The notes under the pieces: generated by a model
Databases searched by the model: none
What the model was told of the DNA's origin: nothing
The model's input: the letters and a program-made list of their open reading frames with translations, nothing else
Program-made: the position numbers and the translations under genes
DNA from: Lachnospiraceae bacterium
Lineage (GTDB): Bacteria; Bacillota; Clostridia; Lachnospirales; Lachnospiraceae
DNA: 42,643 bases
Assembly: GCA_017614155.1 (NCBI GenBank)
Contig: JAGACK010000005.1
Coordinates: forward strand, 1 to 42,643
Direction: 5' to 3'
Shown: positions 1-42,643 of the stretch, piece after piece
Layout: the number at the start of each line of letters is the position of its first letter
Position numbering within the stretch: position 1 is the stretch's first letter

Positions 1-8
1 ACAAAGAG

Positions 9-119
9 GCTGTGGTTGGAGCCTTTCAATAACCGTCTAAGCGGTAGGAGACAAAAACCAATCCACAGCATCTTCAACAGCATACCCTATACCTATAGAA
101 AAGGTAAAGAATGGGTATG
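9..119 (+). promoter_or_regulatory. Structured 5' leader of glyA, class not identified
   Basis: Two stem-loops lie between the window edge and glyA. In the first, GCTGTGGTTGG (9-19) pairs with CCAATCCACAGC (58-69) with one bulged base. It encloses a small hairpin, ACCG (32-35) with CGGT (42-45), and unpaired purine-rich stretches. In the second, CATACCC (81-87) pairs with GGGTATG (113-119) around an inner TACC/GGTA pair. No T-run follows the second hairpin, so it does not look like an intrinsic terminator. The first element has the look of a small aptamer, but it does not match my memory of the glycine, THF, ZTP or SAM riboswitch consensus sequences. Its 5' side may be cut by the window edge. 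A regulatory role is inference. Confidence 0.45.
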
Positions 120-142
120 ACTATATAATACGAGGAGACAAT

Positions 143-1381
143 ATGTACAGTATTGATGAAGTGCGCGCTGTAGATCCTGAGATCGCAGATGCGATCGAAG
201 ACGAATTAAAGAGACAGGACAGCCATATTGAGCTGATAGCATCCGAGAACTGGACCAGCAAGGCAGTTATGGCTGCGATGGGAAGTCCGCTTACCAACAA
301 ATATGCGGAAGGCTATCCGGGACACAGATACTACGGCGGCTGCCAGTGTGTGGATGTAGTAGAGGATCTGGCCCGGGAGAGGGCAAAAAAGCTTTTTGGC
401 TGCGAATATGCAAATGTTCAGCCTCATTCCGGGGCTCAGGCAAACATGGCAGTGTTCTTTGCCATGATGCAGCCCGGAGACACTTTCATGGGAATGAACC
501 TTGATCAGGGAGGCCACCTCTCTCATGGTTCGCCGGTAAATTTCTCGGGATCATATTTTAAATGCGTTCCGTATGGCGTGAATGATGACGGCTTCATTGA
601 CTACGACGAGGTACTGCGTATAGCAAAAGAATGCAGGCCGAAGATGATAGTCGCAGGAGCATCGGCTTATGCAAGGACCATCGATTTTAAGAAGTTCAGG
701 GAGATAGCCGATGAAGTCGGCGCGTATCTCATGGTGGACATGGCGCACATTGCCGGACTGGTTGCGGGAGGACAGCATCCGACGCCGATAGGTATTGCCG
801 ATGTCGTTACGACCACTACCCACAAGACCCTTCGCGGGCCCAGGGGAGGTCTCATCCTTTCAAGCCAGGAAGCGGCGGATAAGTTCAAGTTCAACAAGTG
901 TGTATTCCCAGGCATCCAGGGCGGACCTTTAGAGCATGTCATAGCCGGCAAGGCAGTATGCTTCAAGGAAGCCCTTGATCCTTCGTTCAGGGAATATGCA
1001 AAGAATATAGTCGACAATGCCCAGGCGCTCTGCAAGGGCCTTCTTGACAGGGGCCTTTCCATAGTATCGGGCGGGACGGACAATCATCTGATGCTCCTAA
1101 ATCTTGTGCCCCAGAACCTTACAGGCAAGGAGATCGAAGCGCTGCTTGATGAGGCGCATATCACGGCAAACAAGAATACTATACCGAATGATCCGCAGAA
1201 GCCTTTTGTTACGAGCGGTATCAGGCTCGGCACGCCTGCTGTTACAACGAGAGGCTTTAATACACAGGACTGCGACAAAGTCGCTGAGGCCATCTCACTT
1301 GTGGTCCTTTCTGGAAAGGACAAGGTGGAGGATGCAAAGTCCATTGTCAGGGGGCTTACCGAGAAGTACCCGCTGATCTGA
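143..1381 (+). CDS. glyA: Serine hydroxymethyltransferase
   Basis: Interconverts serine plus tetrahydrofolate with glycine plus 5,10-methylene-tetrahydrofolate; a cytosolic PLP enzyme and the main source of one-carbon units. The 412-residue product has the family's usual length. It carries the N-terminal LIASEN block (residues 31-36), the [13 protein letters not shown] segment (52-66), the HSGAQAN substrate/PLP region (95-101), and the [14 protein letters not shown] block whose K228 should hold PLP. The start is supported by a GAGGAGA ribosome binding site at 132-138. The gene stands alone, with a structured leader upstream and a strong terminator downstream. Assignment is secure. Confidence 0.97.
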
Positions 1382-1402
1382 CGAAAGTCTGAATTGTTAT
1401 CC

Positions 1403-1440
1403 ACCCACCCGGAAAACAGTTTTCCGGGTGGGTTACTGTT
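1403..1440 (+). terminator. Intrinsic terminator after glyA
   Basis: A perfect 14-bp stem, ACCCACCCGGAAAA (1403-1416) and TTTTCCGGGTGGGT (1420-1433), closes a 3-nt CAG loop and is followed by TACTGTTT. The T-tract is imperfect but the stem is very stable. Confidence 0.85.
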
Positions 1441-1512
1441 TAGGAACCTGCATAGTTTTGAATTGTTTCATCTTTGATTGTTTGAAGGTTTTTGTTCACC
1501 TGAGTATATGAT

Positions 1513-2886
1513 ATGGTCTTCAGCAGTTTAGTTTTTATTTTTCGCTTTTTGCCCGTATTCTTCATAATCTACTTTCTGGCTCCCGCAAAATTCAGGAATT
1601 TTGTCCTTTTTGTCGGAAGCATAGTTTTCTATGCCTTCGGAGAACTGAAATATACGGTTCTCATCCTGCTTTCCGTGATAATAAACTACATGATCGCAAG
1701 ACTCATGGACGCAAAGGGCGCAGGACCGGGAAGGAGAAAACTCCTGCTCGTGCTGGATGTCATCTACAATGTTGGTATTCTTGTCGTTTTCAAATATTCG
1801 GCATTTATCATAAATACGATAAACGGTGCCACGGGGCTTGAGCTTCCTGTGCCGGAACTCGTATTGCCGCTCGGTATCAGTTTTTATACCTTCCAGATCA
1901 TGTCCTATGTGATAGATGTATATAAAAAGGATGCCGCAGCGGAAAGGTCTTTTATCGATATGGGTACATATCTGATGATGTTTCCCCAGCTTATCGCAGG
2001 TCCGATCGTGGTCTATTCCGATGTTGCCATGGCACTGAAGGCCAGGAAAGTCGATCTTTCCGGATTTGAGGAAGGACTGAAGATCTTCATCCTGGGACTT
2101 GGCAGCAAGGTGCTCCTTGCAAATCCGTTCGGCAGCATCTGGGACAGCACCGGCATGGGAGGCTACGATGTGATGTCCACGCCCCTGGCCTGGATCGGAG
2201 CGATCGCATATACATTCCAGATCTATTTTGATTTTAACGGATACTCCCTCATGGCCATCGGTCTTGGAAGGATGCTGGGATTTACTTTCCCAAAGAACTT
2301 CAATCACCCTTATACTGCAAGATCGGTGAGCGATTTCTGGAAACGCTGGCATATATCGCTTACATCATGGTTCCGTCAGTATCTGTACATTCCCATGGGG
2401 GGCAACAGGAAGGGAAGGTTCAGGACATATCTGAACCTGCTCATAGTCTGGTTCATTACCGGACTCTGGCACGGAGCCAGCTGGAATTTTGTGCTCTGGG
2501 GTCTGTATTATTTTGTGCTCATTTTATTGGAAAGGCTTTTCCTCGGGAAGGTCCTGAAGAACTCATATGTGATATCAAGGATCTATACCATGATCGCAGT
2601 GATCTGCGGCTGGGTGATATTTGCTGTAGAGGATATCTCACATGTGAAGATGTATCTTTCGAGGATGTTTACCCTTCATTACAGTGACGATTACAGGGAG
2701 AATCTGATAACCATAATCCTGCTTTTCATCGCAGGAACGGTTTTTTCGACACCGGTATTCTCTCCGTGGTTTCGAAGAAACAAAAACAAGGCATCAGGGA
2801 TCATCGTGTTATTCATAATATTCTGGGCATCCGTAACGATGCTTGTTGACAGCGCATATAATCCGTTTTTGTATTTCAGGTTTTAA
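1513..2886 (+). CDS. MBOAT family membrane-bound O-acyltransferase (AlgI/DltB-like)
   Basis: A 457-residue polytopic membrane protein with about ten hydrophobic segments. Family hallmarks are present: PLGISFYTFQ near residue 119, the conserved block around FWKRWHISLTSWFRQYLYIP with H280, and the catalytic-type histidine H320 in GLWHGASW. Members move acyl groups (usually acetyl) across the membrane onto extracellular polysaccharides or teichoic acids. It is followed five bases later by an SGNH-fold extracytoplasmic protein, the arrangement of AlgI with AlgJ/AlgX-like partners, so a surface-polymer acylation pair is likely. There is no obvious Shine-Dalgarno sequence before the ATG at 1513, and an alternative start is not ruled out. 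The acceptor polymer cannot be read from the sequence. Confidence 0.9.
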   Translation: MVFSSLVFIFRFLPVFFIIYFLAPAKFRNFVLFVGSIVFYAFGELKYTVLILLSVIINYMIARLMDAKGAGPGRRKLLLVLDVIYNVGILVVFKYSAFIINTINGATGLELPVPELVLPLGISFYTFQIMSYVIDVYKKDAAAERSFIDMGTYLMMFPQLIAGPIVVYSDVAMALKARKVDLSGFEEGLKIFILGLGSKVLLANPFGSIWDSTGMGGYDVMSTPLAWIGAIAYTFQIYFDFNGYSLMAIGLGRMLGFTFPKNFNHPYTARSVSDFWKRWHISLTSWFRQYLYIPMGGNRKGRFRTYLNLLIVWFITGLWHGASWNFVLWGLYYFVLILLERLFLGKVLKNSYVISRIYTMIAVICGWVIFAVEDISHVKMYLSRMFTLHYSDDYRENLITIILLFIAGTVFSTPVFSPWFRRNKNKASGIIVLFIIFWASVTMLVDSAYNPFLYFRF

Positions 2887-2891
2887 AAGAA

Positions 2892-4163
2892 ATGAAAAAA
2901 AATCCATTGCTTCTGATTATCATAATTTCATCCCTGCTTCTGACCGTCCCGGGCGTTTTATTAAATCTCGGGCTTATTCAGACGACCGAAAGCTACAATT
3001 ACAGCATTGAAAAGGTGGCATCCTCGAGCACCATCCATGAGATAAAGACCCTGGCTTCCGGGATGATAACAAGGCTGACAAGGAACAGGTCGAGCGCATT
3101 GGTGGAGGAGACTCTTGAGGGCATCCCTCAGGATCATCCGGATAATATTCCGGATCTTGCGGAATATGTAAAAACTCCTGAAGAGGACGGGACTGCGCCC
3201 GGCGGGAAAAAGCCCGAAAACGGATCTTCGGATGGCAGGGAAAACGACGCGGGAGATGGAGACACTGCATCCGTTTCCTCTGATGAGGCATCAGACAGCG
3301 TATATCCTCCCCCGGAGTGGTATGATCCGGATTTCATTCCGGGGAAATATGCCGCAAATCCACTGTGGGCTACAGTTGATGATGACTATTTCCTGGATGC
3401 CTGTTTCATCGGAGATTCAAGGACAAAGGGGTTCGGAATGTATTCCGGGCTTACTACGACTACCTATGCGAAGGTCGGCCTTCAGCTTTACAAGGTCTTT
3501 GATGACAGGGTTGTTGATACGGTTGACGGCAAGCTGACCGTGCCGGAGGCTCTGGCTGTCGGTCCGCAGTTTGGAAAGATCTATCTGATGTTCGGCCTCA
3601 ACGAGATGGGGTGGGGCAATGATGATATGTTCATCGAAAAATACTACAACCTCATCGATACCATCAAGGCGCTTCAGCCGGGAGCCATCATCTATGTACA
3701 GGAGGTCATCCATGTTTCAAAGAAAAAGATGACCGAATCGCCGACATTCAGAAACGACAGGATAGACCAGAGAAATGAACTGCTCAGGCAGATGGCCGAA
3801 AATGAGAGCGTCTATTTTATCAGACTGAATGATGTGTTCACGGATGAAGAGGGCAATCTTCCCGATGGATATTCCTTTGACGGAGTTCATATGTCCGGAG
3901 CAACCATCCAGATATGGAAGGATTATCTGAAGACCCATGCCATCACTCCTGAAACGGCGATGAAACCTGCTCCTGAAGAGCCTGAAGAGCCCGAAGAGCA
4001 AGAGTCTGCGCCGGAAGAACCTGCACCGGAGCCTGAGCAGGAGCCTGCCAGGGATCCCGTCACAGGCCTGCCCATAGATCCGGCCACCGGTTTCCCGATA
4101 GATCCGGCATCAGGCCTGCCGATAGATCCGGCCACCGGCCAGCCCGCAGTCCCTGCAAACTGA
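2892..4163 (+). CDS. Membrane-anchored SGNH/GDSL-type hydrolase-like protein with repeat tail
   Basis: The 423-residue product starts with a hydrophobic anchor (residues 5-28), then an acidic Ser/Gly/Pro-rich linker (95-145), then an SGNH-fold domain (about 165-350). The blocks are FIGDSRTKGF with nucleophile S176, FGLNEMGW with N237 as the block III Asn, and FDGVHMSG with D330 and H333 as the catalytic pair. The C-terminus is low complexity: an EEPEEPEE stretch, then four 8-residue units of the type ATGLPIDP (390-421), which resemble a wall-spanning stalk. It is probably co-expressed with the upstream MBOAT gene and may deacylate or complete acyl transfer outside the membrane. Family is confident; direction of the reaction is not. 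Confidence 0.82.
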   Translation: MKKNPLLLIIIISSLLLTVPGVLLNLGLIQTTESYNYSIEKVASSSTIHEIKTLASGMITRLTRNRSSALVEETLEGIPQDHPDNIPDLAEYVKTPEEDGTAPGGKKPENGSSDGRENDAGDGDTASVSSDEASDSVYPPPEWYDPDFIPGKYAANPLWATVDDDYFLDACFIGDSRTKGFGMYSGLTTTTYAKVGLQLYKVFDDRVVDTVDGKLTVPEALAVGPQFGKIYLMFGLNEMGWGNDDMFIEKYYNLIDTIKALQPGAIIYVQEVIHVSKKKMTESPTFRNDRIDQRNELLRQMAENESVYFIRLNDVFTDEEGNLPDGYSFDGVHMSGATIQIWKDYLKTHAITPETAMKPAPEEPEEPEEQESAPEEPAPEPEQEPARDPVTGLPIDPATGFPIDPASGLPIDPATGQPAVPAN

Positions 4164-4186
4164 AAATTCATATCAGCTAAAATCCC

Positions 4187-4391
4187 CCCCAATCCAACCT
4201 CGAGCGGGCATCGGAAACACTCATATGCCCCAATCCCGATGCCCGGATCAGAAAAAAAACCCCAATCCAACCTCGAGCGGGCATCGGAATTACTGATATA
4301 CCCCAATCCCGATGCCCGAATCAGAAAAAATCCCCCAATCCAGCCTCGAGCGGGCATCGGAAACACTCATATACCCCAATCCCGATGCCCT
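4187..4391. repeat. Three tandem copies of a 73-bp hairpin-forming repeat
   Basis: Units begin with CCCCAATCC at 4187, 4260 and 4333, an exact 73-bp period. Each contains CCTCGAG, then the inverted arms CGGGCATCGG and CCGATGCCCG (4205-4214 with 4236-4245 in the first copy), a second CCCCAAT inside the loop, and (copies 1 and 2) an A-rich tail. Copies differ at only a few bases, mostly in the loop. The third copy ends with CCCTGACCAGC instead of the A-tract. The array fills almost all of the gap between the SGNH gene and the nuclease-like gene. Confidence 0.95.
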
Positions 4392-4447
4392 GACCAGCAA
4401 ACTACATCACATCATTAATCAAATCAGCAGAAAAAAGGAGAAACAAA

Positions 4448-5281
4448 ATGCAAAAACAGAACAGAGCACAGTTTATTACACCGTCCAATCTGTACACAGA
4501 GGCAGAAAAAAGATACAGAGAATTGATAAGGGTAAAGGAAGATAGAGAGCACGCCCTGTCAAAGGCTCCGGCCGGGAAGATACACATTGTAACAGGAAAT
4601 AATCGTACACAGTATTATCTGAGAGTCAGGCCGTCAGACAGGAGCGGCACCTATATGCCAAAAACCGATCCGGAAAAGATAAGGATATACACACAGAAAG
4701 CATATGACGAAAAGATCGTCAGACTGCTGGACAGGGAGATATCTGCCTTGGATGATTATCTGCATCATGCCGGACAAACAGAGGATCTGATCCGAAGGGT
4801 ATATTCCGAACGTCCGCAGGAGGCAAGAGAATACATAGATCCTGTTGATATCCCGGATGAAGACTATGTCAGGATCTGGATGGAACAGGTATACGAGAGA
4901 AAGGAGATATCCGAGGATTTACCGGTCTATGAGACCGAACGAGGCGAAAGAGTGAGATCAAAATCTGAGCTGACAATAGCAAATGCGCTTGCAAAACACA
5001 GGATACCATACAAATATGAATGTCCGATGATACTAAAAAATGGACGGAAGATACATCCTGATTTTACTGTTCTCAATGTGAAAAAGAGAAAGCAGTTGTA
5101 CTGGGAACACAGAGGCATGATGGACGATCCTTCATATGCAAAGCACTCTGTAGACAGGATAAAGCAGTATATGAAAAACGGGATCATGATCGGAAAGGAT
5201 CTGATCATTACCGAAGAAAGCGCGGCAGCTCCGCTTGGCACTGACGAGATAGAAGCCGTAATAAAAAGTTTCTTCCTTTGA
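4448..5281 (+). CDS. PD-(D/E)XK nuclease-like protein of unknown role
   Basis: A 277-residue soluble protein with a good ribosome binding site (AAGGAGAA) just before the ATG. The N-terminal half (1-150) is charged and mostly helical, with no recognised domain. The C-terminal half looks like a restriction-endonuclease-type fold: E174 in RSKSELTIANAL, a beta-hairpin, D205 in HPDFTV, then E220-H221 in YWEHRG. This reads as E...D...ExH, with His or Arg in place of the usual catalytic Lys, followed by a helix with K233 and Y241. Similar cores with a WEHxG motif occur in uncharacterised Firmicutes proteins. No methylase or other defence partner is adjacent. The gene is bracketed by two different tandem repeats that share AATCCAAC. 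Nuclease activity is inferred, not shown. Confidence 0.65.
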   Translation: MQKQNRAQFITPSNLYTEAEKRYRELIRVKEDREHALSKAPAGKIHIVTGNNRTQYYLRVRPSDRSGTYMPKTDPEKIRIYTQKAYDEKIVRLLDREISALDDYLHHAGQTEDLIRRVYSERPQEAREYIDPVDIPDEDYVRIWMEQVYERKEISEDLPVYETERGERVRSKSELTIANALAKHRIPYKYECPMILKNGRKIHPDFTVLNVKKRKQLYWEHRGMMDDPSYAKHSVDRIKQYMKNGIMIGKDLIITEESAAAPLGTDEIEAVIKSFFL

Positions 5282-5300
5282 CGGCATTAAATCCCGGCAT

Positions 5301-5362
5301 CAAATCCAACTCTCAAATCCAACTCTCAAATCCAACTCTCAAATCCAACTCTCAAATCCAAC
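5301..5362. repeat. 13-bp tandem repeat, four full copies plus a partial
   Basis: CAAATCCAACTCT repeats at 5301, 5314, 5327 and 5340, with a truncated copy at 5353-5362. It begins directly after CCCGGCAT, which resembles the arms of the upstream 73-bp repeat, and its core AATCCAAC also occurs in that repeat. It lies 20 bases after the nuclease-like gene's stop codon. Confidence 0.95.
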
Positions 5363-5465
5363 ATTGCAAAAGACCTTTTTATCACAATACTGTATATGAT
5401 AGAATAAATCCTGATGAGTTACCCGGACAACATATCAGCAGAAAGGATTTTTGAAAGGAGTTTTC

Positions 5466-6644
5466 ATGGATAATTTTGAGTTTTATCTGCCCACCAAAGT
5501 GATCTTCGGAAAGGACACCGCTTCTGAAACAGGAAGACTTGCAAAGGAAGCCGGATGCAAAAAGGTCTTTATAGTGTACGGAAGCGACCGCGTAAAAAAG
5601 GACGGTCTTCTGAACACGGTAGAAAAGTCTCTTATAGAAAACGGGATATCTTATGAAGAATTCGGAGGAGTGAAACCGAACCCGCTGCTTTCACATGCCG
5701 AGCTTGGCGTGAAAAAAGCCCGTGATTTCGGTGCGGATCTGATCCTCGGAGTCGGCGGCGGAAGTGTCATCGACACCGCAAAGGGCATCGCTCACGGTCT
5801 TGCAAATCCGGATGTTTCACTCTGGGATTTTTGGACAAAAAAAGCCTCCGTCGAAAGATCGACTCCGGTCGGCGCGGTACTCACAATACCCGCTGCAGGT
5901 TCTGAAATGAGCGATTCCGCAGTCCTTACAAATGAGGAAACCGGGGAAAAATACGGGGTCAATTCGCCGTTTAACCGCTGTATATTTGCCGTAGAGGATC
6001 CGTCTCTTGCAAAGACTCTTCCGGAATGGCAGATAAAAAACGGCATCGTGGATATCATGATGCATACCATGGAAAGATATTTCATATCCGGCGTGACAGC
6101 CGATCTTACCGACCGCATAGCTGAGGGTGTAATAAAAACGACCCGTGACAGCGGACTGAAGGTATTGAACGATCCGGAAGACTATGATGCCATGGCGGAT
6201 CTGTGGTGGTGTTCATCCCTGTCCCACAACAATCTGACCGAATGCGGCAGGGGAAAAGATTTTTCGGTACACAAGATAGGCATGGCTCTGTCGGCCTTTT
6301 ATGATTATACCCATGGCGCGACCCTGAGCGCCGTCTGGGGATCCTGGGCAAGATATCTCTATAAAGACTGCCTGGACAGATTTGCAAAATATGCCCGTAT
6401 GGTCTGGGATATCAAAGAAGATGATGATGAGAAGGCAGCCTTAAAAGGCATAGAAGCCACAGAGGATTTCTACCGTTCTATCGGGATGCCCGCATCCCTT
6501 CACGAGCTCGGTCTGACTGAGCCTGATGATGAAACGCTGAGAAAGCTTGCGATGCATGCGACCATTAATGATACGATGAAGCTTTCGAGGATCCGTCCTC
6601 TGACCGCATCGGATGTGGTCGAGATCTATAAAATGGCAAAATGA
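5466..6644 (+). CDS. Iron-containing alcohol dehydrogenase, butanol dehydrogenase (BdhA/YugJ)-like
   Basis: A 392-residue group III alcohol dehydrogenase that would reduce aldehydes to alcohols with NAD(P)H in the cytosol. The dinucleotide loop is GVGGGSVIDTAK (95-106) and the substrate/phosphate region is PAAGSEMSDSAVLTNEETGEK (142-162). Expected metal ligands are all visible: D196, H200, H269 and H283. I chose the ATG at 5466 because GAAAGGAG lies just upstream (5453-5460); the frame stays open upstream only to a TTG that overlaps this site. It stands alone and is convergent with the next gene, whose stop is seven bases away. Substrate is unknown; butyraldehyde or acetaldehyde reduction is the family expectation. 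Confidence 0.92.
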   Translation: MDNFEFYLPTKVIFGKDTASETGRLAKEAGCKKVFIVYGSDRVKKDGLLNTVEKSLIENGISYEEFGGVKPNPLLSHAELGVKKARDFGADLILGVGGGSVIDTAKGIAHGLANPDVSLWDFWTKKASVERSTPVGAVLTIPAAGSEMSDSAVLTNEETGEKYGVNSPFNRCIFAVEDPSLAKTLPEWQIKNGIVDIMMHTMERYFISGVTADLTDRIAEGVIKTTRDSGLKVLNDPEDYDAMADLWWCSSLSHNNLTECGRGKDFSVHKIGMALSAFYDYTHGATLSAVWGSWARYLYKDCLDRFAKYARMVWDIKEDDDEKAALKGIEATEDFYRSIGMPASLHELGLTEPDDETLRKLAMHATINDTMKLSRIRPLTASDVVEIYKMAK

Positions 6645-6651
6645 TCCCGCA

Positions 6652-9144
6652 TTATCTGAGTGCTTTCATGTTTATCCACGAAAGTGACAGCACGGCGGGA
6701 AGACAGATCATGATCGGGAAAAAGTATCTGGTATAGGTCCCGTTACATGGACCTGCCAGACAGATGAACATGATGACAAGAAGCGGCACGGTCAGCAGCA
6801 GTGAGCGGCGGTCTTTCTTATAAATATAGAAAAACAAGGCGAGGATCAGGAGCCATGTATATGATCCGATCGACAAAAACAAAGAGAGAACCGGCAGTGA
6901 AAATACGGACTCCCTTGCCTTTTCGTAGGCATAGCGGGCTTCTCTGAATACAAGCGGTCTGTACAGATTCATGCCGCTGACTCCGTGTTCGTCACAACGC
7001 GCATTAACATATACAAAGCCCCCGCCGAGACGACGCTCATATGAGTAATTTTTTGAAAGTGCCTTCCCCGGGAAATAATACTCATAATAGTTATTGATCA
7101 TTGACTGGATATAAACGCCGGGATGCTTGAAAAACATGGATCGCCAGGCCTTCAGATATACAAAAAGATCTGAGGCCGGCGATTTTATCTTAAATGTTCC
7201 TTTTACTGCATCCGATCTGACCGGGTCGTATTCTTCACCAAGAACCGCAGCATCCCAGATGGTATCTATTGCCGCATATTCTTCCGGTGATACATCATTC
7301 GGATAGTCCCGCATATATCTTGCAGTCTGCTGTATGGCTATGGACAGCGGTTCATTATATGTAGTCGGAGAGATCATATTTACCGGATAGATGATCCGGG
7401 TCAGGCAAAGATGTATGGCAATTACTATGACGGCGCCCCTGATCCAGACCGGTCTGTTCTTTCTGTCCGCAAACACATAGATGATCATCTGAACAACGGT
7501 AAAATATGCCGACTCGTTTCTGAGAACAAGAAGTATGACAAGAGTTGCGATATAGAGCGGAACCGTGGCTTTTGTTCTCTGTCTGCCGGTCAGAAGCTTC
7601 CAGAAAAGTATGATATTGATCATATAGAACGGAACATAGAGCACATCTTTGGTTATGACAAAAAGGTAGCTCTGAAAACGCGGCGATAATACAAAGAAAA
7701 GCTGTGTCGACAAAAGAAGGATATCGGATGCGGATTCTTTTGCAAGTGTCTTTATCAGATAAGAAACTGCAAGAAACATCGATACAGTCTGAATGACAGA
7801 GACCAGAAACAGCCCAAAATCTGCCGAGTGAAAAAGGTTCATGCCGAAAAGCAGAAGCCCGTGTATGAGAAGCGTATATGCTACGGGATGGCGCTGATTA
7901 AGCATCACATAGGGTGACAGCAGATTTACGGATTCGTCGCTTCCTCCGGGGATATTGAAAGCCTGAAGTATCATGTCAGCGCTGTCGCCGGTAAATATCG
8001 CCGGGTACGAGAAAATGATATAGGGGAGGTTCACGATCAGAAGCGTCGCAAACGTTACAATATAAGGATGGGACCGGAGAGCGGAAAGATAACGGTTCAG
8101 AATCCCGCAGGAGATCCTGTGATCTTCGGTTTTGCCAAGCTGATGCTCGGCGATGAAAAACAGCGCATTGATCACATAATAAAAAAAGATCAGAAGTCCC
8201 GTAAATGCCATCGCTGATTTGACCACCTGAAGATGATGCCCGAAAACAAGATCCCATGAATCCGTTTCCTGAAAAGAATACCCGAAGAGTGTGCACAGTG
8301 TAAGTATCAGGGACGGTATGCCTGTACACATTTTTTTCCGGATATCTGAAAAGCCTTTCAGACATCTGCCATATACTGCCCTATAAAAGAAAAAGAACAG
8401 CACAAAAAGCACCGGCATCAGAAGACGATCATTTCTGAACAGGGCTGTCACCTGGGATAATGGCAATGTTTCGTCTGTGTAACCGGGTTTTACGGAAAAT
8501 GCCAGGGCTGTCAGTAATGCCGGAACGATACATCCGTATTTTTGATCCGATGTCAGGAAATACACGGATAACAGAACATCCAGCGCCAAAAACCATATCA
8601 GAAGGGAAATAAAGTTTCTCCATTCATTCCACGATCCGTTTATCAGTGAAATACCGTAGATATGAATGTCACCCTGACCGTTAAAACAGATCCTCGTCTC
8701 AAGACCGGTCACATCATCATTTATTATATAATGATATGTTCCGGAGCGCCGTGTCTTGAGCAGTATCTCTTCATCCTGGGGCTCGATCTTTTCTGTCTGC
8801 TCATATGCGTACACATGAAATGACTGATCGGCATCGCACTGATAATCGATCTTTAATGTATAATCGCCTTTCGGAAGATCGATGAACGGTCCATAGATTA
8901 TCTCTGTATCCTCGTCAACAGGAAACCCGCTGTCCCTGTAGAACTGTCCTGTCATATGCCAGCCGCCGTCAGAAAAGGAAATCAAGCGTGACTGCCAGAA
9001 TTCAAGGGGAGGGGTAAGCAAAGAGGCGTTAACCCTTCTGATGCCGGCGATCAGGAGCAGGATGAAAAGGACAGACAGCTCTGATAAAAGTACAAGTCTG
9101 AAAAAACGGTTGTGCAGTAACGATCTGGCGTGGTCTTTATCCAT
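6652..9144 (-). CDS. Large polytopic membrane protein, DUF6020-like (possible GT-C glycosyltransferase)
   Basis: An 830-residue membrane protein. One N-terminal helix (about 17-37) is followed by a predicted extracytoplasmic beta-rich domain (about 45-170), then a dozen or more hydrophobic segments. Motifs recalling the DUF6020 group include FTGDSADMILQ (384-394), the NQRHPVAYTLLIHG stretch and ITKDVLY. An acidic loop residue near the start of a helix followed by conserved polar loops is the general plan of GT-C lipid-linked sugar transferases, so a role in envelope glycan or protein glycosylation is plausible but unproven. It stands alone; the ATG at 9144 has no strong Shine-Dalgarno sequence. 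Confidence 0.6.
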   Translation of the reverse strand: MDKDHARSLLHNRFFRLVLLSELSVLFILLLIAGIRRVNASLLTPPLEFWQSRLISFSDGGWHMTGQFYRDSGFPVDEDTEIIYGPFIDLPKGDYTLKIDYQCDADQSFHVYAYEQTEKIEPQDEEILLKTRRSGTYHYIINDDVTGLETRICFNGQGDIHIYGISLINGSWNEWRNFISLLIWFLALDVLLSVYFLTSDQKYGCIVPALLTALAFSVKPGYTDETLPLSQVTALFRNDRLLMPVLFVLFFFFYRAVYGRCLKGFSDIRKKMCTGIPSLILTLCTLFGYSFQETDSWDLVFGHHLQVVKSAMAFTGLLIFFYYVINALFFIAEHQLGKTEDHRISCGILNRYLSALRSHPYIVTFATLLIVNLPYIIFSYPAIFTGDSADMILQAFNIPGGSDESVNLLSPYVMLNQRHPVAYTLLIHGLLLFGMNLFHSADFGLFLVSVIQTVSMFLAVSYLIKTLAKESASDILLLSTQLFFVLSPRFQSYLFVITKDVLYVPFYMINIILFWKLLTGRQRTKATVPLYIATLVILLVLRNESAYFTVVQMIIYVFADRKNRPVWIRGAVIVIAIHLCLTRIIYPVNMISPTTYNEPLSIAIQQTARYMRDYPNDVSPEEYAAIDTIWDAAVLGEEYDPVRSDAVKGTFKIKSPASDLFVYLKAWRSMFFKHPGVYIQSMINNYYEYYFPGKALSKNYSYERRLGGGFVYVNARCDEHGVSGMNLYRPLVFREARYAYEKARESVFSLPVLSLFLSIGSYTWLLILALFFYIYKKDRRSLLLTVPLLVIMFICLAGPCNGTYTRYFFPIMICLPAVLSLSWINMKALR

Positions 9145-9241
9145 ATTATGCCCTTCATTTAAGAAATATGTATTGTGACGATAATTGTTTTCCTAATCAT
9201 ATAGCATTCTATCATATATCGCTTCGGTCATATACCCGATA

Positions 9242-9271
9242 TTGCAATTTTACCCGTCGGGATGATACTAT
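9242..9271 (+). promoter_or_regulatory. Candidate sigma-A promoter of the yicC operon
   Basis: TTGCAA (9242-9247), an 18-bp spacer, then TACTAT (9266-9271). The -10 overlaps upstream in-frame start codons, which supports translation from the downstream ATG at 9346. Confidence 0.5.
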
Positions 9272-9345
9272 TATATGCGTGGAATAAAAATCTTCCGCAT
9301 TATACGGATGTGATAATAAAGACTGTCAGGGAGAATCAGAAAAAT

Positions 9346-10230
9346 ATGATAAAGAGCATGACCGGCTTCGGCAGGTGCGAGGTCTCGGATAATAACAAAA
9401 AATATATCGTCGAGGTCAAAGCGGTTAACCACAGATATCTGGAACTGAACACCAAGCTTCAGAAGGGACTCGCCTGCTTTGATGTAGCAGTGAGAAATAC
9501 CGCAAAGGAATACATGGAGCGCGGCAAGGTGGACATATTCGTTTCCGTGGAGGATGACGGAAAACTGTCCGAAAGAGTCAGATACAACAGTGATATCGCA
9601 GCCCAGTACATGGGATATTTAGAGGAGATGGCCAGTCAGTTCAATCTTGAAAATGATGTCAGGCTCTCAAATCTGTCAAGATACCCCGATGTATTTACGA
9701 TGGAGGATGAGGTCCCGGATGAGGATGAACAGTGGAAGGCCATAGAAAAATGCGTAAGGGGCGCCTGTGAAAACTTTGTGGCGGCGAGGACAGAAGAAGG
9801 GACCAATCTGAAGAACAATCTGATCTCAAAGCTTGACAGCATGAAGGAGTATGTTGAAACGATAGAAAAACGGTCGCCGCAGATCGTGGAGGAATACAGA
9901 AAAAAGCTCACGGAAAGGATAGAGGAGTTTCTGTCATCAACAACGGCAGCGGTGGATGAATCCAGGATTGTCACGGAAGTTACGATATACGCCGACAAGG
10001 TATGCGTTGATGAGGAGATCGTCAGGCTCAAAAGTCATATAGAAAGCATGCGCCAGTGCCTGATGAAGGGCGGAAGCTGCGGCAGGAAGCTTGATTTTAT
10101 CGCACAGGAGATGAACCGCGAGGCAAATACCACTCTTTCAAAGGCCAACGATCTTTTGCTTTCGGACACTGCCATAGAATTGAAAACGATCATCGAAAAG
10201 ATCCGCGAGCAGGTACAGAACATTGAGTGA
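9346..10230 (+). CDS. yicC: YicC/YloC family endoribonuclease
   Basis: The product of 294 residues opens with the family signature MIKSMTGFGR. It ends with the conserved C-terminal DUF1732-type block: GGSCGRKLDFIAQEMNRE, then EANTT and a helix ending EKIREQVQNIE. YicC proteins are RNases that take part in RNA turnover. An in-frame start 84 bases upstream exists, but that stretch holds the promoter, and homologues begin at MIKSMTGFG, so 9346 is preferred. AGGGAG lies about 12 bases before it. First gene of the yicC-remA-gmk-rpoZ cluster; its stop overlaps remA. Confidence 0.93.
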   Translation: MIKSMTGFGRCEVSDNNKKYIVEVKAVNHRYLELNTKLQKGLACFDVAVRNTAKEYMERGKVDIFVSVEDDGKLSERVRYNSDIAAQYMGYLEEMASQFNLENDVRLSNLSRYPDVFTMEDEVPDEDEQWKAIEKCVRGACENFVAARTEEGTNLKNNLISKLDSMKEYVETIEKRSPQIVEEYRKKLTERIEEFLSSTTAAVDESRIVTEVTIYADKVCVDEEIVRLKSHIESMRQCLMKGGSCGRKLDFIAQEMNREANTTLSKANDLLLSDTAIELKTIIEKIREQVQNIE

Positions 10231-10489
10231 TCTGATAAATGTCGGTTTCGGCAATATAGTAAATATGGACCGGGTGATAGCCATAGTAAGTTCGGATTCG
10301 GCACCCGCAAAACGAACCGTGAAAAACGCCAAGCTTTCGGGACTTGCGATAGATGCAACACATGGCAGGAAGGCAAAGGCAGTGATCGTTATGGAAAACA
10401 ATCAGGTTGTATTATCTGCCCTTGCCCCTGAGACTCTTTTCCAGCGTGTGACACAGGAAACGGAGAAAAATGATGCAAAAGATCAATAA
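10223..10489 (+). CDS. remA: RemA/DUF370 family DNA-binding regulator
   Basis: Small protein of 88 residues matching RemA throughout: INVGFGNIV near the N-terminus, then SSDSAPAKR, IDATHGRKAKAVIVM and VVLSALAPET. In Bacillus subtilis RemA activates matrix and osmoprotection genes; its role here is unknown. The only start that keeps the N-terminal strand is a TTG at 10223, inside the end of yicC (8-bp overlap), with AGGTAC upstream. A TTG start and overlap suggest translational coupling to yicC. The 3' end overlaps gmk by 20 bases. Confidence 0.9.
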   Translation: MSDLINVGFGNIVNMDRVIAIVSSDSAPAKRTVKNAKLSGLAIDATHGRKAKAVIVMENNQVVLSALAPETLFQRVTQETEKNDAKDQ

Positions 10490-11108
10490 TCGTGGTATAC
10501 TTACAGTCGTTTCGGGCTTTGCGGGCTCAGGCAAGGGGACTCTGATGAAAAAGCTCCTTGAGAATTATGACGGCTATGCCCTTTCGGTCTCAGCGACATC
10601 GAGATCTCCGAGGCCGGGAGAAAAAGAGGGCGTCAGCTATTTTTTCAAAAGCCGCAGTGAGTTTGAAAAAATGATAGAGGACGACGGCTTTCTCGAGCAT
10701 GCCGAATATGTCGGAAATTATTACGGCACACCGAAGGATTTCGTTTTTTCAAAGCTTGACGAGGGGTTTGATGTTATTCTCGAGATAGAGATCCAGGGTG
10801 CCATGCAGATAAAGGAAAGATTTCCGGACACGCTTCTTGTTTTTGTTATGCCGCCGGGCGCAGAGGAACTGAAAAGCCGTCTGGTCGGGCGGGGAACAGA
10901 GACGCCGGAGATTATCGAAAAAAGGATGAAACGGGCAGCCGCCGAATCCGAGGGCATCGAAAAATATGATTTTATCGTCGTCAATGATGATATCGATAAA
11001 TGCACAAAGCAGCTTCATGAGATAATACAGGCTGCGCACTTTACTCCGTCACATCAGATGGAGTTTATACAGGAAATCAGGAAAGAATTAAAAAAACTGG
11101 AGGGATAA
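10470..11108 (+). CDS. gmk: Guanylate kinase
   Basis: Phosphorylates GMP to GDP using ATP. The 212-residue product has the P-loop SGFAGSGKGT (15-24), a variant of the more usual SGPSGAGKGT. It also has the GMP-binding SATSRSPRPGE and GVSYFF segments, a GNYYGTPKDF block, EIEIQGAMQIK, and the lid region around RLVGRGTE. Start is ATG at 10470 or the adjacent ATG at 10473, both served by GGAGA at 10461-10465. It overlaps remA and is followed three bases later by rpoZ. Confidence 0.96.
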   Translation: MMQKINNRGILTVVSGFAGSGKGTLMKKLLENYDGYALSVSATSRSPRPGEKEGVSYFFKSRSEFEKMIEDDGFLEHAEYVGNYYGTPKDFVFSKLDEGFDVILEIEIQGAMQIKERFPDTLLVFVMPPGAEELKSRLVGRGTETPEIIEKRMKRAAAESEGIEKYDFIVVNDDIDKCTKQLHEIIQAAHFTPSHQMEFIQEIRKELKKLEG

Positions 11109-11111
11109 AAA

Positions 11112-11357
11112 ATGCTGCACCCGTCTTATTCAGACCTTATGAAGGTAGTAAATGCCGACTGCGAAGAGGGAGAGACACCCATAGTAAACAGCAGGTACTC
11201 TATCGTGCTCGCGACATCAAAAAGAGCCAGACAGATCATTAGCGGTTCTGAACCCCTTGTATCCATGAGGGACAGGAAGCCGCTTTCGATAGCTGTCGAA
11301 GAACTTAACGATGGAGAACTGAAGATACTGACCAGCACGGATGATGAGGAAGAATGA
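11112..11357 (+). CDS. rpoZ: RNA polymerase omega subunit
   Basis: An 81-residue protein with the omega core NSRYSIVLATSKRARQI, then KPLSIAVEELNDGEL and an acidic C-terminus. It assists assembly of the beta' subunit. The position immediately after gmk is the standard Firmicutes arrangement. The ribosome binding site is GGAGG at 11099-11103, inside the gmk end. Confidence 0.94.
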   Translation: MLHPSYSDLMKVVNADCEEGETPIVNSRYSIVLATSKRARQIISGSEPLVSMRDRKPLSIAVEELNDGELKILTSTDDEEE

Positions 11358-11399
11358 TTTTTTGCTGTGCTGCTGAAGAGACATAATGAAGTATGTGGG

Positions 11400-11421
11400 G
11401 GACGGGTTTTAATACCCGTCC
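11400..11421 (+). other. Hairpin between rpoZ and rimO
   Basis: GGACGGGT (11400-11407) pairs perfectly with ACCCGTCC (11414-11421) across a 6-nt loop. No T-run follows, so it may be a weak terminator, a processing site, or a structure affecting rimO translation. A GTG in the rimO frame starts at the next base. Confidence 0.6.
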
Positions 11422-11475
11422 GTGTGCTGTCTTAAAAAGGGCAGTTTTGCGCCGGTCAGTGACCGCATTTCCGAT

Positions 11476-12810
11476 ATGAAAACTACTACCCTGATGTTCA
11501 TTTCTTTGGGCTGTGACAAGAACCTGGTGGATACCGAGCATATGCTTGGAATTCTCGGAAGAGAAGGATTTGAGTTCACTCAGGATGAAACGCAGGCCGA
11601 TATCATAGTGATCAATTCCTGCTGTTTTATAGGCGATGCAAAAGAGGAAAGCATCAATACCATAATCGAAACAGGAAAGCTGAAGGAAACAGGGCGTCTT
11701 AAAGGCCTCATCGTATGCGGGTGCCTTGCCCAGAGATATGCCGGTGATATCAGAAGGGAACTTCCGGAGGTTGATGCCATAGTAGGCACCACGGAGTATA
11801 CAAGGATCGCTGAGGCCGTAAAGGAAGTGCTGGAGGGAAACAGTCCGGAGCTTGTCGGAAATACGGATGCGGCGGAATACCCGAAAGGCGAAAGGATCCT
11901 TACCGGAGGAGGATATTCATCATATCTGAAGATCTCCGAAGGGTGTGATAAAAACTGTACCTACTGCATCATTCCGAAGGTGAGGGGCAGATACAGAAGC
12001 TTTCCTGAGGAGGTCCTGTTAAATGAAGCCCGGTCGCTTGCAGAAAAAGGGGTGAAGGAGCTTGTTCTGGTAGCTCAGGAAACAACGGTCTACGGCAGGG
12101 ATATTTACGGAAAAAAACGGCTCCCGGATCTGCTAAAGAAGCTTTGCGGCATAGAAGGGCTTGAATGGATCAGGATCATGTATTCCTATCCCGAAGAGAT
12201 AGACGATGCACTGATAGATGTGATGTCATCGGAAGAAAAGGTCTGCCATTATCTTGATATGCCCATACAGCATTGCAGCGACAGGATATTAAGGTTAATG
12301 GGCAGAAGGACTGACAGAAAAAGCCTTGAAAAAACGATAAAAAAGCTCAGGGAGAGAATCCCTGATATTGCTCTTCGGACCACGCTGATCTCAGGCTTTC
12401 CCGGAGAGACAAAAAAGGACCACGAGGAGCTTCTGTCATTTGTCGAAGAGATGAGATTTGACAGGCTCGGAGTCTTTGCCTACTCAAGGGAGGAAGACAC
12501 GCCGGCAGCTTCGTTTGACGGCCAGGTCCCGGTCCGAACCGCAAAAAAGAGAAGAGATGAGATCATGTCCCTGCAGCAAAGGATAGCCTTTGAAAAAGAA
12601 GCGGGCATGGCAGGAAGAGAAATGACTGTCATGATAGAGGGCTCCCTGGCGGAAGATGATGTTTATGTGGGCAGGACCTACCGCGATGCGCCTGATGTGG
12701 ACGGCTATGTATTTTTGAAAAACACCCCGCGGCGGTTTATGTCGGGAGATCTTGTAAAGGCTCGCATCACCGGAGCGAACGGATATGATCTGACAGGAGA
12801 TATCATATGA
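11476..12810 (+). CDS. rimO: Ribosomal protein S12 (uS12) methylthiotransferase
   Basis: Radical-SAM enzyme that methylthiolates the conserved Asp of ribosomal protein S12. The product of 444 residues has the UPF0004 domain with cluster cysteines C13 (SLGCDKNLVD), C49 or C50 (NSCCF) and C83 (CGCLAQRY). The radical-SAM triad is C157-C161-C164 in EGCDKNCTYCIIPKVRG. A C-terminal TRAM domain follows (about 380-444). The SLGCDKN signature favours RimO over the tRNA enzyme MiaB. I start at the ATG of MKTTTLMFISLGC; a GTG at 11422 in frame would add 18 poorly conserved residues. The ribosome binding site is weak for either. The stop overlaps pgsA. Confidence 0.93.
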   Translation: MKTTTLMFISLGCDKNLVDTEHMLGILGREGFEFTQDETQADIIVINSCCFIGDAKEESINTIIETGKLKETGRLKGLIVCGCLAQRYAGDIRRELPEVDAIVGTTEYTRIAEAVKEVLEGNSPELVGNTDAAEYPKGERILTGGGYSSYLKISEGCDKNCTYCIIPKVRGRYRSFPEEVLLNEARSLAEKGVKELVLVAQETTVYGRDIYGKKRLPDLLKKLCGIEGLEWIRIMYSYPEEIDDALIDVMSSEEKVCHYLDMPIQHCSDRILRLMGRRTDRKSLEKTIKKLRERIPDIALRTTLISGFPGETKKDHEELLSFVEEMRFDRLGVFAYSREEDTPAASFDGQVPVRTAKKRRDEIMSLQQRIAFEKEAGMAGREMTVMIEGSLAEDDVYVGRTYRDAPDVDGYVFLKNTPRRFMSGDLVKARITGANGYDLTGDII

Positions 12811-13343
12811 ACCTACCGAACAGACTGACAGTTTTGAGGGTCATTCTGATCCCGTTTTTTGTCGCCGTGCTCATCACGGATGTCTTCGGTGAGTATTCGA
12901 AATGGGTCGCGCTTTCGATCTTTGTTATCGCAAGCCTGACGGATCTGGCTGATGGAAAGATAGCGAGGAAATACAACCTTGTGACGAATTTCGGCAAATT
13001 CATGGATCCGCTTGCCGACAAGCTTCTCGTATGCTCGGCGCTGATCTGCCTGACCGGGCTACACAGGCTTCCTTCATGGATCGTATGCATAATAATAGCC
13101 CGCGAGTTTATTATCAGCGGCTTCAGGCTCATAGCTTCGGATAACGGAGTGGTCATCGCTGCCAGCATGTGGGGCAAGGTCAAGACAACGGTCCAGATGA
13201 TCATGGTCATCCTGCTTATCGCCGATCTTCCGGGAAGGGCATGGGAGATCACGGAACAGATTTTTATCTGGGCTGCGCTGATACTAACCGTTATATCGCT
13301 TTTTGATTATATCCTGAAAAACAAAGAAGTGTTGAAGAATTGA
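12807..13343 (+). CDS. pgsA: CDP-diacylglycerol-glycerol-3-phosphate 3-phosphatidyltransferase
   Basis: Integral membrane enzyme making phosphatidylglycerophosphate, the committed step to phosphatidylglycerol. The 178-residue product carries the full CDP-alcohol phosphotransferase motif: D46-x2-D49-G50-x2-A53-R54-x8-G63-x3-D67-x3-D71. The N-terminus MNLPNRLTVLRVILIP is typical of PgsA. It overlaps rimO by four bases (ATGA), indicating translational coupling. Confidence 0.95.
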   Translation: MNLPNRLTVLRVILIPFFVAVLITDVFGEYSKWVALSIFVIASLTDLADGKIARKYNLVTNFGKFMDPLADKLLVCSALICLTGLHRLPSWIVCIIIAREFIISGFRLIASDNGVVIAASMWGKVKTTVQMIMVILLIADLPGRAWEITEQIFIWAALILTVISLFDYILKNKEVLKN

Positions 13344-13358
13344 GAAAAAGAGGTGCTT

Positions 13359-14621
13359 ATGACTGTCGAACTGATCTGTGTGGGAACTGAATTGCTCATG
13401 GGAACCGTAGTGAATACAAATGCGGCTTTTATGGCAGAAAGGTGCGTCGCTTTAGGGCTTGACTGTTTTTATCAGAGCGTTGTCGGTGACAATGCTTCAA
13501 GGCTTGAGGAAAGCATAAAACAGGCAATGGGCCGTTCCGATATCGTGATCCTTTCCGGAGGCCTCGGGCCCACCGAGGATGATCTGACAAAGGAAACAGC
13601 AGCGAAGGTCATGGGAAAAGAGCTTGTCATGGATGATAAAGCATGGAAGCACATTACCTCGTATTTTGAAAAGAGGGGACTGGAGCTGACTGAAAACAAC
13701 CGCAAGCAGGCGATGGTCCCTGAAGGCTCAAAGGTTCTGTATAATAAGAACGGGACTGCACCCGGAATCATCATGGAAGGGGACAAGTGCCGCATGATCC
13801 TGCTGCCGGGTCCTCCGATTGAACTGACATTTCTCTGGAATGAACAGGTGGAGGATTATCTGAAGAGCCTGAGCGGAGATGTTCTCATGAGCGAGATGGT
13901 AAAGATCTGCGGGGCGGGAGAGAGCAAGGTAGAAACCCTGTTAAAGGATCTCATCGATGCACAGGACAATCCAACCATAGCGACCTATGCAAAGACCGGC
14001 GAGGTGGATGTCAGGGTTACGGCAAAGGCAAAGGATGAGAAGGAATGCAAAAAACTCATGAAGCCGGTCGTAAAGGAGATCAAAAAAAGACTGGGATCAA
14101 AGATATTTACGACAGACGAGAGTGTTTCTCTTGAAATGGCCGTGATGCAGATCCTCAATGAAAACAAAATGACTCTGACTACCGCGGAGTCCATTACCGG
14201 AGGCATGATAGCTTCAAGGCTCATCAATGTCCCGGGAGCATCCGATGTCATAAAAGTCGGGTATATCACTTATTCAAACAAGGCTAAAAGGAAATATCTC
14301 GGAGTGAAAAGATCGACTTTGGACAAATACGGCGCGGTAAGCGAACAGTGCGCAAAGGAGATGGCAAAGGGCGGCGCGGCTGCCGCAAAGAGCGATGTGT
14401 GCGTGGCCATCACAGGCATAGCGGGACCGGCTTCAGATGCGTCAAACAAGGACATAGGACTGACCTACATCGGAGTATCCGTTGCGGGAAAGATAAAAGT
14501 AAAGGAATACAGGTTTGAAGGAAACAGGGAAAAGATCAGGACGGCAGCAACTACTGCGGCTCTCACTTTTCTCCGTCACTGCCTGCTCGAGAATCTCACG
14601 GAAAAAACTTTCGGAGAGTAA
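13359..14621 (+). CDS. cinA: CinA family protein, nicotinamide-nucleotide amidohydrolase/pyrophosphatase
   Basis: The 420-residue, two-domain protein has the MoaB-like COG1058 domain (ELICVGTELLMG at the start, SGGLGPTEDDLTKE at 66-79, LLPGPP near 150). The CinA C-terminal amidase domain follows (TTAESITGG near 275, the YSNKAK segment and ITGIAGP near 355). These proteins recycle pyridine nucleotides by deamidating NMN. The ATG at 13359 follows AAAAAGAGGT; an in-frame GTG six bases earlier falls in the ribosome binding site. In relatives recA usually comes next, but here a MATE gene follows after 17 bases. Confidence 0.93.
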   Translation: MTVELICVGTELLMGTVVNTNAAFMAERCVALGLDCFYQSVVGDNASRLEESIKQAMGRSDIVILSGGLGPTEDDLTKETAAKVMGKELVMDDKAWKHITSYFEKRGLELTENNRKQAMVPEGSKVLYNKNGTAPGIIMEGDKCRMILLPGPPIELTFLWNEQVEDYLKSLSGDVLMSEMVKICGAGESKVETLLKDLIDAQDNPTIATYAKTGEVDVRVTAKAKDEKECKKLMKPVVKEIKKRLGSKIFTTDESVSLEMAVMQILNENKMTLTTAESITGGMIASRLINVPGASDVIKVGYITYSNKAKRKYLGVKRSTLDKYGAVSEQCAKEMAKGGAAAAKSDVCVAITGIAGPASDASNKDIGLTYIGVSVAGKIKVKEYRFEGNREKIRTAATTAALTFLRHCLLENLTEKTFGE

Positions 14622-14638
14622 AGGCACGATAATAAAGA

Positions 14639-16444
14639 ATGAAGCGTATCATAGATCTGAACAATAATGAAGACTATTTTGCCAGGAAGACCTTTGGGAG
14701 ATTCCTGATACCTACGGTTATTTCCCTGACCGGAACGCTTGTTGCGGGGTTTGCGAACACCCTGATGGCCGGGCGTTTTCTTGGAAAGGAAGCGCTCTCG
14801 GTAATGGGGATCCTCCAGAGCTTTACCTTTCTGTACTCCATGCTCGGCTGCCTGATATCCATAGGAGCATCAACAAGGGCAGCGGTCGCGCTGGGAAAGG
14901 GTGATCATGATACGGCAGCAAAATATGAGTGGCTGTCACTTGTGCTTTCCGTGGTGATCCCTCTGGTCATTTCCCTTCCCTGTCTTGTCTTTTTCAGGGG
15001 ACTGTTTTCAGCCCTGGGAGGCGATGAAGCGGCATATGCTATCGGCGCCGGCTATGGGAGGCTTGTCATAGGCTTTGGCTTTCTTGGCACACTCATCTAT
15101 TTTCCTTTTAATTTCTTAAGGCTCATCGGTAAGGGGAAATATTCGACCATAGCTTTCACAGCCATGGGAATATCCGATATCATACTCGTCTATGCTTTTC
15201 TGAAAGCAGGCATGGGACTTTCCGGCATAGCCGCAGGTTTTATACTGTCAATGACGATCGCCTGCATCATAAGCATGTTCTTTCTTTTTACAAAGAATCA
15301 CTTCTTCAAAATGAAGAGGCCTTTGGCAAAGGATCTTCTTTTGATGACAAAACACATACTGTCATACGGGAGCGCATCGGCGCTCAATAATCTGTGCAGG
15401 CTGATCAGGACCGCGGCAATGAACATACTTGTTTCAAAGTATCTGGGAAGGGACGGAATTGCATCCCTTGCCGTGGCATTTTCCATAATGAACCTTGCAT
15501 CGGCAACAGTGACGGGCTTCGGGCAGGCTGTCTCTCCGATCATCGGAGTGCAGCGCGGGGAGCGCGACAGGAGGGCACAGAGGGAGACAATGAAAGTCAG
15601 TGTTTTCTATGCCTTTGTTTTCCATGTGCTCATAGCGGCTTTCATTTCGCTTTTTGCCACACCGATAGCCGGATTTTTCGGAGTGACGGGAGGCGCGCTT
15701 GCAGCTGACACGACCCTTCTAATCCGGCTTACCGCTGTTAGCCTTATACCTTCGGCTGTCATGAATGTGCTCATTTATTATTATACGGCCATAGGAGAGA
15801 ATATCGGTTCCATGATCCTTACCGCCATGCATGTCCTTGTGTTCCCGGTAATTTTTACCGCTCTGCATCTTTCAAGCGACGCTTCAAACTGGTACGGGAT
15901 GTCATTTACGCTGGCAGAGCTTTTGGACTTCGGAGTCATGGCGGTCTATAGTATATTCAGGATGAAGAAACGCAGCGATCTGACCGGGATACTCCTTGAA
16001 GAAAAGGTATATTCCGAGAAGTTCTTTGCAACAAGTTCTGACGGAACAGAGGAAGGCGCGGTGAAGACCTCGACCGAGGTGGTCGCATTCTGCGAAGAAA
16101 ATGATGTGGATGCCGTACTGTGCATGAAGCTCCCGCTTGTCGTTGAGGAGCTGCTGGTCATCCTGGCAAGACACTGCGCCGCGGACACTTCGGACTTCAG
16201 GGTGGATGTCAGGATATCCCTCACTGCCGACGAGGTCATCATGAGAATGAGGTGCGGAGGAGTGGTATTCAATCCGGTAGAATGGTTCCGCGACAGGAAG
16301 GAAAAGCTCAGCCCGGATAAATTTATGGAGGATGAAAGCTTTGGCATGAATGTGGTTGACAAGCTGGCGCAGAAAGTCAAATATTCAAATGTGTTTGACA
16401 TGAATAACCTGATCATTTCAATGGGAACGGCAGTTGCAAAATGA
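14639..16444 (+). CDS. MATE family transporter fused to a degenerate GHKL ATPase-like domain
   Basis: The first 450 of 601 residues form a 12-helix MATE (NorM/DinF-type) exporter: an N-terminal lobe with LMAGRFLGKEALSVMG and a second lobe starting near 240. Residues 455-600 are an extra cytosolic domain resembling RsbW/HATPase_c_2: a helix VVEELLVILARHC (501-513) where the N-box should be, a strand-turn IMRMRCGGVVFNP (534-546) where the ATP-lid Asp-x-Gly should be, and FGMNVVDKLAQKV (568-580) as the G2-like box. The N-box Asn and the G1 Asp appear replaced, so ATP binding may be lost. ATGA overlap with the GNAT gene, and the PP2C phosphatase two genes on, suggest a partner-switch type sensor circuit. 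Transported substrate is unknown. Confidence 0.82.
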   Translation: MKRIIDLNNNEDYFARKTFGRFLIPTVISLTGTLVAGFANTLMAGRFLGKEALSVMGILQSFTFLYSMLGCLISIGASTRAAVALGKGDHDTAAKYEWLSLVLSVVIPLVISLPCLVFFRGLFSALGGDEAAYAIGAGYGRLVIGFGFLGTLIYFPFNFLRLIGKGKYSTIAFTAMGISDIILVYAFLKAGMGLSGIAAGFILSMTIACIISMFFLFTKNHFFKMKRPLAKDLLLMTKHILSYGSASALNNLCRLIRTAAMNILVSKYLGRDGIASLAVAFSIMNLASATVTGFGQAVSPIIGVQRGERDRRAQRETMKVSVFYAFVFHVLIAAFISLFATPIAGFFGVTGGALAADTTLLIRLTAVSLIPSAVMNVLIYYYTAIGENIGSMILTAMHVLVFPVIFTALHLSSDASNWYGMSFTLAELLDFGVMAVYSIFRMKKRSDLTGILLEEKVYSEKFFATSSDGTEEGAVKTSTEVVAFCEENDVDAVLCMKLPLVVEELLVILARHCAADTSDFRVDVRISLTADEVIMRMRCGGVVFNPVEWFRDRKEKLSPDKFMEDESFGMNVVDKLAQKVKYSNVFDMNNLIISMGTAVAK

Positions 16445-17490
16445 GTGGATCAAAAAACAGGGAAGTGACTCTGATAAACAGAAAAAAGAATGATGAAAAG
16501 ACATTTACCCTCAGGCCCTTTGTTTACGGGGACGAGGCTTCCGTGATAGAATGTGTCCGGGAGGAATACGGTGACACATATTACCGGAGGGAGTATTACG
16601 ATGAAAAGCTCCTGGCCGAGGAGGTGGAATCCGGCAGGCTTCTTTTATATCTGGCTTGCTGCGGAGAAGAAGTGTGCGGCTTCCAGTCGCTGATCCGTTT
16701 TCTGCCGAAGGAGACCAGGATAGAAGCGGCATCGCAGATTTTCAAAAAGAAATACAGGGGATATTCTCTTCCCTATGAGCTTGTAAAATATACTTATGAG
16801 ATCGCAAAGGATCTGCATCCGAGCTGCATATACGCGTCAATGGTCGTGTTTCATAATATCACCCAGGGCATGTGCGAACGTGCGGGGATGACCCCGGTCG
16901 CGTTCAATCTCGGAAGCCACCTGACCTCAAAGATGCACAACAGCTACAGGCTTGGAGACAGCGAGAAATATGCCCAGGCCATAATGGTTCTTCCGGTTGA
17001 CAAACAGGATGCCGGGAGGGTCTATATTCACCCTGATATAGCGCAGAAGGCATCAAAACTGTATTCCGATCTGAAAGTCAGTGTCGATATCGTGACCGGG
17101 CCGGAAGAAAATGAGCATAATAAGAACGGTCATCTGTCCGAAAGCAGATTCGAAGTATCGGTCAATGAAAGAGAGCAGAGCATCAGCGTATATGTCGGGG
17201 CGATCGGAGATGATCTTGCAAAAAAGGTAACGGAGATACGGGATCAGCATCCGGGGAAGTACTGGACGATACAGCTGATACTGCCTGTTGACAGACCGGA
17301 AGCAGTCGGCGCTTACGAGGCGCTTGTCAGGGAAGGTTTTTATTTTGTGGGGCTTCGTCCTCTGTGTTCGGATACGGAACAGATCTTTTTGCAGTACACG
17401 GGAGATGTGTTTTTTGATTTTGATGAGTTCAGCCTGATAAAGGGATTTGAGGAACTGCTTTGCATGATAAGGGATGGTAAGAAAGCATGA
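16441..17490 (+). CDS. GNAT-fold acetyltransferase-like protein
   Basis: Soluble, 349 residues. Residues 22-190 follow a GNAT plan: FTLRPFVYGDEASVIECVREEYGD as strand 1 and helix 1, a LYLACCGEEVCGFQSL hairpin, then KKKYRGYSLPYELVKYTYEIAK in the acetyl-CoA loop position, where the usual RxxGxG reads KKYRGYS. A block with a catalytic-like NITQGMCERAGMTPV follows. The C-terminal half (205-349) is alpha/beta and may be a second, degenerate GNAT-like lobe. Start and stop overlap both neighbours by four bases, so the three proteins are made together. The acetyl acceptor is unknown and could be a protein of this circuit. Confidence 0.65.
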   Translation: MSGSKNREVTLINRKKNDEKTFTLRPFVYGDEASVIECVREEYGDTYYRREYYDEKLLAEEVESGRLLLYLACCGEEVCGFQSLIRFLPKETRIEAASQIFKKKYRGYSLPYELVKYTYEIAKDLHPSCIYASMVVFHNITQGMCERAGMTPVAFNLGSHLTSKMHNSYRLGDSEKYAQAIMVLPVDKQDAGRVYIHPDIAQKASKLYSDLKVSVDIVTGPEENEHNKNGHLSESRFEVSVNEREQSISVYVGAIGDDLAKKVTEIRDQHPGKYWTIQLILPVDRPEAVGAYEALVREGFYFVGLRPLCSDTEQIFLQYTGDVFFDFDEFSLIKGFEELLCMIRDGKKA

Positions 17491-19661
17491 AGAAGATTTT
17501 TAATAAGAAGAGATCACTTGGAACAACTATTCTTATTTCGATGGTAGCGCTTGTCGTACTGACACTGATCATCGTTACCGTTGTGTCTGCATTCAAGTTA
17601 AGATCGATGCAGAGAGAACTGGTCGAATATAACGGCAGGCTCGGGGACAGGGCAGGCGAGATGTCTTCCGAATCCATGAAGGAAGAAGTGACTGAACATC
17701 TGATGAGCATAGCATCAGGACAGGCAGATATCGTTGATTCAAATTTCTCGCATTTCAGGTCGACCGTTGAACTCCTGGCAAGCGATGCCACATATCTGTA
17801 TGAGCATCCCGGAGAATTCGGGAGGATCACGATAGAAGAGCCGAAGGCGGAAAATGACGGGAAGCTGGTTGTCCATATCACTCACAGCAAAGATACTGAT
17901 ATGGAGGATCCTGCCATCATAGATGAGGCCGGACTGCTTGGTAATGAGTCCAATACACTGATGTCTGCCCATGCCGGAAACCCGTCCATGGCAAAGTGCT
18001 ATATCGCAACCGAGACGGGGCTTATGATAGAGGCTGACAGGGATTCTTCGGCAAAGATAACCGAGGACGGCACTGTCGCTTTTTATGAGGCGCACGAGCG
18101 TCCCTGGTATGTGGGCACAAAAGAAGCGAACGCCACTTTCTTTACAAATGTTACTCCCGAGGCCAGCGGCAAGAGGATCGGCATGATGTGCGGCAGTCCC
18201 GTGACCAGAAACGGAAAATTCATGGGCGTTGCCTGCGCGGGCATGTATCTTGATGATGTAGATAAAATGGTACAGACAGCGCGCCTTGGAAAAGACGGCA
18301 TAGCCTGCATCGTAAATAATCAGGGACAGCTCCTGTTCTCCTCCGAAAACACCGGTGAGCTTTCGATCACAAAGGAGACTGCCGATCTCGACCTCCGGCA
18401 GTCGGATAATAAAGAACTTGCAGCTCTTGTCACCGATGCCATGGACGGACTTGAATCCTACAGAGTGGTAGAGGTGAACGGCAAAACATATTATGTGGCA
18501 TTTTCGCCCATGGAAACAGTCGGATGGTCGTTCCTTATAATGCTCCCGGAGGACACGGTACAGCAGCCGACGCAGGCTCTGCTCGAGGAGATAGGCAGCA
18601 TTACATTCGAGGCTGAAAACCAGACAAAAGCCGCGATGAATACACTTTTGCTGGGAATCCTTTTCACCGGATTCATGGCGATCCTTTTCGCATTCATCCT
18701 GGCATATTTTATCTCACGCTTTGCAGTAGCGCCCCTGCAGAAGCTTACAGCCAAGGTCGGTCAGATACAGGGTGATGATCTTGATTTTGAATGGGAGGAA
18801 GTGAACGAGGAAGAGATACAGACGCTGGCGCAGTCATTTGGAAATATGACGCAGCGTATGAAGGATTATATCGAAGAAGTAACAAGGATAACTGCCGAAA
18901 AGGAAAAGATCGGCGCGGAGCTTTCCGTTGCGACACAGATACAGGCGGACATGCTGCCGAGGATATTCCCTCCGTTTCCTGACAGGAAGGAATTTGATAT
19001 ATATGCAACGATGGATCCCGCAAAAGAGGTCGGCGGTGATTTTTATGACTTCTTCCTGATTGATGATGATCATCTCGGTCTTGTTGTAGCGGATGTTTCG
19101 GGAAAGGGTGTTCCTGCGGCGCTGTTCATGGTCATTGCAAAAACACTTATAAAGAACCGCGCGCTCATGAACGGTTCGCCGTCAGAGGTTCTCTCGTATG
19201 CAAATGAGCAGCTTTGCGAAGGAAATGAAGCTGAGCTTTTTGTCACTGTATGGTTTGCTATCATAGAGATCTCAACAGGAAAAGGCGTGGCGGCAAATGC
19301 GGGACATGAGCATCCTGCCATAAAAAGAGCCGGAGGGCAGTGGGAACTTTCGATCTACCGTCATTCACCTGCTGTCGCTACCATGGAAGGCATCAGATTC
19401 AGGGAACATGAATTTGAGCTTAATCCCGGCGATGAGCTTTATGTCTATACCGACGGAGTTCCTGAGGCTACAAATATACACGATGAACTGTTCGGTCCGG
19501 AGCGCATGCTCGAATCCCTGAACAGGGATCCGGATGCGGGTGTGGAAGATCTGCTGAAGAGTGTAAAGAAGGATGTTGACGACTTTACCGGGGAGGCGCC
19601 CCAGTTTGATGATATTACCATGCTCGGGCTCAAGTGGCATGGAACGGATCGGAAACTGTAA
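17487..19661 (+). CDS. Cache-HAMP sensor with PP2C (SpoIIE/RsbU-type) phosphatase output
   Basis: A 724-residue membrane receptor. TM1 is at about 12-36; an extracellular double-Cache domain follows (about 50-375, with ERPWYVGTKEAN near 205 and GWSFLIMLPED near 346). TM2 is at about 387-410, HAMP at 410-465 and a coiled linker ERITAEKEKIGAELSVATQIQ-like at 465-486. The PP2C domain (about 505-718) keeps its metal motifs: KEVGGDFYDFF (D518), ADVSGKGVPAALFM (D536), YTDGVPEA (D656) and FDDITMLGL (D708/D709). SpoIIE-type phosphatases usually dephosphorylate a STAS-domain anti-anti-sigma factor; none is encoded nearby, so the target is open. It overlaps the GNAT gene by four bases and ends the operon. 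Confidence 0.92.
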   Translation: MKKIFNKKRSLGTTILISMVALVVLTLIIVTVVSAFKLRSMQRELVEYNGRLGDRAGEMSSESMKEEVTEHLMSIASGQADIVDSNFSHFRSTVELLASDATYLYEHPGEFGRITIEEPKAENDGKLVVHITHSKDTDMEDPAIIDEAGLLGNESNTLMSAHAGNPSMAKCYIATETGLMIEADRDSSAKITEDGTVAFYEAHERPWYVGTKEANATFFTNVTPEASGKRIGMMCGSPVTRNGKFMGVACAGMYLDDVDKMVQTARLGKDGIACIVNNQGQLLFSSENTGELSITKETADLDLRQSDNKELAALVTDAMDGLESYRVVEVNGKTYYVAFSPMETVGWSFLIMLPEDTVQQPTQALLEEIGSITFEAENQTKAAMNTLLLGILFTGFMAILFAFILAYFISRFAVAPLQKLTAKVGQIQGDDLDFEWEEVNEEEIQTLAQSFGNMTQRMKDYIEEVTRITAEKEKIGAELSVATQIQADMLPRIFPPFPDRKEFDIYATMDPAKEVGGDFYDFFLIDDDHLGLVVADVSGKGVPAALFMVIAKTLIKNRALMNGSPSEVLSYANEQLCEGNEAELFVTVWFAIIEISTGKGVAANAGHEHPAIKRAGGQWELSIYRHSPAVATMEGIRFREHEFELNPGDELYVYTDGVPEATNIHDELFGPERMLESLNRDPDAGVEDLLKSVKKDVDDFTGEAPQFDDITMLGLKWHGTDRKL

Positions 19662-19713
19662 ATAATGTCCAAACAGAAAACTGAAAAAATCAGATAAATC
19701 GGCACAAACACTA

Positions 19714-19742
19714 TTGAATTTTTTATTCATATAATATAGAAT
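19714..19742 (+). promoter_or_regulatory. Candidate sigma-A promoter for the SCP2-tail gene
   Basis: TTGAAT (19714-19719), an exact 17-bp spacer, then TAGAAT (19737-19742), in an AT-rich gap. The gene's ribosome binding site AGGGAG follows at 19780-19785. Confidence 0.6.
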
Positions 19743-19791
19743 CGTTTCATGTCAATACTGTAAATCTTTTTATTAATGAGGGAGATAAAAA

Positions 19792-20337
19792 ATGAAATTT
19801 GAAGATGTTGTAAAGAAGGTAAAAGCAAATCTGAAAAAAGCAGATGCCGGAAAAGTAGGCGATCATGTTGCAGTACAGTTCGACATCACCGGCGAAGGCG
19901 AAGGAGCTTTTTATGTTGAAGTAAAAGACGGAGCCATCGAAGTTGAACCTTTTGAGTACATGGATCATGACATCAAGGTTACTGCATCAGCCGATGATAT
20001 CCTGATGATCACTTCAGGAAAGATCAGCTACACCGAACTGCTTTCGGACGGAAGGGCATACGGAGACGGAATCAAGGCATCAAAGATGGATGCGCTTGAG
20101 TTCAAGGCAGCAGCCGCAAAGAAGCCGGCCGCAAAGAAGCCCGCAGCAAAAAAGGCAGCAGCAAAGAAACCGGCAGCAAAGAAAACCGCAGCAAAGAAGC
20201 CGGCAGCAAAGAAACCGGCCGCAAAGAAAACCGTGGCAAAGAAGACAACAGCAGCTGCAGCAAAAAAGACAACAGCAGCAAAGAAGCCTGCCGCAAAGAA
20301 AACGACAGCAGCAAAAAAGCCGGCCGCAAAGAAGTGA
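19792..20337 (+). CDS. SCP2-like lipid-binding domain with histone-H1-like Lys/Ala/Pro tail
   Basis: Small protein of 181 residues in two unlike parts. Residues 1-103 form a compact acidic alpha/beta domain of SCP2 (sterol carrier protein) type: a VVKKVKANLKKADAG helix, then strands with VAVQFDITGEGEGAFYVEV, IEVEPFEY, and KVTASADDILMITSGK followed by SYTELLSDGRAYGDG. Residues 104-181 are almost only Lys, Ala, Pro and Thr in near-repeats of AAKKPAAKK, like eukaryotic histone H1 or bacterial HU tails. The tail DNA is built from imperfect GCAAAGAAGCC units. It has its own promoter and terminator. A nucleic-acid or polyanion-binding tail is inferred; the lipid ligand is unknown. Confidence 0.8.
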   Translation: MKFEDVVKKVKANLKKADAGKVGDHVAVQFDITGEGEGAFYVEVKDGAIEVEPFEYMDHDIKVTASADDILMITSGKISYTELLSDGRAYGDGIKASKMDALEFKAAAAKKPAAKKPAAKKAAAKKPAAKKTAAKKPAAKKPAAKKTVAKKTTAAAAKKTTAAKKPAAKKTTAAKKPAAKK

Positions 20338-20365
20338 TAACAGTACGGAACATTTAGAACTAACA

Positions 20366-20404
20366 AAACTGCCATGCCAGTCCGGTGTGGCAGTTTATTT
20401 TTTT
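20366..20404 (+). terminator. Intrinsic terminator after the SCP2-tail gene
   Basis: AAACTGCCA (20366-20374) pairs with TGGCAGTTT (20388-20396), followed by ATTTTTTTT. It separates this gene from the beta-glucosidase. Confidence 0.9.
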
Positions 20405-20405
20405 C

Positions 20406-20438
20406 GCAGGGTTCCCTGCTCGATCTGACAGCAGGGAA
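20406..20438 (+). promoter_or_regulatory. Overlapping hairpins in the beta-glucosidase leader
   Basis: TTCCCTGCT (20412-20420) pairs perfectly with AGCAGGGAA (20430-20438). The same central arm can instead pair with GCAGGG at 20406-20411. The stem ends six bases before the AGGGAGG ribosome binding site. It may modulate translation or may be an RNA stabiliser; no promoter was recognised between the preceding terminator and this element. Confidence 0.4.
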
Positions 20439-20459
20439 GATTTCAGGGAGGTATGGGAT

Positions 20460-21821
20460 ATGTTTCCAAAAGGATTTATGTGGGGCGCAGCCTCAGCTTC
20501 ATATCAGATAGAAGGAGCATACAGAGAGGACGGAAAAGGGGAGAGCATATGGGATCATTTTTCACATGAGAGCGGAAGGATCAAACATAATGAGAACGGC
20601 GATGTGGCTTGTGATCACTATCACCGTTTCAGGGAAGATATCGCGATGATGAAGGAACTCGGGCTGAAAAGCTATCGCTTTTCAATCAGCTGGCCGAGGG
20701 TGATCCCTGACGGTACCGGAAAGGTAAATGAAAAGGGACTGAAGTTTTATTCCGATCTTGTCGATGAGATCTGTGCTGCGGGCATGGAGCCCATGCTGAC
20801 TCTGTTTCATTGGGATTATCCCTATGCTCTGTATGAAAAGGGCGGATGGAAAAATGATGAAAGCCCTGACTGGTTTGCAGCATATGTGAAGGTGATAGTC
20901 GATGCCCTTTCCGACAGGGTTGGATATTTCATGATCTTTAACGAGCCCCAGCTTTTCATCGGCGGAGGACATCACATAGCCCTGCATGCGCCTTTTGAAA
21001 AAAACGATCAGAAGGACATGATGAAGATCTGCAGGAATGTTTTTCTCGCACACGGCAAGGCACTGAGGATAATAAGAGAGTATGCAAAGCGTGATGTTGA
21101 GGCGGGCATGGCACCGACCGGTTCCGTCTTTGTGCCTGAAAATGATTCACCGGAAGCAGTAGAAAAAGCAAGGGAGAAAACATTTTCCATTGATGCAAAG
21201 AATTATTCTTTTTCGAATGCATGGTGGGCAGATCCGATCATGCTCGGAAGATTTCCCGAAGGTGCAGAAGAGATCTTCGGAAAAGATCTGCCGGTATTCT
21301 CCAATGAGGAATGGTCGCTTATTTCGGCGCCGCTTGATTTCTACGGTTTCAATGTCTATTCTGCGCGTTCGGCATACGGGCCTGATGATAATCTGACAGG
21401 GTATGATGAATACTCATATATGGGCAGCCCCAAAAATACTCTCGGATGGAACATTACCCCGAAGGTCCTTTATTATGCACCGAAGTTTTTCTATGAAAGA
21501 TATCACAAGAGCATAATAGTCACCGAAAACGGAATGCCGAACCTTGACCTTGTTTCTCTTGACGGAAAAGTCCACGATCCGCAGAGGATCGATTTTGTAA
21601 ACAGGTACCTTCTCCAGCTTGAGAAAGCAATCGACGAAGGTGTGGATGTGATCGGGTATCAGTACTGGTCGATAATGGACAATTTTGAATGGGCGGAAGG
21701 CTACGATCCGCGCTTCGGTCTCATCTATGTAGACTACAGAAACGAAAACCGCATCTTCAAGGACTCGGCGCTGTGGTACAAAAATGTGATAAAGACCAAC
21801 GGCGCATCTCTTCATGACTGA
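20460..21821 (+). CDS. Glycoside hydrolase family 1 beta-glucosidase
   Basis: Cytosolic retaining beta-glucosidase of 453 residues, the usual GH1 length. It opens with FPKGFMWGAASASYQIEGA. The acid/base is E162 in the NEP motif (IFNEPQ) and the nucleophile is E356 in VTENGMPN. The C-terminal sugar-binding loop reads NFEWAEGYDPRFGL (408-421), the form found in enzymes acting on free glucosides; 6-phospho-beta-glucosidases carry a Ser/Lys-containing loop instead. Start is the ATG at 20460 behind AGGGAGG. No signal peptide, so it probably cleaves imported cellobiose or other beta-glucosides. The carbohydrate ABC importer 9 kb away might supply it, but that link is speculative. Confidence 0.93.
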   Translation: MFPKGFMWGAASASYQIEGAYREDGKGESIWDHFSHESGRIKHNENGDVACDHYHRFREDIAMMKELGLKSYRFSISWPRVIPDGTGKVNEKGLKFYSDLVDEICAAGMEPMLTLFHWDYPYALYEKGGWKNDESPDWFAAYVKVIVDALSDRVGYFMIFNEPQLFIGGGHHIALHAPFEKNDQKDMMKICRNVFLAHGKALRIIREYAKRDVEAGMAPTGSVFVPENDSPEAVEKAREKTFSIDAKNYSFSNAWWADPIMLGRFPEGAEEIFGKDLPVFSNEEWSLISAPLDFYGFNVYSARSAYGPDDNLTGYDEYSYMGSPKNTLGWNITPKVLYYAPKFFYERYHKSIIVTENGMPNLDLVSLDGKVHDPQRIDFVNRYLLQLEKAIDEGVDVIGYQYWSIMDNFEWAEGYDPRFGLIYVDYRNENRIFKDSALWYKNVIKTNGASLHD

Positions 21822-21826
21822 TCAGT

Positions 21827-21859
21827 AAGGAGACAGGGGGACGGTCCTTTTGTCTCCTT
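21827..21859. repeat. Dispersed hairpin repeat, copy 1
   Basis: AAGGAGACA (21827-21835) pairs with TGTCTCCTT (21851-21859) around a loop holding GGGGGACGGTCC. It belongs to a family with further copies at 21874-21897, 25583-25611 and, degenerate and inverted, 36859-36874. It lies just after the GH1 stop codon and may also act as a terminator. Confidence 0.85.
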
Positions 21860-21873
21860 CTTTCTCTGCAGAT

Positions 21874-21897
21874 ACGGAGACAGGGGGACGGTCCTGT
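21874..21897. repeat. Dispersed hairpin repeat, copy 2 (left half only)
   Basis: ACGGAGACAGGGGGACGGTC matches the left arm and loop of the copy 15 bases upstream, but the right arm is missing and the sequence runs into the araC-type gene's stop codon (21900-21902). Confidence 0.8.
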
Positions 21898-21899
21898 TA

Positions 21900-22790
21900 T
21901 CAGATGCCTTTCATTGTCTTGCGATAGCTTCGCGGGGACTGTCCGAAGCTTCTTTTGAACATCTCCGACATATAGCTTGCACCGTTAAAGCCGGTCATAT
22001 ATGCGATCTCGGAAAGAGGTCTGTCTGTAGTACGAAGATACTCCGCCGCTTTTCTGGTACGGTAATCCAGGAGATACCCCACCGGGCTTTTGTCGACAAA
22101 TCTGTTGAATATCCTGTTGCACAGAGATCTGCTCACATTTCCGCTTGAAGCGATATCGTCAAGCGTGATCGGATTCTTATACTCGTTTTGAATATAATAC
22201 ATCATCGTCTTGAATGCCTTCGTGTGCGCATCCGCTTCTGTTTCAGTTTCGATAAGACCGTAATTCCTGCTCTGCTCGAGGATGATTTCCCAGATGTCAA
22301 AAAATTTTTTCGTGACCTGGAACGGATCATGTCTGATATCCGGAAGAGACAGCATGAGACGGTGCATATCTTTTGATTTTTCATGTGGCCTGTGAAAACG
22401 GATATATGTAAGCTTCGGATTTGTGAGCACGGGAGCAAGCGCCTGCATCTCGACTGCCATGGATGCATTGAGGATACCGGGATCTGCAATGAAGATCACA
22501 TAGGTCGCCTCGTCGGATGTTGCGATGCTGTAATGGATCTGATTTGAATTTACAAAGATGGTATCCCCGGGCTCAAGGTCTATGGTTTTGCCGTTAACCG
22601 AGTAAGCCATCTTTCCGGTCTTGACCGAGACCAGCTCAACATCCTGATGAAAATGCGGAACTTTTTCCCAGGTCACATTCGGCCTGACCCATCCTTCGAA
22701 TATATAGGAAGGGAAATTCTCGTCATCATAATTGACCTGCTCCGATCCGTCTTCCTTTTTCACTATGAGACCCATCAATTCTCTTTTCAT
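21900..22790 (-). CDS. AraC family transcriptional regulator
   Basis: A 296-residue protein. The N-terminal cupin sensor domain (about 25-140) has VPHFHQDVELVSVKTGKM and a LEPGDTIFVNSNQIHY strand pair. The C-terminal AraC/XylS double helix-turn-helix (about 200-296) has ITLDDIASSGNVSRSLCNRIFNRF and LSEIAYMTGFNGASYMSEMFKRSFGQSP. Such proteins usually respond to a sugar. It is convergent with the GH1 gene and divergent from an ABC-2 exporter, sharing a 177-bp control region containing a 14-bp perfect inverted repeat. It may regulate either neighbour; the sequence does not tell which. Confidence 0.92.
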   Translation of the reverse strand: MKRELMGLIVKKEDGSEQVNYDDENFPSYIFEGWVRPNVTWEKVPHFHQDVELVSVKTGKMAYSVNGKTIDLEPGDTIFVNSNQIHYSIATSDEATYVIFIADPGILNASMAVEMQALAPVLTNPKLTYIRFHRPHEKSKDMHRLMLSLPDIRHDPFQVTKKFFDIWEIILEQSRNYGLIETETEADAHTKAFKTMMYYIQNEYKNPITLDDIASSGNVSRSLCNRIFNRFVDKSPVGYLLDYRTRKAAEYLRTTDRPLSEIAYMTGFNGASYMSEMFKRSFGQSPRSYRKTMKGI

Positions 22791-22819
22791 AACAATCTTC
22801 CTTCCAAAATTCCCTTATT

Positions 22820-22853
22820 ATAACAATATTACCTGTGCGGGTAATATTGTTAT
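22820..22853. promoter_or_regulatory. 14-bp perfect inverted repeat in the divergent control region
   Basis: ATAACAATATTACC (22820-22833) and GGTAATATTGTTAT (22840-22853) flank a 6-bp TGTGCG spacer. It sits about 22 bp before a TATAAT (22875-22880) that points toward the ABC genes, and 30 bp before the araC-type start codon. This fits an operator for a dimeric regulator, though AraC-type sites are more often direct repeats. A transcribed hairpin is the alternative. Confidence 0.6.
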
Positions 22854-22967
22854 TAAATATAGGCATTTTTTATGTATAATTGTTCTCTCGCATACAATAT
22901 ACTTATAAATATCAAAACAAGCAAGTGCTTTTGCGGAAAATGTGACAGCGTGACAAGGAGGATAATC

Positions 22968-23912
22968 ATGACAGACAAAGCTATAGTAATGAAAAATGTA
23001 AGCAAGGAGTTCAAGGTGCTGAACCGCCATGAGGGCCTGAAGGGAAGCCTTCGCGATCTGTTTTCAAGGGATTACAAAAGCATCATGGCTGTCAACAATG
23101 TATCCCTCACCGTGGATAAGGGTGAGATCGTCGGATATCTCGGACCCAACGGAGCAGGCAAGTCAACGACCATCAAGATGATGACCGGAGTTTTAGAGCC
23201 GTCCTCAGGAGAAATCCTTGTAAACGGGCTGGTGCCCTACAGAGAGAGAACGAAAAATTCAGAGAGCATTGGTGTTGTTTTCGGGCAGAGAAGCCAGCTG
23301 TGGTGGGCGCTGCCGCTGATAGAATCCTTCAAGCTGCTCCGCGACATATATCTGATCCCTCAAAAGGATTATGATGACATGCTCGATCTCTACCGCTCTC
23401 TGGTCGATATCGAACCCATAATAAACAAACCTGTCCGCCAGATGTCTTTGGGACAGCGGACATTAAGCGATATACTCGCCGCCTTTTTGCACAACCCCGG
23501 TATAGTTTTTCTTGATGAACCTACCATCGGTCTTGATGTATCGATGAAGAGCAGGATCCGTGACCTGATTAAAGGACTTAACGAGGTGAAAGGAACGACC
23601 GTTATACTCACAACTCATGACATGGGGGATGTGGATGCGCTTTGCAGAAGGATAGTCATCATCGATGACGGGCAGAAGATCTATGATAATGACATCGATC
23701 ATCTGAAGACCTACTTCGGTTCCTACAGGACTCTGAAGATGAGACTGTCCGATGATACCTGGATCGAAAAAGAGATCGATGAGAGCAGGACGGATGTGAT
23801 GCAGGAAATACTGTCGGCACAGAAAGAAAAAGGCGTCAGGGACATCCGGCTTGAGGAGATCTCAACCGAAGAAGTCATCAGAAAAATCTATGAGGGGGAA
23901 AAATCGGCATGA
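22968..23912 (+). CDS. ABC-2 type exporter ATP-binding protein
   Basis: A 314-residue ATPase. Walker A is GPNGAGKST (59-67), the Q-loop is VFGQRSQLWW, and the signature is MSLGQRTLSDI in place of LSGGQ, as usual in this subgroup of ABC-2 exporters. Walker B is IVFLDEPTIGLD and the H-loop is LTTHDMGD. A 90-residue C-terminal extension follows. The ATG at 22968 has AAGGAGGA upstream; the open frame extends further upstream but only across the promoter region. It overlaps the first permease by four bases. With the two permeases it forms a drug-, lipid- or polymer-type exporter of unknown substrate. Confidence 0.92.
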   Translation: MTDKAIVMKNVSKEFKVLNRHEGLKGSLRDLFSRDYKSIMAVNNVSLTVDKGEIVGYLGPNGAGKSTTIKMMTGVLEPSSGEILVNGLVPYRERTKNSESIGVVFGQRSQLWWALPLIESFKLLRDIYLIPQKDYDDMLDLYRSLVDIEPIINKPVRQMSLGQRTLSDILAAFLHNPGIVFLDEPTIGLDVSMKSRIRDLIKGLNEVKGTTVILTTHDMGDVDALCRRIVIIDDGQKIYDNDIDHLKTYFGSYRTLKMRLSDDTWIEKEIDESRTDVMQEILSAQKEKGVRDIRLEEISTEEVIRKIYEGEKSA

Positions 23913-24721
23913 CAAATATCAGAAAACTGACCGCTCTGACAAGAGCCGGTATAATAGAAGCCCTGCAGTTCAGACTGGGGACAATTGTGACTCTGCTTGG
24001 AAACCTGATATACCTTGCGCTTGTTTACTATCTGTGGAAAGCAATCTATGCTTCCTCGGGAATGGATGTGGTAAACGGCATGACCTTTTATGACACCATG
24101 ATCTACCTCGTGCTTGCAACCGCGATGTTCAATCTCCTTGAGGTTTTTGTGATCTGGGATATGAGCAGGTCTATCCAGTCCGGCGAGATCATCATGCATC
24201 TGTTAAAGCCCATGCGTTACAGACTGTACACCTTCTGGAGCTATTCGGGAAGTCATGTGATTTCGTTTTTCCTGACTTTCCTGCCGACCTTCGTGCTTGT
24301 TTTTATTATCACAAAGGGCGCTATCCCGTTAGGGATGAACCTTGTGTATTTTGTCCTATCGCTGATCCTTGCGCTTATGATCAATTATAATGTGGAGATG
24401 CTGGTAGCCCCGATCTGCCTGTATACGGAGTCGACCTGGGGTGTGAACATAGTAAAGGAGACGATAGTGCTGCTGCTGTCCGGCGCGACGATCCCGCTTT
24501 CGTTCTTCCCCGAAGGGATCAGGAAGGTGGTGGAATACCTGCCCTTCAGGGCGATCTATGACATACCGCTTTCGATACTTCTGGGAAAGGCCGGTAAGAG
24601 CAGCATCGGTTCTGTCGGGGGTTGTTTGTGCATACAGATCTTCTGGATCGTCCTGCTTTCGATATTCGGCAATCTGTTCTGGAACCGTGCCGTGAAAAAG
24701 ATTACTGTCAACGGCGGCTGA
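23909..24721 (+). CDS. ABC-2 type exporter permease (DUF990-like), first subunit
   Basis: A 270-residue membrane protein with six predicted helices and the N-terminal amphipathic entry RKLTALTRAGIIEALQFRLG. The MSRSIQSGEIIMHLLKPM stretch matches the ABC2_membrane_6 pattern in which a cytosolic loop carries sxxixxGeil..LlkP. It is translationally coupled to the ATPase and pairs with the next permease to make a heterodimeric channel. Confidence 0.88.
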   Translation: MTNIRKLTALTRAGIIEALQFRLGTIVTLLGNLIYLALVYYLWKAIYASSGMDVVNGMTFYDTMIYLVLATAMFNLLEVFVIWDMSRSIQSGEIIMHLLKPMRYRLYTFWSYSGSHVISFFLTFLPTFVLVFIITKGAIPLGMNLVYFVLSLILALMINYNVEMLVAPICLYTESTWGVNIVKETIVLLLSGATIPLSFFPEGIRKVVEYLPFRAIYDIPLSILLGKAGKSSIGSVGGCLCIQIFWIVLLSIFGNLFWNRAVKKITVNGG

Positions 24722-24727
24722 GCAGGC

Positions 24728-24749
24728 AAGGCGCTAAAGCGCCTCACAA
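24728..24749 (+). repeat. 22-nt hairpin element in an intergenic leader, copy 1
   Basis: AGGCGC (24729-24734), loop TAAA, GCGCCT (24739-24744), followed by CACAA. It sits between the two permease genes, 6 bases before the GGAGGT ribosome binding site. The same 22 bases occur, with one mismatch, at 36075-36096. Confidence 0.8.
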
Positions 24750-24766
24750 CTTTTGGAGGTTTTATT

Positions 24767-25567
24767 ATGAAGAGAGGATTTGGCTTTTACGCATCGATAT
24801 ACAGAAAGATTCTGATACAGGACCTGAAGAGCAAGATGAGCTACCGTGCGGATTTTATCATCTCAACCTTCGGCATGATCATGACGAATCTGTCAGGCTT
24901 TCTGACATTTATGATCCTGTTCCACAACTTTCCGAGCATCAACGGATGGGATTATGACCACATGCTTTTTCTTTATGGTTTTTCACTCATCGCGCTGACG
25001 CCCGTGCAATGCTTCTTTGACAACAACTGGAATTTAAGGTTCATGGTCAGATCGGGTGATTTCATAAAATACTGTTTCAGGCCTATCAATGTTTTCTTTT
25101 ATTTCATATCGGAAGTGTTTGATGTGAAGGGCATAGGACAGTTCATATTCGGGCTGTCAACCTTTGTTTATGCCTGGTGCAGGATAGGGATACCCGTGAC
25201 TTTTGTAACCATTGCAGAGGCCGTTCTGTTTCTCATTACCGCGTCTCTTTTCATGATCGCGATCATGAATGCATCGGCTGCCACCTGTTTCTGGATAATA
25301 AATTCCGGGTATGTGATGGTGATAATGTTCCGCTTCAAGGATTTTGCAAAATATCCCGCAAGCATTTTCAATGCGGTTTTTAAGTTCATCTTTACCTTCG
25401 TGATCCCGATAGCGTTTGTCGCTTATTATCCGAGTCTCATTTTTGTCACTCCGGATAATGTGCCTTTGCTGACATGGCTTTCACCTCTGATCGGTGCTGC
25501 ATTTTTCTACCTGAGCTATAAGTTCTGGATGCTCGGCGTCAGAAGATACGACTTCACGGGCTCATGA
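24767..25567 (+). CDS. ABC-2 type exporter permease (DUF990-like), second subunit
   Basis: A 266-residue membrane protein with six predicted helices. Its plan mirrors the first permease: YRKILIQDLKSKMSYRADF at the start, a loop RFMVRSGDFIKYCFRPIN matching the G-D-F-x-K-x-x-x-x-P pattern, and a C-terminal FYLSYKFWMLGVRRYDFTGS. A strong ribosome binding site (GGAGGT) precedes the ATG. It is the last gene of the exporter operon. Confidence 0.88.
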   Translation: MKRGFGFYASIYRKILIQDLKSKMSYRADFIISTFGMIMTNLSGFLTFMILFHNFPSINGWDYDHMLFLYGFSLIALTPVQCFFDNNWNLRFMVRSGDFIKYCFRPINVFFYFISEVFDVKGIGQFIFGLSTFVYAWCRIGIPVTFVTIAEAVLFLITASLFMIAIMNASAATCFWIINSGYVMVIMFRFKDFAKYPASIFNAVFKFIFTFVIPIAFVAYYPSLIFVTPDNVPLLTWLSPLIGAAFFYLSYKFWMLGVRRYDFTGS

Positions 25568-25582
25568 TGTGAACTGCAGGAT

Positions 25583-25611
25583 GGAGACAAGGGGACGGAT
25601 CTTTTGTCTCC
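25583..25611. repeat. Dispersed hairpin repeat, copy 3
   Basis: GGAGACAA (25583-25590) pairs with TTGTCTCC (25604-25611) around GGGGACGGATCTT-like loop sequence. Same family as the copy at 21827. It lies between the exporter operon and the tRNA promoter. Confidence 0.85.
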
Positions 25612-25641
25612 TTCTGTCTTCAAGGTGTCAAAATGTTTTTG

Positions 25642-25670
25642 TTGACAGATTTTTAATGAAATGCTATTAT
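25642..25670 (+). promoter_or_regulatory. Promoter of the tRNA-Leu gene
   Basis: A perfect TTGACA -35 (25642-25647), 17-bp spacer and TATTAT -10 (25665-25670), about 30 bp before the tRNA. Confidence 0.8.
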
Positions 25671-25700
25671 CGTATTTGCGTTTGGAAACGCAGAAGGTTC

Positions 25701-25785
25701 GCGGAAGTGTCGGAACTGGCAGACGAGCAAGACTAAGGATCTTGTGCATACTACTTGCGTGTGGGTTCAAGTCCCATCTTCCGCA
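25701..25785 (+). tRNA. tRNA-Leu, anticodon AAG
   Basis: Acceptor stem GCGGAAG (25701-25707) with CTTCCGC, discriminator A at 25785. The anticodon stem CAAGA/TCTTG encloses CTAAGGA, giving anticodon AAG. A long type II variable arm is present, and the T-arm loop is TTCAAGT. CCA is not encoded (ACT follows). The first anticodon base would be inosine after editing, reading CUU/CUC. Single-gene unit with its own promoter and terminator. Confidence 0.95.
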
Positions 25786-25795
25786 CTAAAAAGAA

Positions 25796-25826
25796 ACACC
25801 CCGGTAATGATACTGGGGTGTTTTTT
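25796..25826 (+). terminator. Intrinsic terminator of tRNA-Leu
   Basis: ACACCCCGGTA (25796-25806) pairs with TACTGGGGTGT (25811-25821) with one G-T wobble and a 4-nt loop, followed by TTTTTT. Confidence 0.92.
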
Positions 25827-25874
25827 GTGCCGGCTCACCCTATCTTCCGTCTCCCAACAGCATACAGACTGTGT

Positions 25875-25880
25875 TATAAT
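25875..25880 (+). promoter_or_regulatory. Candidate -10 element for the sensor kinase gene
   Basis: A perfect TATAAT, 46 bases before the start codon, without a recognisable -35 at 16-18 bp. Confidence 0.35.
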
Positions 25881-25925
25881 GAATTCGTGGCATCAGTTTT
25901 TTGAAAGGACGGACACAGGCTTAAA

Positions 25926-28900
25926 ATGTATCAGATAGTACTTGCGATTCAGATAACCAGCATAGCAGCGCTTTTTGTCGAGGCTGTCGTGGTATTCAGA
26001 AACTGGAGGAGTACCACGCATTCATGGCTGTTTTTAAGCTGCGCGGCAACCCTTGTAAACAACATAGGGTATTTTTTCGAGCTTATCAGCAGTACGGAAG
26101 CAGAATATGTGACAGCATTGAAGATATCCTATTTCGGAAGGATATGGCTGCCGTTTGCCCTGTTCATGTTTGTTCTGGTTTTTGTGAAGGCAAAGATACA
26201 GAATCTGACAAAGTATATCCTTTCGGTTATGAATATCATCACATATCTGATCGTCATTACCACAGACAGGACGGGATTATATTATAAGTACACTATGTTC
26301 TCGCATCAGGGAGACTTTCCGATCTTTTATCATATAGACGGAATCTGGCATTTCCTGTGGTCGGGAATGATTATTTTTTACGCCGTTTTCGGGATAATGC
26401 ACCTTGTGCTGGCATACCGCAGGGAAAAGAGATCGACTTCAAAAAAACGCATTCTTTATGTGATCTGCGCGGTCCTGACCCAGAGTCTCTTTTTTGTGAT
26501 CGAGTCTTTCAGGATCATCCCGTTTATCGAACAGGTCTATGATGTGACGATGCTGAGTTTTCCCATAGCGGCTGTTTTCATGCTTATCGCGATATTCCGT
26601 TATGACCTTCTTGATACTGAGGATCTTGCAAAGGAATATGTGGTAAATGAACTTTCGGAGTGCATCATAGCAACAGATGAGGATGATGTCGTCCGGTTTT
26701 ATAATAAATCCGCTCTGACTATTTTCCCTGCGCTTACGGCAAATCCCGAAAGCGTGATCAGAAGGATCAGGAGAAGGATCAGGACCGGCAAGCCCTTAAA
26801 GGTCAAAGGCAGGGTCTATTCGCCCGAAGAAAAGACACTGATGCAGAACGGCAATCCGGCGGGAGCGATATTCGCGCTTGTGGATGATACTGATCATTAC
26901 CGGTACATGACTGAGCTTGAAAAGCAAAAGAGCCTGGCAGATGCTGCAAACAAGGCAAAGTCTGCTTTTCTTGCAAATATGTCGCATGAGATCAGGACGC
27001 CCATAAACGCGGTGCTCGGAATGGATGAGATGATCCTTCGTGAAAGCAGGGAAAAGGATATCATTTCCTATGCTTCGGATATCAGGTCCGCCGGCCGTAC
27101 GCTCCTTTCGCTGATAAATGATATCCTGGATTTTTCAAAGATCGAAGAAGGCAGGATGGAGATTATCCCAACGCAGTACGAACTGTCATCGCTTATCGGG
27201 GACCTCGTGAACATGATAAGGAGCCGTGCGGAAAAGAAGGGCCTTGTATTTGAGGTGGAGGTGGAGGAGTCCATTCCGCATGTATTATACGGAGATGAGA
27301 TCAGGATCAAGCAGGTCGTGCTGAACCTTCTGACCAATGCAGTCAAGTATACTGAGGCGGGTACGGTGAAGCTGGAGGTCTTTCATGAAGAGCTTACGGA
27401 AGAAGAGATAAATCTGGGATTTACGATTTCCGATACCGGCATAGGCATGAAGGATGAGGATATGACGAAACTCTTTTCGCCTTTTTCCAGGATAGAGGAA
27501 AAGAGAAACCGTACGATCGAGGGAACGGGACTTGGCATGAGCATAGTGGAGAATCTGCTTGAGCTCATGGATTCAAAGCTTGATGTTTCAAGCGAATACG
27601 GGAAGGGATCGAAGTTCTCGTTTTCATTGAAGCAGAAGGTCATAAAGAACAGTCCCATCGGGGATTTTTCAGCCAGGTACGAAAGGGTAGTGCATTCGCC
27701 CGGTCAGTACAGGGAGCTTTTCCGCGCGCCGGATGCTCGTGTGCTTGTTGTGGATGATACCGAGGTGAACCTTACTGTCATCACAAATCTCCTGAAGGCA
27801 ACAAGGATAAGGGTAGACACTGTGCTTTCCGGAAAGGATGCCATAGCCGCCTGTACGAAGAATGATTATGATGTTGTCTTTATCGATCATATGATGCCGG
27901 AGATGGACGGCATAGAGACGCTTCATGAACTGAAAAAAATGGACCAGGCAGGGAAGGCTGCTCCGGTATATGTTGCGCTTACTGCAAATGCCGTATCGGG
28001 CGCAAGGGAAAGGTATCTGAATGAAGGCTTTTCAGATTACATTTCAAAACCGGTGGACGGGATCAGGCTAGAGGAACTGTTAAAGAGCTATCTGCCGAAA
28101 GAAAAGATCAGAGAGTATGTTCCGGATGAACGAAACGGTGTTGTTTCTGATAATAAAAACATACGCCGCGATATCCTTGTCGTGGATGATGATGAGGTCA
28201 TCTGCACTACCGTAAAGGCGATCCTCGGAAAAACTTTTGAGATTAAAAGCTGCATGGATGGCAATGAGGCTCTTATTATCGCAAAGAACGATCATCCTGA
28301 TCTCATACTGCTTGATATCAACATGTCCGGAATGAACGGATTTGAAGTGTTTGAAAAACTGAAGGCTGATCCTTCGACAAAGGATATCCCCGTGATGTAT
28401 ATCACTGCTGATGAGGACAGGGAAAAGGAGGCGTCCGCGCTCAGAAACGGGGCGCAGGATCTCATCAGAAAGCCTTTTGTTCCCGAGGTGCTCCTGCAGC
28501 GGTGTAAACGGACCATTGCCCTTGACAGGTATCAGAAGAACCTGCAGGGAGAAGTGGTTAAACAGACCGACAGGGCGGAAAGGCTCAATCAGGAGATGAT
28601 GTTTGCGCTTTCGCGGACCGTCGATGCGAAGGACCATTATACGAACGGTCACTCGGAGAGGGTGGCATCGTATTCTGCAGAGATCGCCAGGAGGCTTGGC
28701 AAGAGCTTTGAAGAGCAGAAAAAGATTTATGAGATGGGGCTTCTCCATGATATCGGAAAGATAGGAGTCCCGGAGGAGATCATAAACAAGACGGCAAAGC
28801 TTACCGATGAGGAATTTGAAAAGATCAAAGAGCATACCACCATCGGACATGAGATACTGAAAAACATCACTGACATGCCCGAGCTTTCAAACGGGGCGCG

Positions 28901-29867
28901 CTCGCATCATGAAAAGTACAACGGAAGCGGATATCCAGATCATCTTTCGGGTGATGCCATACCCGAGGAGGCGCGCATTATCTGTGTGGCTGACTGCTAC
29001 GATGCGATGACGAGTACCAGGACCTATTCAAAGCCCAAGGCTCAGGATGCAGTCAGGGCTGAGATAGAAAGGTGCAAGGGCACGCAGTTCGATCCCGTTG
29101 TTGCCGATGTCATGATAGCGATGATCGATGATGACACGGACTATATCATGAATGAGCAGAATGACGGCAGGACCGTCTGGAAGGGAAGGGAACTGCTCCT
29201 GAATCCCCATGCGGCAGCATACGATATGCATGAAAAGGATGAGGCGGAGTCTTCGGATCAGTCCGAAGACGGGACGGCAGCCGAAGTGCCTGCGTGGCTT
29301 TGTGACATACCGCAGATCGATATAAAGGCCGGCGTGGCCAACTGCGGATCAGAGGACAGCTTCCTTTCGGTGGTAAAGGTATTTCATCAGACCGCGGCAT
29401 CAAAGGCGGACGAGATAGAAAGGCTTCATGATGAAGGCGATATCGAAAACTATACCATCAGGGTCCATGCCCTGAAAAGCTCGGCGCGCATAATAGGAGC
29501 ATCAAAGCTTTCGGAAATGGCAAGAAAGCTTGAAGAAGCCGGAAAGGAAAATGACAGGGGATACATAGATGCCAATACAGGAGAAATGCTGGCAGCCTAC
29601 CGGGAGCTTGACGGCAGGCTTTCTGCAGGGGATGAAGAAAGGAAAGAAGGCCCTGTCCTTTCGGAAGATGCGCGCAGGGATGCCTTTAATACCATATCCG
29701 AGATTGCAGGCAGCATGGACTTTGGAATGATGGAGGACCTTTTGGCTGAACTTGACGGTTACGCGCTTTCAGAAGAGGACAGCGGGTTTCTTTCGGATAT
29801 CAGGAACAGCCTTATGAAGCTGGACTGGGACAGGATCACGGATATATGCAAAAGCGCATTGAAGTGA
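25926..29867 (+). CDS. Hybrid sensor histidine kinase with two receivers, HD-GYP and Hpt domains
   Basis: A 1313-residue multidomain regulator. A 7TM N-terminal sensor region (1-225) is followed by a short PAS-like segment (about 240-325). HisKA phospho-His is H354 in MSHEIRTP. HATPase_c has N471 in LLTNAVKY, DTGIGM (503-508) and GTGLGMSI (533-540). The first receiver has acceptor D654 in FIDHMMPEMDG; the second has D797 in LLDINMSGMNG. HD-GYP (about 890-1070) has H940-D941 and HHEKYNGSGYP (994-1004), so its metal and c-di-GMP phosphodiesterase motifs look intact. The Hpt domain (about 1140-1205) has H1181 in VHALKSSAR. It could run a whole phosphorelay and end in c-di-GMP breakdown within one chain. 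No ligand or cognate regulator is evident; the two-receiver protein at 35293 is one candidate. The ribosome binding site is weak. Confidence 0.95.
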   Translation: MYQIVLAIQITSIAALFVEAVVVFRNWRSTTHSWLFLSCAATLVNNIGYFFELISSTEAEYVTALKISYFGRIWLPFALFMFVLVFVKAKIQNLTKYILSVMNIITYLIVITTDRTGLYYKYTMFSHQGDFPIFYHIDGIWHFLWSGMIIFYAVFGIMHLVLAYRREKRSTSKKRILYVICAVLTQSLFFVIESFRIIPFIEQVYDVTMLSFPIAAVFMLIAIFRYDLLDTEDLAKEYVVNELSECIIATDEDDVVRFYNKSALTIFPALTANPESVIRRIRRRIRTGKPLKVKGRVYSPEEKTLMQNGNPAGAIFALVDDTDHYRYMTELEKQKSLADAANKAKSAFLANMSHEIRTPINAVLGMDEMILRESREKDIISYASDIRSAGRTLLSLINDILDFSKIEEGRMEIIPTQYELSSLIGDLVNMIRSRAEKKGLVFEVEVEESIPHVLYGDEIRIKQVVLNLLTNAVKYTEAGTVKLEVFHEELTEEEINLGFTISDTGIGMKDEDMTKLFSPFSRIEEKRNRTIEGTGLGMSIVENLLELMDSKLDVSSEYGKGSKFSFSLKQKVIKNSPIGDFSARYERVVHSPGQYRELFRAPDARVLVVDDTEVNLTVITNLLKATRIRVDTVLSGKDAIAACTKNDYDVVFIDHMMPEMDGIETLHELKKMDQAGKAAPVYVALTANAVSGARERYLNEGFSDYISKPVDGIRLEELLKSYLPKEKIREYVPDERNGVVSDNKNIRRDILVVDDDEVICTTVKAILGKTFEIKSCMDGNEALIIAKNDHPDLILLDINMSGMNGFEVFEKLKADPSTKDIPVMYITADEDREKEASALRNGAQDLIRKPFVPEVLLQRCKRTIALDRYQKNLQGEVVKQTDRAERLNQEMMFALSRTVDAKDHYTNGHSERVASYSAEIARRLGKSFEEQKKIYEMGLLHDIGKIGVPEEIINKTAKLTDEEFEKIKEHTTIGHEILKNITDMPELSNGARSHHEKYNGSGYPDHLSGDAIPEEARIICVADCYDAMTSTRTYSKPKAQDAVRAEIERCKGTQFDPVVADVMIAMIDDDTDYIMNEQNDGRTVWKGRELLLNPHAAAYDMHEKDEAESSDQSEDGTAAEVPAWLCDIPQIDIKAGVANCGSEDSFLSVVKVFHQTAASKADEIERLHDEGDIENYTIRVHALKSSARIIGASKLSEMARKLEEAGKENDRGYIDANTGEMLAAYRELDGRLSAGDEERKEGPVLSEDARRDAFNTISEIAGSMDFGMMEDLLAELDGYALSEEDSGFLSDIRNSLMKLDWDRITDICKSALK

Positions 29868-29888
29868 GACCGAAAATGATGATATGAT
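29859..29888 (+). promoter_or_regulatory. Candidate promoter for the lipoprotein gene
   Basis: TTGAAG (29859-29864), 18-bp spacer, TATGAT (29883-29888). The -35 overlaps the end of the kinase gene. Confidence 0.4.
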
Positions 29889-29929
29889 ACTATAGTTGTG
29901 TAATGCAATAAAGGAGGATGAAAAATATC

Positions 29930-30667
29930 ATGAAAAAAGTATTTGCATTATTGCTGACGGTGGTTTTGGCATCCGGTCTGTTATCCGGCTGCGGCAGTAC
30001 CGGAGCTTCAGAGGACAAAAAGGGTGAGGGAGTCATGACCTATGCCGAGTATGCGGCGGCTGACTTAAACAGCGAGGTCACGGTTGAGACCTATATCCAG
30101 GGAGCTAATTCCTGGTGGGACGGAAAGATTACTCTGTACACTCAGGACAAGGACGGAGCATATTTCATTTATGAGATGCCCTGCAGCGAGGAGGATGCCG
30201 CAAAGCTCGTTCCCGGAACCAAACTGAAGATCAAGGGATATAAATCCGAATGGTCCGGAGAGGTGGAGATTACTGATGCGACCTATGAGATCGAGGATGG
30301 ATCCTATATAGCGCCGGTAAAGGATGTTACGGATCTTTTGGGAAAAGATGAACTTGAAAACAGCATCAATCAGTTCGTGTCCTTTAAAGGACTTACCGTT
30401 GAAGCATCAAAGGATGCAAACGGAGAAGAGGCGCCTTTCCTTTACAACTGGGACGGCTCCGGAGAAGAAGGCAATGATGTGTATTTCAATGTGTCAAAGG
30501 ACGGCAATACCTATACCTTCCTTGTCAGATCATATCTGACCGGTCCCGATACGGATGTTTACAAGACGGCAAAGACGCTTCAGGTCGGGGATACGATAGA
30601 CTGCGAGGGATTCCTTTACTGGTATGAGGGGGCAAACCCGCACATAACATCGATCACGATCAAATGA
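29930..30667 (+). CDS. Secreted lipoprotein with OB-fold-like domain
   Basis: A lipoprotein signal (KKVFALLLTVVLASGLLSGC) ends in a lipobox whose Cys would be lipidated. The mature part (about 225 residues) opens with MTYAEYAAADLNSEVTVETY, then repeated short beta-strands such as GKITLYTQDKDGAYFIYEM and GTKLKIKGYKSEWSGEVEI. This is the look of an OB-fold of the NirD/BOF type, possibly two in tandem (about 35-120 and 130-245). I start at 29930; the ATG at 29918 touches the AAGGAGG site and is too close. It lies downstream of the kinase but has its own promoter-like site. The ligand is unknown. Its stop codon abuts that of the convergent binding-protein gene. Confidence 0.75.
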   Translation: MKKVFALLLTVVLASGLLSGCGSTGASEDKKGEGVMTYAEYAAADLNSEVTVETYIQGANSWWDGKITLYTQDKDGAYFIYEMPCSEEDAAKLVPGTKLKIKGYKSEWSGEVEITDATYEIEDGSYIAPVKDVTDLLGKDELENSINQFVSFKGLTVEASKDANGEEAPFLYNWDGSGEEGNDVYFNVSKDGNTYTFLVRSYLTGPDTDVYKTAKTLQVGDTIDCEGFLYWYEGANPHITSITIK

Positions 30668-32263
30668 TCAATTACGGCTGCTGGATCTTTTTATCCTTAT
30701 CACAAACAGTATGATGAGGAGCGTCCAGATCGCGGCCAGAGAAGACAGGAGAATAACGGAGGCTTTGGGCAGAGGACCCGGGGCCTCCTTTTTCATCGCC
30801 TTTGGAGAAACAGAGTCAAGCTTATAAAGGCTCCTGACATTTTCAAAGGTTTTTTCTATAAAGGCATCGTCCACCTTTGTATTTCGGAGGGTGGCTTTTG
30901 TGACATCTTCGATAAGTGCCCCGGCTGCTGTACGAAGTGAGGCGGAACCGTTAAATACCGGAGTGACAAAGGTGTTTTCCGTGTTATCAAGGAGAAGCTT
31001 TGTGGCATCAAGCTTTACGCTGTAGTGCATCGAATCCGTGCCGGGATGGGAAAGGTAGTCGGTGTATTCTTTGGAAGAACGAGCGCTTTCCGTTACGGGA
31101 ACATAGCCTTCTGTGGATGAGTATGCGATCTGCACATCATCAGTCAGCAGATACTGCGCAAAAAGCCATGAGGCAAGGACTTCGCCGGAATCCTCCTTGT
31201 TGAATATACAGATGGAGGGGCCCTGGGAGATCATCTTTGGATTGGATATATCATACTGGGGAATGGGACGGACTACAGTCTCAAAGGATACCCTGTTTTC
31301 TTCCGCTATGTCGGAAAGCGGAGCCTCGCTTCCCATCCATGTGGCGCCTGCGGTAGAGTCAGCCGCAAACAGGCACTGTCCCGCATCCAGGAAATTTGCG
31401 GGATAACCTGAGATCTTAAAGGTGGAGAAAGCTCCTGTTTTTGCGTGTCCGGCTACAGAAAGCAGTATATCCTTCGTTGTATCGTTAAAGATGTAGATAT
31501 TTCCGTCATCATCCGAATAAGGGGCATCCAGCTGCTTCAGTATGGATATCAGCATGTTATCCGTGGATTTATAGATGAACGGTATGAGTACTTTCTGGGA
31601 ATTGACGGCGTATGTTCCGTCATCTTTTTTTTCAAGCGCTTTTTCGGATACTTCCCATACATAATCCCAGGTAAGTACATCCGGGATTTCATAGCCCAGG
31701 GCATGTACCATGTCGGCGTTGATGTAAAGTACTTCGGTAGAACGCATGAACGGAAGGGCATAGAAACTTCCGTCCAGACGGCATTCATCCAGGAATTCCG
31801 GTATGATCTCCGAACGGGAGGGAGATTTAAACTGCAGCGAATTTCCGCCCAGACCGTAATCGGGATTGTCGATCAGTTCGTCGAGCGGTACCACGATGTT
31901 TATTCCTGTGTTGTAGGTGGCTATGTGGTCGGGATATGTGATGCATACATTGGGAGTTGTCCCTGTCGAGATATTTGTTATCACATCATTATAGATTCGT
32001 CCGTAATCGGTATACAGACGCAGGTTTACTTTAATGTTCGGGTAGAACTTTTCAAAATCGCGGATCGCATTTTTGTATACCTCCGTCTGGGTCTTGTTGG
32101 TGTCATTCTTTGCCCAGAAGGTTATCTCGTAATTTTTCGAATTGTCAAATCCCTCAGGAATCGTAAACTCCGGGAGACCTTTCTGTCCATGGCAGCCTGA
32201 AAGAAAAACAGATATGAGTAAAAACAGAAGCAGCAGTAAGAATTTTTCATGCAGATGTTTCAT
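30668..32263 (-). CDS. Carbohydrate ABC importer substrate-binding lipoprotein with C-terminal membrane helix
   Basis: A 531-residue family 1 solute-binding protein. The lipobox LSGC puts lipidated Cys at residue 24. The bilobal fold follows: ITFWAKNDTNKTQTEVYKNAIRDFEKFYPNI at the start, NVCITYPDHIATY, DGSFYALPFMRSTEVLYINADM in the hinge, then FAADSTAGATWMGSEAP. Unusually, after an AMKKEAPGPLPK linker it ends with a second hydrophobic helix (about 502-524) and a basic IKRSSSRN tail, so the protein would be tethered at both ends. Fourth gene of the minus-strand importer operon; its start overlaps the upstream permease by four bases. Confidence 0.9.
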   Translation of the reverse strand: MKHLHEKFLLLLLFLLISVFLSGCHGQKGLPEFTIPEGFDNSKNYEITFWAKNDTNKTQTEVYKNAIRDFEKFYPNIKVNLRLYTDYGRIYNDVITNISTGTTPNVCITYPDHIATYNTGINIVVPLDELIDNPDYGLGGNSLQFKSPSRSEIIPEFLDECRLDGSFYALPFMRSTEVLYINADMVHALGYEIPDVLTWDYVWEVSEKALEKKDDGTYAVNSQKVLIPFIYKSTDNMLISILKQLDAPYSDDDGNIYIFNDTTKDILLSVAGHAKTGAFSTFKISGYPANFLDAGQCLFAADSTAGATWMGSEAPLSDIAEENRVSFETVVRPIPQYDISNPKMISQGPSICIFNKEDSGEVLASWLFAQYLLTDDVQIAYSSTEGYVPVTESARSSKEYTDYLSHPGTDSMHYSVKLDATKLLLDNTENTFVTPVFNGSASLRTAAGALIEDVTKATLRNTKVDDAFIEKTFENVRSLYKLDSVSPKAMKKEAPGPLPKASVILLSSLAAIWTLLIILFVIRIKRSSSRN

Positions 32264-33102
32264 CCCTTTGTACCTCCGGAAGCTACTCCTTCCATTATCT
32301 TTCTTCGGAAGATGAGGAAAAGCACGATCAGCGGAAGTGAGATAATAACAACGGCAGCCATCATGGCAGGGATGTTCTCACGCCCGAAGCCGTTTTCACG
32401 GATCTCCTGTATCCCGTTTGATACCAGGAAATATGCCGGGTCATCAGTGATCAGACGCGGCCATACGAAAGAATTCCAGCACTCGATCACTTTGAGAATG
32501 GTGATGGTTATCATGGTAGGTCTGCAGATCGGTATCAGTACTTTCAGGAGATATTTCATGTCCGATGTGCCGTCAGCTTTCGATGCAAGATAGAGATCAT
32601 CCGGAACGCTCTCAAAGTTTTCCTTCAGAAGATAGATATAGAATACCGAAGTGACGGAAGGAAGTATCAGTCCGGCAAAAGTGTTTCGAAGCTGCAGGGT
32701 GGTTATGGTGGCATAATTAGTGATGATGACCAGTTCCGCGGGGATCATCATCAGGCTCAGAAACAGGGTGAACGCGATATTTTTCCCCGGAAAAGACAGT
32801 CTTGCAAATGCAAAGGCGGCAAGGGTTATGACCACGAGCATCAAAGCCGTTGTGATCACGGTAAAAATAAGAGTGTTGAAAAGATACTTTCCCAAAGGAA
32901 CTTCGGTAAATGCATCAACATAGTTCTGAAAAGTGGGATCCGATGCATAGAACTTTGGTATGTATTCTGTATTATACGATGCATAGCTTTTCAATGAAGT
33001 CAGGATCATCCAGTAAAACGGAAAGAGCACCAGAAGTGCCTGGAGCACAAGGATAATATATACAGGTATTTTTGAAAGTATGTTTCTTGTCTTTATATCC
33101 AT
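32260..33102 (-). CDS. Carbohydrate ABC importer permease, MalG-like
   Basis: A 280-residue inner permease with six helices. The EAA coupling loop is visible as YLASKADGTSDMKYLLKVLIPICRP. The N-terminus KTRNILSKIPVYIILVLQALLVLFPFYWMILTSLK is typical of the CUT1 MalG subgroup. It pairs with the MalF-like gene just upstream (six-base gap) and overlaps the binding-protein gene. Confidence 0.93.
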   Translation of the reverse strand: MDIKTRNILSKIPVYIILVLQALLVLFPFYWMILTSLKSYASYNTEYIPKFYASDPTFQNYVDAFTEVPLGKYLFNTLIFTVITTALMLVVITLAAFAFARLSFPGKNIAFTLFLSLMMIPAELVIITNYATITTLQLRNTFAGLILPSVTSVFYIYLLKENFESVPDDLYLASKADGTSDMKYLLKVLIPICRPTMITITILKVIECWNSFVWPRLITDDPAYFLVSNGIQEIRENGFGRENIPAMMAAVVIISLPLIVLFLIFRRKIMEGVASGGTKG

Positions 33103-33108
33103 GATCTT

Positions 33109-34011
33109 CTATCTTCCTTTGTTAATGGATGAACGGTCCTTTACGCCGAGGTTGATTACAGTGATCGTCAGTATTATCACAAAAAGGATGATGGCAGTTG
33201 CCGAAGCAAAAGACGGATAGCCGCCTGAGTTTCCGTAGAGCATGTCATAGATGTAGCCCACGATCGTATTCATGCCGGCGGAGTTCAGATCGGTCCCGAA
33301 TATGGCAACCTCATCGGAATATGCTTTGAAGGCACCGATAAATCCCGTGATCACAAGATAAAATATCATCGGCGAGATCATTGGAAGGGTTATTCTGAAA
33401 AAGATCCTGTAAGAAGGTGTTCCGTCCACCATTGCCGCATTATAATAAACCCGCGGAACTGATGCGAGCGCAGAGGTCAGGATCAGTATCTTGAAAGGAA
33501 GAACGACCCAGATGGTGTAAAAGCACATGACAAAAAGCTTCGCGCTGTAAGGGCCTTCGATGAAATCTATGGTGCTTCCGCCAAACAGATGGATCAGGTT
33601 ATTCACCAGCCCGTCGGAATAGGGAGTTTTCTTGAAAAGGATCATGAATATCAGGCCGACGGCAAGAGTGTTTGTCACATACGGAAGGAAAAAGAAAGTC
33701 TGGAACAGGTCGCGCAGCTTTTCTATGGAACTTAGGCACAGTGAGATGACAAGCGCGATTCCGGTCGAAAGTGGGACTGTGATCATCACTATCAGGAAGG
33801 TGTTCTTCAGTGCGGAAATGAAGTAGGGATCCCGGAGCACGTAGGAATAGTTGTATGTTCCGGTCCCGAAGTATGTGCCTGATGCAAAATTATAGCCTTC
33901 TTCGAAAGAGTACACGAAGACATCAAAAAGAGGGTAGATCATGAAAGCGCCGAGAAACAATATGGCAGGCAGGAGATAAAGCCATCCTTTGTACTTTTCC
34001 ATTCTTTTCAT
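33109..34011 (-). CDS. Carbohydrate ABC importer permease, MalF-like
   Basis: A 300-residue permease with six helices, starting MKRMEKYKGWLYLLPAILFLG. The EAA loop is YYNAAMVDGTPSYRIFFRITLPMISP. The ATG at 34011 lies one base after the ATPase stop, with GAGGT inside the ATPase end as ribosome binding site. The frame is open further upstream, but that stretch overlaps the ATPase gene and is not conserved-looking. The SxxPxxxI-type features place it in CUT1 (oligosaccharides or glycosides). Confidence 0.92.
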   Translation of the reverse strand: MKRMEKYKGWLYLLPAILFLGAFMIYPLFDVFVYSFEEGYNFASGTYFGTGTYNYSYVLRDPYFISALKNTFLIVMITVPLSTGIALVISLCLSSIEKLRDLFQTFFFLPYVTNTLAVGLIFMILFKKTPYSDGLVNNLIHLFGGSTIDFIEGPYSAKLFVMCFYTIWVVLPFKILILTSALASVPRVYYNAAMVDGTPSYRIFFRITLPMISPMIFYLVITGFIGAFKAYSDEVAIFGTDLNSAGMNTIVGYIYDMLYGNSGGYPSFASATAIILFVIILTITVINLGVKDRSSINKGR

Positions 34012-34012
34012 G

Positions 34013-35128
34013 CTATACCTCAAAGCGTATCCTGGCACCTGTTTTGCTGTCAAAAACAAAAACCTTTCCGGGCTTAAGGAAAAAGGCAGTGCGGGTCGTA
34101 TCAAAGTTCTTTACCGCGTCGGCGCTGACGATAGAACGCATCACGGGGCAGTCGTCAAAAAGTGAATCATGTTTTGATACTATGCTGACATCCCTGCCCA
34201 TTACTTCCGTCCGGGCATCGATGCATTTTAACGGGCCGTTTTCGTCCGGGATAAATCCTTCGGGACGGACAGCGACAACAACGGGTCCTTCAGCCTGACA
34301 GCTTTTAAGTTCCATCACCCGGTCTTTTCCGATGAACAGGCCTCCGTCAGATATGCTTCCTTCAAATACATTTATGGGAGGGGTTCCCAGAAATCTTGCC
34401 ACAAAAAGATTTTCAGGATCGTCATATACATCCTGCGGACTTCCGGACTGCATGAGGATTCCGTCCTTCATCAGAAGGATCAGATCGCAGATACTCATTG
34501 CTTCATCCTGATCGTGAGTTACAAATATGGTGGTGATCCCGGTTTCCTTTTGTATGCGGCGTATCTCTTCGCGTGTCTGAAGACGAAGCCTTGCATCCAG
34601 ATTTGAAAGGGGTTCATCGAGCAGGAGGACCCTTGGCATCTTTACAAGCGCCCTTGCGATCGCAACTCGCTGCTGCTGTCCTCCTGAAAGCTCCGAAGGA
34701 TGGCGGTCCATCAGATCGCCGATCTGGACCATTGCGGCGGCTTTGCTTACCCTTTCTGCCATCTCTTCTTTTGAAAGCTTTGCGTCCCCCTTAAGATTCT
34801 CAAGGGGAAAACGGATGTTTTTAAAAACCGTCAGATGCGGGTAAAGGGCATAGCTCTGAAACACCAGCCCGACACCGCGGTTCATGGCGGGAAGCTCAGT
34901 CACATCATCATCCCCGAAAAAGATCCGGCCTTCCGTGGGTTTTTCAAGTCCTGAGATTAGATTCAGCGTGGTTGATTTGCCGCAGCCGGAGGGTCCTAAA
35001 AGCCCGACGAGTTTACCGTCAGGTATATCAAAATCCAGATTGTTTACGGCGATGACATCCGTTCCGGCTTTTTTGTTTCTGTTCGGAAATCTTTTGGTCA
35101 GATTTTTCAGGATTATCTTCATTTTCAT
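34013..35128 (-). CDS. Carbohydrate ABC importer ATP-binding protein, MsmK/UgpC-like
   Basis: A 371-residue ATPase with Walker A GPSGCGKST (45-53), Q-loop VFQSYALYPHLTVFKNI, signature ELSGGQQQRVAIARAL, Walker B VLLLDEPLSNLD and H-loop FVTHDQDEAM. A C-terminal OB-type regulatory domain (about 240-371) has VVAVRPEGF and KPGKVFVFDSKTGARI. Having its own ATPase as first gene makes this a complete importer. Substrate not determinable; the operon lacks a linked hydrolase. Confidence 0.94.
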   Translation of the reverse strand: MKMKIILKNLTKRFPNRNKKAGTDVIAVNNLDFDIPDGKLVGLLGPSGCGKSTTLNLISGLEKPTEGRIFFGDDDVTELPAMNRGVGLVFQSYALYPHLTVFKNIRFPLENLKGDAKLSKEEMAERVSKAAAMVQIGDLMDRHPSELSGGQQQRVAIARALVKMPRVLLLDEPLSNLDARLRLQTREEIRRIQKETGITTIFVTHDQDEAMSICDLILLMKDGILMQSGSPQDVYDDPENLFVARFLGTPPINVFEGSISDGGLFIGKDRVMELKSCQAEGPVVVAVRPEGFIPDENGPLKCIDARTEVMGRDVSIVSKHDSLFDDCPVMRSIVSADAVKNFDTTRTAFFLKPGKVFVFDSKTGARIRFEV

Positions 35129-35200
35129 GAGCCCTTTCTATTTTATGATAATAACACAAAGAACCGGGCCGGAAAAGAAAAAGCACCCCGGGCCGTTTCG

Positions 35201-35229
35201 TTGAACTTTCATTGTGTATATGATAGTAT
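35201..35229 (+). promoter_or_regulatory. Candidate sigma-A promoter for the receiver gene
   Basis: TTGAAC (35201-35206), exact 17-bp spacer, TAGTAT (35224-35229), in the gap divergent from the importer operon. Confidence 0.55.
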
Positions 35230-35292
35230 TCTAATGCACGGATCGGAGCGGTCGGCATAACAGCTGTCCGGGAAAAGGACAGGGGAGAGGGA

Positions 35293-36072
35293 ATGATGGA
35301 CGATACAAAACAGGGACGCGCGGAAGTTGCGGTGATCAGCTCAAACGACAGCTTTCTTGCAAAAAGCCTTATTTCAAAGATTACATCAAATGACATCGAT
35401 GCTTTTCTTTCGCGCGGAGATATAAAAGACATAGAGCGGGAGCGCGAAAAGATTGAACTGGTAGTTTTCTTCATGGGAGAAGATATCGAGAACATGACGG
35501 AAACGCTGGTCTATCTCAAAGATCTTGCAGGTGACCTTGACAGGAGGATCATTTTTATCGGAGAACAGTCCGAATACGATACGGCAAAAAAGACCGTGCC
35601 TGAGCATCTCATCCTTGAATGGTTCAAAAGACCTCTTGTCATGGATGACCTTTTGGGGTGCATCTTCAACTACCTGGAAAATAATACAGGCGAGCATGCC
35701 AAGAAGACCATACTCATCGTTGATGATGACATTACCTATATGCGCACCGTCTACGAATGGCTGAAGGACAGATACCATGTCGGCATGGCAGGGAGCGGAG
35801 TGCAGGCGATCAGCTATCTTGCAAAGAACAGGGCCGATCTGGTTCTCCTTGATTATGAGATGCCCGTCGCGAACGGTCCGCAGGTGCTGTCAATGCTCAA
35901 AAATGATGCGCAGACTGAGGAAATACCGGTCATGTTCCTGACAGGACACGGGGACAGGGAAAGCGTGCTTTCGGTAGTCGGCCTTTCACCGGTTGACTAT
36001 CTGTTGAAAACCATAGACAGGACAGCCCTTCTTCAGAAGCTTGACGATTTCTTCGCAAAAAGACGGGCATGA
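35293..36072 (+). CDS. Two-part response regulator: degenerate N-terminal receiver plus intact receiver
   Basis: A 259-residue protein with no DNA-binding or enzymatic output. Residues 138-256 are a full receiver: D144-D145 acidic pair, phosphoacceptor D187 in LLDYEMP, T217 and K239. Residues 10-130 have a similar beta-alpha rhythm (VAVISSNDSFLAKSL at the start, IELVVFFMGED, RRIIFIGEQ, LEWFKRPLVMDDLL at the end, like a receiver's KP loop) but the acidic pocket is not conserved, so it looks like a pseudo-receiver. Such proteins relay or sequester phosphate, or bind partners. Strong GAGAGGGA ribosome binding site. It may partner the Hpt kinase at 25926, which is unproven. Confidence 0.85.
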   Translation: MMDDTKQGRAEVAVISSNDSFLAKSLISKITSNDIDAFLSRGDIKDIEREREKIELVVFFMGEDIENMTETLVYLKDLAGDLDRRIIFIGEQSEYDTAKKTVPEHLILEWFKRPLVMDDLLGCIFNYLENNTGEHAKKTILIVDDDITYMRTVYEWLKDRYHVGMAGSGVQAISYLAKNRADLVLLDYEMPVANGPQVLSMLKNDAQTEEIPVMFLTGHGDRESVLSVVGLSPVDYLLKTIDRTALLQKLDDFFAKRRA

Positions 36073-36074
36073 CA

Positions 36075-36096
36075 AAGGCGCTAAAGCTCCTCACAA
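36075..36096 (+). repeat. 22-nt hairpin element in an intergenic leader, copy 2
   Basis: Identical to 24728-24749 except one base in the right arm (GCTCCT for GCGCCT), which weakens the stem. CCTCACAAA recurs just downstream at 36100-36108. It lies between the receiver stop and the aldolase ribosome binding site. Confidence 0.75.
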
Positions 36097-36123
36097 ACGC
36101 CTCACAAATGCCGGAGTTTGGAT

Positions 36124-36858
36124 ATGGATATTGAAAAGATCAGGTTCATAAAAGATTTTGCCGACATGGCTTATGAGAGCTATCTCATGGGATGGCATGA
36201 AAGAAACGGCGGAAATATGTCCTACAGGCTGAAGGAGAGCGAAGAGTCGGCTTTTTCGCCTCTGTTTGACAGGGATGATCCGTGGCAGCAGCTGGATGTC
36301 AGTGTTCCCGGCCTGGCAGGAGACTGTTTTCTGGTGACGGGGAGCGGCAAGTATTTCAGAAATGTGATCAAAGATCCCGAGGATACTCTATGTATCATAC
36401 GGATTTCCGAAGACGGACACTCGTACCGGATTCTCTGGGGACTGAAGAATGGCGGCAGTCCCACATCCGAGCTTGCTAGCCATCTGCTGAACCATGAAGT
36501 CAAAAAGCGTGTCACGGATGGCAGATACAGGATCATGTATCACGGTCATCCTGAGAATGTGATTGCTCTTTCTTTTGTTCTTCCCTGTGATGAAATCGGA
36601 TTTACAAAAAGGCTCCATGAGATGATGCCGGAGTGCCGTCTGACCTTTCCCGAGGGCCTTGGTGTCGTACCGGAACTGGAAGCCGGAAGTATCGAACTCG
36701 GTCAGGCAACCTCCAAAAAAATGGAGGACTACAATGCTGTCATCTGGACTCATCACGGTCTCTTTGTCTCCGGAGAAACCTTCGATGAAACCTTCGGTCT
36801 GTTCCATACCGTTGAGAAGGCTTCCTCGATTCTCGTCAAAGTACTTTCCATGAAATAA
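36124..36858 (+). CDS. rhaD: Class II aldolase, rhamnulose-1-phosphate aldolase-like
   Basis: The 244-residue protein follows RhaD closely: GWHERNGGNMSYRL (23-36), VTGSGKYFRNV (71-81), ILWGLKNGGSPTSELASH (103-120), then HGHPENVIALS and the tail FDETFGLFHTVEKAS. The expected zinc ligands H140, H142 and H211 and catalytic E116 are all present. It would split L-rhamnulose-1-phosphate into DHAP and lactaldehyde. It is about 30 residues shorter at the C-terminus than the E. coli enzyme. No rhamnose isomerase or kinase gene is nearby, so it is an orphan here. ATG at 36124 behind CGGAG; a TTG two codons earlier is possible. Confidence 0.85.
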   Translation: MDIEKIRFIKDFADMAYESYLMGWHERNGGNMSYRLKESEESAFSPLFDRDDPWQQLDVSVPGLAGDCFLVTGSGKYFRNVIKDPEDTLCIIRISEDGHSYRILWGLKNGGSPTSELASHLLNHEVKKRVTDGRYRIMYHGHPENVIALSFVLPCDEIGFTKRLHEMMPECRLTFPEGLGVVPELEAGSIELGQATSKKMEDYNAVIWTHHGLFVSGETFDETFGLFHTVEKASSILVKVLSMK

Positions 36859-36874
36859 ACCGTCCCCTGTTTCC
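36859..36874. repeat. Degenerate, inverted copy of the dispersed hairpin repeat
   Basis: ACCGTCCCCTGTTTCC is the reverse complement of GGAAACAGGGGACGGT, closely matching GGAGACAGGGGGACGGT of the copies at 21827 and 21874. It starts one base after the aldolase stop codon. Confidence 0.6.
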
Positions 36875-37027
36875 TCTTGATTTTATCATCGACAGATGAT
36901 ATCATACACTTCAGTCTGTTTCATGCGGACATTCAGAAAAGAACGCGGCATTCGCCGCAAGAAAATCCTTTATTACAAAAATAAACGGAAAGGAGGTAAA
37001 ACAAACACATCATTTTGTGATTTGCTG

Positions 37028-37056
37028 TTGACAAACCACTACATTTACGCTACTAT
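37028..37056 (+). promoter_or_regulatory. recA promoter
   Basis: TTGACA (37028-37033), 17-bp spacer, TACTAT (37051-37056). The expected start site falls near 37063, just before the LexA box. Confidence 0.85.
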
Positions 37057-37068
37057 TGTCGTTGAATA

Positions 37069-37080
37069 GAACAATTGTTC
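37069..37080. promoter_or_regulatory. LexA (SOS) box of recA
   Basis: GAACAATTGTTC is a perfect match to the Gram-positive GAAC-N4-GTTC operator and a perfect palindrome, followed by G as in the CGAAC..GTTCG consensus. It lies 12 bp downstream of the -10, where bound LexA would block initiation or escape. Confidence 0.9.
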
Positions 37081-37110
37081 GATTCGCAAAGAAAAGATTG
37101 GAGAAAAATA

Positions 37111-38166
37111 ATGGATAATTCAGAAAAAGCAAAAGCACTCGATATCGCGATATCACAGATCGAAAAGGAATTCGGAAAAGGAGCGGTCATGAAGCTTGGC
37201 GAGAGCTCGACGGACCTGAGCATCGGCGCTATCCCGACAGGCTCCTTAAGCCTTGATGTGGCGCTTGGCATAGGAGGTATCCCGAGAGGCAGGATCGTCG
37301 AGATCTATGGATCCGAATCCTCGGGAAAGACAACACTGACGCTTCATATGATAGCGCAGGCACAGAAACTCGGAGGCATTGCAGGTTTCATTGATGCAGA
37401 GCACGCCCTCGATCCGGAATATGCAAAGAATATCGGGGTGGATGTAGACAACCTGTATATCTCGCAGCCGGATTCAGGCGAGCAGGCACTTGAAATAGCC
37501 GAGACGATGGTGAGATCCGGTGCTCTTGACATAGTCGTCATCGACTCGGTCGCAGCCCTTGTTCCGAAGGATGAGATTGACGGAAATATGGGCGATTCAC
37601 ATATGGGACTCCAGGCCAGGCTCATGTCGCAGGCGTTGAGAAAGCTGACCGGCATTATCAACAAGACCAACTGCACGGTTGTTTTTATCAATCAGCTGAG
37701 GGAAAAGATCGGAGTAATGTTTGGAAATCCGGAGACGACTACCGGCGGAAATGCCCTCAAATTCTACGCCTCCGTCAGGATGGATGTCAGAAGGATCGAC
37801 AAGATCCAGCAGGCAGGCCAGGTTATAGGAAACAGGACAAGGGTAAAAGTTGTGAAAAACAAAGTGGCGCCGCCCTTCAAGCAGGCTGAGTTTGACATCA
37901 TGTACGGAAAGGGCATTTCATCCTCAGGCGATCTGGTGGATCTGGCTGCAAATATCGATGTCATAAACAAGTCCGGAGCATGGTATGCCTATAATGGAGA
38001 AAAGATCGGACAGGGAAGGGAGAATGCAAAGCAGTATCTTGAGGAGAACCCCGCTGTTTTCGAAGAGATAGACAAAAAGGTAAGGGCTCATTACGGACTC
38101 ATAGATGAAGAGGCGGAAGAACCGAAGGCAAAAAAGAAAGCATCAAAGCCGGCCGATGAATCCTGA
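37111..38166 (+). CDS. recA: Recombinase RecA
   Basis: Binds single-stranded DNA, drives strand exchange and triggers LexA cleavage. The 351-residue product has Walker [10 protein letters not shown] (67-75), the [14 protein letters not shown] block, [17 protein letters not shown] with Walker B, and the L2 loop region [26 protein letters not shown] short Lys/Glu-rich C-terminus ends it. ATG at 37111 follows TTGGAG; the frame is open 36 bases further, but only into the LexA box. Followed 16 bases later by recX. Confidence 0.98.
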
Positions 38167-38182
38167 CAGGGAGTGAATCCGG

Positions 38183-38809
38183 ATGGTTGTTTTCAGGCTT
38201 GAACCCTTCAAAAGATCAAAACTGAAGGTCTATTTTGACGAGGATGCTCCGGCTTTTGTCCTGTATAAAAAAGAGGCGGAAAAGTATGATATCAGGGAAG
38301 GGATGGAACTGCCGGAGGAAAAATTTAAAGAGATATTGAATGAGATCCTGATAAAGCGTGCCATTTCGCGCACGCTTTATCTTTTGGATGCATCGGCAAA
38401 GACCGAGCAGCAGATCAGAAAAAAATTAAAAGAAGGTTTTTATCCGGAAGAAGCAATCGAAGAGGCAGTGCGTTATGCAAAGTCAAAGCATTATATTGAT
38501 GATGAATACTATGCCTCTGCCTTTGCCGGGCAGAAATCTGCTTCAAAGTCTAAAAGGATGATAAAAAACGAGCTCCTGCAAAGAGGCATAGACAGGGATA
38601 CGGTTGACAGCGTTCTGGCAGACTCAGGCATCGATGAAAAGAAAACCATCGAAAAACTGATCCTGAGAAAACATCCTGCGGGGTCGTCGCTTGATATAAA
38701 GGAAGCCGCGAAGCTCATGCGAAGCCTGTGTTCAAAGGGGTTTTCCTATGACGATGTTAAAGCGGCAGTTGAGGAACTGCATATTGACATAACATATAAA
38801 TCGGATTAA
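38183..38809 (+). CDS. recX: Regulatory protein RecX
   Basis: A 208-residue helical protein that modulates RecA filaments. It shows the three-helix repeats: RAISRTLYLLDASAKTEQQIRKKL (repeat 1), YIDDEYYASAFAGQKSASKSKRMIKNELLQRGI (repeat 2), and KEAAKLMRSLCSKGFSYDDVKAAVEE (repeat 3). An N-terminal beta extension (1-45) is common in Clostridia. AGGGAG precedes the ATG. Immediately downstream of recA as usual. Confidence 0.92.
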   Translation: MVVFRLEPFKRSKLKVYFDEDAPAFVLYKKEAEKYDIREGMELPEEKFKEILNEILIKRAISRTLYLLDASAKTEQQIRKKLKEGFYPEEAIEEAVRYAKSKHYIDDEYYASAFAGQKSASKSKRMIKNELLQRGIDRDTVDSVLADSGIDEKKTIEKLILRKHPAGSSLDIKEAAKLMRSLCSKGFSYDDVKAAVEELHIDITYKSD

Positions 38810-38835
38810 AATAGGTTGGTTAAAAATTTCATAGT

Positions 38836-38856
38836 AGGAGGTACTTCTGTACAATG
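38836..38856 (+). promoter_or_regulatory. Ribosome binding site of rny with a mini-hairpin spacer
   Basis: AGGAGG (38836-38841) is 12 bases from the ATG, longer than usual. The spacer contains GTAC-TTCT-GTAC (38841-38852), which could fold and bring the two elements closer. Confidence 0.5.
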
Positions 38857-40407
38857 AACGCAGCATTTATTGCGATCTTTGCAGTGGTACTGGTCGCAGC
38901 GGTAATAATCGCCTATCTGATCGGAGGCAGCAGACAGAAAAAGGATTTTGAATCCAAGGTCGGAAATGCTGAAGAGAAGGCAAGACAGATAATCGATGAT
39001 GCACTCAAGGAAGCTGAAGAAAAGAAGCGTGAAGGACTTCTCGAGGTCAAAGAGGAATCTATCAGAAAGCAGAACGAGATAGAACGGGAGATCAGGGAAA
39101 GACGCGCGGAAGTTCAGAGACTTGAAAGAAGAGTGCAGCAGAAGGAAGAGTCTGTTGACAAAAAGGCTGATACGATAGAAAAACGCGAGGCCAGTTGTAC
39201 GGCAAAGGAAGAAGAGCTGAAAAAACTGCAGGAAAAAGCTGCAAGGCTCAACGAAGAACGTGTACAGGAACTTGAAAGGATATCAGGACTTACCTCTGAA
39301 CAGGCAAAAGAATATCTTTTAAAAATTGTTGAAGACGATGTGAAGCATGAGTCCGCGGTAATGATCAAGGAATACGAGACGCGGGCAAAAGAAGAAGCAG
39401 AAAAGAAAGCAAAGGAGTTTGTCGTAAATGCCATCCAGCGATGCGCTGCCGACCAGGTCAGCGAAGCGGCCATTTCAGTGGTTCAGCTTCCGAATGACGA
39501 GATGAAGGGCAGGATCATCGGACGTGAGGGCAGAAATATCAGGACGATAGAGACGCTTACCGGCGTTGACCTGATCATTGATGATACTCCCGAGGCAGTG
39601 ATCCTTTCCGGATTTGACCCGATCAGGAGAGAAGTGGCAAGGATCGCTCTCGAAAAACTCATCGTTGACGGACGAATCCATCCGGCAAGGATTGAGGAAA
39701 TGGTCGAGAAAGCCCAGAGAGAGATCGAGACAGAGATCCGGGAAGAAGGAGAGGCGGCAGCGCTCGAAGTCGGGGTGCATGGCATTCATCCGGAGCTTAT
39801 CAGGCTTCTGGGCAAGATGAAGTTTCGGACCAGCTTTGGGCAGAATGCATTGAAGCATTCAATCGAGGTGGCTCAGCTTGCAGGACTTCTGGCTTCCGAG
39901 ATCGGAGGCATAGATGTCAGGCTTGCGAAAAGAGCCGGCTTGCTTCATGACATCGGAAAAGCAGTTGACCACGAGATGGAGGGGACACATATCCAGCTTG
40001 GTGTCGATCTTTGCAGGAAGTACAAGGAAAATTCTGTCGTGCTGAATGCGGTTGAGTCGCACCACGGAGATGTTGAACCGTCAAGCCTCATCGCATGCCT
40101 CGTACAGGCTGCCGATACTATTTCGGCATCAAGACCGGGCGCGAGAAGGGAGTCTTTAGACACTTACACAAACAGACTTAAACAATTAGAAGATATTGCC
40201 GACTCCTTCAAGGGAGTTGAGAAATCATTTGCCATTCAGGCGGGCAGGGAAGTCAGGGTAATAGTAGTTCCCGAACAGGTTAGTGATGCGGACATGGTGC
40301 TGATGGCCAGAGATATCGCAAAGCGTATCGAAGGCGAGATGCAGTATCCCGGACAGGTAAAGGTTAGCATGATCAGGGAGTCCAGAGTCACGGATTATGC
40401 GAAATAA
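38854..40407 (+). CDS. rny: Ribonuclease Y
   Basis: Membrane-bound endoribonuclease that starts mRNA decay in Firmicutes. The 517-residue product has a single N-terminal membrane helix (about 3-24), a long charged coiled coil (30-200), and a KH domain with [15 protein letters not shown]. The HD domain has [19 protein letters not shown] and [14 protein letters not shown], then ESHHGDVEP. It closes the recA-recX-rny cluster. Confidence 0.97.
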
Positions 40408-40417
40408 TCAGATCTTA

Positions 40418-40452
40418 ACACGGGCAGGATCAATGATCCGCCCGTGTTTTTC
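40418..40452 (+). terminator. Intrinsic terminator after rny
   Basis: ACACGGGC (40418-40425) and an inner GGATC pair with GATCC and GCCCGTGT (40440-40447) with one unpaired A, followed by a T-run. Confidence 0.9.
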
Positions 40453-40565
40453 GTACATAATAAAAAATTTGTATTCTTTTTTGTGTTTTTATGGTATTAT
40501 TATTTTGTGTTTTTGACGCCGATGTTTGAGGCTGAAAAGATAATCCATTGTATTGGAGGGAAAAC

Positions 40566-41465
40566 ATGGAAACTAATATCTTACTTGAGAACGGCACTAA
40601 CGAACTTGAGGTTTTGGAATTCAAGCTTGATGACAACTGCTATGGGATCAATGTCGCAAAGATAAAGGAGATCATTTCCTATCAGCCGGTCACTCCGGTA
40701 CCCAATGCACATCCCAGCATTGAGGGCATTTTCATGCCGAGAGATACGATGATCACGGCCATCAACCTGAAGAACTGTCTTCAGAGAGGAGTATCCGAGG
40801 ACAAGGGCCTTTTCATCATCACAAATTTCAATAAACTGGATATAGCTTTCCATGTTGATTCTGTAGTCGGAATTCACAGGATATCATGGAGAGACATCAT
40901 CAAGCCTAATGCTACCGTGAACAATGCCGATGCGGGCGTTTCGACCGGTATCATAAAGTTCGAAGACAGACTTATAGTCATACTTGATTTTGAAAAGATA
41001 GTTACCGACATCAGCCCGGAAACAGGCCTGCGCGTTGAGGAGATAAGCGAGCTCGGAGAAAGACAGAGAAACGAGGTTCCGATCCTTATGGCTGAGGATT
41101 CTGCCCTCCTGAACAAGCTCATATCCGATTCGCTCAAGGAGGCGGGCTATGTAAATCTCATTGACACCGTGAACGGACAGGAAGCATGGGATTATATCTC
41201 AAAGGCAGCAGAGGAGGGAAAGGCGAGAGACAAGGTAAGAGTAGTTATCACGGATATTGAGATGCCCATCATGGACGGACACAGACTGACGAAGCTGATC
41301 AAGTCTTCTGATGCGACCAGGGATATCCCTGTTGTCATCTTCTCATCCCTTGTAAATGAGGAAATGAGGAGAAAGGGAGAACAGCTTGGAGCCGATGCTC
41401 AGCTTTCAAAACCTGAGATAGGAAATCTTGTGAGGATAGTGGATGAGCTTGTGAGCAAACAGTGA
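40566..41465 (+). CDS. cheV: Chemotaxis coupling protein CheV (CheW domain plus receiver)
   Basis: A 299-residue scaffold linking chemoreceptors to CheA, tuned by phosphorylation. It opens with TNILLENGTNELEVLEFKLDD and continues with the CheW beta-barrel (about 12-155: YGINVAKIKEII, PSIEGIFMPRDTMITAINL). The receiver domain follows (about 175-298): ILMAEDSALLN, TDIEMPIMDG, VVIFSSL, and LSKPEI. ATG at 40566 follows TTGGAGGG. No other chemotaxis gene is adjacent, but the next plus-strand gene carries a FliM-type motif. A GCCGAT at 40518-40523 recalls a sigma-28 -10 but no matching -35 was found. Confidence 0.95.
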   Translation: METNILLENGTNELEVLEFKLDDNCYGINVAKIKEIISYQPVTPVPNAHPSIEGIFMPRDTMITAINLKNCLQRGVSEDKGLFIITNFNKLDIAFHVDSVVGIHRISWRDIIKPNATVNNADAGVSTGIIKFEDRLIVILDFEKIVTDISPETGLRVEEISELGERQRNEVPILMAEDSALLNKLISDSLKEAGYVNLIDTVNGQEAWDYISKAAEEGKARDKVRVVITDIEMPIMDGHRLTKLIKSSDATRDIPVVIFSSLVNEEMRRKGEQLGADAQLSKPEIGNLVRIVDELVSKQ

Positions 41466-41506
41466 TACGGCATTATGCAGAGTCAGATGCTCATTGATAT
41501 AATAAA

Positions 41507-41544
41507 AACCGGGAGCGGATTCTGATCCGTTCCCGGTTCTTTTT
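41507..41544 (+). terminator. Intrinsic terminator between cheV and the minus-strand small gene
   Basis: AACCGGGA..GCGGAT (41507-41520) pairs with GATCCG..TCCCGGTT (41524-41538) around TCT, followed by CTTTTTA. The preceding AATAAAAA suggests it may also work on the minus strand. Confidence 0.88.
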
Positions 41545-41554
41545 ATGCTGGTTT

Positions 41555-41752
41555 TCAGATTCCGAAGCTTCCGTCGAAATCCTTGTTGATCACATAATAA
41601 CAGATGGAATTTTCAGGCTGGGGGAAAAGCTGCACGCTCTTGATGTCCGATACCTTGTTCCCGGCGTTCTTCCATGCTTCCTGTGCGGACTTTATCATGG
41701 ATTCCTCGCTTGCCTCGCGTCCGTTGAACTGTAATACAAGATTTGTTTTCAT
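41555..41752 (-). CDS. Small DUF6465-like protein
   Basis: A 65-residue protein: MKTNLVLQFNGREAS, a helix EESMIKSAQEAWKNAG, a strand VSDIKSVQLFPQPENSICYYVINKDFDGSFGI. This matches the alpha/beta core of the DUF6465 group found in Lachnospiraceae, which often carries a Lys/Ala-rich N-terminus that is absent here. An AGGAGG site lies 2 bases from an ATG at 41761 and 11 bases from the one at 41752; I prefer the second, but the longer form (MIEMKT...) is possible. Function unknown. Confidence 0.7.
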   Translation of the reverse strand: MKTNLVLQFNGREASEESMIKSAQEAWKNAGNKVSDIKSVQLFPQPENSICYYVINKDFDGSFGI

Positions 41753-41883
41753 TTCGATCATAACCTCCTTATTATATTTAATCCGTTCTGGACTGGTTTT
41801 TGTCCTGTCGAAAAGGGAGTATATATCAGGTAAAGAAAAAAATCAAGTGAGGTACGCCTTGTGGACACTGAAGATGACACGGA

Positions 41884-41912
41884 TTGCGATTTTTGCATAA
41901 TAATGTTATGAT
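41884..41912 (+). promoter_or_regulatory. Candidate promoter for the FliM-motif small gene
   Basis: TTGCGA (41884-41889), 17-bp spacer, TATGAT (41907-41912). A small hairpin, TGCCG/CGGCA, follows in the leader. Confidence 0.45.
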
Positions 41913-41966
41913 ATATGTTGCCGTTTTTATCGGCACAAGAATAAAAATGTGTTTTTGAGGTTACTT

Positions 41967-42185
41967 ATGGACGGATTATCACCGGAACAACAGGCACTGT
42001 TTGCCAGCATTATGGGCAATTCATCCCAGGCACAGGCTTTCAATCCCACGATACCGACACCGGCTCCGGCGCCGGCTGCACCCACGGCTCCTGCAGCGCC
42101 GGCTGCACCTGCGGGAGGGGGAAATGAAAACAGGGTTCTTTCCCAGGCTGAGATAGATGCTCTCATTGCGTCAATGTCGGGCTGA
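41967..42185 (+). CDS. Small Pro/Ala-rich protein ending in a FliM-type CheY-binding motif
   Basis: A 72-residue protein in three parts. An N-terminal helix MDGLSPEQQALFASIMGN is followed by a disordered linker of Pro, Ala and Thr (about 30-50). The C-terminal NRVLSQAEIDALIASMSG follows. LSQAEIDAL is the N-terminal peptide of FliM that binds phosphorylated CheY (E. coli FliM begins with almost the same run); here it stands at the C-terminus of a protein with no switch domain. GAGGT precedes the ATG; an upstream in-frame GTG is possible. Proximity to cheV supports a chemotaxis link. Role is inferred. Confidence 0.72.
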   Translation: MDGLSPEQQALFASIMGNSSQAQAFNPTIPTPAPAPAAPTAPAAPAAPAGGGNENRVLSQAEIDALIASMSG

Positions 42186-42248
42186 TCCTGAAGGGATCTG
42201 TTTTTTGCGCGCGATTTTTAAGAATGAATAGGGATCATTGGATCAAAG

Positions 42249-42643
42249 ATGAGCACGGATGAAGATTATTTAGACCAGCTGCTGCATGCTGTTACGGAAA
42301 ACTACAGAGAGGAACAGGGGATAACCGGGGAACCTGAACCGGAGGTGGGAGAAAAATTTGTTTCAAATCCTGAAGCAGTGCTTACTTCCGAACCTCTGGT
42401 TGAGCATATGCAGGAGAACGAGCCTGCAGCCGAACCGGAGACAGAAACGGTCTATGAACCTGTGACAGGGCAGGAGCCTGTATCAGAACAGACTCCTGAT
42501 TTTGATACCCAGAATATCGAAGAGATGCCGATGGAAGGCATGGCCATGGAAGAGATGCCGATGGAAGGCATGGCCATGGAAGAGATGCCGATGGAAGGCA
42601 TGGCCATGGAAGAGATGCCGATGGAAGGCATGGCCATGGAAGA
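42249..42643 (+). CDS. Acidic repeat protein, 3' end beyond the window (partial)
   Basis: An ATG at 42249 opens a frame that stays open to the window edge (131 codons). The product starts MSTDEDYLDQLLHAVTENY, a short amphipathic helix, followed by a Glu/Pro-rich disordered stretch. It then enters perfect 10-residue repeats EEMPMEGMAM, four complete and a fifth started. No known domain is visible in the part present. The ribosome binding site is weak (GGATCAAAG). It lies 63 bases after the FliM-motif gene and may share its transcript. The DxxLDxLL-like N-terminus loosely echoes the EIDALI motif of its neighbour. Confidence 0.65.
   Translation, partial: MSTDEDYLDQLLHAVTENYREEQGITGEPEPEVGEKFVSNPEAVLTSEPLVEHMQENEPAAEPETETVYEPVTGQEPVSEQTPDFDTQNIEEMPMEGMAMEEMPMEGMAMEEMPMEGMAMEEMPMEGMAME
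42519..42643 (+). repeat. 30-bp perfect coding tandem repeat, cut by the window end
   Basis: Units start at 42519, 42549, 42579 and 42609, identical at every base, with a fifth beginning at 42639. Each encodes EEMPMEGMAM. Perfect DNA identity implies recent expansion or ongoing copy-number change. Confidence 0.95.

What the first reader, a model, noticed from the sequence alone, without database searches (positions are those of the whole stretch)
14639..19661. Coupled MATE-GHKL fusion, GNAT-like protein and Cache-HAMP-PP2C phosphatase
Three genes overlap by exactly four bases each (16441-16444, 17487-17490). The transporter carries a C-terminal RsbW-like domain whose N-box Asn and G1 Asp appear replaced. 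A SpoIIE-type phosphatase with an extracellular Cache sensor is co-expressed, yet no STAS protein or sigma factor is present. Partner-switch parts seem to have been rewired to gate an exporter, perhaps with acetylation as the covalent mark. I know of no described system with this composition.
Basis: partly seen in the sequence, partly recalled or inferred. Interest (0 to 1): 0.72.

Follow-up and report, generated by a model that had tools for sequence, protein, structure and literature searches.

The report
Signal-gated exporter with built-in pseudokinase
Three neighbouring genes in an unnamed bacterium, whose relatives come from the rumen, look like the transporter-facing end of a known kind of bacterial on/off phosphorylation switch whose other parts sit elsewhere in the same genome; the switch would turn an export pump on or off rather than genes, which nobody has yet tested in the laboratory.

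Summary
In detail: MATE exporter plus GHKL-like domain, GNAT-like protein and Cache-HAMP-PP2C phosphatase, with two 4-base ATGA overlaps. The GHKL-like domain is homologous to RsbW (hhalign 98.0%, E 1.8e-13), but its N-box Asn and G1 Asp are replaced in 10 of 10 (window and 9 orthologues): a strongly conserved pseudokinase. 'No STAS' is true of the window, not of the genome: a STAS protein with the usual serine and the only stand-alone RsbW-type kinase lie on two other contigs; two close relatives keep this split. In some other relatives STAS and/or RsbW stand inside the cluster. GNAT directly precedes PP2C in 10 of 10 named relatives, and the three genes changed place as a block. Best reading: partner switching whose end target is the exporter's own pseudokinase. 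Acetylation as the covalent mark is not supported. MATE-GHKL fusion itself is common in the order (40 of 40 sampled frames). A sigma-factor output remains a real rival: an ECF sigma factor like one beside PP2C-RsbW-STAS in a relative lies 6 kb from this genome's STAS. New variant of a known kind.

The parts
14639..16444 (+). MATE-family exporter fused to a C-terminal RsbW-like (GHKL) domain, 601 aa
   Evidence: MatE E 1.8e-27; 58-80% identity to 9 orthologues
16001..16441 (+). RsbW-like pseudokinase domain, residues 455-601
   Evidence: hhalign of its family (A6) to stand-alone RsbW-type kinases of such clusters (A9) prob 98.0, E 1.8e-13; A9 hits RsbW 6m36 E 1.9e-10 and SpoIIAB about 6e-4
16145..16177 (+). 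N-box helix (residues 503-513, EELLVILARHC): Glu kept, Asn replaced by Ile
   Evidence: alignment with 7 stand-alone RsbW, 7 of 7 with Asn
16244..16276 (+). G1 box (residues 536-546): Asp replaced by Cys (RMRCGG)
   Evidence: Cys in 10 of 10 (window and 9 orthologues)
16441..16444 (+). ATGA stop/start overlap, MATE to GNAT
   Evidence: exact 4-base overlap also in 7 of 9 relatives with the pair, 8 and 29 bases in the other two (ORF starts as called)
16441..17490 (+). GNAT-like protein, 349 aa: GNAT-like part about residues 1-200; the C-terminal half looks like a second GNAT half to my eye only
   Evidence: 9 of 11 members hit Acetyltransf_1; profile hits PDB acetyltransferases, best E 4.6e-4
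17487..17490 (+). ATGA stop/start overlap, GNAT to PP2C
   Evidence: exact 4-base overlap in 3 of 9 relatives with MATE-GNAT-PP2C
17487..19661 (+). Cache-HAMP-PP2C (SpoIIE-type) phosphatase, 724 aa
17673..18536 (+). dCache_1 sensor, residues 63-350
   Evidence: E 3.7e-20; Arg and Trp-Tyr of the amino-acid motif kept, its Asp is Gly (placement mine)
19062..19637 (+). PP2C catalytic domain with GGDFYD, ADVSGKG, TDG and DD motifs

Best explanation
A partner-switching module whose output is a transporter. A ligand bound by the Cache domain acts through HAMP on the PP2C phosphatase, which dephosphorylates a small STAS protein. An RsbW-type kinase, encoded in trans in this genome (contig C44), rephosphorylates it. 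In its unphosphorylated form the STAS protein (contig C49) docks on the RsbW-like domain at the end of the MATE exporter; that domain has lost ATP-site residues and so serves as a dock, not as a kinase; docking switches export. The GNAT-like protein goes with the phosphatase/kinase part, most likely as a regulatory or adaptor acyl-CoA-binding subunit. Shown: gene structure, homology, loss of the catalytic residues with strong conservation, PP2C and STAS motifs, clusters with STAS and/or RsbW in some relatives, the trans split in this clade. Inferred: STAS docking, which STAS and kinase are the partners, direction of gating, GNAT role, ligand, cargo.
For: STAS, RsbW and PP2C stand with MATE-GHKL and/or this GNAT in relatives: L048 STAS-X206-MATE-GNAT-PP2C-RsbW, L046 and L049 STAS upstream, L051 RsbW-GNAT-PP2C-STAS; L061 RsbW-MATE-GNAT-PP2C-STAS, L068 STAS-MATE/GHKL-GNAT-PP2C-RsbW; L134 and L136 STAS..MATE/GHKL..PP2C-RsbW; L232, a genome sharing only the phylum, MATE/GHKL-GNAT-PP2C-RsbW. 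Own genome: STAS C49 and RsbW C44, same split in G029 and G026 with the same neighbours; C44 is the only stand-alone HATPase_c_2 over cut-off. The fused domain changes less than its own transporter part (pN 0.067 v 0.149, 0.111 v 0.135, 0.106 v 0.139, 0.154 v 0.248 against L042-L045) though N and D are gone. Among fused domains in STAS+RsbW clusters 7 of 9 lineages lost the Asn, against 7 of 31 without such neighbours in the fetched stretch (Fisher p 0.004). GNAT is fused to an RsbW-like domain in L233-L235 (Pfam-checked for L233).
Against: The Fisher contrast is not corrected for relatedness and the profile was seeded with degenerate members: without seed lineages 3 of 5 v 7 of 31, p 0.12; the G1 Asp is lost in only 5 of the 9. 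Two STAS/RsbW clusters (L182, L204) keep the Asn, and L061 has an unfused MATE. In 6 of 10 named loci neither STAS nor RsbW is in the cluster (L042-L045, L047, L050; several contigs short). STAS-RsbW pairs occur in much of the genus without this GNAT, and G001 (66% complete), which has the block, shows no close STAS or kinase. Relative L130 has an ECF sigma factor beside PP2C-RsbW-STAS, and a 53% identical sigma factor lies about 6 kb from the STAS gene here.
Confidence: 0.5

Rival explanations
1. Regulated export cassette: the gene between MATE and PP2C makes the cargo. The GNAT-like protein acylates a small molecule which the MATE exports, and the phosphatase arm only decides when. Partner switching on the exporter may still apply.
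For: In sister clusters ligases stand beside the MATE-GHKL: an ATP-grasp protein in L134 and L174, GH3-type enzymes in L136, L174, L178 and L182. The own-genome paralogue at C48 follows an AMP-binding/reductase protein and an ATP-grasp protein.
Against: The GNAT stays with PP2C/RsbW/STAS where no MATE directly precedes it (L051, L062, L063, L064, L065; L051 near a contig end, L063 with an unfused MATE downstream) and is fused to an RsbW-like domain in L233-L235, which favours a signalling role.
Confidence: 0.24
2. The fused domain is only structural, and the phosphatase acts on STAS/RsbW to control a sigma factor; the exporter is merely co-transcribed. A mixed form, one STAS/kinase pair serving both a sigma factor and the exporter, is also possible.
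For: PP2C-RsbW-STAS-ECF sigma cluster in L130 (Sigma70_r2 E 2e-17). This genome has 7 Sigma70_r2 hits; one, on C49 about 6 kb from the STAS gene, is 53% identical over 152 aa to the L130 sigma factor.
Against: No sigma factor on the window's contig. The fused domain changes less than the transporter and is fused, not just adjacent.
Confidence: 0.22
3. One reading: no STAS protein is involved and acetylation by the GNAT replaces phosphorylation as the mark on the exporter.
For: GNAT lies between exporter and phosphatase with 4-base overlaps.
Against: STAS and kinase exist in the genome and in cis in some relatives; the phosphatase has the PP2C motifs; the window's GNAT has YRGYSLP where the recalled CoA motif wants G and G/A.
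Confidence: 0.03

Closest known systems
RsbW-RsbV / SpoIIAB-SpoIIAA partner switching with RsbU/RsbP/SpoIIE phosphatases (recalled)
   Same: RsbW-type kinase, STAS protein with serine, sensor-coupled PP2C phosphatase
   Different: Here a second RsbW-like domain without the ATP-site residues is built into a MATE exporter, and a GNAT-like protein goes with the phosphatase; no sigma factor on the window's contig
SiaABCD of Pseudomonas aeruginosa (PMC7647112, abstract and outline seen)
   Same: PP2C SiaA, kinase SiaB and target SiaC in a partner switch tied to the diguanylate cyclase SiaD, an output that is not a sigma factor; SiaA is the top NCBIfam match of the window PP2C (E 1.6e-23)
   Different: 83 bits against a cut-off of 700; output here would be an exporter
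MlaB-MlaF (PMC7367683, passages seen)
   Same: A STAS protein that regulates a transporter
   Different: ABC transporter; whether MlaB can be phosphorylated is left open there; no GHKL domain on the transporter (recalled)
Other MATE-GHKL fusions of the order (own genome C48; C16 doubtful)
   Same: Same domain order
   Different: 24 of 31 sampled without STAS/RsbW neighbours keep the N-box Asn; C48 keeps it and stands beside a STAS-APH fusion

Membership tests
RsbW/SpoIIAB (HATPase_c_2) kinases: MATE C-terminal domain | homology to RsbW | tested here: met
   hhalign A6 v A9 prob 98.0, E 1.8e-13; the 10 orthologues alone 95.5. Comparisons: A6 v GNAT set 0.1, A6 v X206 set 80.3 over 43 columns. 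The window's Pfam hit alone is below cut-off. No structure.
RsbW/SpoIIAB (HATPase_c_2) kinases: MATE C-terminal domain | N-box Asn (role in Mg-ATP binding recalled) | tested here: not met
   Ile/Val in 10 of 10 (window and 9 orthologues); Asn in 7 of 7 stand-alone RsbW
RsbW/SpoIIAB (HATPase_c_2) kinases: MATE C-terminal domain | G1 box DxG | tested here: not met
   Cys for Asp in 10 of 10
SpoIIE/PP2C phosphatase | metal-binding Asp motifs | tested here: met
   GGDFYD, ADVSGKG, TDG, DD present in the window protein; SpoIIE E 1.5e-43
GNAT acetyltransferase | GNAT profile match | tested here: inconclusive
   window none; 9 of 11 members weakly; PDB acetyltransferases best E 4.6e-4 by profile
GNAT acetyltransferase | acetyl-CoA motif Q/RxxGxG/A (recalled) | tested here: inconclusive
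   window YRGYSLP; relatives in A3 mostly [YF]RGYGLP, L045 and L047 YRGYGLA, L051 YRGLGLP
STAS anti-anti-sigma proteins (C49, in trans) | phosphorylatable Ser in the SSAGLR motif (site recalled) | tested here: met
   SSAGLR in 17 of 17 STAS proteins that I chose for the alignment, C49 included
partner switching | mutually exclusive, phosphorylation-dependent binding of STAS to kinase and target | not testable with these tools
   needs binding assays
SiaA | NCBIfam NF038263 cut-off 700 bits | tested here: not met
   83.1 bits

The most novel reading that the evidence does not exclude
A widespread signalling class in which partner switching ends not at a sigma factor but at an exporter: the transporter carries a catalytically dead copy of the anti-sigma kinase as the dock for the STAS protein, a live copy of the same kinase and a ligand-sensing phosphatase set the switch, and one gene slot beside the pump holds exchangeable enzymes (GNAT, GH3, ATP-grasp). 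Export of a small molecule would thus be gated post-translationally by an outside signal.
Probability: 0.42. Interest if true: 0.77.

Novelty: new variant of a known kind. Interest (0 to 1): 0.57.

Why it matters
If true, it adds a post-translational output (gating of a secondary transporter) to partner switching, gives a testable role for the many MATE-GHKL fusions of Lachnospiraceae and their kin, and is a clear case of a pseudokinase kept as a docking site. It also gives a way to look for the exported molecules, since ligase genes sit in several of these clusters.

Tried and rejected
A direct profile search of the PDB with the fused domain gave only designed repeat proteins through one helix: rejected as artefact. 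I first labelled the 206-aa gene next to STAS a pseudo-GHKL (scripts print pGHKL); its alignment A10 was contaminated by one STAS protein, and the clean set A11 gives 1.7% against RsbW but 80.3%, E 1.4e-5, over 43 columns against the fused domain: unresolved, called X206 here. In alignment A5 one row (L064) was mis-cut; replaced in A8. Co-occurrence of the C49 STAS with the GNAT block was tested and is not specific: STAS-RsbW pairs exist across the genus. 'A new protein architecture' was rejected: MATE-GHKL is common. Papers: six searches of the held open-access library; no listed title or abstract start describes a MATE-GHKL protein or a STAS-gated MATE. Subscription journals are mostly not covered.
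Full report
What is there. The three ORFs and both ATGA overlaps are as reported. The first is a MATE exporter (MatE E 1.8e-27) with a C-terminal stretch that only weakly matches HATPase_c_2 (E 0.0034, below cut-off); the third is a dCache_1-HAMP-SpoIIE/PP2C phosphatase (HAMP below cut-off); the second has no Pfam match alone, but 9 of 11 family members weakly match Acetyltransf_1 and the family profile hits PDB acetyltransferases (best E 4.6e-4). cinA ends 17 bases before the MATE gene; the next gene starts 130 bases after the PP2C gene.

The fused domain. A profile of 13 such domains (A6) aligns to 8 stand-alone RsbW-type kinases (A9) over 108 columns with probability 98.0, E 1.8e-13; the 10 orthologues alone give 95.5. 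For comparison A6 v the GNAT set gives 0.1 and A6 v the X206 set 80.3 over 43 columns (65.2 with a set that held a stray STAS row). A9 reaches solved RsbW (E 1.9e-10) and SpoIIAB (about 6e-4). The N-box Asn is Ile/Val and the G1 Asp is Cys in 10 of 10 (window and 9 orthologues), while 7 of 7 stand-alone kinases have both. The domain changes less than the transporter part: non-synonymous difference 0.067 v 0.149 (L042), 0.111 v 0.135 (L043), 0.106 v 0.139 (L044), 0.154 v 0.248 (L045); synonymous sites are near saturation, so dN/dS values are rough. Four Cys of the domain (485, 495, 513, 539) are invariant in 10 of 10.

Is the block a unit? In 61 genomes (own plus 60 relatives) the GNAT protein is found in 6, own included, all of the same genus. 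A scan of the named species genomes gave 10 loci, all titled Lachnospiraceae or Pseudobutyrivibrio MAGs, 4 of the 10 titles naming a rumen. GNAT is directly followed by Cache-HAMP-PP2C in 10 of 10, and directly preceded by MATE-GHKL in 9 of 10. Five of these 10 are the same records as hits (contig lengths agree). In 392 genomes of the order 8 others match: in 6 of 8 Cache-HAMP-PP2C is the next gene on the strand (L061-L065, L068, the last with a gap of about 600 bases), in 2 not (L066, L067, weak hits); a MATE precedes GNAT in L061 (unfused) and L068 (fused). In L065's genome (G198) a MATE-GHKL with RsbW and STAS lies on another short contig. In 398 genomes of the phylum 24 others match, most weakly; I fetched 9 regions from 7 of these genomes. 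L232 repeats MATE-GHKL, GNAT, PP2C, RsbW; L233-L235 (two of one genus) have GNAT fused to an RsbW-like domain (HATPase_c_2 E 1.6e-22 in L233), with no PP2C next; L238 has PP2C-RsbW and STAS about 3 kb away; L236, L237, L239 and L240 have neither in the stretch. Between the window and L042 the same neighbourhood is recognisable, but the three genes lie before yicC in L042 and after cinA in the window, so they changed place as a block.

The missing parts. The genome has four STAS hits, one of them fused to an APH domain, three PP2C phosphatases and one stand-alone HATPase_c_2 protein over cut-off. Two STAS/PP2C pairs sit together on C39 with two ABC transporters, a radical-SAM protein and a GH3 enzyme; the third free STAS (C49) has no phosphatase beside it, and the kinase (C44) stands alone. 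In G029 and G026, which have the same MATE-GNAT-PP2C block, the C49 and C44 loci have the same neighbours; the STAS is 98 and 97% identical, the kinase 72 and 74%. G001, also with the block but 66% complete, shows no close match to either. Of the 10 named loci STAS is in the cluster in 4 (L046, L048, L049, L051) and RsbW in 2 (L048, L051); 6 show neither, several on short contigs. Elsewhere: L061 and L068 have both, L062-L064 have STAS and a kinase fused to the phosphatase. So the window looks like a dispersed version. Against a specific link: STAS-RsbW pairs also occur in many genus members without the GNAT. The STAS motif SSAGLR is present in 17 of 17 proteins chosen for alignment. Of 20 phosphatases aligned, those that reach the motifs have them (L043 and L049 are cut short), with one changed residue in L051, L061 and L064.

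Sigma factors. The genome has 7 Sigma70_r2 hits, none on the window's contig. One, on C49 about 6 kb from the STAS gene, is 53% identical over 152 aa to the ECF sigma factor that follows PP2C-RsbW-STAS in L130. So a sigma-factor target for the same STAS and kinase cannot be excluded, alone or besides the exporter. Ten neighbours typed in L068, L134, L136, L174, L204 and L232 held no sigma domain.

MATE-GHKL in general. A search of 392 genomes gave matches in 73; by my count of the listing 69 frames are 550-700 aa, not all of them checked. I fetched the 40 best of these beyond four already held; 40 of 40 are MATE plus this domain. Five of 40 have STAS and RsbW near (L173, L174, L182, L193, L204), three PP2C only. 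Counting the orthologue group as one, and adding L068, L134 and L136, 7 of 9 lineages with STAS and RsbW lost the Asn (5 of 9 the G1 Asp), against 7 of 31 without such neighbours in the stretch (30 loci and C16) (p 0.004); leaving out lineages that seeded the profile, 3 of 5 v 7 of 31 (p 0.12). Six rows with partial context were left out (L178, L184, L185, L190, L207, C48; one of the six, L178, lost the Asn). L232, not in these counts, has Ser for Asn and Asn for Asp (my reading of the sequence). Sampling by score favours relatives of the seeds, so this is a lead, not proof.

Mechanism. The economical model is a partner switch: RsbW kinase and Cache-PP2C set the phosphorylation of STAS; STAS would bind the dead RsbW copy on the exporter, as it binds the live one. 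The GNAT goes with PP2C and RsbW even where no MATE directly precedes it (L051, L062-L064; L065 with PP2C alone), so I take it as part of the signalling half. But MATE-GHKL clusters elsewhere hold an ATP-grasp protein (L134, L174) or GH3-type enzymes (L136, L174, L178, L182), so a cargo-making role is a serious rival.

The sensor. In 17 of 17 aligned phosphatases of GNAT clusters (L044, truncated, left out) the Cache domain keeps the Arg and Trp of the amino-acid motif (then Tyr, in L064 Phe) but has Gly for what I take to be its final Asp; the 3 others aligned (L134, L135, L142) have Asp. The motif, with Arg contacting the carboxyl group, is from passages of PMC10104139; placing it on the window is mine. 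A ligand with a carboxyl but no amino group is a guess worth testing.

Literature. SiaABC is a partner switch tied to a diguanylate cyclase (PMC7647112, abstract and outline); MlaB is a STAS protein on an ABC transporter (PMC7367683, passages); a review of STAS-only proteins has no word beginning with 'MATE' (PMC8256260, passages). Searches listed nothing whose title or abstract start describes a MATE-GHKL or STAS-gated MATE in that library.

Noticed in passing
L233:7501-9045, L234:7432-8910, L235:7887-9395: One protein joins an RsbW-like ATPase domain to this GNAT family in three genomes of the phylum (two of one genus); a direct link between the two.
   Followed up: partly
L134:8329-9681; L174:6412-8013 and 9788-10948; L136:6077-7681; L182:4520-6280; L178:4283-5845: GH3-type enzymes or ATP-grasp proteins lie in MATE-GHKL clusters, as if the exporter serves a small natural product.
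   Followed up: partly
L241:2995-3489 (contig C49): ECF-type sigma factor about 6 kb from the STAS gene, 53% identical over 152 aa to the one beside PP2C-RsbW-STAS in L130.
   Followed up: partly
L028:5847-6146, L137:7425-7724, L138:761-1060: The free STAS protein is 97-98% identical between species whose kinase, MATE, GNAT and PP2C are about 72-82% identical.
   Followed up: no
L028:5176-5796 and relatives (alignment A11): A 206-aa protein with no Pfam family (X206) stands beside the STAS gene in several genomes; 1.7% against RsbW but 80.3% over 43 columns against the fused MATE domain.
   Followed up: partly
L027:2821-15005 (contig C39); L048:13972-18447: Two ABC transporters (one with Peptidase_C39) next to STAS/PP2C pairs, a radical-SAM protein and a GH3 enzyme; a similar ABC pair follows the GNAT cluster in L048. 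The NHLP label in my scripts is recalled.
   Followed up: partly
L136:4502-5608 and 11465-12601; L134:12244-13467: MATE-GHKL/STAS/PP2C/RsbW clusters beside proteins with an eCIS core domain; in L136 also a phage-tail P2 I domain: perhaps a contractile injection locus.
   Followed up: no
L048:6351-6617, L130:4268-4567, L139:12046-12345: Short ORFs with Gly-Gly leader-like stretches (VSGG, VAGG) near the switch genes; may be secreted peptides (my reading).
   Followed up: no
L010:5469-9250 (contig C48): MATE-GHKL with intact N-box next to a STAS-APH fusion and a tyrosine phosphatase, downstream of AMP-binding and ATP-grasp enzymes.
   Followed up: partly
window 17673-18536: Cache domain keeps Arg and Trp of the amino-acid motif, but the Asp position is Gly in 17 of 17 aligned GNAT-cluster phosphatases and Asp in 3 of 3 others.
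   Followed up: partly
window 19792-20337: SCP2-like domain followed by a long Lys/Ala/Pro tail with a below-cut-off match to histone H1-like HC2.
   Followed up: no
window 6652-9144: A minus-strand DUF6020 gene lies where the three-gene block sits in L042.
   Followed up: no
window 25926-29867: 1313-aa hybrid sensor: 7TM histidine kinase, receiver domains, HD domain and Hpt.
   Followed up: no
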